A stretch of 42,414 bases of DNA from a virus: the IMG/VR virus record IMGVR_UViG_3300044613_002069, positions 1 through 42,414 of that record; one strand, 5' to 3'. The translations under genes and the position numbers were made by a program. Positions 1-42,414 of the stretch are shown here, piece after piece. A model generated the notes under the pieces. The model was not told where the DNA came from. It made no database searches and saw only the letters and a program-made list of their open reading frames with translations. Numbering within the stretch: position 1 is the first letter of the stretch; the number at the start of each line of letters is the position of its first letter.

Positions 1-521
1 GTGTATCGGGTGAGGTCGATGCCGAGGTCCGGGTATGGTTTGCGAACCAGGAACCCTTTGGTCGTTGCGACCTCTGCGGACTTCGAGCAGACCCATCCGT
101 CGGAATCGTAGCCTCGCCACGCCCACAGGCTCTCCGGCGCGACGACACCTTGCTCGACGCCTTCGCGAGGCAACTCTGGGGCACCTTCGACCTGGCCCGT
201 GACCTCGTCGGGCTTGCCGTCGTTGATCTCGACGGCGATCGTCGTGAGCAGGCAGCTCGCCGTTGCGCGCGCAACACAGTCACCTGTCAGTTGCGTCGGG
301 CCTGGGAACGAGCCGGGGAAGATTTTGTCGACCACTGGAAACAGCATCGTGAGCTTGCCGCGGCCGGCGTCTGCGAACTCCCACTCGTGGGCCACGGCGG
401 ACCCGTCTGGGTTGCCGCCGCGACGAAGCACCGAATCGGCGAACTCCTCGTCGGCACGCAGGTCTTGCCGGCAGCCGAGGAGGCCGTTCGTATAGGCGTC
501 GAGCGGATTGAAATCACTCAT
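1..521 (-). CDS. Partial protein with cysteine-peptidase-like GDC motif (3' end beyond window)
   Basis: An open frame runs from ATG at 521 to the left edge (173 codons, no stop), so the C-terminus is missing. The start ATG overlaps the stop of the gene before it by 8 bases (ATGAGTGA). The N-terminal part begins MSDFNPLDAYTNGL. Near residue 78 there is PTQLTGDCVARAT, where Q precedes C in a way that recalls the active-site helix of papain-fold (C1-like) peptidases. A matching His would lie beyond the edge or is absent, so activity cannot be judged. From memory, proteins of this build occur in other environmental phages without a proven role. It could be a virion-associated or internal peptidase. 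The coding frame is well supported by overlap and codon use; the function is a guess. Confidence 0.75.
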   Translation of the reverse strand, partial: MSDFNPLDAYTNGLLGCRQDLRADEEFADSVLRRGGNPDGSAVAHEWEFADAGRGKLTMLFPVVDKIFPGSFPGPTQLTGDCVARATASCLLTTIAVEINDGKPDEVTGQVEGAPELPREGVEQGVVAPESLWAWRGYDSDGWVCSKSAEVATTKGFLVRKPYPDLGIDLTRY

Positions 522-999
522 CTCTGCCGATCCCGAATGACCACGAGAGGACGCCGCAGGCGGCGATCAAGCGGCGGCGGGCGTCGGCATCCAGCTCGCG
601 AACGTCGGCCCCGAGGGCATTGACGTACACCTCGTCGATCGCCTCGGCGAGGCCGGGATACTTGCCCACGCTGGCCTTGTCGATGGCAAGGTTCAGCGTC
701 CCGGCATGGAACGCGGCAAACTGGTCATTTGAGGAGATGATCGGCTTCTCGCGGTCGCCGTCCCGCATCAATACATACGCCATCGCGTCGTAGAGCGTGG
801 CGAGGTAGATGCGATCCTTCGGCAGCATCCGCGGCAGGATCGGCTTCAGCGGCGCGGCGAGTTTCAATAGTTCTGGCGAAGGCTTCGGCGTGTCGACGTT
901 TGTCAGCGGTGCAGGGGGCCAGAGCGCGGTCAACTCGGAACCCTTCCACGCGAACACGAGCAGCACCGCAGCCACGATATACCTCACTGGAAAATTCAC
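514..999 (-). CDS. Single-pass membrane protein, unknown function
   Basis: 161 residues from a GTG start at 999, chosen because it overlaps the TGA of the upstream gene as GTGA and places a hydrophobic stretch (YIVAAVLLVFAW) right at the N-terminus. The rest is soluble, with a Pro-rich linker (PPAPLTNVDTPKPSPEL) followed by a helical domain of about 110 residues. This looks like a membrane-anchored protein with its bulk either in the cytoplasm or the periplasm. It belongs to a string of three tightly coupled genes (1250 to 1) with another membrane-segment protein directly upstream. I do not recognise the family. Membrane pairs at the end of a late operon can be lysis proteins, but nothing here proves that. 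Confidence 0.75.
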   Translation of the reverse strand: MNFPVRYIVAAVLLVFAWKGSELTALWPPAPLTNVDTPKPSPELLKLAAPLKPILPRMLPKDRIYLATLYDAMAYVLMRDGDREKPIISSNDQFAAFHAGTLNLAIDKASVGKYPGLAEAIDEVYVNALGADVRELDADARRRLIAACGVLSWSFGIGRDE

Positions 1000-1250
1000 T
1001 TGTCGCTCCCGTCGACGAGGGCGAGCGTCAGGACGTCGATCGCGTTTCTCTGATCCTGCTCCAGGCAGCCAGTGCGAAGAAGCCGCAGGCGAACGCTCTG
1101 GAGGTCGTCCATGACCTCGCTGTAGGGGGGCTTCACGGCGGCCGGCCCGACAGGCTTTCGGGTCGCCAGCCACGCCGCAGCGGCCTTCAGCGTCGGCCAC
1201 GCCGCCACCCCGACCGCGGCGACCGCCGCCAGCGTCTGCTCGATGGTCAT
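996..1250 (-). CDS. Small protein with N-terminal hydrophobic segment
   Basis: 84 residues. The first 30 are Ala- and Val-rich (TLAAVAAVGVAAWPTLKAAAAWL) and could be a membrane helix or signal anchor. The rest is charged (DDLQSVRLRLLRTGCLEQDQRNAIDVLTLALVDGSDK). It overlaps the next gene by 4 bases (GTGA), and its own start at 1250 overlaps the TGA of the gene before it. A small membrane protein next to a second membrane protein is a holin- or spanin-like layout, but there is no family motif to support a lysis role. Confidence 0.7.
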   Translation of the reverse strand: MTIEQTLAAVAAVGVAAWPTLKAAAAWLATRKPVGPAAVKPPYSEVMDDLQSVRLRLLRTGCLEQDQRNAIDVLTLALVDGSDK

Positions 1251-1528
1251 GCCTGCACCTTACTGACGATCCACTGGAAGAATGCCTGGCCTTCTGGAGC
1301 CTTGAGAAGCGCCTCCAGGTGGAACAGAGCCTCGTCGTCGACCTCGACGTCGCTCTTCCCCGCGGCCCACTGGAGAGCCTTCACGACGGCCAGAGCCTGG
1401 TCGTAGGGGTTCTTCGCGTCCATGATGACCTGGACGCGGCCCAGAAGCGGTGCCCACTCGGCCAAGAGCTTCAGTTTGTCGAGGATGGGCAGATTCGCCC
1501 CGTACAGGTCTTCAGGTCGCTCTTCCAT
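1247..1528 (-). CDS. Small acidic helical protein, unknown
   Basis: 93 residues from ATG at 1528, chosen over an earlier in-frame start because AAGGAGG lies 7 bases upstream. The protein is mostly helical (PILDKLKLLAEWAPLLGR, LALAVVKALQWA-type stretches) and acidic, with no cysteines, signal or membrane segment. It overlaps the following gene by 4 bases. I do not recognise it. Its position before two membrane proteins suggests co-translation with them, not a function. Confidence 0.7.
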   Translation of the reverse strand: MEERPEDLYGANLPILDKLKLLAEWAPLLGRVQVIMDAKNPYDQALAVVKALQWAAGKSDVEVDDEALFHLEALLKAPEGQAFFQWIVSKVQA

Positions 1529-1718
1529 CTCGAACCTCCTTGTTTTTGGCGTCAAACAGAAACCGCAGATAAGCCTGTGAATTCGTCCTGCCGCGGCTGG
1601 TCAACTTGCCCCAATGACTCGGCGGGGGCTCCTGCACCTTGTTCATCAGTGGCGGCGTGTCGTCGCCCGTGCGTCGCTCGAAATCTCTCCTGTCGATGGG
1701 CGTGCGGTCGTCAATCAT
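1512..1718 (-). CDS. Small basic protein, unknown
   Basis: 68 residues, Arg/Asp-rich at the N-terminus (MIDDRTPIDRRDFERRTGDD). It has no recognisable domain. The start overlaps the 3' end of the upstream 64-residue gene by 8 bases and its own end overlaps the next gene, as usual here. Coding is inferred from operon fit only, so it is less certain than its neighbours. Confidence 0.5.
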   Translation of the reverse strand: MIDDRTPIDRRDFERRTGDDTPPLMNKVQEPPPSHWGKLTSRGRTNSQAYLRFLFDAKNKEVRDGRAT

Positions 1719-1905
1719 CGCCGTGGGCAGTCCACTGAATCAGGTCGTAGGCGTCATCAAAACACACCCGGGCGATCTCCATAGCCTCGCTGCGGCCCAA
1801 CTGCCGGTCGAACTTCCACACCTCGTCCTCGACGATGTCGTCGCCACGCCGGAGCGTGAGACGAGCCTCCTTCGGGGCGATGACCAGACGCAGTTCCGCA
1901 CTCAT
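1711..1905 (-). CDS. Small protein, unknown
   Basis: 64 residues, starting MSAELRLVIAPKEARLTL. The alternation of hydrophobic and charged residues suggests a few beta strands followed by a helix (SEAMEIARVCFDDAYDLIQW). The ATG overlaps the TGA of the HTH gene upstream (ATGA). No family recognised. Confidence 0.6.
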   Translation of the reverse strand: MSAELRLVIAPKEARLTLRRGDDIVEDEVWKFDRQLGRSEAMEIARVCFDDAYDLIQWTAHGDD

Positions 1906-2234
1906 CCATTGTCTTGTCCTGTCGGCTCATTCATTCTAACAGTCCTAGCGGCCTCAAGGCGGGCTTCCCGCTCCGTCTGCGACCACCCGGCGCGGATGCG
2001 TGCCGTCTCGAGTCTGATCTCGGCGGGGGTCGGCAGATAGAACTCAGGCTCCGCTCGCTCGCCCAATCCGAGCGATGCCGCGAACTCGCGGACGCCGTCG
2101 GCAGTCATCCCCATCTCTTCGCAGATTTCTGCGAACGTCGAGTCGCCGGCCCACAGCCGGTGCAGCTTCCGCTTCTCGTTGGCTCGCTGTTTATTCCTTG
2201 CGATCTCTTCCGTCGTGAGTCGCCTGCGGTTCAT
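1902..2234 (-). CDS. HTH-type small protein with WSxxER motif
   Basis: 110 residues from ATG at 2234, which overlaps the stop of the glycosyltransferase upstream (ATGA). The middle reads as a helix-turn-helix (STFAEICEEMGMTADGVREFAASLGL), preceded by a very basic N-terminus (MNRRRLTTEEIARNKQRANEKRK). The C-terminal part contains EIRLETARIRAGWSQTEREAR. A WSxxER core recurs in two other small proteins of this window, at 5459-5815 and 8454-8615. A DNA-binding regulator is likely; the target is unknown. Confidence 0.7.
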   Translation of the reverse strand: MNRRRLTTEEIARNKQRANEKRKLHRLWAGDSTFAEICEEMGMTADGVREFAASLGLGERAEPEFYLPTPAEIRLETARIRAGWSQTEREARLEAARTVRMNEPTGQDNG

Positions 2235-3094
2235 TGCCAGTGCGCGATATACCTGGAGCCTGGGTTTAGATAAAGCTGGTAGCCGGCACGCTGCATGTGC
2301 CGGTGAAGGGCGACGTGCTCGCAGTCCCCGCCCTCGTAGCGGACGCCTGGGGCGAGGATCGCGTCGGCCGTGTAGACGCAGAGGCCGCCGAAGGCCGAAT
2401 TCATCGGCACCGGCGGGGCGCCGACAGGGAAGATGAGCATGGAAAACCAATTAAAGCCAATCTCATCGCGTCGATCGCGCCACCAGTTCGGCCGTGCCGC
2501 CCATGAGTCGTACTGCGCGATGTGCGGCGGTTCGCCCTCTTCGCGGTGCTCTGCCCACAAACTAAAACTCGCCATGCCGCCGGGGCCAAGCGTCGACTGT
2601 TGTGTCTGCTTGTAGGCCAACCACCCGATCGAGTTGAAGATGCCGTCGACGCTGAAGCCGCCGTGTGGGTCGAGGTCAAGGACGATCACCCACGTCGCGT
2701 GCCGCCCCCGGCCGCGAATCCAGTCGAGGCACTTGTTCCGACAGTGGGCCAGCCGCACCGTCCGCTCCGGCTCAAAACCCCGAGAGTCGATGCCGCCGAG
2801 GGTGTCATGCTCCACGGTGAACCACGGTTTGCCAGCCTCAAACTCGTCAAGGCACTCGGCCGTCCCGTCGGTAGAGTCGTTTTCGTAGACGTACATCTCG
2901 CACGACAAAAACGCCGGCACGGCCTCGGCCACGAGAGCCAGCGTGTTCGCCAAGTGCGGCATGGCGTTTCTGGCAATGCCGACGATCACGGCGTCTCCAT
3001 GCTTCGCCGCATCGCGGCCAAGCGCGACCATCTTCGTGTAGGAGTCCTGGAACTCCTTGTCGACAGGCCACTTGTCTTCAGGTCGCGTTGGCAC
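2231..3094 (-). CDS. Glycosyltransferase, CAP59/mannosyltransferase-like
   Basis: 287 residues, GTG start at 3094 with GGAG five bases upstream. Visible features are the nucleotide-sugar fold pattern VIVGIARNA near residue 37, VYENDSTDGTAECLDEF near residue 69 (typical of GT-A enzymes that start with 'N.S.D.T') and VIVLDLDPHGGF near residue 137, a DxD-type metal site. Overall it resembles the family of the cryptococcal capsule enzyme CAP59 and its bacterial and viral relatives. It is the last of a four-gene set (methyltransferase, GT2, GT34-like, this one). The acceptor could be phage DNA, a virion protein or host surface glycan; the sequence does not decide. There is no signal peptide, so it acts in the cytoplasm. 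Confidence 0.8.
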   Translation of the reverse strand: MPTRPEDKWPVDKEFQDSYTKMVALGRDAAKHGDAVIVGIARNAMPHLANTLALVAEAVPAFLSCEMYVYENDSTDGTAECLDEFEAGKPWFTVEHDTLGGIDSRGFEPERTVRLAHCRNKCLDWIRGRGRHATWVIVLDLDPHGGFSVDGIFNSIGWLAYKQTQQSTLGPGGMASFSLWAEHREEGEPPHIAQYDSWAARPNWWRDRRDEIGFNWFSMLIFPVGAPPVPMNSAFGGLCVYTADAILAPGVRYEGGDCEHVALHRHMQRAGYQLYLNPGSRYIAHWQ

Positions 3095-3722
3095 AAAGAC
3101 TCCTGATCTCGCCGAGGCGGTCGGGGTACTGCGTCACATGGACGAAGGCTGGGTCGGCGACGGCTCGCCTGTCGGCCGGGTGGTGGTTCCACTTCTGCGA
3201 CAAGAAATGCGTTCTGTCATGCAACTCCGTCGGTTTGGCGAGCACGGAGTTCGGCCGCCCGTCAACGGGCGAGACGTCGTATCCCATGACGGTCAGCATC
3301 GCCGCCTGCTCCCACCACGGGTGATGAAGGAACTCCGGCCGCATCGTGTCCCAGACGAGCTGGAGCGTCGGAATCATCTCCCTGGTCACAAGCCAGATGC
3401 CGCAGTTCGGAACCGTTCCGCACTCCGTCTCGTGCTCGACGACGGCCTGCCAAGCATCATCTGGCACCTCATCAAGAATGTTTTCCTGCGACCGAAAGAC
3501 CACGACGTCGGCGTCGACCCAGATGACGCGGGCGTAGTCGCGAAGAGCCGCGCCGATGTTGGGCACCTTGACCCACGACGGCGGCGTGGCCCCGTTCGAC
3601 AAGTTGACGCAGCAAAAGTCCATCCCGTGCTTGAGCGCGTAGTCCTCGAGGAGCGGCAGAGTATGCGCCGCGATCCTGGCGAACGAAGTGCCGCACCAGC
3701 CTGTCATCAAAAGGTCGCTCAT
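3078..3722 (-). CDS. Glycosyltransferase, GT-A fold (galactosyl/mannosyltransferase-like)
   Basis: 214 residues from ATG at 3722, overlapping the GT2 gene stop as ATGA. The key motif is VIWVDADVVVF (DxD) near residue 69, preceded by DYALKHGMDFCCVN and followed by CGIWLVTREM and PWWEQAAMLTVM, the order seen in GT34-type alpha-galactosyl/mannosyltransferases (GMA12/MNN10) and related nucleotide-diphospho-sugar transferases. It has no membrane segment. The stop lies inside the next gene (overlap of 17 bases). It probably adds a hexose to an acceptor made or bound by its neighbours. Substrate and acceptor are unknown. Confidence 0.8.
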   Translation of the reverse strand: MSDLLMTGWCGTSFARIAAHTLPLLEDYALKHGMDFCCVNLSNGATPPSWVKVPNIGAALRDYARVIWVDADVVVFRSQENILDEVPDDAWQAVVEHETECGTVPNCGIWLVTREMIPTLQLVWDTMRPEFLHHPWWEQAAMLTVMGYDVSPVDGRPNSVLAKPTELHDRTHFLSQKWNHHPADRRAVADPAFVHVTQYPDRLGEIRSLCANAT

Positions 3723-4480
3723 GGCGAGAATGTCACTCCCCTGATGTGATCGATGATGCCCGGCCTCCGAAGCCAAGCATTTGTGGCGTCGGATAGCGCC
3801 GCCTTTGCGTCGGTGCTGAAGAGTATCTCCTGGTGGTAACTCGGCTTCTCCTGCGCGACCACGAAGCCGCCGTGAACTTCTGGGACATAGACGCACCCTT
3901 CACGCAGCGCCGCAACGGTGTACCCGATCGAGTCAGACCACGGGCCGAGCCGCCAGTAATCCTCGCTGTGAAGCCAGAGCAGGAGATCGCGCCTGATCGC
4001 AGCGCCCACGCCGCATTCATTTCTGAATCCGGGGTTCGCCAGCACGCGACTGCGAAACTGCTCGCCCGAAAGCCTCGTCGTCTCGGCGTACCCGTACCTG
4101 CGAACGTCAATCTGCCGCGGCGGGTCGCCCTCCTGTAGAAGGGCGTAGTCGCTCCACGCCACCCCCGGCAGGTCGCCTGGAGCTGATTTCACTGCGGCGG
4201 CAAAGTCGCCGTACAGCACGTCGTCCGCGCCCATGCACACGACGTAGTCCGACGAGAGCGACTCAAACACCGGCCCCATCGCCTGAACCCAGTTATCCGA
4301 CTTCTCTGCGTGCGACACGGTTCTGACGGGGTACGATTCGGCCACCGCGAGGCTATTGTCGGTGCTTGCGTCGTTGATCACGACGACCTCGTCGGCACTT
4401 TGGTTCAACGCGGCTTCGATGGCTCGGCCAAGCGTCTTGGCGCGGTTCCAAACCGGGATGACGACGGCGACGGTGCTCAT
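3719..4480 (-). CDS. Glycosyltransferase family 2
   Basis: 253 residues from ATG at 4480, overlapping the methyltransferase stop as ATGA. The N-terminus is classical GT2: VAVVIPVWNRAKTLGRAIEAAL (residues about 4-25), VVVINDASTDNS near residue 37 and VVCMGADDVLYGDF near residue 79 (the DxD equivalent). The C-terminal half (ECGVGAAIRRDLLLWL, LGPWSDSIGYTVAALREGCVYVPEV) fits the acceptor-site region. It has no transmembrane helices, so it is a soluble enzyme using a nucleotide sugar. The cluster context points to a glycan built on one acceptor by successive enzymes. Confidence 0.88.
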   Translation of the reverse strand: MSTVAVVIPVWNRAKTLGRAIEAALNQSADEVVVINDASTDNSLAVAESYPVRTVSHAEKSDNWVQAMGPVFESLSSDYVVCMGADDVLYGDFAAAVKSAPGDLPGVAWSDYALLQEGDPPRQIDVRRYGYAETTRLSGEQFRSRVLANPGFRNECGVGAAIRRDLLLWLHSEDYWRLGPWSDSIGYTVAALREGCVYVPEVHGGFVVAQEKPSYHQEILFSTDAKAALSDATNAWLRRPGIIDHIRGVTFSP

Positions 4481-5145
4481 GTGTTCGCCCCCGCGCACAC
4501 GGCCAGGCGATAGTGGCACATTGGCCCGAAGCCCGTGTGCAATGTCTCGTCGTTCATGCCAAATACAAAGACGTTGGTAAAGAACCTCTTGAGCGTCGAG
4601 CGGAGTTGGTCTTCGGTCTTGCAGTTGACGTGACCCGCCTTGCTCAGTTCCGAGGCGTGCGACTGCGACTCAAGGGACGGCATCCCGCAGACGAACGACC
4701 CCCGCGGCCCCACGCTCGCGGCGATGTTGCCGAGAAACGGCCCCTCCCTGTTGGGTGGGATGTGCTCCAGAACATCCAGGGCGAACGCGGCGTCGAAGTG
4801 CTTCGGCAGCCTATCGGGCGGATACTGCGGGCCGGTGCGCATGTCGTGCTGACGCAGGAGTATGTTTGCCGGCGGTTTCATCGACCTAGCCTCGTCGATG
4901 AACGCGGCGTCGAAGTCCGTCGCGACGACGTGCCCGACGGCCTGCGCCACCACCCGCGTGGCCCAGGCATCGCCGCAGCCAACCTCCAGAACCCAGTCGC
5001 ATCCCGCCAGCACCCTCGCGACGAACTTGTACCTCGCCAAGGTGAAGCCAAGCCGCTTCGCGTCGGTCGCGTAGGTGTGTGAACTCATGCGGCCTAATTC
5101 CAGGCGGTCGTGACCCCACAGCTCGGCGTACTGCGGCTCGCTCAC
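4477..5145 (-). CDS. Class I SAM-dependent methyltransferase
   Basis: 222 residues from a GTG at 5145 that overlaps the VRR-NUC stop (GTGA) and has GGAGAG upstream. The SAM-binding motif I is WVLEVGCGDAWATRVVA near residue 51, followed by VVATDFDAAFIDEA (motif II acidic residue), and a motif IV-like region FDAAFALDVLEHIPP. It is of the Methyltransf_11/23 type, as found in sugar- and small-molecule-modifying enzymes. Lying first in a set with three glycosyltransferases, it could cap or modify a glycan, but phage enzymes of this type vary widely in substrate. Confidence 0.85.
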   Translation of the reverse strand: MSEPQYAELWGHDRLELGRMSSHTYATDAKRLGFTLARYKFVARVLAGCDWVLEVGCGDAWATRVVAQAVGHVVATDFDAAFIDEARSMKPPANILLRQHDMRTGPQYPPDRLPKHFDAAFALDVLEHIPPNREGPFLGNIAASVGPRGSFVCGMPSLESQSHASELSKAGHVNCKTEDQLRSTLKRFFTNVFVFGMNDETLHTGFGPMCHYRLAVCAGANT

Positions 5146-5432
5146 CCGAGGCTCTCCAAAAATGCTTTGGCGTCGCCGGCCGACCGCACGACGGCCACCG
5201 GGCATCCGACCCCAATCAACTCACGCATCCGATGCTCCTGAATCCGCGTCGGCTCCTCGCCCGGCCGCTTCGCCTCGAGCCAGACCGCACGGCCCTCCTT
5301 GATGAGCAAAACATCGGGGAGGCCGGCAACGGAAAACTGGCTGCCGTGATTCTTCATGGCCCAGTAGCCCATCGACCGAGCCACGGCCATGACGTTCGCG
5401 ACGATCGTCTTCTCGAGCGGTGGTTTCTTCAC
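5142..5432 (-). CDS. VRR-NUC domain nuclease
   Basis: 96 residues, GTG start at 5432. An ATG at 5436 is in another frame. The fold signature is clear: NHGSQFSVAGLPDVLLIKEGRAVWLEAKRPG, with the catalytic D and ExK of the PD-(D/E)xK VRR-NUC family, followed by Q and the C-terminal VGCPVAVVRSAGDAKAFL strand-helix. Single-domain phage members are thought to act as Holliday-junction or structure-specific endonucleases. The start is only a few bases after a promoter-like GACAAT at 5439-5444, so the message may be nearly leaderless. It is the first gene of the methyltransferase-glycosyltransferase group. Confidence 0.88.
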   Translation of the reverse strand: MKKPPLEKTIVANVMAVARSMGYWAMKNHGSQFSVAGLPDVLLIKEGRAVWLEAKRPGEEPTRIQEHRMRELIGVGCPVAVVRSAGDAKAFLESLG

Positions 5433-5438
5433 CCATGA

Positions 5439-5466
5439 ATTGTCGGGCTATGTAGGAATTAGTCTA
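5439..5466 (-). promoter_or_regulatory. Candidate promoter before the VRR-NUC gene
   Basis: On the minus strand, TAGACT, 16 bases, then GACAAT, with CCTACA in the spacer. The GTG start lies 7 bases past the -10. The same CTACA...GACAAT pattern is seen before other genes. Inferred from pattern only. Confidence 0.4.
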
Positions 5467-5815
5467 TAGCGTTCTGGACGAAGGCGCAGACGCGGCCGTC
5501 GTAGGCGTAGGAAGGCAGCCGCCACGGGCGGGCCGTCGGGCCGACGCGGCGCTTCTCCCGCTCCTCGTCGCTCCAGCGGGCGCGGATCGCGGCCTTGCGC
5601 CGCTCGTATTCCTCGCCGACGATCACCTCTTCCTTGGCCTTCCGCCGATTGAACTCTCCGTGCATGTGAACGCGAGGGGGGAGTTTGTACCGCTGGCCGA
5701 GCCGGTAGAGTTGGTAAACGCTGATGCCTAGTTCCCTCGCCACCTCCAGATTCGGCGTCTTGCCGTGCCAGAGCGAGAAGAGTTTGACGGCGTCGACTTT
5801 TGGGTTGTGGCTCAT
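5459..5815 (-). CDS. HTH DNA-binding protein with WSxxER motif
   Basis: 118 residues from ATG at 5815 (ATGA overlap with the coiled-coil gene). Residues about 8-45 form a helix-turn-helix: VKLFSLWHGKTPNLEVARELG followed by ISVYQLYRLGQRYKLPPR. After it come a basic helix (EFNRRKAKEEVIV) and IRARWSDEEREKRRVG, whose WSxxER core recurs in two other small proteins of this phage. It ends just upstream of a candidate promoter. Most likely a transcription regulator or other sequence-specific DNA-binding protein. Confidence 0.75.
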   Translation of the reverse strand: MSHNPKVDAVKLFSLWHGKTPNLEVARELGISVYQLYRLGQRYKLPPRVHMHGEFNRRKAKEEVIVGEEYERRKAAIRARWSDEEREKRRVGPTARPWRLPSYAYDGRVCAFVQNAID

Positions 5816-6099
5816 GGTTGCTTTGCTCCGTTCCATCCGGCGATCAGTCGGAGCGACAGCCGCTCGACCTTGTTTTTGAGGCTGGCGTTCTCGGCCCACA
5901 GCCGGCCCAGTTGCGCGTTCTTCGACGCCCGCTCAAGACTCAGTTCCGACTCCAGGCGGGCCTCGCGACGCAGTGCCCGCTCCAGCCCTCGCTGGTGCCC
6001 GCGGCAGGCTTCCTGGGAGCGACGGTAGAGCAACTCGTACCGGCCGACGACGGCCAGGAGACGCTGAACCTCGGCCTGGAGGAATTCGACGTCAGTCAT
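5812..6099 (-). CDS. Coiled-coil small protein
   Basis: 95 residues, nearly all helix with heptad-like spacing (VEFLQAEVQRLLAVV, RREARLESELSLERA, LWAENASLKNKVERLSLRL). It has no cysteine pairs or membrane segment. It is translationally coupled to the HTH gene that follows (ATGA), so it may form a complex with it. Family not recognised. Confidence 0.7.
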   Translation of the reverse strand: MTDVEFLQAEVQRLLAVVGRYELLYRRSQEACRGHQRGLERALRREARLESELSLERASKNAQLGRLWAENASLKNKVERLSLRLIAGWNGAKQP

Positions 6100-6322
6100 C
6101 GTCGATCTCTCCCAAGACGAAGCGGTTCAACGCCCTTCCGTACTCCTCAATGCTCTCTTTCATAAGGAGCGTCGCCACGGCGAGGCCGCTGGCACCTGCC
6201 TCTTTCGCCAGGATCGCGGCAGCCTCAGCGCCGTCGCACACCGTCCGCAACGCCTGCTGCATCGCAACCAGTCGCACGGCGAGGTCGACGCGTTCTTCGT
6301 GTGTCACTGCACGCGGAGCCAC
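6092..6322 (-). CDS. Small helical protein, unknown
   Basis: 76 residues from GTG at 6322, chosen because AAGGAGG lies 7 bases before it; an alternative GTG at 6307 overlaps the upstream stop. The product is mostly helix (EERVDLAVRLVAMQQALRTV, AAAILAKEAGASGLAVATLL) with an acidic tail (GEIDDD). No family recognised. Confidence 0.65.
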   Translation of the reverse strand: MAPRAVTHEERVDLAVRLVAMQQALRTVCDGAEAAAILAKEAGASGLAVATLLMKESIEEYGRALNRFVLGEIDDD

Positions 6323-6789
6323 TGCCCGCCCTCCTTCTCAAAGAGAGTCGGCCAGAACCCGGCCCGGCGGGCCACGAGCAGCATGTGCGGGTGGAAGACG
6401 GCGACCGTGCCGCCGTTTTCGTGGAGCACGGCCGAGAAGATGCCGGAGGCCGCGAAGGCGGCGATGCCTCGGAGGCGGTACGGCGGCGCGACGAAGGCTT
6501 CGAGGGTGTCGTATACCGCGTTGTCGCCTTCGTAAAACGGGTTTGAATCCATTTCATCGTCGGTGGCTGCGTCGAACGTCTCCCATACCTCCGTTCTCGC
6601 CCACCCGATGATCTCGCCGTGATCTAAGACCAGGGCGATGTGGCCGTCGGCGGCCGTTGGTTTCGACGAGCCGTCGATCCAGGAGGTCAACTTCCGCTGG
6701 AAGTCGCTGCCGGGCCGGGTCAGGTGGTCGCGGACATAAGGAGCCGACGAGGCGACGAAATCGGCGATGGCGAGGGTGGTGCAGATCAT
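6304..6789 (-). CDS. Possible GNAT-fold acetyltransferase
   Basis: 161 residues. The order fits the N-acetyltransferase fold: strand IALVLDHGEIIGWARTEVW (residues about 51-69), then LEAFVAPPYRLRGIAAFAASGIFSAVL (about 96-122), which resembles the acetyl-CoA loop (V.P.yRgkGig..L), and a C-terminal part FWPTLFEKEGGQWLRV. The Q/R-x-x-G-x-G/A motif is degenerate (RLRGIA), so catalysis is uncertain. Such proteins are common as small accessory genes in phages, with unknown targets. Confidence 0.6.
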   Translation of the reverse strand: MICTTLAIADFVASSAPYVRDHLTRPGSDFQRKLTSWIDGSSKPTAADGHIALVLDHGEIIGWARTEVWETFDAATDDEMDSNPFYEGDNAVYDTLEAFVAPPYRLRGIAAFAASGIFSAVLHENGGTVAVFHPHMLLVARRAGFWPTLFEKEGGQWLRVQ

Positions 6790-6805
6790 GACGGTTGGGG
6801 TCCGG

Positions 6806-7165
6806 TTATCGACACATCTTGTCTGAAGCAGCAGAGACTTCGTCCGGGTATCCGCCTCCGTGATCGACGTACCCTATCGCAAGTAGTTCATCGACAATAT
6901 CGTTTCCGAGGTGCGATGGATCGTTGATTTCGCACACGATCGCATCGCCAATAAGACTCCACGACGAAATCCTCCCGCTCGTGATGCCAGAACACGGCCG
7001 CCAAGTTCGCGGAGTCGGAAGATCAATCCATGAGCCGACCGGAAGAATCGCTGGCATTGGCATCTTGATCCACAGCTCGCCCGCATAGTCATCGGCGAGT
7101 CGCTCGGCAGAGTGCGCCGCGAAGCGCACGCGGCACCACACTGGCAGTCGCGGATTTTCGCTCAT
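6806..7165 (-). CDS. Hypothetical protein
   Basis: 119 residues from ATG at 7165, one base after the stop of the upstream gene. The sequence is beta-rich with several Pro/Trp/Cys (LPVWCRVRFAAHSAERL, GSWIDLPTPRTWRPCSG, SWSLIGDAIVCEIND). No motif recognised. Its position in the csrA-protease operon may only reflect co-transcription. Confidence 0.65.
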   Translation of the reverse strand: MSENPRLPVWCRVRFAAHSAERLADDYAGELWIKMPMPAILPVGSWIDLPTPRTWRPCSGITSGRISSWSLIGDAIVCEINDPSHLGNDIVDELLAIGYVDHGGGYPDEVSAASDKMCR

Positions 7166-7166
7166 C

Positions 7167-7460
7167 TCACCACCCACCCTTCAACGGCTTCGTCCTAAAG
7201 AACCCGCGACACTCCGGGTGCTCGTCCATGAACAGCCGCGCGTAGTAAGCGATGAAGTTGTTGCTGATCTTGAAGTCACCGCCCAGCGTCTCGACCGTCG
7301 TCTCCCAGCGGATGCGGTTCACGATCAGCCAGGCGCTCAGTTTGCGGTGGCCGCGGTCGATCGCCTCGAACGTGAAGCGCTTGAATAGGTCGTAGACCTG
7401 CGGGTTGGCACTGTGCCAATCCAGCCACCGCTGACGTTCTGTGGAGATTTGGACGAGCAT
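7167..7460 (-). CDS. Conserved-looking phage protein, unknown function
   Basis: 97 residues. ATG at 7460 overlaps the TGA of the protease gene by one base. The pattern NPQVYDLFKRFTFEAIDRG, SAWLIVNRIRWET, GDFKISNNFIAYYARLF, HPECRGFFRTKPL matches, from memory, a widespread family of small phage proteins with no assigned function (V..lF..f..e...G....S...I..rlRw...v.......fkiNN....YyaRl......gfF..R). Not structural by position. Confidence 0.75.
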   Translation of the reverse strand: MLVQISTERQRWLDWHSANPQVYDLFKRFTFEAIDRGHRKLSAWLIVNRIRWETTVETLGGDFKISNNFIAYYARLFMDEHPECRGFFRTKPLKGGW

Positions 7461-8176
7461 CACTTCCCCATCACCGTCGCGATCCACTCCCGAAACAGCG
7501 ACACCCGCGTGTGCCCCATCTCCTCGCCCCGTCGACTTCGTAGCGGCCCCTTGTCGGCCATCGTGAACGACGCGATCCCGACGAGCCGGCCCGACGAAAA
7601 CATCGGCCCGCCGGAGTCTCCCGGCGAAATGCAGAACTCCATCGGAGACGCGCCGCCGGCCGTGCAGACGATGAGGCTGCGCTCAAACCGCTCGACGGCG
7701 TTCGTCCCGGCCCGCAGGCGGCCGTCGGCCGTCGTGTACCCCGTCCCCAGCCGCCCGTGGAGGCCGTAGCCGGCCACACTCACGATGTCGCCGATCTCGG
7801 CGTCTTGCTCTGTCGCCAATGGCGGGTAGTAAGACAACCCGAACGGCTCGGCCACACGCAGCAGGGCCAGATCGTTCCAGCCCAGGTTCTTTGGATCGAA
7901 CTCAGGATGCACAACGATCTCGACGGCATCGTGCGTCAGATTGATCGTGACGCAGTCGGCCCCGTGTACGACGTGTCCTGCCGTCAGCGCCCAGTGGTCG
8001 TCGATCAGTGTCGCCGACGCGAAAGCGATGTGCCCGTCGGTGCCGGTGACGGCGAGTTTCGCCGTGTACGGCCGGAAGCCGTCAGCGTAGTCGAGGTATA
8101 CCGAATCGGGTATACGCTCGTCCGTCGTGCCGGCGAGGGCTGCGGAGGCGAATAAGGCTGCGACGACGGCCTTCAT
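7460..8176 (-). CDS. Secreted trypsin-like serine protease
   Basis: 238 residues from ATG at 8176, which overlaps the preceding small gene as ATGA. Residues 1-16 ([16 protein letters not shown]) are a classical signal peptide with an ALA-G cleavage site, so the enzyme should leave the cytoplasm. The chymotrypsin-fold triad is intact: H68 in LTAGHVV, D102 in WNDLALLRV and S188 in SPGDSGGP. There are three cysteines (75, 171, 182), of which 171 and 182 could pair. The length is that of a single catalytic domain with no obvious pro-region or PDZ domain. It follows csrA and a 35-residue membrane protein in one operon. A secreted, active-looking serine protease is unusual for a phage. It could cut host envelope proteins, receptors or phage proteins during exit; all three are inference. 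Confidence 0.92.
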   Translation of the reverse strand: MKAVVAALFASAALAGTTDERIPDSVYLDYADGFRPYTAKLAVTGTDGHIAFASATLIDDHWALTAGHVVHGADCVTINLTHDAVEIVVHPEFDPKNLGWNDLALLRVAEPFGLSYYPPLATEQDAEIGDIVSVAGYGLHGRLGTGYTTADGRLRAGTNAVERFERSLIVCTAGGASPMEFCISPGDSGGPMFSSGRLVGIASFTMADKGPLRSRRGEEMGHTRVSLFREWIATVMGK

Positions 8177-8280
8177 TCGTCCCTCGTCATGTAGGGGAAC
8201 AGGGTGCAGTAAAACGCCGCCCCGACGAGAACGAGGAGCGTGCCGACGTTGAGCCAGACGTGAAGGAGGTTGTCGATCAC
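8173..8280 (-). CDS. 35-residue single-pass membrane protein
   Basis: Too short for routine gene finding. The GTG at 8280 overlaps the csrA stop (GTGA) and has an ideal GGAGG 7 bases upstream, and its TGA overlaps the protease ATG, so it is fixed at both ends by coupling. The product is a short N-terminus ([11 protein letters not shown]), one transmembrane helix ([17 protein letters not shown]) and a charged end (PYMTRDE). It could be a membrane micro-protein that assists the protease, or a minimal lysis or holin-like peptide. No homologue known to me. Confidence 0.7.
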
Positions 8281-8441
8281 TTCTTGGCCTCCGCAGGCAG
8301 AAGCTCCGTCCGCATGATCTCCGTATCCGGCGGCGCCTTGATCGCAAGGCGAACGCTGCCGTCCCAAATCTTCGTCACGACGATTTCGATGTCATCGCCG
8401 ATCTTGATGCGCTCTCCGCGCTTTCTCGTCAGAACGAGCAT
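8277..8441 (-). CDS. csrA: Carbon storage regulator CsrA homologue
   Basis: 54 residues from ATG at 8441 with AAAGGAG upstream. It matches CsrA along its length: [18 protein letters not shown] (strand 1 and 2 region), VRLAIKAP and EIMRTELL. The RNA-contact residues L4, R6 and R44 fall at exactly the E. coli positions, and G9, E10, I14, G15, D16 and A36-P37 are kept. CsrA homodimers bind GGA in RNA hairpin loops and leaders and block or alter translation. A phage copy could reset host carbon/virulence regulation or control the phage's own late messages; a hairpin with GGA in its loop in the capsid leader (41901-41922) is one possible target. It heads a coupled trio with a membrane peptide and a secreted protease. 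Confidence 0.93.
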
Positions 8442-8453
8442 GGCTGACTCCTT

Positions 8454-8615
8454 TCAGCGGACTTGGTAATAGCGGCCACGAGCGTGCCGCTCTTCCTCAC
8501 TCCAACGCTTTTGCAGTTTCTTGCAAGCGACGATGATCTCGAGCGGTTTCGGATCGGGCGCTCTCACGCTCGTGCCACCGCGGTGGCCCAGGTTCTCTTT
8601 GAGAGACGATTTCAT
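8454..8615 (-). CDS. 53-residue basic protein with WSxxER motif
   Basis: ATG at 8615 with GGAG 13 bases upstream; the frame ends 12 bases before csrA. The product is basic (MKSSLKENLGHRGG) and ends KKLQKRWSEEERHARGRYYQVR. The WSxxER element is shared with the HTH proteins at 1902-2234 and 5459-5815, but no HTH is present here. Possibly a small regulator or a DNA/RNA-binding peptide. It lies directly ahead of the csrA trio and may be part of that operon. Confidence 0.6.
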   Translation of the reverse strand: MKSSLKENLGHRGGTSVRAPDPKPLEIIVACKKLQKRWSEEERHARGRYYQVR

Positions 8616-8644
8616 TGTGACACTCCATTGTCGTGGTGCGTAGG

Positions 8645-9121
8645 CTATCCTGCGGACTGATTTCTGGCAAGCCACGTTTCGCAGGCGGTTTTGACCGCCG
8701 GCCGCTTGTGTTCCTTGGCTGCCCAGATGACGTAGTCCAGCCCGCGCGGCAAGGCCACGGCCTCGTCGATCGTCAGGCCGACAAATCGGCCGTCTCGGAA
8801 TTGGAACTCCGTTGGCTTCGGCTCGAGGTGGCCTTTGATCACGGGCACCCACTGGCACGTCAGGCAGAAGCAGCACTGGATCAGCCATTCGCCACGGTCT
8901 TCGTGGATGATGTCGTGGGCGCTGCCACGGCAGAGCGTGTCTGCGCACTCGTGGGTGTGGTCGAGGCGTCCGAGGGCTTTGAGGGCAGGCGGGGCGGTTT
9001 GCCCCTTAATAGAATGTCGTTTTTCAGGGGTCTGAAAAACAGCGGAGGGGGGTACGACTTTTTGCGCGCGCGCGCGCTTTTTCGTCGGTTCTTCGGGCGA
9101 AACATCGAAAAGCAGGCTCAT
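8645..9121 (-). CDS. Zinc-binding protein with exonuclease-X C-terminal-like domain
   Basis: 158 residues. The first 50 are low-complexity and basic. The middle holds a cysteine/histidine set (C59, C64, H69, C83, C84, C86, C89) that could bind one zinc. The C-terminus, FRDGRFVGLTIDEAVALPRGLDYVIWAA..H.RPAV..ACETWLA, has the pattern (F.fGk..G.tl.e....dpgYl.Wl......v...v..fL) of the small domain found at the end of exonuclease-X-like nucleases and alone in many phages. It starts 4 bases inside the end of the helicase gene, so a role in DNA processing with the helicase is a reasonable inference. Confidence 0.7.
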   Translation of the reverse strand: MSLLFDVSPEEPTKKRARAQKVVPPSAVFQTPEKRHSIKGQTAPPALKALGRLDHTHECADTLCRGSAHDIIHEDRGEWLIQCCFCLTCQWVPVIKGHLEPKPTEFQFRDGRFVGLTIDEAVALPRGLDYVIWAAKEHKRPAVKTACETWLARNQSAG

Positions 9122-10767
9122 ACGGGAATCTCCATGCGGTAGCGTTCGCGGGGGTCGTGGGCAATCACCAGCTCATGCTTCGCCCTAGTGCAGGCGACGT
9201 ACTCGATGCGGCGCTCCTCGGCGAATCGCACCGGATCGTCCTCTTCGCCCTGGCGAATCCGGCGGCCGATGCTGGACAGGAGCACCACCTTGCTGGCCTC
9301 CTGACCCTTCACGGAATGCACCGTGCCGATGCGAATCTTCGGGCTGCTGACGGCCTCGACGCCGAACCGCTTCGCCGCCCGCACCCACTTCGTGCCGCCG
9401 TCCGGCAGGCCGCTCCACGACCCAGTAGAGATCGCGTCCCGCAGATGGTCCGTCGCCCCAAGGAGCGAGAGGTCTTCTGGGTAGATGCGGTCGAATTGAT
9501 CCGACAGCCCCTTCGACCACCTGGCCTTGCTGCCACGCTCGAGCCACGTCCGGCCGTCCGTTGTCTTGGACGGTAGCATTTCAAGCACGCACGACCACTG
9601 GTCGGCCGTGATCGCCTCGCCGTGCTGGAGCCGCCACAGGCCGCCCATGCCGAGGTCGCGGTTGTAGGCACCATCCTTGGCCTTGACCCGACGAAACGGC
9701 ATCCCGAGGTCTTCCAGGATGTGCTGAATCCTGGCGACGTTCCGATTCGTCCGTGCCACGACCAGCGTCTCGACGTTCGGGTCTAGGTCTTGCAGGTCAT
9801 CCTCGTAGTTCTCGCTCTCCACGACCTTTCCGTCGTGGTCGGCCGGCGCGATCCCTCGATCCCAATAGTCCGGCAGCCGCTGGAGGCACCGCTCGCCGAC
9901 CGCCATGATCGGCGGCGCACACCGCCACGACTTCTCAGCAACGTGCTGTTTCTGGACGTCCCAGCCCATGAAGTGTTCTGCGCTGGCCCCCGCCCACGAA
10001 TACAGCACTTGGTACGGGTCGCCGAGGAGCCAGGCCCATTTGCATGAGTCACCCGTCACGAGCCGCCGGCAGGCCAGGTCGAGCAGCTTGCTGGCATCCT
10101 GGGCCTCGTCGAAAATCCAGCCAACGACATCGTGCGGGATCGTGCCATCGGGGTCGACGTCCGTCGGCCCGACGGCTGGGTCGAACCGCAGCCCGACGAA
10201 CCGGCAGAGCATATCGGTGAAGTCCATGCGGGCGTCGAGACGCTTCGCGGCCTCGTACATCTCGATCCGCTTGATCACCTCGTCGGCCGCCGGAGCCTCC
10301 GGGTCGGAGTCTGCCTCGACAACCTGCCGCAGCGGCACGACAAGATTCCTCGCCAGGCTCCAGTAGTTGAGGCTGGCCGCCGCCACGGGGTCGCCGGCGT
10401 ATAGCTTGACCCCGCCGTCGTCCTCGTCGAAGCAGGACGCCACGTCGCTCCCCAGAGCCTCAGACACCCACTTATCATCCTCCTTCGTGCCGCCGATGAC
10501 CTCGCCCCTGGATACCCCCAGGACGCGATAGGCGACGCTGTGGCACGTCTTGAACCAGCCGTTCCTCTCCAGGTCGGCCGGGTTCATCCCCCAGGCCACA
10601 GCGGCCCTCCCAGCGGCCTCCTGGCGGGCCGCCCTCGTGAACGACGAGAACCCCAGCACGAACGGGTTTCCGTTGACCTCTGGCCGCTCCAGAGCCTTCT
10701 CCAGAATGCCCATCGCACGGGTCGTTTTGCCAGTCCCGGCCCCGCCAACCTCACGCGCTCCTAACAT
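9118..10767 (-). CDS. Superfamily 1 DNA helicase, UvrD/Rep-like
   Basis: 549 residues. Motifs in order: Walker A GGAGTGKTT (residues 8-16), IFDEAQD (Walker B, DEAQ form), GDPYQVLYSWAGA (motif III), WRCAP (motif IV region), GTVHSVKGQEASKVVLL (motif V) and EYVACTRAKHELVIA (motif VI). It is thus a complete SF1A helicase core, slightly shorter than cellular UvrD (about 720), with reduced accessory subdomains. It probably unwinds DNA during phage replication or recombination. It follows the prim-pol gene after a 72-base gap full of inverted repeats and is coupled to the zinc protein downstream. Confidence 0.93.
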   Translation of the reverse strand: MLGAREVGGAGTGKTTRAMGILEKALERPEVNGNPFVLGFSSFTRAARQEAAGRAAVAWGMNPADLERNGWFKTCHSVAYRVLGVSRGEVIGGTKEDDKWVSEALGSDVASCFDEDDGGVKLYAGDPVAAASLNYWSLARNLVVPLRQVVEADSDPEAPAADEVIKRIEMYEAAKRLDARMDFTDMLCRFVGLRFDPAVGPTDVDPDGTIPHDVVGWIFDEAQDASKLLDLACRRLVTGDSCKWAWLLGDPYQVLYSWAGASAEHFMGWDVQKQHVAEKSWRCAPPIMAVGERCLQRLPDYWDRGIAPADHDGKVVESENYEDDLQDLDPNVETLVVARTNRNVARIQHILEDLGMPFRRVKAKDGAYNRDLGMGGLWRLQHGEAITADQWSCVLEMLPSKTTDGRTWLERGSKARWSKGLSDQFDRIYPEDLSLLGATDHLRDAISTGSWSGLPDGGTKWVRAAKRFGVEAVSSPKIRIGTVHSVKGQEASKVVLLSSIGRRIRQGEEDDPVRFAEERRIEYVACTRAKHELVIAHDPRERYRMEIPV

Positions 10768-10790
10768 TTCGGCTCCTTTTTGCCTGTTTT

Positions 10791-10931
10791 GGACGGTTGG
10801 ACGGTCTACCTCAAAAATCGACCGTCCACCCTTAAGTCCTTATGTTTCAACCATTTCCGTCGCCAAGACGGTGGACGGTGAGTGATTTTCGATTTTTGAA
10901 AAAACCTGATCGACCTCCCCCTTTACCGTCC
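10791..10931. repeat. Inverted-repeat cluster (GGACGGT iterons), candidate origin or operator
   Basis: The 7-mer GGACGGT or its complement occurs five times: 10791-10797 (+), 10799-10805 (+), 10821-10827 (-), 10873-10879 (+) and 10925-10931 (-). Around them are a perfect 9-base hairpin (10798-10806 with 10820-10828) and a split palindrome: TCAAAAATCG and ACCGTCCACC at 10811-10830 are mirrored by GGTGGACGGT at 10870-10879 and CGATTTTTGA at 10890-10899. The cluster covers the prim-pol/helicase gap and the last codons of prim-pol. AT-rich blocks amid GC-rich iterons next to a primase and helicase suit a replication origin, but an operator is equally possible. Confidence 0.55.
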
Positions 10932-12633
10932 ATTCGTTTTCGTCGCCCGCCGACATCGCCTCCAGGGCCGCGACCCACTCCTTCGTGAACACGACGTACT
11001 CCAGCCGGCCCGACTGAAAGCGGTGCCTGCGGTGGTCGAAATCCTTGGCCCCCATCGCGTCGAGGAGCCTCATGCGGAGTTTGTTCCGCTCCCCCGGCGC
11101 GACGTCGTGCATCCGGCCGATGTCTTCCCAGACCTTGCCCCACTGGAGCCAGAGTTCGTCCGGCGTCACCCAGCACGGCCGCCCAGACTCGTTCGGCTCC
11201 GGAGCCTCCTCGTTTCGAGGCTGCGTGGCCTTCTTGATCACCTGGATGCAGTAGCCCGCCAACTGGGCGTAACGCAGGCTCGACGAGCCGACGTAGATGT
11301 TGTCTTCCTCGTTGTTTCGCTGGACGAGCTGCTCCATCAATCCGGAGATGCTTTGGCCCCCCGTCTTCTTCGACGCCTCGATGCCTTTCCAGATGCCGTG
11401 CCACTTGCCGGCGTCGCCGTCCAGGATCACGCGGTGCGTGGCCGTGAACACGGTGCTCGCCACCTTGGCTGCCGACCGGAACGTGTCGAACGTCATCTGC
11501 ACGCGACCCCGGCACGGCGTGTTCTCCCAGGCCGGGACGCAGAGGATCACCTCGGGCGGGTCGCCCTTCACGAACTGAATCGACCAGTCGCCGGGGCGGT
11601 AAGCCTCGACGCCGCTGACGTCCATCCGCTCCAGGCCGTGAGACGTGTAGCCCGTTGCCGCAGTCTGCTTCTTTGCGTCAGCCGTGATCTGATCGGCCTC
11701 GGCCCGTACAGAATCTTCCTTCAGGTCAGTAGGCGACGGCTCTGCGCTGACTTCTTGATACTTCCTCCGATAGTGCTCGAAGCACGAGTTGATGACCTGA
11801 AGCGCCTCTTTCGTCGACTTCGGCGGGTGGATGTATTTCTCGTTGGCGTCCTGAATCTCCTTCGTGAGCACCTCGCGACGCTCCGGCTTCAGTGGGTCGC
11901 GGTCGTTCACGATCTTGTTCCACGCCCAGTAGAGGAGAGCCTTGTGTCGCCCCTCGCCGTCGTGAACGTCACGGAACACCAGCGGCCCGCCTCGCGTCGT
12001 AAGCGCGCCGCCGCTCCCCCCGCCGCCGTCGTAGTTCACGATTTGTTTGAGCAGCTCCTTCGGCGTCTCGGCGACCTCGACCTCCTCGATGGATAGCCCC
12101 GGCTTCCAGGCGTAGCGGACGCCGGAGTAATGCCACGACGGGGGCATGACGCTCTGAATCTGACTGCCGCCGCCTCCGATCCGGCACTCGAGGCCGCCCG
12201 GCTCGGCCTTGGAGATGCTCTCCAGGCACTTGTCCCACAGGGTCATCTGGTGCGTCGATCGGCCACTCGTCCACGACGGCGTCTCGAGCCTGTCGATGCC
12301 AAGCGATTGCCGGTAGGCTGCGCCCTCCGGCGTGTCGTTCTCGTTGTCGATTACGCCCGAGCCGACGCCAAGAACGCAGCCAGCGTTAAATGGGATGCCG
12401 TCATCCCAGGCGAGGAGGTCGTCCTCGGTGCGGGCGTATCGCTCCCCCCAGTTCGTGCCGACGGGGTGCTTCCCGGCACTCCGCTCGCCGGACTTGCCTA
12501 CGGCGCACTCCGGGTTGCCGCAGGTGCAGCGGCCGTCGGGCCAGATGCCGTGCAGCCTGACGACGCGAAGACCCTTGGAAAGGTACATCGCGCACGCCTT
12601 GAACATCTCGTCGAAGTCGAATTCAAATGCCAT
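10840..12633 (-). CDS. Bifunctional primase-polymerase (prim-pol/AEP) protein
   Basis: 597 residues from ATG at 12633, preferred over the ATG at 12645 because GGAG lies about 10 bases upstream. The N-terminal 200 residues follow the phage/plasmid prim-pol layout: AMYLSKGLRVVRLHG, a CTCGNPECAVG zinc-knuckle-like insert at 37-46, AGKHPVGTNW (53-62), NAGCVLGVGSGVIDNE (83-98) and later SWHYSGVRYAW. The usual D-x-D metal pair appears as D96-x-E98, an unusual but conservative form. The C-terminal 380 residues have no Walker A, so the helicase step must come from the SF1 or SNF2 helicase neighbours. It ends in helical regions rich in W and R. Likely the replication initiator/primase. Confidence 0.8.
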   Translation of the reverse strand: MAFEFDFDEMFKACAMYLSKGLRVVRLHGIWPDGRCTCGNPECAVGKSGERSAGKHPVGTNWGERYARTEDDLLAWDDGIPFNAGCVLGVGSGVIDNENDTPEGAAYRQSLGIDRLETPSWTSGRSTHQMTLWDKCLESISKAEPGGLECRIGGGGSQIQSVMPPSWHYSGVRYAWKPGLSIEEVEVAETPKELLKQIVNYDGGGGSGGALTTRGGPLVFRDVHDGEGRHKALLYWAWNKIVNDRDPLKPERREVLTKEIQDANEKYIHPPKSTKEALQVINSCFEHYRRKYQEVSAEPSPTDLKEDSVRAEADQITADAKKQTAATGYTSHGLERMDVSGVEAYRPGDWSIQFVKGDPPEVILCVPAWENTPCRGRVQMTFDTFRSAAKVASTVFTATHRVILDGDAGKWHGIWKGIEASKKTGGQSISGLMEQLVQRNNEEDNIYVGSSSLRYAQLAGYCIQVIKKATQPRNEEAPEPNESGRPCWVTPDELWLQWGKVWEDIGRMHDVAPGERNKLRMRLLDAMGAKDFDHRRHRFQSGRLEYVVFTKEWVAALEAMSAGDENEWTVKGEVDQVFSKIENHSPSTVLATEMVET

Positions 12634-12660
12634 CTCGAACTCCATTTCGATTGAAAGAAC

Positions 12661-12697
12661 CCCCTGCGGAGCCGGCTCATCGCCGGCCCCGCAGGGG
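12661..12697 (-). terminator. Strong hairpin ahead of prim-pol
   Basis: A perfect 9-base arm (CCCCTGCGG with CCGCAGGGG), one mismatch, then 6 more pairs (GCCGGC) around a 5-base loop. On the minus strand the stem is followed by GTTCTTTC. This could end the transcript from the 258-residue gene or act in the prim-pol leader, since the prim-pol ATG is only 28 bases further on. The rest of 12634-12839 contains a second smaller hairpin (TGGGCC/GGCCCA near 12818-12832) and no gene. Confidence 0.55.
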
Positions 12698-12839
12698 TCG
12701 TGTCTCGCCCGATCGGCGTGGCGGGGAAAGGTGGCCGCCAGAGGCTCGTCAGACTTCCAGTGGTTACTCGCCACTCACGGCTAGGCGGCCGGGCAGTCCC
12801 GATGAAGACCGCTTATGGGCCGCCGGCCCAGCCGCTGGA

Positions 12840-13616
12840 TCACTCCTCCTCGTGGGCGTCGACCGTCACGGTCGCGCCGCTCGGAGGTGCCGAGAACATC
12901 CGCTTCAGCGGCTCGGTGTAGGTCACGCGAGCCACCTCGGCCTGCTCCGGCGTGATCGTGCCCACGAGACGTGGGACGATCTGGGAGTAAGGCTGACCGC
13001 CGCTCGACTTCACCTTCGTCAGCTTGAGGCCGATCACGCAGGCGTAGTGGAAGTCAGGCAGCCTCTTGGCGAACGGGAGGAACGCACGCAGCGACCCAGG
13101 CCCGATCGACACGAGGAGCGGCCACACGTCGCCCTGACGAAGGATCGCGAGCACGCGAGCCTCCTTCACCTTCTTCCCGGCACCGCTCTTGCCAGAGCCG
13201 TAGCCGAACTCCGGCGAGGCTGAGAGCGCGGCCCAGTCGTAGCGGCGGTCGCCGACACGGAACTTCTCCAGAGCCTTCGGGTCGATGTCCCCAAGGTCAT
13301 CGCTGACCCGGTAGCCCACGAGCAGGTCGTTGCTCACGAGCACCGGCCGCATCTCGGACGGATCGTCCTTCGGCCAGAGCACCCCCCGCTTCCCGATGGC
13401 AACGAGGAGGCCGACGATCTCGTCGGTGCTCTCGACGTTGCCATTGTTGTCAAGGTTCCACGTCACGCCGCCCCCTGCCGGCGTCGGAACCTTGATCAGG
13501 TCTTGCTCGTTCATCGGCTCGCCGTCGAGGTTCGCCGAAATGATCTTGGCCTGTCGGCTATCAGCCGCCAGGGCCGGGTAATCGACCGTCTTAACCGTTG
13601 CAATCGCAGTGCTCAT
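12840..13616 (-). CDS. Replication-module protein of unknown function
   Basis: 258 residues, ATG at 13616 with AAGGAG 7 bases upstream. The middle is mixed alpha/beta (TDEIVGLLVAIGKRGVLW, RPVLVSNDLLVGYRVSDDLG), followed by a Lys/Gly-rich loop (GYGSGKSGAGKKVKEARVLA) and an end region with LPFAKRLPDFHYACVIGLKLTKVKSSGG. The tail is acidic (VDAHEEE), a feature common in single-strand DNA-binding proteins, and the gene lies between helicase and primase. I do not recognise a named family; a DNA-binding or annealing role is a guess from context. Confidence 0.75.
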   Translation of the reverse strand: MSTAIATVKTVDYPALAADSRQAKIISANLDGEPMNEQDLIKVPTPAGGGVTWNLDNNGNVESTDEIVGLLVAIGKRGVLWPKDDPSEMRPVLVSNDLLVGYRVSDDLGDIDPKALEKFRVGDRRYDWAALSASPEFGYGSGKSGAGKKVKEARVLAILRQGDVWPLLVSIGPGSLRAFLPFAKRLPDFHYACVIGLKLTKVKSSGGQPYSQIVPRLVGTITPEQAEVARVTYTEPLKRMFSAPPSGATVTVDAHEEE

Positions 13617-13680
13617 GGCTTTCTCCTTGAGCGTGTTACCGATCCATCAACCATCACTGCGGCGACGCGCCGCCGTGACA

Positions 13681-14127
13681 TCAACCAACCGTGACGTGTC
13701 GGAGCCTCGGAGCGACGTACTCGCCCACGAGTCCCTCGAACGGCGTCCCGGCAGACCAGGGCTGGCTGGCATCCGTGCCAGCCTCCCTTGACTGCTCCTT
13801 CAAGAAGGACTTCAGCCTCGCTGTGTTGACGCTTGTCAACGCCTCCAAGCATCCAGCCTTCCGAGCGGCTTCCATGACCGCCTCCTTCGTGGCCTCCGTG
13901 ACACTGCACGAGTGCTCCCACTCGACACGCCAGCTCCGTCCTGCGACCCGGACTCCGTCCAGCCGCTGCGTTTGCATTTCCTCGACGGCGAGCCGCTCCA
14001 GATGCGTGCGGCGCTTTTTCAGCGTCTCGATCTGGCCGTCGAGTTCCTTGATCTGCTTGTCCACGTCGGTGATCTCAGCGAGCACCGGCTGTAGTGTTGT
14101 GTCGGCTAAAACCTCTGATGATGACAT
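13681..14127 (-). CDS. Coiled-coil phage replication-module protein
   Basis: 148 residues. Residues about 15-50 form a coiled coil (LAEITDVDKQIKELDGQIETLKKRR). Then comes MQTQRLDGVRVAGRSWRVEWEH, a strand pattern followed by helical VTEATKEAVMEAARKAGCLEAL and VNTARLKSFLKEQ. This order is familiar from small phage proteins beside recombination and primase genes whose role is unproven. It overlaps the end of the helicase gene by 53 bases, an unusually long overlap for this genome. The 64-base gap after it holds a small GCGGCG/CGCCGC hairpin (13659-13673). Confidence 0.75.
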   Translation of the reverse strand: MSSSEVLADTTLQPVLAEITDVDKQIKELDGQIETLKKRRTHLERLAVEEMQTQRLDGVRVAGRSWRVEWEHSCSVTEATKEAVMEAARKAGCLEALTSVNTARLKSFLKEQSREAGTDASQPWSAGTPFEGLVGEYVAPRLRHVTVG

Positions 14128-15478
14128 CGACTACCTCTTTTCTCTCACGAAGCGCCTCGTACACGCGGCCGTCCACAGTGGAGCGGCCATTGATTGTCGC
14201 GACGAGGTGATACACGAAAACTTTCTTCTCCTGCCCGGGGCGGTGCAGGCGGGCGACGGCCTGCTCGTATTCCGCGAGCGAGTAGCCGAGCGAATAGAAA
14301 AATGCGTAGCAGCAATTCCGCTCGCCGCAGCGCGTCATATCGACGCCGATGCCGCCCGATTGAATCTGAGTGATGAGCGTGTTCGTCTTGCCGGCCTGCC
14401 AGTCGGCTAGCTCGTTCGCGTGGCCTGAGAGTTCGCTGACCGTGCGGCCATCGGCGAGCGCCGCAGCCTTGGCCGCGGCAATGTCAGAAGTGAATCGGCA
14501 GAAGACCACAAGCGGCTCAGTCGTTGGCAGGTCTTGTAGTCTATCTGCCAGAGTCGCGGCCTTGGCTGGATGCTCGGCAATTTGGCTGGCCGCCGCCTCG
14601 CCGTCGAACCGAACGTACCCGCCGCAGATTTGCTGGATTCGTAGCAACTGCACCAAAGCGTTGGCCGGCGTCACCGTGCCCGCCTCGCAGACGGCACAGA
14701 ACTCAGTCTCCACCTCGCGGTAGAGCTTCGCCTCCTGCGGAGAGAGTTCGCAGGGCACGTCCTGAAACGTGATCGGCGGGAGATCGAGGACGTCGCACGA
14801 CCGCACATGGTGCGTCGTCGCGGCGATCTTCTTGTGGGCCTCGGGGAGATTCTTAAACCCGACGATGAAGTTCCGCCCCGGTGGCGTCACGGCGTAGTTC
14901 GCTTTGTGGAGCGTGTAGGACGTACCAAAAGTGGTGCAGTCCGGCGATTCGACGCTTCGATAGATCGCCCAGGCGTCAAGGATCGAATGCGGGATCAGCG
15001 TCCCCGACAACCCCAGCCGCTTCGCCTGCGGGTTCGCCTTCGTCATCTTTCCAGCCCAGCGGCTCGCCACCCCCGACGCAGACTTCAGCCGGTGAACCTC
15101 GTCCCACACCAAGAAATCCCACTTGGCCTTCTCAATGCCCTTGATGCGCCAGACCGATTCGTAGTTGCACACGACGATCACGGGCGACGTATCGGCAACC
15201 GCGGCCTGGAACGCCTTTTCCTTCGCGGCACTTGATGCCTTGTCCAGGGCGACGACGCGAATGTGCGGCGCCCAGAGGCTGACCTGCTTCACCCAGGCGC
15301 CGATGACGGCCTTCGGGCAGCAGACGAGGATTCGGCTCCCGCCGTGCTCGGCGAGCCACCGCTTGATTAGCTCGAGCGTCGTGCGGGTCTTGCCGCTGCC
15401 CATGCCGTGGTGCCAGATGGCCCACGGCCTGCTCCACGCCCAAGCAATCGCGTCTTCCTGGTGTCGCCAGATCGGCAT
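14075..15478 (-). CDS. SNF2-type superfamily 2 helicase/translocase
   Basis: 467 residues. Motifs: RHQEDAIAWA (Q-motif region), GMGSGKT (25-31, Walker A), ILVCCPKAVIGAWVKQ (Ia), FLVWDEVHRLKS (DEVH, motif II), RLGLSGTLIPHS (III), then the second RecA domain with PLVVFCRFTSDI, TNTLITQIQSGGIGVDMTRC (V) and VARLHRPGQEKKVFVYHLV (VI, RxHRxGQ form). It is the minimal phage SNF2 type, lacking chromatin-related domains. It probably moves on double-stranded DNA in replication or repair. ATG at 15478 has GGAGGAG upstream. It is the first gene of the leftward replication group. Confidence 0.92.
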   Translation of the reverse strand: MPIWRHQEDAIAWAWSRPWAIWHHGMGSGKTRTTLELIKRWLAEHGGSRILVCCPKAVIGAWVKQVSLWAPHIRVVALDKASSAAKEKAFQAAVADTSPVIVVCNYESVWRIKGIEKAKWDFLVWDEVHRLKSASGVASRWAGKMTKANPQAKRLGLSGTLIPHSILDAWAIYRSVESPDCTTFGTSYTLHKANYAVTPPGRNFIVGFKNLPEAHKKIAATTHHVRSCDVLDLPPITFQDVPCELSPQEAKLYREVETEFCAVCEAGTVTPANALVQLLRIQQICGGYVRFDGEAAASQIAEHPAKAATLADRLQDLPTTEPLVVFCRFTSDIAAAKAAALADGRTVSELSGHANELADWQAGKTNTLITQIQSGGIGVDMTRCGERNCCYAFFYSLGYSLAEYEQAVARLHRPGQEKKVFVYHLVATINGRSTVDGRVYEALRERKEVVDVIIRGFSRHNTTAGAR

Positions 15479-15537
15479 CGCCGCTCCTCCGTGAGTTCGG
15501 AGAGGGTAGCGGCTGATTGCCTACATGACAAGACCAC

Positions 15538-16098
15538 CTATTTCACTTTTTTCGAGCGTGGCCTGCCGACCTTCGTCCCGGCGGCTTCTGCGGCCTTCGT
15601 GACGCGGGCGTGCTCGAGACACGACCGCCGGGAGATAATCCAGTTCCTGGCCCCGGTCTTCACGCCCCGCGGATTCCACGGGACGCGGCCCGTGATCTTT
15701 CCCTGCCCGATGAGGCGGGCGATGAGCGACGGGTGGACACCTAGTATGTCGGCTGCCTCAGCCAGCGTAATCGCGTCGTCAAAGGCGATCGGAACCTTCA
15801 CGGCCTTGATCCGGCGGATCGCCTCGGGCCGCAGGTGGAGCCACGCCCTGGGCCGCCGCTCCGTCTTCCCGCCGCGGGCGGCGCATTTTTCCTCGTAGTC
15901 CTGGTAATTTGCCTCGCACTCAGCCCCGTCGTAGATCGACACGAACCGCGTCGGATCGTCGGAATAGGCCGACGTCATCACCATGCGGGCTGTGAGGACG
16001 CCTTTCGCGGTCAGCTTCTGGGGCTGGCCGAAGTGGACGCCCATGAGGGCAGCGGCCTCGTAGGAGCCGAGAGCTTGGTCATAGAATTTCTTTGCCAT
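15538..16098 (-). CDS. Excisionase-like HTH DNA-binding protein
   Basis: 186 residues from ATG at 16098 (TTG at 16107 is an alternative). The C-terminal part carries a MerR/excisionase-type winged HTH: ITLAEAADILGVHPSLIARLIGQGKITG, followed by NWIISRRSCLEHA and a basic tail (GRPRSKKVK). The N-terminal 110 residues (SYEAAALMGVHFGQPQKLTAKGVL) could hold a second HTH-like unit. It is divergent from the plus-strand lysogeny genes, with a paired-arm hairpin between them. Excision factor or lysogeny switch regulator is most likely. Confidence 0.75.
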   Translation of the reverse strand: MAKKFYDQALGSYEAAALMGVHFGQPQKLTAKGVLTARMVMTSAYSDDPTRFVSIYDGAECEANYQDYEEKCAARGGKTERRPRAWLHLRPEAIRRIKAVKVPIAFDDAITLAEAADILGVHPSLIARLIGQGKITGRVPWNPRGVKTGARNWIISRRSCLEHARVTKAAEAAGTKVGRPRSKKVK

Positions 16099-16113
16099 CT
16101 TTCCCAATCAGGT

Positions 16114-16155
16114 AAGGTGTCGTGGCCGCTTTAGACGCCACGAATGCTACACCTT
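16114..16155. promoter_or_regulatory. Imperfect palindrome in divergent intergenic region
   Basis: AAGGTGT (16114-16120) pairs with ACACCTT (16149-16155) and CGTGGC (16121-16126) pairs with GCCACG (16137-16142), with a small asymmetric bulge. It lies in the 138-base gap between the leftward HTH gene and the rightward 69-residue gene, where an operator would be expected. On the plus strand a TTGACA (16167-16172) follows and could belong to a rightward promoter. Confidence 0.45.
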
Positions 16156-16236
16156 CCTGTTTGGCCTTGACAATGCAAGTGGAGGCGGCAACAGTCTAAT
16201 GCTGTGGACGGCATAACCCGCAAGGAGGCCCACAGC

Positions 16237-16446
16237 ATGGCCGCAAAACGATGGATCGTAGTGATTGATTGGGTTGACGGTGACGTGTCCGATTCTGACG
16301 AGGTTGTGGTCGTTTGCCAAGACGACGAGACGGCGATTAGCAGAGCCAAGGCCAAATGGCGAATGATCATCGGTGCCCAGTGGCCTCACTGCCGAATCAA
16401 AAAAGTTGAAATCCTAACTCCAGCACGGCTGCGGAGTTTTGCCTAG
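16237..16446 (+). CDS. Small plus-strand protein of the lysogeny region
   Basis: 69 residues from ATG at 16237, chosen over an in-frame ATG at 16204 because AAGGAGG lies 8 bases upstream. The product is beta-rich then basic helix: RWIVVIDWVDGDVSDSDEVVVVCQDDETAISRAKAKWRMI, ending HCRIKKVEILTPARL. It is one of only two clear plus-strand genes in the window, directly before a recombinase. Family unknown; it could be a small regulator of that recombinase or of the lysogeny switch. Confidence 0.65.
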   Translation: MAAKRWIVVIDWVDGDVSDSDEVVVVCQDDETAISRAKAKWRMIIGAQWPHCRIKKVEILTPARLRSFA

Positions 16447-16454
16447 TTCGCACG

Positions 16455-16499
16455 GAGGTGGCACTTTTAGGGGGCGGCCCCCCAAGTGATGAGCACCTC
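16455..16499 (+). other. Nested hairpin next to the plus-strand recombinase
   Basis: Three stacked stems: GAGGTG (16455-16460) with CACCTC (16494-16499), CACTT (16462-16466) with AAGTG (16484-16488), and GGGGG (16470-16474) with CCCCC (16478-16482). The structure fills the gap between the stop of the 69-residue gene and the recombinase ATG at 16502, and it hides the only purine-rich ribosome site (GGAGGTG). It may be a translation switch, a terminator without a U tract, or a folded recombination site. Confidence 0.6.
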
Positions 16500-16501
16500 T
16501 G

Positions 16502-17380
16502 ATGCTACTCCGCGACCTCCTTCGCGACGTTTACGCGCCGCTGAAGGGCATCTGCGACCGCACGATCGAACTGTACCAGTTCACCATCGACGCATACGCG
16601 CAAGTGCTCGGCCGCGAGCCGACGCTCGCCGACCTCGAGGAGCTGTCGGTGGCGAGATTCCTCGCCCACCGCGTGCGGACGCGATCGCCGGCCACTGCCG
16701 CCAAGGATCGCAGCCAGCTCCGCGCCCTCTGGGAGTTCGCCTCTCGGCGCAAACTTGTCGACACCTGGCCGACGATCCCGCTGATCAAGGTGCCGGAGCG
16801 GGTGCCGGAAGCCTGGGTGACGTCGGAAATGGAGCGGCTCCTGGCCTCTGCGGCGCAGGAAACCACCGCCTACGAGGGCATCCCGGCGTCGCTCTGGTGG
16901 AAGGCCCTGGTACTTCTCGCCTATGACTCAGGCGAGCGCGCGTCGGCTCTGGTCGCCCTCCGGTGGGAGAACGTCCGTGGCTGCAACGTGATCTTCCGGG
17001 CCGAGGACCGGAAGGGCCGCCGCCGCGACATCCTCCGCGAGATCAGCGTTCACACCGCCGACGCGATCCTGGCGATCAAGGGCGACCGATCACCAGGCGA
17101 CCTCGTCTTTCCTTGGCCGCGGTGCCGCTCGTATCTCTGGCGGCGGCTGGAGATCATCCTTGAGCGGGCGGGGCTGCCGGCGGGCCGGAAGGACAAGTTT
17201 CACCGCATCCGCAAGACGACGGCCTCCTACTACCAGGCCGCGGGCGGGTCGGCCCAGTGGCTGCTCGATCACGCCGATCCGGCGACGACTAGGAAATACC
17301 TTGATCCCCGGATCGTGCGGGGGCAGCCCGCGCCGGAAATCATCCCGCCGATTGGTTTGCCTCCAGCAGCCGCGGGGTGA
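16502..17380 (+). CDS. Tyrosine recombinase (plus strand)
   Basis: 292 residues. The N-terminal 90 residues are a SAM-like/core-binding domain (TIELYQFTIDAYAQVLG, SQLRALWEFASRRKL). The catalytic domain holds R146 (YDSGERASALVALRW), K171 (EDRKGRRRD), H234 and R237 (KFHRIRKTTASYY), H257 (LLDHADPATT) and Y266 (TRKYLDP). All active residues look present. ATG at 16502 lacks a good ribosome site because the nearby GGAGGTG sits in a hairpin, so expression may be controlled there. The last 41 bases overlap the tail of the oppositely directed recombinase. It probably catalyses integration or another site-specific exchange. Confidence 0.9.
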   Translation: MLLRDLLRDVYAPLKGICDRTIELYQFTIDAYAQVLGREPTLADLEELSVARFLAHRVRTRSPATAAKDRSQLRALWEFASRRKLVDTWPTIPLIKVPERVPEAWVTSEMERLLASAAQETTAYEGIPASLWWKALVLLAYDSGERASALVALRWENVRGCNVIFRAEDRKGRRRDILREISVHTADAILAIKGDRSPGDLVFPWPRCRSYLWRRLEIILERAGLPAGRKDKFHRIRKTTASYYQAAGGSAQWLLDHADPATTRKYLDPRIVRGQPAPEIIPPIGLPPAAAG

Positions 17381-18176
17381 CTGGCGTCGTCTTCCTGACC
17401 TGACCCCAGTCGATGTACGCCTGGGCGGCGAGCGTGGCCGTCCGGTGGCCCAGATGCAGCGAAGCCTTGCCTGGGGCAACCATCTCAATGTGGGTGGCTC
17501 CGCTCCTTCGCAGCCACTTGCTCGTGCCGTCGAGGCCGCATCGGTCTAGGTGCTCACGCATATGCCTCATTGCCATCCGCCGGCCGCAGGCCCATCCAAG
17601 GATCGACCCGTCGGGGGAGGCCGCCAGCATTGCGGTCACGGCGTCCAGGCAGGCCGGCGAGAGCACTTTGACGATAGGGTCGCCGGTCTTCGCCTGCGTC
17701 CACCGCAGGGTGTCGCCGTCGATGTGCTTTCTGGTCATGGCGAACAGGTCGCCGCGGCGTGCCCCGGCTTCGTAGCCCAGGAGAATCCACGCCCGCAGGA
17801 ACTTGCCGAGGCTCGCGCCGCTGCGAAGTCTCTTTGTGTCGCATTTCGCCGTCATCGCGATTGCGTGCTGGAGTTGCTCGACCGTCCAGGCCCGTGTCGG
17901 CAGCTTCCGCGACTTGATCCGCATGATTCCGCGCGGCATCGCCGGGAGCAGTTCGTTCTCGTAGGCCCACTTCCAGAGCGTGAGCAGGATCGTCCGCTCC
18001 GACCGGCAGGTGAGCGGCGAGATGACTTTCAGTCGCTCCTGGAGGTAGGCGTTGAGCCGCTCCTTCGTCACGACGCGGCAGCGGCCGGCGATTCGTCGGA
18101 CGTTGGCGTCGTAGGTGCCAGAGACAACGCGGGACTCAAGGTATCGGCGGGCGATCTCGATGAACGTGATTTCCAT
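17340..18176 (-). CDS. int: Phage integrase, tyrosine recombinase (minus strand)
   Basis: 278 residues from ATG at 18176 with GGGAGG upstream. It has a short N-terminal arm domain (EITFIEIARRYLESRVVSG), a core-binding region (LTCRSERTILLTLWKWAYENELL), then R140 (EAGARRGDLFAMTRK), K163 (QAKTGD), R223 (KWLRRSGATHIE; the usual box II His is K here), H244 (LHLGHRTATLAAQ) and Y254 (AQAYIDWGQV). This resembles phage and genomic-island integrases. The 3' end overlaps the convergent recombinase. The ribosome site can be paired within a leader hairpin at 18181-18216. Confidence 0.9.
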   Translation of the reverse strand: MEITFIEIARRYLESRVVSGTYDANVRRIAGRCRVVTKERLNAYLQERLKVISPLTCRSERTILLTLWKWAYENELLPAMPRGIMRIKSRKLPTRAWTVEQLQHAIAMTAKCDTKRLRSGASLGKFLRAWILLGYEAGARRGDLFAMTRKHIDGDTLRWTQAKTGDPIVKVLSPACLDAVTAMLAASPDGSILGWACGRRMAMRHMREHLDRCGLDGTSKWLRRSGATHIEMVAPGKASLHLGHRTATLAAQAYIDWGQVRKTTPVTPRLLEANQSAG

Positions 18177-18180
18177 GCTT

Positions 18181-18216
18181 TGTAGCCTCCCTTTCCGTGG
18201 GTGGAGGTAGGCTACA
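18181..18216 (-). promoter_or_regulatory. Leader hairpin that can cover the integrase ribosome site
   Basis: TGTAGCC (18181-18187) pairs with GGCTACA (18210-18216), and the adjacent CTCC pairs with GGAG at 18203-18206. In the minus-strand message this folds the GGGAGG ribosome site of the integrase into the stem. The right arm is part of a 10-base direct repeat, CTACATGACA, found at 18212-18221 and again at 15521-15530. Confidence 0.5.
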
Positions 18217-18252
18217 TGACAGGAATTCGGCGTCAATGGCCCTGCGCGAGGA

Positions 18253-18543
18253 TTACTCCTCGCGAACCAGGGTCACGCCGAACTCGCCGGGCTTTGCTGG
18301 GGGGATCGTGTCGGCAGCGACGAACTCGAACACGGCTGGCTCGCTGACATTGCCGGCGTCATCGACGTCCACGAGGGTCAGGACGACGGCGTCGTTGTCG
18401 GCAAAGCCGTGCTCGCCGAACGAGGTTGCGTCGGCTTCAAAGTCGGCCTGCTCACGGGCCTCGCCGTTTACGGTGACGGACAGGCGCCGAGAGACAACGT
18501 CGGCGTCGACGGCGGGGGCGGCGGAAACAGCGTAGATCAGCAT
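18253..18543 (-). CDS. Ig-like/beta-sandwich small protein
   Basis: 96 residues from ATG at 18543. The composition is beta-rich and acidic: VSRRLSVTVNGEAREQADFEADATSFGEHGFADNDAVVLTLVDVDDAGNVSEPAVFEFVAADTIPPAKPGEFGV. The phrases 'VDDAGNVSEP' and 'DTIPPAKPGEFGV' are typical of bacterial Ig-like or fibronectin-type folds and, from memory, of a family of small phage proteins. It could decorate the virion, though it sits among non-structural genes. A TGCTATACT extended -10 at 18655-18663 may drive it. Confidence 0.7.
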   Translation of the reverse strand: MLIYAVSAAPAVDADVVSRRLSVTVNGEAREQADFEADATSFGEHGFADNDAVVLTLVDVDDAGNVSEPAVFEFVAADTIPPAKPGEFGVTLVREE

Positions 18544-18666
18544 CTGGAGCCTCTGGGTTATGGGGCGAGCGCGAAGACCGACTGGCCTTGTTTGCTTGCG
18601 AACGAGCCTCGCGAGCTGTCGCTCAATTCCGCGACTGAAAGGCCACATAACAACAGTATAGCAAAG

Positions 18667-18924
18667 TCACTTGTGCTGCGGCACCCGTCGGGGCTGGGCG
18701 GGGTGGTCGATGCCGTACATCGCGTTGCCCATGACGCGAACCTCCGAGCTGTCGACGTGCGCAACGCCGCCGCCGTCGAACTGATGGACGAGCCAGACCG
18801 TGTTGATCGACGGGCCGTAGTCGATGAGGAACAGCGCGTGCCCCTCACCCAGCGGCGTCGTGACCCAGATCGGCGGGTTGCATTGGAGGATCATTCGTTC
18901 TCTCGCCGCTGTAGCGCACTTCAT
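18667..18924 (-). CDS. Small conserved-looking phage protein
   Basis: 85 residues from ATG at 18924 (ATGA overlap with the methyltransferase); an internal ATG at 18894 is an alternative. The sequence ILQCNPPIWVTTPLGEGHALFLIDYGPSINTVWLVHQFDGGGVAHVDSSEVRVMGNAMYG is a compact beta protein. From memory, similar proteins occur in many phages as hypothetical proteins; function unknown. Confidence 0.75.
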   Translation of the reverse strand: MKCATAARERMILQCNPPIWVTTPLGEGHALFLIDYGPSINTVWLVHQFDGGGVAHVDSSEVRVMGNAMYGIDHPAQPRRVPQHK

Positions 18925-19814
18925 GCAGCCGCCAACTTGTATGGCTCGACAAGGTGCCGCAGTATGCCTGCGGCCCACGGTGGCGGAAGCAGTGCGCCGC
19001 AAATGCTGAAACGCTTCGTCTTGCTGCCTTGGAATGGCATCCCAGCCCAAGCGCCCTGTAGCACCGCCATCTCGTCTAGCGTCACCTCGAACGATCCAGG
19101 CGCATTCTGGCGAGGGCCGTCTCCAGCCTTGCGGTATCCGGGGGCCGAGACGACGTGCGGGCAGAACGACCGGACGATCGTTGTGGCTGGCCGCTCCTTG
19201 GCCCACTGCGGCAGGTCGGTCCTGTGCGGTAAAGCCTCGGCCGCCGTAATCCACTTCCGCTTCGTTGTCCCGAACAGGTCTGGCCTGGATTGCGGACGCC
19301 TCGCAAACGTCCCTGGCAACGGGGCTGGGTTGATGCCGTTTCTCGTCGCAAACAGGAAGGCCCGCTTACGGCTTTGCGGAACCCCATAGTCGGCCGCATT
19401 GAGAATCCCTGTCCACGCACGGTAGCCAATGTCTCGCAGCCACTCGGCGTATTCATTCCACATTGGCAGCACGGGCGGCACTTCCTCAAAGGCCACGAAA
19501 TCCGGCAGGTGGGCCTCGATGAACCGTTTCGGCTGATAGATCAACAGGCCGCGCTCGTCTGCCAGCCCTCTTTGTTTTCCTGCCTGAGAAAACGTCTGGC
19601 ATGGCGGCGATGCGATCAGCCCGTCTATCTGCTTCCAAGCGTCCACGGGAATATCCCTCACGTCCGCGTGGATGGTTTGTAGCCCAAGAGCATCCCGCGT
19701 CGCGGCGATGTCGGCATCGAACTCGACGCCAACGTCCTCAAACCCAAGCGATCGGAGGCCAAGCGACCAACCGCCTGGGCCGGCGAACAGGTCAACGATT
19801 GTGGGGCCGCTCAT
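18921..19814 (-). CDS. DNA cytosine-C5 methyltransferase
   Basis: 297 residues from ATG at 19814 (ATGA overlap). Motifs: FAGPGG (10-15, motif I), the catalytic loop SPPCQTFSQAGKQRG with C72 (motif IV), AFEEVPPVL (motif VI, ENV read as EEV), YGVPQSRKRAFLFATR (motif VIII) and a motif X-like FSICGALLPPPWAAGIL where the usual GNAVPP is ICGALLPP. The target-recognition region is about residues 160-250. It adds methyl to cytosine in a target site, most likely to protect phage DNA from host restriction. A solitary enzyme: no partner endonuclease gene is seen. The changes in motifs VI and X mean activity should be tested. Confidence 0.87.
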   Translation of the reverse strand: MSGPTIVDLFAGPGGWSLGLRSLGFEDVGVEFDADIAATRDALGLQTIHADVRDIPVDAWKQIDGLIASPPCQTFSQAGKQRGLADERGLLIYQPKRFIEAHLPDFVAFEEVPPVLPMWNEYAEWLRDIGYRAWTGILNAADYGVPQSRKRAFLFATRNGINPAPLPGTFARRPQSRPDLFGTTKRKWITAAEALPHRTDLPQWAKERPATTIVRSFCPHVVSAPGYRKAGDGPRQNAPGSFEVTLDEMAVLQGAWAGMPFQGSKTKRFSICGALLPPPWAAGILRHLVEPYKLAAA

Positions 19815-20482
19815 TCTGGCTTCTCCACCACATAACCCTGGAAGTCGCCGTAGGCAAAAAACAACCACGGGCGAAACGCCGTAAGCATCTGGCAGTCCAC
19901 AGGCCGTAGCACGCCGGCAATCGAAACCTCTTTGGAAACGACGGCTTGTGGTGGCGAACCTGCCCGCAGTTTTGCGGCGGATAAGAGGAGGCGGCTGGCC
20001 GTTGCGTTTCCTCGCTGCTCGATGCGTTCAAGCAAGATCAACGCGCCGCCGGGGCAAACGCTCTGCATGATCCGCTCTACCAGCGACCGGCGTTTCCTGG
20101 GGGCCACAAACCCCAGCGTAAGAAACGACACGGCAACGTCGCACTCTGGTATCTCAATGTCCTCAATGCGAGACGTTATGACGTTCCCAATGCCTTTGAA
20201 CCGGCTCGCCATTTCATGTGACGGCTCGACGTTGACGACCGTGGCGTGCCTTTCCTCGATCACGCTTCGGCAGGCGGCCGACACGTTTCCGGTCGATGCC
20301 CCGATATCAAGCAGCGTTCCGCCGTCCTGCAAATAAAACCGGACCAGATCGGCGACGGCTTCGGTCGCCAATTCGTAGAAGGGCAGTTGCTCGCGGACGT
20401 GCGAGTCAAAATGGCTCGCCACCGATGGCAACTCAAACGACCACTGGGCAGGCGTCTCGAAAGAAGATCGCAGCGCATCCAT
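19811..20482 (-). CDS. CmoA-like SAM-dependent methyltransferase
   Basis: 223 residues. It begins with a region like tRNA cmo5U methyltransferase CmoA (HFDSHVREQLPFYELATEAVADLVRFYL), then motif I GTLLDIGASTGNVSAACRS near residue 58, VVNVEPSHEMASRF (motif II) and DVAVSFLTLGFVAPRKRRSLVERI (post-IV). CmoA uses carboxy-SAM in tRNA wobble-uridine modification. Phage relatives are known, but their substrate is unclear and CmoA-specific arginines cannot be checked here. It could modify tRNA or a small molecule. It lies between the two C5 methyltransferases, preceded by a 29-base repeat. Confidence 0.8.
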   Translation of the reverse strand: MDALRSSFETPAQWSFELPSVASHFDSHVREQLPFYELATEAVADLVRFYLQDGGTLLDIGASTGNVSAACRSVIEERHATVVNVEPSHEMASRFKGIGNVITSRIEDIEIPECDVAVSFLTLGFVAPRKRRSLVERIMQSVCPGGALILLERIEQRGNATASRLLLSAAKLRAGSPPQAVVSKEVSIAGVLRPVDCQMLTAFRPWLFFAYGDFQGYVVEKPE

Positions 20483-20507
20483 ACGGGAATCCTTTCGATC
20501 CCGATCC

Positions 20508-20536
20508 TACGCGCGGCGTCTACTTCTGAAATGCCC
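20508..20536 (-). repeat. 29-base repeat, copy B, before the CmoA-like gene
   Basis: Matches copy A (21522-21550) at 26 of 29 positions. Core on the plus strand: TACGCGCGG, then GTC and TTCTGAAATGCCC. Copy B lies 26 bases ahead of the ATG at 20482. Two copies in front of two methyltransferase genes suggest a shared operator or promoter. Confidence 0.65.
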
Positions 20537-20574
20537 TCAACCGTCGGGCGCGACGCGATATTCGCTCAAGAGCG

Positions 20575-20757
20575 TCACTTCGTCCGTTCCAGCAGCCCTC
20601 GCAGGGTGGCGGGGATGCTGTCATCCAGAGGATACGCCGCAATGGCGAACTCCATAGCGCGCCGCTCCGCGACGGTGAGCCGCAGGCGGGCAATCTCCTC
20701 CTGCAACTCCTCGTAGGATGGCGTGTCTACGAACCGCCCAATAGGCGCTGGCTTCAT
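20575..20757 (-). CDS. Small coiled-coil protein
   Basis: 60 residues from ATG at 20757. A short N-terminus (MKPAPIGRFVDTPS) is followed by a helix with heptad spacing (YEELQEEIARLRLTVAERRAMEFAIAAY). It ends with helical TLRGLLERTK. It resembles in size and build the 57-residue protein at 21589-21762. Function unknown. Confidence 0.6.
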   Translation of the reverse strand: MKPAPIGRFVDTPSYEELQEEIARLRLTVAERRAMEFAIAAYPLDDSIPATLRGLLERTK

Positions 20758-20773
20758 GCGTCTCTCTCTGATT

Positions 20774-21511
20774 TCAGTAGCGCAACGCACTCTCAACGAT
20801 CGCTCGCCCTAGTGCTTCGACCACCTGCGGCACTACGGCGTTGCCGAGGCATCTAAGTCGGTCCACCCTTCTGGAAACCCCATCATCTGCTCTGCGGACC
20901 CAGGATCGAGCGTCCCGCGCCCGACGTTGACCCAAAGCCAGTCGGTCATAGTCATCCCGTCGCTCAACGACCTGCCTTTGGCCGTTCCGTTGCGACTGCC
21001 CCGTGAGTCGCCCGCCACAAGGGTAGGCAATAATCCACACCCGGTCGCGGAATTGAGGGGCACCAACTGCGGCAGCCGGAATACAGTGCCATTCCGCATC
21101 GTACCCGAGCGAGGCCAAGTCTCCGAGAACGTCTCCCATCCCTCGAACAAGCAACGCTGAGACGTTTTCCACAAGGACGAACCGTGGTCGAAGGACGCCA
21201 ATGATCCTGGCGAACTCTGCCCATAGCCCGCTTCGCTCGCCGGCAAGCCCTCGCTTGGCTCCGGCGTTACTGATGTCTTGGCAGGGGAAGCCGCCGCAGA
21301 TGAGATCGACGCCCCAATCTCGGTCGGCTGTTGGGAAAGTCCGCACGTCATCGTGTCGTGGGACGTGCGGCCAATGCTTGGCAAGAACACGGTTGGCGTA
21401 GTCATCTATTTCTACTTGCCACTTGCAGACCATCCCGGCGCGTTCGAGGCCGAGATCAAAGCCGCCGATGCCCGCAAACAGCGACCCGAATGTGAGTGGC
21501 TTCCTTTCCAT
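20774..21511 (-). CDS. DNA cytosine-C5 methyltransferase (compact)
   Basis: 245 residues. Motif I SLFAGIGGFDLGLE (10-23), motif IV GGFPCQDISNAG with C77, motif VI VLVENVSALL (ENV 115-117), motif VIII GAPQFRDRVWIIA and motif X LGNAVVPQVVEALG (222-235) are all present. The stretch between motifs VIII and X is only about 60 residues, so the target-recognition domain is very short; the whole is below the usual 300-plus. The same DNA also encodes a 190-residue ORF in another frame of the same strand. The gene is preceded 10 bases upstream by a 29-base repeat. Likely protects phage DNA; the target sequence is unknown. Confidence 0.88.
   Translation of the reverse strand: MERKPLTFGSLFAGIGGFDLGLERAGMVCKWQVEIDDYANRVLAKHWPHVPRHDDVRTFPTADRDWGVDLICGGFPCQDISNAGAKRGLAGERSGLWAEFARIIGVLRPRFVLVENVSALLVRGMGDVLGDLASLGYDAEWHCIPAAAVGAPQFRDRVWIIAYPCGGRLTGQSQRNGQRQVVERRDDYDRLALGQRRARDARSWVRRADDGVSRRVDRLRCLGNAVVPQVVEALGRAIVESALRY
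20833..21405 (-). CDS. Overlapping-frame ORF inside the methyltransferase gene
   Basis: 190 codons in a second frame of the same strand, wholly inside the C5 methyltransferase. It is not random-looking: TVFLPSIGRTSHDTMTCGL, then SLWKTSQRCLFEGWETFSETW, PRSGTMRNGTVFRLPQLVPL, LLPTLVAGDSRGSRN and near the end MMGFPEGWTDLDASATP. From memory, proteins with these phrases are annotated on their own in many phages, next to or overlapping C5 methyltransferases. The ATG at 21405 has no clear ribosome site, so expression is uncertain. It may be a true dual-coded gene or a by-product of conserved DNA in the methyltransferase frame. Confidence 0.4.
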   Translation of the reverse strand: MTTPTVFLPSIGRTSHDTMTCGLSQQPTEIGASISSAAASPAKTSVTPEPSEGLPASEAGYGQSSPGSLASFDHGSSLWKTSQRCLFEGWETFSETWPRSGTMRNGTVFRLPQLVPLNSATGCGLLPTLVAGDSRGSRNGTAKGRSLSDGMTMTDWLWVNVGRGTLDPGSAEQMMGFPEGWTDLDASATP

Positions 21512-21521
21512 GCCACCAACA

Positions 21522-21550
21522 TACGCGCGGAGTCAATTTCTGAAATGCCC
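21522..21550 (-). repeat. 29-base repeat, copy A, before the compact C5 methyltransferase
   Basis: Partner of 20508-20536 (26 of 29 identical). It ends 10 bases before the ATG at 21511, overlapping where an operator or a ribosome-site-proximal control element would lie. Confidence 0.65.
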
Positions 21551-21588
21551 CTATCGCCCGCGAAAGACGCTCTCTGCGGCGTGTGGCG

Positions 21589-21762
21589 TCACAGTTTGTC
21601 ACAGCGGGGCTGCGGCGCGTCCGCACCGATCAAAGCCCGCCGCTCCTCACGGAGTGCGGCGATCTCCTGTCGTTGCGTCCGCACCTCTAGGCGCAGGGCG
21701 TCGATGATTGCTCGCAGTCGGGCGATGTCATCGTTTTCGTCCACGTTTCGTTCCCAATCCAT
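21589..21762 (-). CDS. 57-residue coiled-coil protein
   Basis: Shorter than usual gene-finding limits. ATG at 21762, stop at 21589. The product MDWERNVDENDDIARLRAI continues as IDALRLEVRTQRQEIAALREERRALIG, an acidic head followed by a long heptad helix, ending PQPRCDKL. Similar in build to the 60-residue protein at 20575-20757. No strong ribosome site is seen, so coding confidence is moderate. Confidence 0.5.
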   Translation of the reverse strand: MDWERNVDENDDIARLRAIIDALRLEVRTQRQEIAALREERRALIGADAPQPRCDKL

Positions 21763-21805
21763 ATCAGAAATGATACGTTTTTCGGTGAGTTTCCTATACA
21801 GAAAC

Positions 21806-21852
21806 TGTCACTTTTCGCCAGTTTTTGTTTGGCTTGTGTATCAAAAGTGACA
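21806..21852. repeat. 10-base inverted repeat in AT-rich gap
   Basis: TGTCACTTTT (21806-21815) and AAAAGTGACA (21843-21852) are a perfect inverted pair 27 bases apart, in an AT-rich island between small genes. Suits two binding sites of a dimeric regulator or a loose hairpin. Confidence 0.45.
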
Positions 21853-21859
21853 CACAACG

Positions 21860-22066
21860 CTAATGCTCCAGTAGTTCCGCCGGGATCAGCCGCCGAATCT
21901 CCTCCGCTAGTTCGCGCTCCGGCTGCGTCGGGCTGCCGTGCTTCACCCGGCTGCGACAATGCTGATCGATTTCCCAGAGCGTGGCGAGCGCCTCGCGGCC
22001 CAGCCTTGCGGCGTCGAACTCGCCTTGTTCGTCGGGCAGGCGGTAGCGGAGGGTGGCGGTCGGCAT
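21860..22066 (-). CDS. Small conserved-looking phage protein
   Basis: 68 residues: TATLRYRLPDEQGEFDAARLGREALATLWEIDQHCRSRVKHG, then ELAEEIRRLIPAELLEH. The layout (A.l.Y.LPeE..ef..a..g......l.e.d...R...K.g) matches, from memory, a very common small phage protein family of unknown function. The ATG is 7 bases after a good promoter -10, so its message may have almost no leader. Confidence 0.8.
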   Translation of the reverse strand: MPTATLRYRLPDEQGEFDAARLGREALATLWEIDQHCRSRVKHGSPTQPERELAEEIRRLIPAELLEH

Positions 22067-22073
22067 GGCTCAG

Positions 22074-22101
22074 ATTGTACCGCAGCCGTCACGCTGCGCA
22101 A
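22074..22101 (-). promoter_or_regulatory. Promoter for the 68-residue gene, near-leaderless
   Basis: On the minus strand TTGCGC (22096-22101), 16 bases, TACAAT (22074-22079), then 7 bases to the ATG at 22066. This is one of the best promoter matches in the window and lies in a true gap. Further upstream, 22080-22248 holds no gene, only a small hairpin (22198-22212). Confidence 0.6.
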
Positions 22102-22197
22102 TGACGTTTTGTGGCCGGTTTTCTGGCCGTTGCAAATCCTCTGCCGGAGGCGTTGCTAAGCAGCGGTTTCGTTACAGGCGTGGCCGCTTCGGTGGCC

Positions 22198-22212
22198 GCA
22201 CCACTCTGGTGC
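22198..22212 (-). terminator. Short hairpin after the tail-fibre operon
   Basis: GCACCA and TGGTGC pair around a 3-base loop, 37 bases after the stop of the 105-residue gene. No U tract follows on the minus strand, so a classical terminator is not certain. Confidence 0.3.
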
Positions 22213-22248
22213 AAGAGCGCACATTCACAACATAAGGTGAAGAGCGAA

Positions 22249-22566
22249 CTACACCAGCGGCGGATCGGGCGGCAGCAACGCCACCGCGTCGGCCCATGGC
22301 AGAACCTCAACGCTCGCACCTAGCACGGCCTTATCCGCTGCGGCCCACATGGCATGGAGAAGCCCGCCGGGTTCGATCTCGGTGAGAACGTCGGCGCATA
22401 GCATGAGCCGCCCATCCGTCAGCACGCGAGGCACGGGGACGCAGTTGGTGCTGCCGTACTGCGCGTGCAGTTCCGCGAGCCTAGCCGCTAGTTGCGCCGT
22501 GAAGACGAGGGCCAGCCCGCGAGCGTCGGCGTAGGAAATTGGGAGCGTTACATCAGACAGCGTCAT
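22249..22566 (-). CDS. Small protein at end of tail operon, unknown
   Basis: 105 residues from ATG at 22566, coupled to the gene before it (ATGA) and preceded by GAGGAA. Helical, Ala/Leu-rich: SYADARGLALVFTAQLAARLAELHAQYG, then VPVPRVLTDGRLMLCADVLTEIEPGGLLHAMWAAADKAVL. No motif is recognised. It may be a structural or chaperone protein because it follows the fibre genes. Confidence 0.65.
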   Translation of the reverse strand: MTLSDVTLPISYADARGLALVFTAQLAARLAELHAQYGSTNCVPVPRVLTDGRLMLCADVLTEIEPGGLLHAMWAAADKAVLGASVEVLPWADAVALLPPDPPLV

Positions 22567-23420
22567 ATGTTCCTCTGAAGCGCCGTCTGAAAAGCCTGCA
22601 CAGCGTTGTAAAAGGCGAGGGCTTGCGCGTCCGTAAAGTTCAAGCCGACCGAATACATGCAAGCGCGGCCAGAGAAGAACTGGGAAGCCCCGCTGCCAGT
22701 ATTTGTGGCGAACACAAACAGCGAGTTCATGCCGCTCGCAAACGCACTTGATCCACTTGTATTGGACGTTCCGTTGATGTTGATGCCGTTTCTGTAACCT
22801 ACGCCGGTTCCGCCGGACCTCTGTCCCAACAGGTGGCCGTTACGCGCCGAGATAGCGGCGTTCTCTAGCCCTGAGTTAGAACCGCCGCCGAAACGTACAT
22901 ACATGCCTATAGTTGAGAACGCTCCAGCAAACAACGAGTTGCCGAACGCAGAGGTGGAGGCGATGAAAAACGTGGTACTCAACGTCGCAGGGAAGTACCC
23001 GCTGTTGTGATAATTCTGCTCCGACAGCCCAGCGGTAAACGGATTCAGCCCAGTGGCCAGATGTTTGCTTGTGTTGCTGACGGCCTGCAAGCCTCCGCTT
23101 GCGCCTGTTTCAGCGTAATCGCCGCTCACAAAAGGCCCGTTATTCGTGTCGGTCGTGTTGCCGAATTGTGTGCCAGTGCGGCTCTGGCCCCGATACAGAG
23201 GGACTAAGGCCGCGTTCAACTCAGTCCCGGCGAATAGGTTGAGCCGGTAGAAGCGGTCGCGTATGCCAGCCGCGTCGATAGAGAAACAGAATTTCGACAC
23301 GGCGGCCAGCGTCGATCCGCTCACCGTGCCGCCGTTGGCGATGACGGCGTTTCGCCACACCTGAGCCTCCGGGTGAAGGCCCGTCTGGCGGGGCCGTAGC
23401 AGGCGGGGCGACATTGGCAT
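22563..23420 (-). CDS. Virion protein, possible tail fibre/receptor-binding type
   Basis: 285 residues from ATG at 23420 (an in-frame ATG at 23414 is also possible). It begins with QVWRNAVIANGGTVSGSTLAAVSKFCFSIDAAGIRDRFYRLNLFAGTELNAALVPLYRG, a pattern seen in many phage tail/fibre-region proteins. The rest is Gly/Ser/Asn/Thr-rich (SGDYAETGASGGLQAVSNTSKHL, RFGGGSNSGLENAAISARNGHLL), as in beta-rich adhesion domains. The end, LNFTDAQALAFYNAVQAFQTAL, is helical. Location and composition point to a surface-exposed distal tail protein. Confidence 0.7.
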   Translation of the reverse strand: MPMSPRLLRPRQTGLHPEAQVWRNAVIANGGTVSGSTLAAVSKFCFSIDAAGIRDRFYRLNLFAGTELNAALVPLYRGQSRTGTQFGNTTDTNNGPFVSGDYAETGASGGLQAVSNTSKHLATGLNPFTAGLSEQNYHNSGYFPATLSTTFFIASTSAFGNSLFAGAFSTIGMYVRFGGGSNSGLENAAISARNGHLLGQRSGGTGVGYRNGININGTSNTSGSSAFASGMNSLFVFATNTGSGASQFFSGRACMYSVGLNFTDAQALAFYNAVQAFQTALQRNI

Positions 23421-23457
23421 GGGTGCGCTCTTGTGGTGATGTAGTGCAGGTTGCGAC

Positions 23458-23727
23458 CTAGACCACTGTCCACGACACGATCCTGCCGTCTTGGACAACG
23501 ACCAAGTTGTTTATATCGTCGCCGTCCCTGACGTAAAACGTGCCGCTGACCCCACCGCCTACCTGCGAGACTGTGCCGTTGTTTTTCCCAACGTACAAAA
23601 TCCCGTCGGCGGTGTTTGCGGCCAGCTCGCCGGGCCGCAGCGACCCGGTCGAAGGCGCCTCGTTCGGCACTGCGGATCGTTTGGGCAGGATTCTGCCGCC
23701 GCGGAGGTCGCTGTCTCGATATGCCAT
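23458..23727 (-). CDS. Tail-fibre-like protein, N-terminal attachment type
   Basis: 89 residues from ATG at 23727 (AGAGGTG upstream). The core ILPKRSAVPNEAPSTGSLRPGELAANTADGILYVGKNNGTVSQVGG is the 'PGELAvNtadg.lyvgk..g' element found at the N-terminus of many phage fibres and tropism proteins. Here it stands alone, followed by a short strand region (TFYVRDGDDINNLVVVQDG). Probably a small fibre or base-plate component. Confidence 0.75.
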   Translation of the reverse strand: MAYRDSDLRGGRILPKRSAVPNEAPSTGSLRPGELAANTADGILYVGKNNGTVSQVGGGVSGTFYVRDGDDINNLVVVQDGRIVSWTVV

Positions 23728-23740
23728 TGGCACCTCTTTT

Positions 23741-24064
23741 CTAGTTCTGCGGAGTCGTTGTGACTGGCCTCGAAATCACCGTTTTGACCTGCTCGCGGAG
23801 TTCACGCTGGCCGTGGGCCAGCTCTTCCAGGGTTTCGACCTGCTGCCCCTGCGCCGCCGAAATCTCCTTCAGCGTCTCGCTCGTCGCCTCAAGGAACTGG
23901 ACGTGGGCCTCGACCATCGGCTCGACGAGCGTCCCGTGCAGCGTGATCGCTGCCTCGCGGCCCAGCCAAATCACTACGCCCAAGAGCACGACAGGAACGC
24001 CGAAGCGTTCGGCGACCCGCAACAGCGAGTCCAGGATGCCCTGCTTGAGTTCGTCGGCCGTCAT
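23741..24064 (-). CDS. Membrane protein with coiled-coil tail
   Basis: 107 residues. A short helix (ELKQGILDSLLRVAERFG) is followed by one transmembrane segment (VPVVLLGVVIWLGREAA) and a long amphipathic coiled coil (HVQFLEATSETLKEISAAQGQQVETLEELAHGQRELREQVK). The form, one membrane helix plus a coiled coil, occurs in some class III-type holins and phage membrane proteins, but there are no diagnostic residues. It sits in the tail-fibre region, where lysis genes often lie. Confidence 0.7.
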   Translation of the reverse strand: MTADELKQGILDSLLRVAERFGVPVVLLGVVIWLGREAAITLHGTLVEPMVEAHVQFLEATSETLKEISAAQGQQVETLEELAHGQRELREQVKTVISRPVTTTPQN

Positions 24065-24071
24065 CGCAGCC

Positions 24072-24428
24072 TCACGTCTTCATCGTGACGATGCAGACGG
24101 CGGCCGTCGAGTTCGTCGACACCGACACGATCTTGATCGCGCCGCAGCCATACGTCTCGTCGGGGAGGGCGTAGACGCGGGCCTCGGTCGTCGAGGGGGC
24201 CAGGGTCAGGTCAGCAGCCGAGCCGTCCACTTTGTAGAGCCGGCCAAACGTGCTGGTGAGGGCGTCGGACGCCCAGACCTGGAGGGTCGTGGCCGCGGTG
24301 CTGACGGTGCCCATCTCCAGGGTGCCGCCGGCCACGTCGTCCCAGCGGAGCGTCGTGGCAGCGGCCACCGACGTCGAGAGCGTGATCGGGGTGGCCTTGA
24401 ACTTACGACGAATCTTCGGTTCGGACAT
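24072..24428 (-). CDS. Small virion-type protein, unknown
   Basis: 118 residues from ATG at 24428, chosen over a GTG at 24437 because AAGGAGG lies 8 bases upstream of the ATG and would overlap the GTG. The product is beta-rich, Thr/Ala/Ser-rich (TPITLSTSVAAATTLRWDDVAGG, VSTAATTLQVWASDALTSTFGRL), as in phage decoration or tail proteins. No named family. A promoter-like motif lies 70 bases upstream. Confidence 0.7.
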   Translation of the reverse strand: MSEPKIRRKFKATPITLSTSVAAATTLRWDDVAGGTLEMGTVSTAATTLQVWASDALTSTFGRLYKVDGSAADLTLAPSTTEARVYALPDETYGCGAIKIVSVSTNSTAAVCIVTMKT

Positions 24429-24488
24429 ATTCCGCACCTCCTTGTGCGTTGCGGGCCTCGATGGGCCGCTCGTGGCGTGTCACAGGGC

Positions 24489-25037
24489 TTATTGTTGTAT
24501 TGTAGCCTTTGGGCAGGCCGCGATGGCCGATTCGACGGTCTGCCGCAGCCGCTCGATGGTCGACCAGTTGCCGATCACGCGATCGATAAGAACCGGCGAA
24601 ACGCCGCCCTCGCTGGCGTGGCGAGCGGCGAGCCCCTGGATGCTTCCGCTCCCGCGGACGACCTGCCAGATGACCCCGCCGGCAGCCTTGATCGCTGCGG
24701 CCTCGTTGTCGAACCTGCAATCTGTGATGACAACGTCTCGGCCCTCGTCGAGCAGCCGCTGCACCCGCCGCATGGCCGTGTCGACCCAGATCGTCTCGCT
24801 GACCATGCCCCTGCCCCATTCCGTGCCGAGGGTCTGAAGGAGCTGCCTGGGCGACTGCCCGAGCCAGTCAATCGGCCGCTCCTTCGTCTCGCGGTCACGC
24901 ATCTCGGCCGGCGTCATCCCGGTGACGATCGCCACCATCTCGTACAACGGGTCGGCAAACGCTACCCGGTCAAACCCCAGGATGCTCGCGATCGTGTCCT
25001 TGCCGCTCCCAGCCGCCCCACACACACCAATCAGCAT
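24489..25037 (-). CDS. Deoxynucleoside monophosphate kinase
   Basis: 182 residues. Walker A GAAGSGKDT (7-15, K13), the nucleotide-binding ADPLYEMVAIVTG region, the conserved LLQTLGTEWGR, DVVITDCRFDNEAAAIKAAGG and VVRGSGSIQGLAARHASE. This matches the T4 gp1-type/phage dNMP kinase family, which phosphorylates dNMPs and often modified dNMPs. In a phage with cytosine methyltransferases and glycosyltransferases it may serve a modified-nucleotide route, but plain dNTP supply is equally likely. The ATG follows directly on the stop of the upstream gene. Confidence 0.88.
   Translation of the reverse strand: MLIGVCGAAGSGKDTIASILGFDRVAFADPLYEMVAIVTGMTPAEMRDRETKERPIDWLGQSPRQLLQTLGTEWGRGMVSETIWVDTAMRRVQRLLDEGRDVVITDCRFDNEAAAIKAAGGVIWQVVRGSGSIQGLAARHASEGGVSPVLIDRVIGNWSTIERLRQTVESAIAACPKATIQQ
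24499..24504 (-). promoter_or_regulatory. TACAAT -10-like site before the 118-residue virion gene
   Basis: GGCTACAATACAA on the minus strand, inside the last codons of the dNMP kinase. It resembles the site before the capsid gene (CCTACATTACAAGATAT). No good -35 is seen. Confidence 0.35.
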
Positions 25038-25229
25038 CTAGTCACGCCTTCCTAGCCACTGCGGTGGCGGATTGTTTTCCATCATGGCGACCCGGTACTT
25101 GAGCCGCTCGATCTCCTCCAGCGCCCGGCCCAAGGCCGCGGCGAGGGTGCCGTTCGCTGCCGTCCAAGAGTTCGGCGGGCCGTACTTGTTGACGAGCGTC
25201 CAGGCTCGTTGGATTTCGTCGTTGGTCAT
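25038..25229 (-). CDS. Small protein, unknown
   Basis: 63 residues: MTNDEIQRAWTLVNKYG, then NGTLAAALGRALEEIERLKYRVAMMENNPP, a helix-rich small protein. ATG overlaps the metallophosphoesterase stop (ATGA) and its TAG is followed directly by the dNMP kinase ATG. No family recognised. Confidence 0.65.
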   Translation of the reverse strand: MTNDEIQRAWTLVNKYGPPNSWTAANGTLAAALGRALEEIERLKYRVAMMENNPPPQWLGRRD

Positions 25230-26275
25230 TTCAAGAAGATGGGCAGCACTTTCGTGACCCGCCCGTGCTCATGGTCGATGATGACGAGGGACTGCGATGG
25301 GGGCTGGTATTCCGCCTTAATCCTGTCGGCGAAGGCGTTGTGGCCGATGAGGCAGCCGTTCGCCACGAAGCGGTAGGGGAGCCAACTAAAGCAGTGCCAG
25401 TGGCCGAAGATGTCGAGGTCGGCACGCTGCGCTTGGTTCCAGTTCGCGATGGCCTTGTTGGCCGGGATGGTCAGACCGCCGACGCCGCCGCCGAACCGAA
25501 TTGCATGGCCGTGATGCGCCCGCACAATGAAGCCGTCGAGGTTGATGTTGTTGAGATACCCCTCGCCAACCTGCCACTCGACTGTCTTTCGCTTCTCCTG
25601 CCCCGCCATCGTCAAATAGAGGTGCTGCTCGAACGAGTGGTCGTTTTCCGTCGCCATACGCGGGAACTTCGTGCTGCGGCCATGATTGCCGCTGCACGTT
25701 GCCACGAGCACCGGGGCGATCTCCTGCATGGCGTCAATCACGCCGCCCAGGCGTTCGCCGGCCCAGCGCGTTGCGGCCAGCGGGGCGAGCTGCGTCACTT
25801 CAACGAGGTCGTCGTGAATATGCCCCGTGATGAAATCGCCGAGCGCGGCCACGACGATGCGACGAATGCCAGTCAAATGCTTCTCATGCTCGATGAGCAT
25901 CGACGCACGCTGGACGAGTTGCTGGATGCGCCGGTCGGCGATCTCCAGGGTGAACGTGTTCAGGTTTCTGCACGTTTCCGGCCGCACTTCCTCCTCAACG
26001 TGCCAGTCGGAGAGCACGAGGATAGCCGTGGCCTCGGGGCGGCCTGCCTTCGGCCGCTGGCGGCTGATCTTCTTCGACTTGACGTCGGCCAGGGCCGTCA
26101 GGCTCGCGACGGCGTCCTTCTCGGCCTCGAGCCTGTGGAGCGCAGACTCGTACTTCTTGCGAAGCGTCGAGAGTTCGTTCCGCAGACGCGCCGCCTCAGC
26201 ATCTTTGCCGACTTCTACCTGTCGCTCGATCGCAGCCAGCGTAGGATTGTTGTTTCGCTTTTTGGCGCGGGCCAT
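25226..26275 (-). CDS. Calcineurin-like metallophosphoesterase
   Basis: 349 residues from ATG at 26275, chosen because AAGGAGG lies 5 bases upstream; the longer frame has no such site. The N-terminal 80 residues are a coiled coil (ERQVEVGKDAEAARLRNELSTLRKKYESALHRLEAEKDAVASL). The catalytic part has the family's metal ligands in order: LSDWHVEE (D-x-H), ALGDFITG (GD), CSGNHGR (GNH), AHHGHA and FGHWHCF (GHxH). Phage members are linked to DNA repair (SbcD-like), phosphatase or RNA-processing roles; the exact substrate is unclear. Confidence 0.9.
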   Translation of the reverse strand: MARAKKRNNNPTLAAIERQVEVGKDAEAARLRNELSTLRKKYESALHRLEAEKDAVASLTALADVKSKKISRQRPKAGRPEATAILVLSDWHVEEEVRPETCRNLNTFTLEIADRRIQQLVQRASMLIEHEKHLTGIRRIVVAALGDFITGHIHDDLVEVTQLAPLAATRWAGERLGGVIDAMQEIAPVLVATCSGNHGRSTKFPRMATENDHSFEQHLYLTMAGQEKRKTVEWQVGEGYLNNINLDGFIVRAHHGHAIRFGGGVGGLTIPANKAIANWNQAQRADLDIFGHWHCFSWLPYRFVANGCLIGHNAFADRIKAEYQPPSQSLVIIDHEHGRVTKVLPIFLK

Positions 26276-26484
26276 GATTCCTCCTTGCAGCGGGCGACGA
26301 TCCCCTTGAACACCGATAGAATCTGCACTCCTTGCAGGCTTCCCGACTGCCAGGCTTGGCGAATCTCTTCCATCTCGTCGCGGGCGTGTTGCGGCAGGTG
26401 CTTCGTCCATGTTTTGTTGGGCCTGTTTTTCTTGGCGTCCTCGTCAGCAGCGAGGATGCAGGCCAGCAGGCTTTTCTTTGGCAT
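26215..26484 (-). CDS. Small basic protein, unknown
   Basis: 89 residues from ATG at 26484, overlapping the upstream stop by one base (TGATG). It reads MPKKSLLACILAADEDAKKN, RPNKTWTKHLPQHARDEMEE, QAWQSGSLQGVQILSVFKGI and ETTILRWLRSSDR. A C-terminal helical end with W and R may bind nucleic acid. It overlaps the first 20 codons of the metallophosphoesterase by 61 bases in another frame. Family unknown. Confidence 0.6.
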   Translation of the reverse strand: MPKKSLLACILAADEDAKKNRPNKTWTKHLPQHARDEMEEIRQAWQSGSLQGVQILSVFKGIVARCKEESWPAPKSETTILRWLRSSDR

Positions 26485-26774
26485 CAGTCCTCCCTCTCTC
26501 GGTATCCGAGCGTCCAGAGAACGCGAGCAATGTCGCGGGCGCTCTCGGTGATGTGCTCCTCGCTCACCGTCGGGTAGCAAACATGAAGGAGTTCGTGGAT
26601 GATCGTTTCCAGCCGGCTCCGTTTGGAGAGCCTCTCGTCGACCAGAATCTTTCGCTCCATTCGCGGATTCTTTGAATCCGGCAGATACGCCCAGCCGGCC
26701 GCCTGGCCCTTCAATCTGCAAAACCGCAGGAGCCAGCGAGCCCCGGCCACAGTGAAATGGTGGTCATCCGGCAT
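26484..26774 (-). CDS. Zinc metallopeptidase-like protein (HELLH)
   Basis: 96 residues. The motif RLETIIHELLHVCYPTVSEEHITESARDIARVL has HExxH (HELLH) with an E further on (EEH), the layout of compact metallopeptidases such as SprT/ImmA-like folds. The N-terminus (FTVAGARWLLRFCRLKGQAAGWAYLPD) may form the strand platform. A minimal protease or a phage chaperone-like factor is possible. The ATG is 8 bases after a promoter -10, so the message may be leaderless. Confidence 0.75.
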   Translation of the reverse strand: MPDDHHFTVAGARWLLRFCRLKGQAAGWAYLPDSKNPRMERKILVDERLSKRSRLETIIHELLHVCYPTVSEEHITESARDIARVLWTLGYRERED

Positions 26775-26782
26775 GGGGCTAT

Positions 26783-26810
26783 ATTGTCGCGGTGTAGCCT
26801 ATGTGGTCAA
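26783..26810 (-). promoter_or_regulatory. Promoter before the HELLH gene, near-leaderless
   Basis: Minus strand TTGACC (26805-26810), 16 bases, GACAAT (26783-26788), then 8 bases to the ATG at 26774. GGCTACA lies in the spacer. A good sigma70-like match. Confidence 0.6.
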
Positions 26811-27242
26811 TGGGGGTTTCTGGGCTTCTTTGGCACGCTTCGCCTCCGCTTTGCGGGCGTTACTGATCGCGCGTTTCACGAGCAACCTACCGGCGGCGTC
26901 AAGGAAGGGCAGGCCGCGCTCCTCGGCAGCCTCGCGCAGAAAGCCCATGATCTCGGCCATGCCCTCCTCGCTCTCGCACCAATCGCAGCCCTTGGCGTCC
27001 ATGTAGGCGGCGCGGCTCGTGCATTTGCAGTCGGGCGTGGCGACGATGCGGAAGGGCCACATGAGCAACAGTCGCCTAAGTTCCGTGCCTGGGCCGATAG
27101 ATAAAAAAAACGCTGCTTCTGTCTCAACTAAAACCAATTTGCCATTTTTGCCAATTACAAAATTGCCGCAAAGTTCGCGGGGCAGTTTTGCCTCGTCGCA
27201 GCAAATGTAGAACTCATCTTGATGAACGTAAAGTTGTGGCAT
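26799..27242 (-). CDS. Cysteine-motif protein, unknown
   Basis: 147 residues. It has an N-terminal beta region (LYVHQDEFYICCDEAKLP, VIGKNGKLVLVETEAAF) and a cysteine set CKCTSRAAYMDAKGCDWCE (residues about 84-101, C-x-C...C-x-x-C) that could bind zinc. A helical end AEIMGFLREAAEERGLPFLDAAGRLLVKRAISNARKAEAKRAKEAQ follows. Not recognised as a named family. It closes the tail-fibre gene run, just before the HELLH gene. Confidence 0.7.
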   Translation of the reverse strand: MPQLYVHQDEFYICCDEAKLPRELCGNFVIGKNGKLVLVETEAAFFLSIGPGTELRRLLLMWPFRIVATPDCKCTSRAAYMDAKGCDWCESEEGMAEIMGFLREAAEERGLPFLDAAGRLLVKRAISNARKAEAKRAKEAQKPPLTT

Positions 27243-27251
27243 TTGTTGGCC

Positions 27252-27743
27252 CTAGCACGAAACTGTCGCAGTGCCGGAAATGAAATTGAATCCGGTGCCG
27301 CTAGAAATAGTCCCAGATATACCGCCGCACGGACTGTCTGGAAGCCCGGCAAAATCAGCGCATGTAGCCCCCTGGAATGGGATTGTTCCTATAGCGCCAC
27401 TCTGCCAATTTTGACCAGATGAATCTACAAAACGCACGCGCATGCCAACGCTCCAAAAGTACCTTATGATTGGCGGGGTGCAGCTTGTGCCAGTGCAGAC
27501 CAGTAATGCATCTGCGTAGTAATAATAATCTATCCAGTAACCGCTCGGGTATACAAGCCTTCCCGCGTATTTCTCAATTCCAAGATAAGGCCGACTGCTT
27601 TGAGACCCTGTTGGCTGTAAATTTGCTGTAGTTGAGTCGTTGTAGTATGAAAAACTAAAGCCAGATGTAGTAATGGTAATGCTTGCTGGCGCGTTCGCGT
27701 TCAGCGCATCATTGCAAGAAGTTGGGCCGCAGCAGCAAGCCAT
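27252..27743 (-). CDS. Cys-rich virion-type protein
   Basis: 163 residues, starting MACCCGPTSCNDAL with three adjacent cysteines, and further CTGTSCTPP, GATCADF and SPCGG. The middle is Tyr/Ser/Gly-rich (FSFSYYNDSTTANLQPTGSQ, YWIDYYYYADALLV), typical of a surface-exposed beta fold. Base use is visibly more AT-rich than its neighbours, so it may have been acquired recently. Likely a distal tail/receptor-region protein; family unknown. Confidence 0.7.
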   Translation of the reverse strand: MACCCGPTSCNDALNANAPASITITTSGFSFSYYNDSTTANLQPTGSQSSRPYLGIEKYAGRLVYPSGYWIDYYYYADALLVCTGTSCTPPIIRYFWSVGMRVRFVDSSGQNWQSGAIGTIPFQGATCADFAGLPDSPCGGISGTISSGTGFNFISGTATVSC

Positions 27744-27745
27744 GC

Positions 27746-28456
27746 TTACGCCTTAAATCGCAGAATTGTGGAGGTGAACGTAGAGTTGATCACTGTAATT
27801 GTCTGCGTACCTGACATCGAAACACTGATCGCGGTCTGCGTCCCTGACATCGACACAACAGTTGCCGTTTGCGTTGCGCCGGCAGATGAGATTGACGCAG
27901 TGGCTGTTGATGCAGTTACGCTAATCGTGCAACTGGCTGTATTCAGGGAGGCTTGCACGCCAGTGACAAACGTGATCGCCGAAGTTTGGCCCGCCTGTGA
28001 AAACGTGATTATGGACGTGCTGTCCGTTCCAAAGAATCGGATCACCGACGTACCGCCAGTGCTAAATACTGTCGACGACGAAGTAGAGCCGACAAACACC
28101 GCCGTCGCCGTCTCAAACGGCACGTCGATAAGAAACCACGCGGTGCCGTCCTTGGCGATCCCGCAGTCAGTGGCTGCCGTTGCCGTAGACGTGACAGGGA
28201 AAAATAGATTCGTCACGCTCGCCGTATTCGGCGTCGCCGTCTGATACTTGAACGTCACCGTCTTCGCGTCGCCGATCGACCACGCGCCGGTAAACGTACA
28301 AACCCGAAACACCTTGCCGCCGCCAGCGGACGGCAAGCTCTCAAACCTCGTCGGTATCTTCGTCGCCCCCGGCCCGTCGGGCATCCCATCAACGCGCGCG
28401 ATCGTGCGCTTGATGTCTTGGCGAAGGCCTTCGCTGATGAGGAAGCCGCGTGCCAT
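27746..28456 (-). CDS. Tail/fibre-region structural protein with internal repeats
   Basis: 236 residues. After MARGFLISEGLRQDIKRTIARVD, a Pro/Gly linker and a beta region (KTVTFKYQTATPNTASVTNL) come, then a long Thr/Ser/Ala/Val-rich end with tandem copies of VVSMSGTQTA, VSMSGTQT and related strands (residues about 170-220). Such repeats build fibrous beta stacks. The start overlaps the stop of the gene before it by one base (TAATG). A distal tail or fibre component is likely. Confidence 0.75.
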   Translation of the reverse strand: MARGFLISEGLRQDIKRTIARVDGMPDGPGATKIPTRFESLPSAGGGKVFRVCTFTGAWSIGDAKTVTFKYQTATPNTASVTNLFFPVTSTATAATDCGIAKDGTAWFLIDVPFETATAVFVGSTSSSTVFSTGGTSVIRFFGTDSTSIITFSQAGQTSAITFVTGVQASLNTASCTISVTASTATASISSAGATQTATVVSMSGTQTAISVSMSGTQTITVINSTFTSTILRFKA

Positions 28457-29529
28457 TAGGAGAGACGGAGCAGGAGGGTTTGGGTGAGGTTGATGTTCAG
28501 TTGCGTGCGCACGCGCCAGATCAAGACCTTCGGGGTGGCATTCGGCGACCGCGGCGTTCCATCTTCGTTCAGCGCGATGGGTTGGGCTGACGGCTGCTGG
28601 TTGATAGTTTTCTCGCTGCCGGCAATCCGCACCATCGCCCGAACCTTGTCTCCGACCGCGACTCCGTCCTGAAGGGCGAGCGGTTGAACGATTGGGCCGT
28701 ATTCGCCGTCTCGCTTGAGCGGCATGGCGTAGTTGTCGCTAGTCGTTTGAACGAGGTTCGGCGTGAACGCCTTGCAGTTGAACCCAGTCACTGGAAGAGC
28801 CATATCCCAGCCGTACTTTCCTGCATACCCAGGAGCCTCCACCTCATTTGCTTTGTAGGCAAACTCGTAGGAGTTCATAAAGCCGCTGAAGACAGCGTTG
28901 CCGAATGTTTCAACGTGCGGCTGGGCCTCGACGCCACGAAACAGGACGGTGCTCGGATCGCAGGTCATGTAGGAGCCGAGATTCATCGTCTCTAGGTTGA
29001 CGTACCCTGCGTACCGCTGAAAAACAGTTCCCGGAAACGAATTGAATTGCGTCACTCGAATGGTCGTAATCGGCTCCATCCTGGTGACGCCGTCAACAAG
29101 ATCGCCCACTGGGTTGTGCGCGGGCTCCCAGTTTCCATTGCGAACCCATAGGTATGCTGCGGCCTCATAGAGACTCGTGCTCGTCGAAAAGTTCGCCGGT
29201 CGTAACTCCGGCATGACGAGCATCGGGTCGGGCATCCCCGTGCCGCCCTCGCCGTCGACCATGCCGGAGGTGCGGTACTGGCACGTCACGATCCGCACTA
29301 GCCGGCTCTCGCCGTCGGCCCGGCCCTCGACGCTCACGCAGGGGATTTGATTCGTGGCGCTATACGGGTCGCCGATCTGGACGTTGACGGCCGACATAAT
29401 GTCGACCGCCTCGTTCGGCGTGCTCAGGATGATCTTGAACACGCGGGTCGCGGTGTCGGCCAGTTGCCCGCCGTCAGCCGAACGGCTGAACTGGTTGCCC
29501 TGCGCGAGTTCGCTGACCAACTTGGGCAT
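28456..29529 (-). CDS. Tail-region virion protein, unknown
   Basis: 357 residues, mixed alpha/beta: FKIILSTPNEAVDIMSAVNVQIGDPYSA, SRLVRIVTCQYRTSG, TRMEPITTIRVTQFNSFPG, YAGYVNLETMNLGSYMTCD and a C-terminal TPKVLIWRVRTQLNINLTQTLLLRLS. It lies between the 122-residue protein and the repeat protein, after the tape measure, where distal-tail or hub proteins sit. No clear Dit/Tal motif is seen, so the exact role is open. Confidence 0.75.
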   Translation of the reverse strand: MPKLVSELAQGNQFSRSADGGQLADTATRVFKIILSTPNEAVDIMSAVNVQIGDPYSATNQIPCVSVEGRADGESRLVRIVTCQYRTSGMVDGEGGTGMPDPMLVMPELRPANFSTSTSLYEAAAYLWVRNGNWEPAHNPVGDLVDGVTRMEPITTIRVTQFNSFPGTVFQRYAGYVNLETMNLGSYMTCDPSTVLFRGVEAQPHVETFGNAVFSGFMNSYEFAYKANEVEAPGYAGKYGWDMALPVTGFNCKAFTPNLVQTTSDNYAMPLKRDGEYGPIVQPLALQDGVAVGDKVRAMVRIAGSEKTINQQPSAQPIALNEDGTPRSPNATPKVLIWRVRTQLNINLTQTLLLRLS

Positions 29530-29532
29530 CTA

Positions 29533-29901
29533 TCAGCCCTCCGTAATGTCGACGCGAAGGCGGGTGCCGGCCGCGCCGATCGCCTGGTAGTTCGTGCCGC
29601 TGCCCAACCGAAAGAGCGCCGGCTCGCCGGCCCGCAGGGTGCAGAAGCCGAGGAACGACCCGCCGGCGTCGATGCCGATTGCCGCCGTCGAGGCGGTCGC
29701 CGTCGACAGGTTTCGCAGGAACGCCAGCCCGACGCTCGTCAGGTTCGCCGTCGAGATGTTGACGGGATTCGTCGAAAGGGCGAGCGTCACGCTGTTCATC
29801 CCAACCTGGCTCATGGTCGCCGTCACGTTGACGACGGAGACAGAGTTGTTGAGGAAGTCCTTGTCTAACTTCATTGAGACGTTGTAGGAGATGTCTGGCA
29901 T
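29533..29901 (-). CDS. Small tail protein after tape measure
   Basis: 122 residues, beta-rich (VSVVNVTATMSQVGMNSVTLALST, NLTSVGLAFLRNLSTATASTAAIG, FLGFCTLRAGEPALFRLGSG). ATG at 29901 with AAGGAAC upstream. The position just after the tape measure and the beta-sandwich build suit a distal tail component. Family not recognised. Confidence 0.75.
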   Translation of the reverse strand: MPDISYNVSMKLDKDFLNNSVSVVNVTATMSQVGMNSVTLALSTNPVNISTANLTSVGLAFLRNLSTATASTAAIGIDAGGSFLGFCTLRAGEPALFRLGSGTNYQAIGAAGTRLRVDITEG

Positions 29902-29912
29902 GGGTTTGTTCC

Positions 29913-32900
29913 TTAGTTGGCTACCGGGTTGTCTTTTCTTTCGATTGCTCTGAGGATTTCGTTTGTCTCGCGCTGGAGGGCGACCATATCAACGTCGCGG
30001 GCGGGATCGTCGCCCCGCAGGAGTCGATTGAGTTCCTGCTGGCCCTGAGTCGTCGTCACGTCGGAGGCGTTGAGGGCGGCACGCGACGGGCCTTGAAGGA
30101 CGGCGTTGCGGACGGAATCGGCCATGCCGGCGATCGTCGGAGCCAGCGCGCGGAACATATCCTCTTCGGCGCGGCCGATGGCCTCGTTCATTCGGCTGCG
30201 AATTGCCTGAATGTCGTCTGGCAGGCCAGTGCTCTCGTCGGCAGCGCGGGATGCGTACTCCCTGATTTCTGCGATCCGCTCATTCAGCTCTTCGGCGGCG
30301 CGCTCGCCTGGAGTCAGCGTTAGCTCCCTTCCTCGCTGCGCGGCGTCGCGCTGTTCCTTGATTCTCGCCGTGAGCCCCTGGGCCTCGGCGGAGGCTGCGT
30401 CTAGCCCGTCGGCGAAGTCAGCCAACTTTTTTGCCAGCGCCGACTGCTCGAAGATTCTTTCCAAACCGCGTGTCGCGTTGACGAATGCTTCCTGCGCTCT
30501 TTGCTGGTCTTGTGGCGCAGCGTTGACGTTTTCAATTGTGGCCCTGGCCCTGTCACGCTCGGCGATGAGACGGGCGGCATCGCCTCCGAATTGACCGGCG
30601 GCAGCCTGCCGCTCAAACTGCTGCTGGCTGTCTCTGGTGCGCCTCTCAAGTTCTTGCTGGCCCTGCTGCGCGCGCCGCAGCTCGGCATCTGCGCGTCGTC
30701 GGTCTTCCTGCGTCTCTCGAAAAACCCGGCGCTGGTCGGCCGCAACGCGAAGGCGATTTCCTTGCGGGACGAACTGGAGGCCGCCGTTGTTGAGTGCGTT
30801 GACCTCTCCGCTGGCTGCGTTTTGTGTCCTGCGGGCCTCTTCAGCCAGGCGCTCGACCTCTTGAAGGACCGTCTCGCCAAGTCGCCCAGAAACTCGTTCC
30901 AGCACGTTCGCGAACTGTTCAATGCTCAGTGTCGCAGCCTCAAGGGCAGACGACTGATTCTGGAGTTCGACCTTTTGCCGCTCCAATTCCTGCGCACGCT
31001 CGCGAGATGGCGAGGAGTTAAGTTCTGTGAGGAGTTTTTCAAGCTGCCCGCCGATGCGGTTTCTCTCGGACTCAATGAGGAACGAGTCGAATGAGCCGCG
31101 AGTTCTTGCGAGCACATCTTCCACGGCGGCGAGTGACTTTGAAACGCCCCCTGCGCCCTCAAAAATCGAGACTACGAGATCGTCTAAAGCCTTCTGTGCG
31201 CCGGCGGCATCCAATTGCGCGAGGACTTTGTTCAGTTCAACGAGTGCCTGCGATGCCAAGTCAGACGCAGCAAAACCAAAAGTGTCGCCGCCCGCAGCGA
31301 TAGGCGTCAGCCGTCTGATTTCGGCGTCAATCGCGGCGCGCTGCTGCTCGTTGCTTCCTGACGCCGCCCTGCGGGCAGTGTCCGAAGCCTGCCGGCGAAT
31401 CCTCTCTGCTTCAATCTCGCGACGCGCCGCCGACCCCGCGTCGACGGCGGCCGGCAACTGGGCGATACCGACATTTCGTATGGCACGGCCAACCGCCCGC
31501 TCGACGTCCAGGCCAGTGGCCCTGTCGGTCGTCGCGGCCCTCGCGGCAATCCGCTCTCTTAGCTGCGCATCTTCGATTTGTCGCTGAATGGCGACTCGAC
31601 GGCCAGGGTTCTGCTCGGCCTCGAGCCTCCTCTGAAGTACGTTTTGGTTTGCCCGCTCCCTCTGAACGTCTGGGCTTGCGTCAGCAACACGGCCTTCGCG
31701 AATCTCTTTTTGCTTCTTCGCGATCTCGTCAAGCGCCTTGCGGAACTCGTTGGCCGCAGCCGCAGCTGGAGAGAAGGCGTCTCGAGTCAGCGAGTCGCCG
31801 AGCGTGCGGAACGCTTGGGCAAGTTCCTCGACGAGGCTCTTCTGACGAGAGAGGGCGTCGTTCAGCGCTTTCGTCTGGTCTTCGGCGGTGCGGCCGCTGT
31901 TGATCCACTTGGTGATTGCGACCGCGGCCTGCCCCGCGATAACGGCAGCTAGGCCGATGAAAAGCCCCTGCGTCCCGCCTAGGATGAACGCCAACTGCGT
32001 GACGTTGTTGCTGATCGCACGAAGTTTGAACTCCAACCCGCCGGTAGATGAGAAGAAGTCGTCTATGGCGAACGCCGCCTGATTCAGAGCGAGCGAAAAC
32101 TTGTCGACGCCGCCGCGGCCAATGTCGCCGGCTCGCTTGAGTGCTGCCCCGATCTGTGCAGCACTCATGCCAGCCTGCTTCGCGGCGGCAATGAACTCCT
32201 TCTTGATCGCCTCTAGCCTTTCCTGAACGGCTGGGTTGTTTTCGCCATTCTCTGCAAGCGCGGCCTGGACGGCGTCTCGGTAGGCCGTCATCGCCGCCAG
32301 CGCAGGCCCTCGCATCTCCTGCGACAGGCTGGCGACCGCGTTTTCCATCACCGTTAACTCAGCATAGAATGCCGAGATTGCCCTGGTCTGCAAAACTTGA
32401 TCGAAGTCTGCGAACCGCCTCTTGAAGTCGTCCAGCAGCTTCGTGCGGGAGTTCATCCCATCAAGTGATGCGTTGGCCGTTCCGATGGACGCCGCCATTC
32501 TGTCGTTCGCAGACGCCAGCGTCTCAACTCCGGCCCTGCCTGCTCTGGCTGACTTTGCGATGTTGTCCAGAGCCTTTGCCTCGGCATCCAGGCTCGCCTT
32601 CACGTCATCTGGGAGTGCCTGAAACTGCTGGTCAAGGTTTCGCGTGCGTTCCAGCTCTGACTCTCTGGTTCGTGGGCGACGGCCGAAAAGTTGCTCTGGA
32701 GCCTGCTGTGGGCCGAGGTCGATGCCTGCACCAAAGTTGTCTTGCTGCTCGCGGAGCGCCTCGCGGCGCCGGATGTCGGCGGCAAGCACCCTGTTTGCGG
32801 CGGCGGCCTGACGCTCCGTCTGCTCGGCGGCCCGCTCACGGAACGCGGCCTCCTCTTGGGCAAGCCTCGCGGCCTGGATTTTGTCAGAGATGTCGGTGCG

Positions 32901-34094
32901 GGCGTCTACAACGATTCGCTGCAATTCCTTCTCTGCGGCGATCAGCCTGCGGTACTCTGCCGTCTGCCGCTCCAAGGCTGCCGTGCGTGTATCAATCTGG
33001 GCCTGAATGACAGACGCAGTACCCCGCTCGCCTTGTTCGTTCGCGCTCTCCCGCAGGGCGATCAGCCCTACGAGTGCATCCGACTCTCGCTTGATCGCAA
33101 CCTGCGAAGCCTCGAACGCTCGCGGATTGAGGGCGACATTGCCCGTGGCCTCGCCAGAAACGGCCCTGGCCGCAGTCAAGGCAGCCTGCGCTCGCGGCTG
33201 CTGGAACTCCAGCTCTCGGCCCGTGCGGATCGTCGACACCGTGGCGGCGGCTTCGGATAGCCTGCTGATCGCCTCGGCCGTGCGAAGCACCTGGGACTCA
33301 AGAGCCTTGAATCGCTCCTGGCCGATGCGAACTCCGGCCTCAATGTCCGACTGAAGGTTCTGCGTTGCGTCTTGTGCGCGATTCAGGGCCGGGATAAACG
33401 CCGTCTGAACCTCTGTGGACAACTTTCCGAACTGGGCGACCGCAGCGGCCAGCGGCTCGGCGACCTGCTTGGCTGCGGATGCCAGTTGCTGCTGCTTGAT
33501 GACGGCGGCTTCAAGGTCTTGCTCGCCGAGAACACGGATGACAGCGTCGATCTGCCGCTTGTCGATCCGCTCAAACTTCGCGATGATGCGGTCAAGGTCT
33601 TCAGCCTTGACTCGCACCTGCGTGGCGATCGTTCGGCCGTCTTCGGTTTCAATGATGTTCCGCAGTTCGCGGAGCTTCTCGATGCCGCCGACATCGGTGA
33701 GGACGCGGATGTCCTTATTGGTGATGTCGCCGATGGCGTTGCGGAAGTCCGTGAGCGACTTCATCCCGCTCGCGTTGACGACCAGATTGACCTGGCTGTC
33801 CTTCAGCGTGGCGAGCCGGGCCTTCAGCTCGTCGATGTCCTTGATGGCACCCTGGAAGCCTTTGAACGAGAGCCTCATGCTCGAGGCGGCCCTGAGAGAA
33901 GCCTCGAACTTCTGGAGCGGCGTCAGGATCGCAGAGAACGCCCGATTGGCCTCCTGCGTTGTTCGAGTGATGTTGCTCTGGACGCTCTTGGCGAAGTTGC
34001 GAAGCTCGTTCGCCGACGCATTCAACTTATTGTTGAAGTCGGTCGTGTTCGCCGTTACCAGCGCCGAGATTTTGCCGAGGTAGGCTTTTGCCAT
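29913..34094 (-). CDS. Tape measure protein
   Basis: 1393 residues, the longest gene and in the expected place after the tail chaperones. The N-terminal 350 residues are helical (ANTTDFNNKLNASANELRNFAKSVQSNITR). The middle and end are almost all coiled coil, with Arg/Glu/Ala/Gln-rich heptads. One hydrophobic segment near residue 705 (AISNNVTQLAFILGGTQGLF, then IGLAAVIAGQAAVAITKWI) fits the membrane-passage region of such proteins. With about 1.5 Angstrom per residue the predicted tail is around 200 nm (inference). It sets tail length and is expelled into the host at infection. Confidence 0.93.
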   Translation of the reverse strand: MAKAYLGKISALVTANTTDFNNKLNASANELRNFAKSVQSNITRTTQEANRAFSAILTPLQKFEASLRAASSMRLSFKGFQGAIKDIDELKARLATLKDSQVNLVVNASGMKSLTDFRNAIGDITNKDIRVLTDVGGIEKLRELRNIIETEDGRTIATQVRVKAEDLDRIIAKFERIDKRQIDAVIRVLGEQDLEAAVIKQQQLASAAKQVAEPLAAAVAQFGKLSTEVQTAFIPALNRAQDATQNLQSDIEAGVRIGQERFKALESQVLRTAEAISRLSEAAATVSTIRTGRELEFQQPRAQAALTAARAVSGEATGNVALNPRAFEASQVAIKRESDALVGLIALRESANEQGERGTASVIQAQIDTRTAALERQTAEYRRLIAAEKELQRIVVDARTDISDKIQAARLAQEEAAFRERAAEQTERQAAAANRVLAADIRRREALREQQDNFGAGIDLGPQQAPEQLFGRRPRTRESELERTRNLDQQFQALPDDVKASLDAEAKALDNIAKSARAGRAGVETLASANDRMAASIGTANASLDGMNSRTKLLDDFKRRFADFDQVLQTRAISAFYAELTVMENAVASLSQEMRGPALAAMTAYRDAVQAALAENGENNPAVQERLEAIKKEFIAAAKQAGMSAAQIGAALKRAGDIGRGGVDKFSLALNQAAFAIDDFFSSTGGLEFKLRAISNNVTQLAFILGGTQGLFIGLAAVIAGQAAVAITKWINSGRTAEDQTKALNDALSRQKSLVEELAQAFRTLGDSLTRDAFSPAAAAANEFRKALDEIAKKQKEIREGRVADASPDVQRERANQNVLQRRLEAEQNPGRRVAIQRQIEDAQLRERIAARAATTDRATGLDVERAVGRAIRNVGIAQLPAAVDAGSAARREIEAERIRRQASDTARRAASGSNEQQRAAIDAEIRRLTPIAAGGDTFGFAASDLASQALVELNKVLAQLDAAGAQKALDDLVVSIFEGAGGVSKSLAAVEDVLARTRGSFDSFLIESERNRIGGQLEKLLTELNSSPSRERAQELERQKVELQNQSSALEAATLSIEQFANVLERVSGRLGETVLQEVERLAEEARRTQNAASGEVNALNNGGLQFVPQGNRLRVAADQRRVFRETQEDRRRADAELRRAQQGQQELERRTRDSQQQFERQAAAGQFGGDAARLIAERDRARATIENVNAAPQDQQRAQEAFVNATRGLERIFEQSALAKKLADFADGLDAASAEAQGLTARIKEQRDAAQRGRELTLTPGERAAEELNERIAEIREYASRAADESTGLPDDIQAIRSRMNEAIGRAEEDMFRALAPTIAGMADSVRNAVLQGPSRAALNASDVTTTQGQQELNRLLRGDDPARDVDMVALQRETNEILRAIERKDNPVAN

Positions 34095-34098
34095 CGTG

Positions 34099-34748
34099 TC
34101 ATCCCTGGCGCGGTGCGTTCAACTTCATCAGCTCGTTGATAATCTGCGCCTGCGACTGTTCTGGCTTGACGGCCGTCGGTATGAAGACCGCCTCGTCCGG
34201 TATGTCGTTCTTCTTGTAGTTCCCGCTGGCCGCCATGATGATGCGGCAGATTCTCGCGGTCTGTGCCCATGAGTCGGGGAGCGGGTGCCTCTGGTCGTAG
34301 GCGTACCACTCAGCGATCTCTTCCGAATCGACCTCCCGCAGCAACCGCTTGACCGACATTCCCAGCGAGAGTGCTAACTTGAGGTAGAACTTCCGCTCGG
34401 GTCTGTCGGCTAGTCTTTTCCCAGCGCCTCCACGGCCTCGTTCGTGAAGGCGTTCACCTTCCAGGCCGTGTCGAAGACGCGATTGATCACGACGCTCGAC
34501 TTCTTGCCGAGTTCCGCCGTGTCCTCGTCCTTGAAGATGCGCTCCCCAGCCTCGTCGCACAGGGCGAGCACGAGGAACCGCACGCGGAACGCCTTCATCT
34601 TCTGCTCGGCGTAGGACTCCTCGAAGGCGTCGCGGTCGGTGCCGCTGATCACCTTGATGTAGTAGGTGCCGCCCCATTCGGGGATTTCGACGGCCTCCAC
34701 CTTGATGTCGTTCGCCGCCAGAATCCGTTTGCGAAGATCAGTCGCCAT
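34099..34748 (-). CDS. Tail assembly chaperone gpGT, made by -1 frameshift
   Basis: Translation starts at 34748, shifts -1 at the slippery site 34416-34422 and goes on to the stop at 34099, giving about 216 residues: the gpG part (111 codons) plus a 105-residue T extension (RLADRPERKFYLKLALSLGM, WYAYDQRHPLPDSWAQTARI, CRIIMAASGNYKKNDIPD). In lambda-like phages gpG and gpGT coat the tape measure and recruit tail-tube protein, and the ratio is set by the frameshift. The T part has no start of its own that fits, which supports the frameshift reading. Confidence 0.85.
34410..34748 (-). CDS. Tail assembly chaperone gpG
   Basis: 112 residues: MATDLRKRILAANDIKVEAV, EIPEWGGTYYIKVISGTDRD, AFEESYAEQKMKAFRVRFLV, LALCDEAGERIFKDEDTAEL, then GKKSSVVINRVFDTAWKVNA and FTNEAVEALGKD. 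This is the typical phage tail-chaperone form (W....v.i..lt..e...........k......l.l.l.de.g..lF...d...l...s...l..i........n). It lies directly between the tail-tube-like genes and the tape measure. It ends two codons after the slippery GGGAAAA. Confidence 0.9.
   Translation of the reverse strand: MATDLRKRILAANDIKVEAVEIPEWGGTYYIKVISGTDRDAFEESYAEQKMKAFRVRFLVLALCDEAGERIFKDEDTAELGKKSSVVINRVFDTAWKVNAFTNEAVEALGKD
34416..34422 (-). promoter_or_regulatory. Slippery heptamer GGGAAAA for -1 frameshift
   Basis: In the gpG frame the codons read ..G GGA AAA, the exact X XXY YYZ layout for tandem tRNA slippage; lambda uses GGGAAAG at the same place. After the shift the codons AGA CTA GCC GAC continue the T frame. 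The gpG stop TAG comes 2 codons after the site. Confidence 0.9.
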
Positions 34749-34749
34749 G

Positions 34750-35115
34750 CTAACTCCCTTGATAATCAGTCACTTGAAACCGAAGCGACCCGCGGACGAC
34801 CTCGCCGACGCGAGCCTCCGTAGACGCCGAAACCAAAATTGCCCTCCTGGCAACCGAATACGAAGTCGACGAGAAGGACAGTTGCCCCACCGTTCCGACG
34901 ATTGTTTGCGTGTCGAGCGTCCCGTGGTGCAGGTAGTCGACGTTGATCGTCCCGCCAGACCAGTCGCCCGTCGGAACCATGACCAAGAAACCCTTGGCCG
35001 TCGAGGCGTCGGTCATGTTCGTGACCTCGGCTGTCGGCGTCTCCACCGAGATGCCGGTCACATACCCCCAACTGCCGTTGAAGGTGAACGTCGCACTCTG
35101 CGGGATGCCTGGCAT
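34750..35115 (-). CDS. Tail-tube-like protein, copy 3
   Basis: 121 residues starting MPGIPQSATFTFNGSWGYVT, with an ending SSTSYSVARRAILVSASTEARVGEVVRGSLRFQVTD. The final strand-helix-strand pattern (A.l.sas..a.vGdivrGs..F.v) is shared with copies 1 and 2 upstream. Copies differ most in the middle. Just before the gpG chaperone, the usual place of the major tail protein. One of the three is likely the tube; the others may be decoration or alternate tube subunits. Confidence 0.75.
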   Translation of the reverse strand: MPGIPQSATFTFNGSWGYVTGISVETPTAEVTNMTDASTAKGFLVMVPTGDWSGGTINVDYLHHGTLDTQTIVGTVGQLSFSSTSYSVARRAILVSASTEARVGEVVRGSLRFQVTDYQGS

Positions 35116-35123
35116 GGCTACAC

Positions 35124-35474
35124 CTAGAGGCGAAACGACGCACTGCCGCGAACGATGTCCCCGAGGCTGGCCGTGACCTGCGACGAGACGCAGGTAGCGG
35201 CGGTGCTTGAGAACGCGACTCTGCCGGAGACGGACAGAGTCCCAACGGCGCCGACCGCAGGGATCGTTTGCCCGATGAACTCGACGTCCACCGTCGGCAG
35301 CGAGTCGACCGACTTATGCAGGTAGTAAAACGGCTCGGTGTCGTTCGGCCCCAGGCCCATGTGCGGAGCCGACACCCGCTGACGCTCGGCGCCACCGTTG
35401 ACGGTGACGCTGGTGATCGTGTACGCCGACGCGGCAAACGTGAACGACGTGCCTTGTGAGCTGACCCCAGCCAT
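35124..35474 (-). CDS. Tail-tube-like protein, copy 2
   Basis: 116 residues starting MAGVSSQGTSFTFAASAYTI, nearly the same first eight residues as copy 1 (MAGVSAQG). The end VAFSSTAATCVSSQVTASLGDIVRGSASFRL aligns with the other two. Beta-rich throughout. Tandem duplication followed by divergence is the simplest reading. Confidence 0.75.
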   Translation of the reverse strand: MAGVSSQGTSFTFAASAYTITSVTVNGGAERQRVSAPHMGLGPNDTEPFYYLHKSVDSLPTVDVEFIGQTIPAVGAVGTLSVSGRVAFSSTAATCVSSQVTASLGDIVRGSASFRL

Positions 35475-35480
35475 GTCGCC

Positions 35481-35822
35481 TTACGCGACGCGGAAGGTCG
35501 CGCTCCCGCTGATGAGGGCACCCACCGAACCGCCGATCGAGGCAGACGACAGCGTCGCGTTGCCGCTGAACGACATCGGGCCGGAGATCGACAGGGCGCC
35601 TGACGTGCCGGCAGCGAGCACCGTGGTCGAGATGTAATCGATCGTGACTTCACGCTCAGTGGCGAAGCCGCCGACGAACTCACGACGCTGGTTCGGGCCG
35701 ATGCCAAGGTGCGAGCCGTCGATGAGGTCTTGGGAGTCGGAAACCTGGACACTGGTGACCGTGATGGGGGTGCTGGTGTTCGGGAACGTGAACGTCAGTC
35801 CCTGTGCTGAAACGCCTGCCAT
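35481..35822 (-). CDS. Tail-tube-like protein, copy 1
   Basis: 113 residues starting MAGVSAQGLTFTFPNTSTPI, middle HLGIGPNQRREFVGGFATEREVTIDYISTTVLAAG (compare HMGLGPNDTEPFYYLHKSVDSLPTVDVEFIGQTIPAVG in copy 2), end MSFSGNATLSSASIGGSVGALISGSATFRVA. ATG at 35822 with AAGGAGG about 12 bases upstream, so copy 1 heads the group. Confidence 0.75.
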   Translation of the reverse strand: MAGVSAQGLTFTFPNTSTPITVTSVQVSDSQDLIDGSHLGIGPNQRREFVGGFATEREVTIDYISTTVLAAGTSGALSISGPMSFSGNATLSSASIGGSVGALISGSATFRVA

Positions 35823-35861
35823 TTGTTTGCGCCTCCTTGCGCCGTAATCTTGCCGTGTAGG

Positions 35862-36290
35862 TTACGCGGTGGCTTCGTTCCACCGAATCTGAAACAACTG
35901 CCGGACTTCGTAGGCCGGAGGCAGTTGCGCCCCAGCGACCGTCGGATCGAGGAAGTCGTCCGTTTCGGACATCAGCCTCATATCTTGTATTGTAGCCCCG
36001 GCCAGCGTGCCGGTGTGTCCATCCAGAGCAAGGCGAACCTCGTCGGCCAACTCGCGGACGGCGTCATACGAAAGCGCCCACGAGGCGATCTGGAGGTTCA
36101 CCATCGGGACGAACAGGGGGCCGCCGAGGGCGACATCCCGCATGATGTTCGACCGCTTGTAAACGATGAACGGCAGGCTCGCGCCGGTCTTCGGGACGGC
36201 GATCGGGTAGACCTGGAAGCCGACGATCCTCGCCACGCCGGGCGTCGAGACGAGCTTCTGGTAGACGTGTTTTTCTGGGGAGATGAGCAT
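35862..36290 (-). CDS. Tail terminator/completion protein, DUF3168-like
   Basis: 142 residues: VYQKLVSTPGVARIVGFQVYPIAVPKTGASLPFIVYKR, then VPMVNLQIASWALSYDAVRELADEVRLALDGHTG, then SETDDFLDPTVAGAQLPPAYEVRQLFQIRW. The form (l..L......l.......v.p...p....lP.ivy......v.i.iw...y..l..ia..v...L......f....) is that of gpU/DUF3168 tail-terminator proteins. Position after the HK97 gp10-like protein agrees. Confidence 0.85.
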   Translation of the reverse strand: MLISPEKHVYQKLVSTPGVARIVGFQVYPIAVPKTGASLPFIVYKRSNIMRDVALGGPLFVPMVNLQIASWALSYDAVRELADEVRLALDGHTGTLAGATIQDMRLMSETDDFLDPTVAGAQLPPAYEVRQLFQIRWNEATA

Positions 36291-36292
36291 GG

Positions 36293-37063
36293 CTAGAACT
36301 TGTTGATTTCGGCCTGGATGAGTTGGGCGAGCACGGCCTGCACCTGAGAGGCCGAGTTCACGATCGTTCGCTCCATCGGGTGGTAGGCCGGCATCGGGTC
36401 GATGCTCTCGCCGGGGCCGAGGGTGATCGGGTGCGTGTCACCGTCGGGGCCGGTGGCGAAGTCGTGCGAATAGCCCTTGCCCCGCTTGGCCTGCCGAGTC
36501 GGCTCGTTAATGCTGCCCATGAGGAAGTAATACCCGCGGCTGCGGCGGGCGAACTCCTCGTCATTCATGGCAGAAGTCGTTCGCCGCATCTTGCCGTTGA
36601 TCAACTGGTGGACGTTGACGTATGTGCGGCGGTTCTGCGTGCCTGGCTTTCTGCGGCCGGAGCCGAACTCGACCAGCCAGGCGTGATTCCCACTTTCGCG
36701 GCCCTCTTCGGAGCCGACGGGGCCGGTCTGACGGGGGCCGGTGATCGCGACGGCGACCTGGCCACCCTCGTACTCTTTTGTCTCCGTGATCGTGGACTTG
36801 GCGAGATTCCCCGTGGCGCCGCCGCTGCCGGGGGCCAGGGGCTTCGACACGAGGTCTTTGTAGCCCGTCAGGATCGGCCGCGACGCCTGCTTGACGCACT
36901 TCTTGAGCAAGCCCGGCGCTGCAAGCGCCCCCGCCACGCGCTCCAACTCCTTCGCCAGCTCGCGGACGCCAGCGGTGTCGATCCGCACGAAGCCTTCGGT
37001 CTGGCTCTTTGCGGTGCCAAGGCCGACGTCACGGGGCGTCGGATTGCTTGGATTGATCGCCAT
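36293..37063 (-). CDS. HK97 gp10-like neck/tail-component protein
   Basis: 256 residues. The gp10-type pattern is GVRELAKELERVAGALAAPGLLKKCVKQASRPIL (helix, residues about 32-65), GATGNLAKSTITETKEY, VAVAITGPRQ, HAWLVEFGSGRR (the conserved 'h..l.EfGt') and the end AYHPMERTIVNSASQVQAVLAQLIQAEI. An insert of about 70 residues (residues 150-220) makes it longer than the usual 120-150. It links head completion to tail attachment. Confidence 0.87.
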   Translation of the reverse strand: MAINPSNPTPRDVGLGTAKSQTEGFVRIDTAGVRELAKELERVAGALAAPGLLKKCVKQASRPILTGYKDLVSKPLAPGSGGATGNLAKSTITETKEYEGGQVAVAITGPRQTGPVGSEEGRESGNHAWLVEFGSGRRKPGTQNRRTYVNVHQLINGKMRRTTSAMNDEEFARRSRGYYFLMGSINEPTRQAKRGKGYSHDFATGPDGDTHPITLGPGESIDPMPAYHPMERTIVNSASQVQAVLAQLIQAEINKF

Positions 37064-37064
37064 G

Positions 37065-37379
37065 CTACTGCACCTCGTTGACGAGGAGTTCCAGGCGGGT
37101 GCGGTTGTCTCTGGGGCTGACGCTCACGATCTCGAGCGTCTTGCCTCTCCAGAGCAGGCGGTACTGCGGATTCACCGTCGCGCGGTATCGCATGATCACC
37201 TTGTGGGACGCGATGACGTTGGCCTGCTGGGCCTGGAGCACGTCGCGACTCGTCAGGCCGTCGACGCTGGCCCAGACCGTGGCTTCGGTGGCCCATGACA
37301 GCGTGGCTTCGCCCGTCGGGCTACGCAGTTCCTGCGGAGCCTGGAGGGCGACTCGCTCACGCATCATGCCGATGTTCAC
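37065..37379 (-). CDS. Head closure protein (SPP1 gp16/HK97-type)
   Basis: 104 residues from GTG at 37379, overlapping the upstream stop as GTGA. The form MRERVALQAPQELRSPTGEATLSWATEATVWASVDGL, SRDVLQAQQANVIASHKVIMRYRATVNPQYRLLWRGKTLEIVSV matches the phage head-tail joining (stopper) family. It plugs the portal channel after packaging. Confidence 0.9.
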   Translation of the reverse strand: MNIGMMRERVALQAPQELRSPTGEATLSWATEATVWASVDGLTSRDVLQAQQANVIASHKVIMRYRATVNPQYRLLWRGKTLEIVSVSPRDNRTRLELLVNEVQ

Positions 37380-37834
37380 GTTATCGTGCCCTCGCCGATG
37401 AGGACGATGTCATAGGTGGCGTTGAGCTGGCTGTCGTTGAAGACAGACATTGACTCCTGAATCCACCCGGATGCGTCTGTTCGCGACGCGAAAAAAACCG
37501 CGCCTGGGGCTATCGGCGTGTCCGGGGGGACCGCGGGCGGGAACGAAACAGATATTGCAACCGGGCCTGTGTTTCTTATGTAGACGGTCTTGACTGCGGT
37601 GAATGTTACGGCCCCTCGGTCGTCGGAGAATCCATTCGCATTCGGAAAGTCGTAGTCATCTGCGGCGGTGACTGTCCGTGAGTCGCTCCACACAACCTGC
37701 GCCTGGTTCGCCCCGGTGCCGTCAGTGAGCGTGGCCGCATATGACGCCGGCGTAGCGCGGAGCGTCCGCGAGAAGTCGCCTGCGCTCGTCTCGTGAGCCA
37801 GGATCGACAGCATGATTTGTGCATTCAGCGGCAT
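37376..37834 (-). CDS. Virion protein, paralogue of the 162-residue neighbour
   Basis: 152 residues: PLNAQIMLSILAHETSAGDFSRTLRATPASYAATLTDGTGANQAQVVWSDSRTVTAADDYDF, then VYIRNTGPVAISVSFP. The 'DGTGANQAQ..WSD.RT' phrase pairs with 'DVGDCTKVFSDRRT' in the gene upstream, pointing to two related proteins. A capsid-decoration or structural role is likely since both lie between head-connector genes. Confidence 0.75.
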   Translation of the reverse strand: MPLNAQIMLSILAHETSAGDFSRTLRATPASYAATLTDGTGANQAQVVWSDSRTVTAADDYDFPNANGFSDDRGAVTFTAVKTVYIRNTGPVAISVSFPPAVPPDTPIAPGAVFFASRTDASGWIQESMSVFNDSQLNATYDIVLIGEGTIT

Positions 37835-37835
37835 T

Positions 37836-38324
37836 TCAGTTCCCCATCACATAGATTTCGTAAGCCTGCCCGTTCGTCCCGCCGATGCGGAGAATCGAGC
37901 CGCCGGAGGTCGTGGCGAACCCGGACGAGTTCGGGCAGGAGAGCAGCATCGCGCCGCCCTCGCGGATCGGGTAGCCACGCAGCGTCAGGCTCCCAAGGTT
38001 GATCATCGGCGAGAAGTTCCACGCTGTGACGTCCTGCCGGAACACGCTGAACTGCGAGCCCGTCCAGCCTGCCGAAAGGGCGATCTGATTCGTCGTCGAC
38101 AGGTTCTTGATGCAGAGCAACTTCACGACGCTGATGCCAAGCGTTGAGAAGTCGACCTCGTCGAAGCCACCGGACAAAATTGTCCGACGGTCGCTGAACA
38201 CCTTTGTGCAGTCGCCGACGTCGAAACTGAAGTCAATCGGGTGCTGCGTGGTTGCGGTCGTGAGCCCCTGCTGCGATTGCAGCCTGGCCGTCACGTTCGC
38301 TTGCACCTGTGCCGTGAGGCTCAT
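37836..38324 (-). CDS. Virion protein, decoration-like
   Basis: 162 residues from ATG at 38324, overlapping the connector stop by 4 bases. SLTAQVQANVTARLQSQQGLTTATTQHPIDFSFDVGDCTKVFSDRRTILSGGFDEVDFSTLG is followed by VKLLCIKNLSTTNQIALSAG (a lectin-like or jelly-roll strand pattern) and an ending GGAMLLSCPNSSGFATTSGGSILRIGGTNGQAYEIYVMG. Related to the gene downstream. Probably exposed on the virion; the exact location is unknown. Confidence 0.75.
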   Translation of the reverse strand: MSLTAQVQANVTARLQSQQGLTTATTQHPIDFSFDVGDCTKVFSDRRTILSGGFDEVDFSTLGISVVKLLCIKNLSTTNQIALSAGWTGSQFSVFRQDVTAWNFSPMINLGSLTLRGYPIREGGAMLLSCPNSSGFATTSGGSILRIGGTNGQAYEIYVMGN

Positions 38325-38971
38325 CGGTAGCCGCCCCAGCCGCTCGCGGCGAGCAGCGTCTCGAAGGTCTGTGGCACTGGCAGCACCTGGCTGTAGCCGG
38401 CCACGACGGGCTGCCGCATCTCGTACCAGTGAGCCACGAGGAGCATGATCAGGCTCTTCACGGTCGCCGGCACGCTCGCGCCGCTGGCTCCGTAGCCCGC
38501 CGTCCATCGCACGGTGACGCTGTTCTCGTCACCTCGAACCGCCGGCCAGACGCCTTCGTAGAGCGGGTAGATGCGGCCGGGCGTGGCGTAGGCGTCCACC
38601 TGGAAAGCGTTCGCCGCGCTCGTGATCGTCCGATTCACGCCGCCCTCGTCGCGGTAGATGACCGTCACGGTCGCCGCCTGCATGGGAGGCCGTGGCAGAA
38701 TGACCTCCCACAGGGGGAACGTGTCGTAGCGGGCCTCCCAGACTTGGGTGATGAGGCTCAAGTCCAGCACGTTCTCGACGTACTCGCGGGCCGCCGCGAT
38801 CAGGCTCGTGATGTAGGCGTCCTCGTCGGTGCCGTCGACGCGGCACTGCACCTTCGCCTCGGCGAGCGTCACCGGCTCGACGGCCGGGGCCGTAAACCGC
38901 GTGAGGCTGCGATACGGCGTGATCGTGCTGTCTGGATGCTCCGGCGAGCCGTAGGTGATCGTGACGGTCAT
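38321..38971 (-). CDS. Head-tail connector, phiE125 gp8/HK97 gp6-like
   Basis: 216 residues. PVTLAEAKVQCRVDGTDEDAYITSLIAAAREYVENVLDLSL (residues about 37-77) is the hallmark of phiE125 gp8-type connectors, followed by beta strands (TVTVIYRDEGGVNRTI, RIYPLYEGVWP) and the helical end VPATVKSLIMLLVAHWYEMRQPVV. It forms the ring below the portal. Overlaps the start of the next gene and the end of the one before. Confidence 0.92.
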   Translation of the reverse strand: MTVTITYGSPEHPDSTITPYRSLTRFTAPAVEPVTLAEAKVQCRVDGTDEDAYITSLIAAAREYVENVLDLSLITQVWEARYDTFPLWEVILPRPPMQAATVTVIYRDEGGVNRTITSAANAFQVDAYATPGRIYPLYEGVWPAVRGDENSVTVRWTAGYGASGASVPATVKSLIMLLVAHWYEMRQPVVAGYSQVLPVPQTFETLLAASGWGGYR

Positions 38972-39165
38972 TTCACTCGCTTCCTTGCTTGCGTCTGAAC
39001 CGTGGCCTTCTCTGTCCGCTCCTCGAGCGTGGCCGTCTCAGCGGCCTTTTCGTCAACCGACTCGATCATCCCGCGGGCGATGAAGATGCGGGCCATCCCG
39101 TCGCCCCAGTCGAAAACCTGTCCGACCCGATACCCGTTGAACGCCTTCGTTACGCGAATCTTCAT
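38968..39165 (-). CDS. 65-residue protein in head module
   Basis: ATG at 39165, stop overlapping the connector start by 4 bases. MKIRVTKAFNGYRVGQVFDWGDGMARIFIARGMIESVDE forms a small beta unit (the 'vG.v.d...g.a..li..G..e.v' pattern common in small phage head genes), followed by a Thr/Glu/Lys-rich tail. Often found beside phage connectors; function unknown. Confidence 0.75.
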   Translation of the reverse strand: MKIRVTKAFNGYRVGQVFDWGDGMARIFIARGMIESVDEKAAETATLEERTEKATVQTQARKRVK

Positions 39166-39890
39166 TTTAAAACGCCCCAGGCTGTCTCTGGCGGCTTCTG
39201 GCCGCCGTTCCAATAGTCGGTCGTGTGCTGCTGAACCTTGCCGCCGTCGACCTCGCGGCTGGGCCAGGTGATCATCAGTTCGGCGTGGCCGACACTGATG
39301 TTCGTCGCGAGGCCCAACTTGTTGCCGGCCTTCGCGAACCCTCGCCAGAACGAGATGTCCTCGTCGACGTGCGAGCCATTCCAGTCGCCCTGCTCGTTCG
39401 GCGTGGCGACGAACCAGGGCTTCGCCATCTTCCTGATCGCCTCGGTCTTGATCAGCGTCAGGCCGAAGTGCGCCGTCTCGACGAGTTGCACGGGCTTGGA
39501 GAACCAGTCTCCGTCGACCGTCGTCTTCTCGTCGCTTGAGACGCCGGGGAGGGCGAACATCACGCACTGGCTTTCCCGCTTCGTCTGGAGCGGGGCGATG
39601 GCGTCGACGCCAGAGTGCATCATCAACGCCAGGAGTGCCTCGACGGTCTTGCTGGAGAAGACGGTGTCGTAGTCGATCGTGAGAATGGCGTCGTACTTGT
39701 CGATCACCGTCTCGATCGACCGCGTCAGGCACTGCCCGAAGAAGACCCCCGTGTGTTTGATGACGGGAATCTGATGGGGCGTCAGCGCCGAGTGGACGCA
39801 GAAGAAATTATCAGTGAAGCCGAGGCGGGGCGTGCTCATGACGGCACACACCCGCATCTCGGCTTCACAACTACCGACACGAACCAGCAT
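39162..39890 (-). CDS. Glycosyltransferase-like protein in head module
   Basis: 242 residues from ATG at 39890 with AAGGAG 6 bases upstream. MRVCAVMSTPRLGFTDNFFC, then RSIETVIDKYDAILTIDYDTVFSSKTVEALLALMM contains a DxD (IDYDT) in the GT-A position, and VDEDISFWRGFAKAGNKLGLATNISVGHAELM follows (a D/E-D-x-S-F..R pattern seen at the acceptor site of GT2 enzymes). Its location between capsid and connector genes is unusual for a glycosyltransferase and suggests action on capsid proteins (inference). The ribosome site sits in a small hairpin. Confidence 0.75.
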   Translation of the reverse strand: MLVRVGSCEAEMRVCAVMSTPRLGFTDNFFCVHSALTPHQIPVIKHTGVFFGQCLTRSIETVIDKYDAILTIDYDTVFSSKTVEALLALMMHSGVDAIAPLQTKRESQCVMFALPGVSSDEKTTVDGDWFSKPVQLVETAHFGLTLIKTEAIRKMAKPWFVATPNEQGDWNGSHVDEDISFWRGFAKAGNKLGLATNISVGHAELMITWPSREVDGGKVQQHTTDYWNGGQKPPETAWGVLK

Positions 39891-39894
39891 CTAT

Positions 39895-39913
39895 CGCTCC
39901 TTGTGTAGGAGCG
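39895..39913 (-). promoter_or_regulatory. Hairpin over the ribosome site of the head-module glycosyltransferase
   Basis: CGCTCCT (39895-39901) and AGGAGCG (39907-39913) are a perfect 7-base inverted pair around 5 bases. On the minus strand the AAGGAG ribosome site is in the stem, so translation of the glycosyltransferase may be kept low relative to the capsid genes. Confidence 0.5.
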
Positions 39914-39968
39914 GGCGCGCATCCTTGCGCCTTAGCCGGCCGTCATGGCCGTCCCGCTTGTTTCGGGA

Positions 39969-40415
39969 CTAGCCACGCACCCAGGTCAGCACGCCAGCGT
40001 CGCTCGCGTTCGCGGGCGTTTCCGCAGCCCGCGACAGGCGGCCCGTGATCGCCACGGTGGCCGAAGCACCTGGGGTGTAGGACACCTTCAGGTAGCGCTT
40101 GCGGGCCTTCGTGTCGACGTCGAGCTTCACCACTGATGTCCCGGCGGTGCCGGCAGCAGAGATGGCCGGGACGGTGAACCCGCCCGTGCCGCCGGCCACG
40201 AGAGCCGTGACATCGGAGTAGTTTGTCGACACCGAGTCCGACTCTTCTACCTTGAGCACGTTCGCGAACGTCGTCGCGGCGTTGCTGGCACGCAGCACCG
40301 AGAGCGAGCAGTAGTCGTAGCCGATCGTGTCGACCGTCAGCGAGGCCGTAGCGGTCGCACCGACTGCCGCCGACGGGAGTTCCGCGACGACCTTGTCATT
40401 CTGGGCGTGAATCAT
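39969..40415 (-). CDS. Possible capsid decoration/stabilising protein
   Basis: 148 residues, directly after the major capsid gene. VAELPSAAVGATATASLTVDTIGYDYCSLSVLRASNAATTFANVLKVEESDSVSTNYSDVTAL continues with a C-terminal KVSYTPGASATVAITGRLSR. It is a beta-rich form seen beside capsid genes in other phages (head-fibre or decoration type). It could bind capsid surface sites; unproven. Confidence 0.75.
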   Translation of the reverse strand: MIHAQNDKVVAELPSAAVGATATASLTVDTIGYDYCSLSVLRASNAATTFANVLKVEESDSVSTNYSDVTALVAGGTGGFTVPAISAAGTAGTSVVKLDVDTKARKRYLKVSYTPGASATVAITGRLSRAAETPANASDAGVLTWVRG

Positions 40416-40444
40416 CTTTGGGGTTGCTCCTAGTTAGGGTTGGT

Positions 40445-41791
40445 TTAGGCCGTCTTGAGGGCGACGACGGGGCCGACCTCGGTGGTGGTGCCGAGCGAGT
40501 GATGGTTCACGTCGAACCGCATCGTGCCCTGGAGGAGGAGCTGGTCGGTGGTGGCGTACACCTGATCGAACAGCCGCACCGAGAAGTCACGACGACGGGC
40601 GTAGATGCTGGAGAGGGCCATGTTGCCGAACAGCACCTTGATCTTGGCCGAGTCCGCACCGAGGGTGCTGTTCATCACATGCACCATCCGCACGGGGTAG
40701 CCGAGGAACGACTCGCCGGCGCCGGCACCGACGTTCTCGACCGTGTTGCCGCCAGCGGCATACTTGAGACGAGCGATGCTCGCCGCGTAGCCGGCGGGGC
40801 TCACATACCAGGCTGCGCCCTGGCGGGCGTAGATTGGCAGCTTGCCGATGACGTTGAGGAAGTCTTCGATGTCGAGCGTCTCGAAGGCGGTGTTGCCGGA
40901 GAGGGCCGTGACCACCGAGGCGGTGTGGGCCGCACCGTTGATCTTGTTGGTGATTCCGTTGATCCCGCCAAAATCCGAGGTGCCATCACCAAGCCAGCCG
41001 CACTGGTCAATTTTCAGCGCCAGCGAGGTGCTGAACTCAGTTGCAGCGGCATCCGCAAGCGACACTACGCCGGCCGTATCTTCGACCACTTCGGACGACA
41101 TCCGGCAGCCCACGGCCAACTTCTTGGCTACGAGGCTGACGTTGCCGTAGGTCGGCTCCGATTCGGTGACGCTGGAGCCTTCGCCGACGAAGTAGGCCGT
41201 CGTGCCGGTGAGCCGCTTCGGGATCACCATCGTGTCACGCGACATCGTCACGTTCTCGGCGGCGCCGGGGAATGTGCCGTAGGTTTCGACAAGGCGGATC
41301 ACGCGAGCGGCGAACTCCTCCGGGACGAGGCTTCCGCCGGCCGAGTTTGTCCCCTCGTTGAGAGCACGGGCCTCGACGCCGTTCTCGCGGCACCACCGGA
41401 TGTCCGACTCACTCTTGAACACGGTGGCCTTGATCCAGCGACCGCAGCGGTAGGCGCTCTCGACGGCCTCGGGGCCGTCGTTGAACGCGCGGAGGGTCGT
41501 GTGATGCGGGTTGATCGCCCGAATCTCGACCTTCTTGGGCTGCTCGGCGACGGGGGCCGGGGCCGCGACTTCGGCGGGGGCGGCCTTCTCGACCACCGCA
41601 CGCAGTTCGGCTTCCTTCTTGGCGAGGGTGCCCTCGAACTCCAGGTCAGACTTCACCGCGTCGGCTTCCGTCGACAGCTTGCGAAGTTCCGCGGTTTGCT
41701 CTTCCGAACGCTCGGCCACGTCGGCCAGTTCGGTCATCCGGGCGGCAATCGCCGCGGCACGGTCCTGAAGTCGCTTGAGGTTGCTCGCCAT
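40445..41791 (-). CDS. Major capsid protein, HK97 family
   Basis: 448 residues from ATG at 41791, chosen over a longer frame because AAGGAGC lies 11 bases upstream. The first 100 residues (NLKRLQDRAAAIAARMTELADVAERSEEQTAELRKLSTEADAVKSDLEFEGTLAKKEAELRAVVEK) form the delta-domain coiled-coil scaffold. The capsid fold follows: GGSLVPEEFAARVIRLVETYGTFPGAAENVTM, TAYFVGEGSSVTESEPTYGNVSLVAKKLAV, CGWLGDGTSDFGGINGITN, AWYVSPAGYAASIARL and FGNMALSSIYARRRDFSVRLFDQ. Proteolytic removal of the delta domain is expected to follow the upstream protease. Confidence 0.95.
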   Translation of the reverse strand: MASNLKRLQDRAAAIAARMTELADVAERSEEQTAELRKLSTEADAVKSDLEFEGTLAKKEAELRAVVEKAAPAEVAAPAPVAEQPKKVEIRAINPHHTTLRAFNDGPEAVESAYRCGRWIKATVFKSESDIRWCRENGVEARALNEGTNSAGGSLVPEEFAARVIRLVETYGTFPGAAENVTMSRDTMVIPKRLTGTTAYFVGEGSSVTESEPTYGNVSLVAKKLAVGCRMSSEVVEDTAGVVSLADAAATEFSTSLALKIDQCGWLGDGTSDFGGINGITNKINGAAHTASVVTALSGNTAFETLDIEDFLNVIGKLPIYARQGAAWYVSPAGYAASIARLKYAAGGNTVENVGAGAGESFLGYPVRMVHVMNSTLGADSAKIKVLFGNMALSSIYARRRDFSVRLFDQVYATTDQLLLQGTMRFDVNHHSLGTTTEVGPVVALKTA

Positions 41792-41813
41792 TTTTGGCCC
41801 TGCTCCTTGTTGA

Positions 41814-41844
41814 GCCGGCCAAACGCGAATGTGCGGCGGCCGGC
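41814..41844 (-). promoter_or_regulatory. GC-rich hairpin just upstream of the capsid ribosome site
   Basis: GCCGGCC (41814-41820) and GGCCGGC (41838-41844) are a perfect 7-base inverted pair around 17 bases in the 150-base capsid leader. On the minus strand it ends 8 bases before AAGGAGC. Confidence 0.45.
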
Positions 41845-41900
41845 GGGTGTATTGCCCGCAAGCACGCCGCGACAAGAATCCTCAAGTCGCTCGCACTGCT

Positions 41901-41922
41901 CCTCACGAAATCCTTCGTGAGG
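41901..41922 (-). promoter_or_regulatory. Perfect 9-base hairpin with GGAU loop in capsid leader
   Basis: CCTCACGAA and TTCGTGAGG pair around a 4-base loop that reads GGAT on the minus strand (message GGAU). CsrA binds GGA in hairpin loops. The leader has further GGA sites (GAGGAGC, GAGGAUUC and the ribosome site AAGGAGC). It lies just after a promoter-like site. A link with the phage CsrA at 8277-8441 is inference. Confidence 0.55.
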
Positions 41923-41934
41923 CTTATATCTTGT

Positions 41935-41964
41935 AATGTAGGCTGTGACTTACTTCGCGTGCAA
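41935..41964 (-). promoter_or_regulatory. Promoter before the major capsid gene
   Basis: Minus strand TTGCAC (41959-41964), 18 bases, TACATT (41935-41940), with CCTACATTACAAGATAT around the -10. It overlaps the end of the upstream gene. It gives a leader of about 135 bases with two hairpins. Confidence 0.5.
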
Positions 41965-42402
41965 ATGAGTGGAGAGCATCACGCTCTTGAGCGCCGCGAC
42001 CTGGCCGACGTAGTCGATGCTGCGGTCGCTCGCCTCCATCTGCTTCACCTTGCGTGCTGCGAAGTTCTTCGCAGGCGTGCCGCCCCACAAAAGCCACGCT
42101 ACGAACCCCGGCTTCTCAGCGCCGGGCGTATCCCAGCCGGGAGACTTGCTCGCTGACTCATGCCGCGCGAACCACGCATTCATCTCGCGAACCCAGTCGG
42201 GGTTCATCTCTTCGCGGCGAGCGAGGCGGTTTGCGCGAGCGACCGTCTCCGGCTTCAGGCCGTCGCCGCTCTTGCCTTCTTCGTGCAGCTTCAGGCCACG
42301 CTTCGCCGCAGCGGCCATGCCGGCCGTGGGCTTCAGGCTGACGGCCCGCTCGTCGTCATCCTCGCTCGCCGAGACGTCGGCGTGCGCGGTCAGCTCCGAC
42401 AT
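41950..42402 (-). CDS. Prohead-protease-type C-terminal domain protein (may extend past edge)
   Basis: 150 residues from an ATG at 42402, but the frame is open to the window edge and no good ribosome site is seen, so the gene may start further right. AAAAKRGLKLHEEGKSGDGLKPETVARANRLARREEMNPDWVREMNAWFARHE and PGFVAWLLWGGTPAKNFAARKVKQME match, from memory, the domain often found at the C-terminus of phage prohead proteases and portal-linked proteins (A..a.rgl.lr.....g....t..ra..la.......v..m..fFarH........a.llWGG......a...v.q). It fits directly before the major capsid gene. Confidence 0.8.
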   Translation of the reverse strand: MSELTAHADVSASEDDDERAVSLKPTAGMAAAAKRGLKLHEEGKSGDGLKPETVARANRLARREEMNPDWVREMNAWFARHESASKSPGWDTPGAEKPGFVAWLLWGGTPAKNFAARKVKQMEASDRSIDYVGQVAALKSVMLSTHLHAK

Positions 42403-42414
42403 TCTCTTGCCGAC

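Follow-up and report, generated by a model that had tools for sequence, protein, structure and literature searches.

Convergent tyrosine recombinase genes in an uncultured phage lineage: a putative resident integrase and a putative accessory recombinase

The window analysed here is the whole 42,414-nucleotide stretch of the IMG/VR virus record IMGVR_UViG_3300044613_002069 (positions 1 to 42,414), which is linear and probably a fragment. In addition to helicase, exonuclease, tail, neck and major head genes, the window encodes two complete tyrosine recombinases in convergent orientation, designated P1 (16502-17380, plus strand, 292 aa) and P3 (17340-18176, minus strand, 278 aa). Both reading frames are open and have positions 17340-17380 in common, which confirms the two complete genes and the 41-base overlap described in the initial annotation. 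Elsewhere in the window, genes at 3719-5205 (minus strand) weakly matched families of methyltransferases and of GtrB-like proteins for O-antigen conversion; a function in lysogenic conversion is possible.

The deduced P1 protein starts at an ATG codon and matches Pfam PF00589 (E 1.3e-10) together with the SAM-like core-binding domain PF02899. The catalytic residues were assigned as R146, R170/K171, H234-x-x-R237, H257 and Y266, the R-K-H/K-R-H-Y set that together with the family profile identifies P1 as a tyrosine recombinase of the phage integrase type. Every catalytic position is invariant in the 79 rows of the family alignment, one of which ends before the Tyr, and dN/dS by simple NG86 counts was 0.07-0.29. 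Matches to the NCBIfam XerD, XerC and XerA models were all below cut-off; in the XerC/XerD equivalog search P1 scored 53 bits against the 330-bit cut-off for XerD. The AF2 model (pLDDT 88) has two domains, and structural matches were obtained with XerA, lambda Int and Brujita Int.

Divergent from P1 is a gene (15538-16107, minus strand) encoding a 189-aa DNA-binding protein of the excisionase family, which scored 30.5 bits against NCBIfam TIGR01764 ('excise'), above the 28.8 cut-off, matched PHROG_66 with an E value of 8e-4, and has homologues in eight genomes bearing the pair. The P1 side of the locus is therefore composed as an integrase and Xis module, with an excisionase-family gene adjoining the integrase. 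Based on these matches the protein is a candidate directionality factor, and P1 appears already to have one. A small ORF of 80 aa upstream of P1 (16204-16446, plus strand) is conserved in eight genomes and had no family match in Pfam or PHROG. A promoter-like block (TTGCCT...CGCANGGAGGTGGCAC; 16439-16467, plus strand) is kept before most of the P1 genes compared, and the consensus scan made no promoter call there. The block CGCANGGAGGTGGCA, strongly conserved at 16449-16463 and before most P1 starts, could be a promoter spacer or a regulator site.

P3 also starts at an ATG codon, with GGGAGG upstream. No Pfam model matched P3; the match to the PHROG_1 integrase family (E 2.4e-17) and the catalytic set R140, K163, K220-x-x-R223, H244 and Y254 identify it as a tyrosine recombinase of the phage integrase type. 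The XerC/XerD equivalog search gave no match to P3. Structural matches were to lambda Int, XerA and XerH, with an AF2 model of low confidence in the C-terminal 60 residues on which no fine structural claims are based. Both the P1 and P3 models begin at the four-helix core-binding domain, as in arm-less ('simple') recombinases. Thus, the earlier assignment of the two proteins to different subtypes is correct at the level of the family, the sequences being 26% identical over 209 aa and falling in separate families, but both are simple two-domain enzymes without an arm-binding domain. All catalytic residues of P3 are invariant in 24 of 24 family members, including the box II lysine which, as had been noted from the minus-strand sequence, takes the place of His. 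Since the residues are invariant and dN/dS within the pair group is low (0.10-0.27, simple NG86 counts), P3 is conserved by selection. With catalytic residues invariant and dN/dS values spanning 0.07-0.29 for the two genes, neither is a decayed remnant. The best reading of the sequences is that P3 is a family separate from P1, putatively accessory and catalytically competent.

A promoter-like block for P3 (TTGACG, 16 nt, TAGCCT; 18209-18236, minus strand) is kept in the pair-bearing loci G000-G002, G008, G009 and L106 and more weakly in L116/L127; it was not scored as a promoter by the consensus scan. The imperfect inverted repeat TGTAGCCT...AGGCTACA (18181-18216) lies over the -10-like box and ribosome-binding site of P3. 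The arms covary across G000, G002, G008 and L106, with predicted folds of -15 to -17 kcal/mol, and the candidate roles are an operator, an RNA hairpin or a recombinase-binding site. The location of the repeat over the promoter-like block of P3 itself would suit a DNA-binding regulator with a recombinase fold, for which there is precedent in MrpR/YopR of SPbeta, a phage repressor that has the fold and has lost catalysis (PMC10516654). However, Arg and His residues of the catalytic set have been lost from MrpR, whereas the set is complete in each of the 24 members of the P3 family, and a regulatory identity for P3 is considered very unlikely. Upstream of P3 on the same strand are an adjoining ORF of 131 aa (18253-18648) and, close to each other, two separate C5 cytosine DNA methyltransferase genes (18921-19868 and 20774-21511).

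First scans of the viral collection identified seven close P1 loci and twelve close P3 loci, and profile scans identified 80 P1-type and 20 P3-type loci. The convergent pair with an overlap of exactly 41 bp is present in six virus records (G000, G001, G002, G008, G009 and G010) at 71-98% protein identity, and more divergent convergent pairs in L106, L116 and L127 overlap by 8, 4 and 4 bp, respectively. Since the same 41-bp overlap recurs in six virus records, the pair is more than a chance insertion, the outcome that the initial annotation had asked other contigs to decide. The C-terminus of P1 encoded without P3 usually ends near V(I/L)PKV(G/S), and that of the 41-bp group extends into antisense P3. 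Within the overlap, 22 nt (GCCTCCAGCAGCCGCGGGGTGA) are identical in all six records; the frames are offset such that almost any base change alters one protein, and double coding alone may therefore explain the identity. A candidate att core inside 17340-17380 is possible. The invariant block contains CCAGCAGCCGCGG, a string also present in the universally conserved 530 loop of 16S rRNA; the likeness is probably a coincidence in a GC-rich double-coding stretch.

P1 was found without an adjacent P3 in 42 of the 50 distinct P1 rows analysed, a slightly generous count since a few contigs stop soon after P1, and no second recombinase was present in eight fetched records (G003, G005, G007, G425, G426, G427, G430 and G432). 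Most relatives thus have one recombinase and a pair is unusual for these phages, in agreement with the earlier remark that phages normally carry one integrase. The lone-P1 record G430 (L189-L191) and the record G012 (L030-L032) both end in 127-bp direct terminal repeats, which suggests circular genomes of 59.6 and 45.3 kb, respectively. In the phylogeny of the two recombinases, proposed earlier as a check, the P3 genes in convergent arrangement group together (support 91/90, branch not starred), whereas a single clade of pair-bearing P1 genes is rejected (AU p 0.0003) and at least four gain or loss changes of pairing map to the P1 tree. These results indicate that P1 and P3 were not inherited as a unit. 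In G425, a 23-nt remainder of the 3' end of P3 (antisense AYIDWG) comes immediately after the P1 stop codon and runs directly into the homologue of the 131-aa ORF. Judged by its sequence, this scar is a deletion of P3, a plain one within the gene and not a clean excision; in a search for scars among the other lone-P1 phages, only G425/L105 stood out.

Of 29 contigs with P3, 26 have a second recombinase nearby, comprising 21 of the first 24 contigs and five more from an AAA_24 scan. Some of the contigs (G013/G014 and G009/G010) represent an identical or almost identical phage. The other three contigs (G015, G414 and G418) end before the expected place. P3 was thus found only in phages already bearing an integrase, where the flank allows. 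In 15 genomes P3 is directly behind an AAA_24 ATPase, which we take to be Sak4-like, in a leftward operon. The gene families of this operon, assigned in G014 and G011, further include a Cro/CI-like HTH protein, a weak match to DUF1376, a LexA-type HTH protein, a PDDEXK nuclease and a terminase. The integrase of these loci is encoded approximately 2.3-2.9 kb from P3 on the opposite strand, beyond the Cro/CI-like gene, and is either a member of a family designated X, which also has K-x-x-R, or a distant P1-like protein in the same position. The partner of P3 therefore varies between P1, distant P1-like proteins and X. Among the 80 best matches to the ATPases of P3 phages, no locus with sufficient upstream DNA was without a divergent integrase, and P3 was present in 10 of approximately 64 loci with enough downstream DNA, a proportion that, drawn from best matches, probably overstates the frequency of P3; in five of the 10, P3 is approximately 0.7-1.1 kb further downstream. 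P3 is thus optional and comes on top of an integrase that the phage already possesses. The earlier suggestion of a nested element, in which P3 arrived with a small mobile element beside the integrase or is a passing remnant, would account for the patchy distribution and the scar in G425, but neither notable flanking repeats, cargo nor a separable unit was found around P3, the scar is not a clean excision, and P3 is intact, under selection and in most relatives inside the phage early operon. A nested integrative element is therefore regarded as quite improbable.

Near the start of the early operon, G012 (L030, 17991-18027) and G014 (L033, 16698-16734) have an inverted repeat with arms of approximately 11 bp around CGTCAANAG, which contains, on the minus strand, a TTGACG -35-like box. 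It was considered as a recombination core site and rejected, since the -35-like box fits an operator better; the repeat looks like a repressor operator.

The lone P1 genes and the exchange of partners bear on the idea, also raised in the initial annotation and at first our own, that P1 and P3 form a heteromer resembling XerC/XerD in which each protein binds half of one core site and both are needed. The adjoining genes encode two simple Xer-like enzymes in an exactly conserved arrangement, and elements with several essential recombinases exist, as shown by the GInts, three-integrase islands requiring three recombinases (PMC5385486). GInts resemble the present locus in that different tyrosine recombinases are encoded together; they differ in being co-directional island operons with all genes essential, whereas the genes described here are convergent and phage-borne, and the lineage can do without one of them. 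P1 usually occurs alone, the P3 family coexists with interchangeable integrase families, most plus-type integrases are without P3, and the scattered pair-bearing P1 genes do not follow the grouped P3 genes. The heteromer was consequently demoted to an alternative that we consider improbable.

The host of the phages is likely to be found among the Planctomycetota. P1 relatives of 66% and 60% identity are on contigs of Planctomycetia and Planctomycetaceae MAGs, one of which (L148) is itself phage DNA, and distant P1 relatives are present in genomes of Planctomycetota, Rhodopirellula among them; because binning of MAGs is fallible, the assignment is only likely. No P3 relative was found in the GTDB-species collection or among INPHARED phages, and the phages belong to an uncultured lineage to which none of the INPHARED genomes searched is closely related. 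No true P3 match was found among 392 Planctomycetota genomes, the single match, in G127, coinciding with a stronger P1-type match. Distant P1 relatives in three genomes had no clear att repeats. With the surroundings of the pair searched for repeats, the window for tRNA genes and the Planctomycetota genomes for integrated copies, no tRNA was found in the window, and neither a recombination site for either enzyme nor an integrated copy with host flanks was found. No defence-system match was obtained. In the Planctomycetia MAG contig L154, two P1-like genes in tandem (8192-9514 and 10099-11205, plus strand) are near a tRNA-Arg gene (11368-11441, minus strand), which is another paired arrangement and possibly an integrated element. 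Tyrosine recombinases often invert DNA segments, and P3 could in principle invert a segment for phase variation of phage genes. However, the close relatives compared (G000/G001, G416/G417/G419, G015/G016 and G011/G017) are collinear with no inverted segment between them, and no strong repeats or invertible cassette were found near the pair, results that make inversion exceedingly unlikely.

Simple recombinases are without the arm-binding domain through which Xis normally acts. A second enzyme could therefore supply direction, and the initial annotation had raised a split between integration and excision. According to this explanation the labour is divided between enzymes that share an att site: P1 would carry out integration, whereas excision would be driven or biased by P3 produced along with the lytic genes. 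P1 and P3 are both simple recombinases, P3 of relatives is in the lytic-side operon with the integrase on the other side, and P3 was never found without an integrase where the flank allows. A survey separating simple from arm-domain recombinases met Xis only with the latter (PMC8138268). The Brujita group described there resembles P1 in having only the core-binding and catalytic domains, and Brujita Int is among the structural matches of P1; the group has one recombinase, whereas the locus described here has, besides the integrase, a gene of the excisionase family and another recombinase, with K-x-x-R. The excisionase-family gene already beside P1 weakens an excision role for P3, most P1 and X phages are without P3 and presumably still excise, and P3 would need to fit the att sites of different integrases. 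The split is thus weakened, and we consider it an unlikely alternative.

Other phages with more than one recombinase offer partial parallels. Tyroviruses, which infect Bacillus, carry three conserved tyrosine recombinases whose roles are unproven (PMC9703825). As in the present phages, a group of phages has conserved several Xer-like recombinases in intact form, some of them encoded close to replication genes, but tyroviruses have genomes of 160-170 kb, recombinase genes far apart and plasmid-type genes, whereas the Planctomycetota phages have genomes of approximately 45-60 kb, adjacent convergent genes in the lineage of the window, and no ParA found. Plasmid prophages such as B83 also carry two Xer-like recombinases in one temperate phage (PMC8026635); they have a partition system and the recombinases are held to resolve dimers. 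A search here for the ParA family PF13614 found none in 30 records, many being fragments, with ParM, TubZ and other partition types outside its scope. Dimer resolution is best known in the life of plasmid prophages, of which that search gave no sign. In a limited search of the literature, neither the convergent overlapping pair nor the dependent accessory family was encountered.

The best reading of the combined results, to which as a whole we give an even chance, is that P1 serves a temperate Planctomycetota phage as its normal integrase and that P3 is an accessory recombinase with its own site and without obligate partnership with the integrase. Expression of P3 would begin early, in the lytic or induction phase, and P3 would recombine its own site, most likely resolving multimers of the replicating genome or assisting excision, working independently of the integrase and not as part of an obligate heterotetramer. 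In the lineage of the window, P3 lies against the 3' end of the integrase gene with its own promoter-like block; early expression there would follow from the position in relatives and from that block, which the consensus scan does not score. The position in the operon does not by itself prove the function of P3.

In most temperate phages integration and excision are accomplished by one integrase and a directionality factor. Here, a second recombinase that is conserved and catalytically intact rides only with an integrase, yet is often absent or lost. Tentatively, and with somewhat less than even confidence, P3 may represent a family of recombinases that Planctomycetota phages dedicate to the lytic phase and that acts on its own site, a second system added to a working integrase that would resolve replicating genomes or force excision without the logic of arm domains and Xis. 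With two small genes, the role of extra recombinases in phages becomes a testable question.
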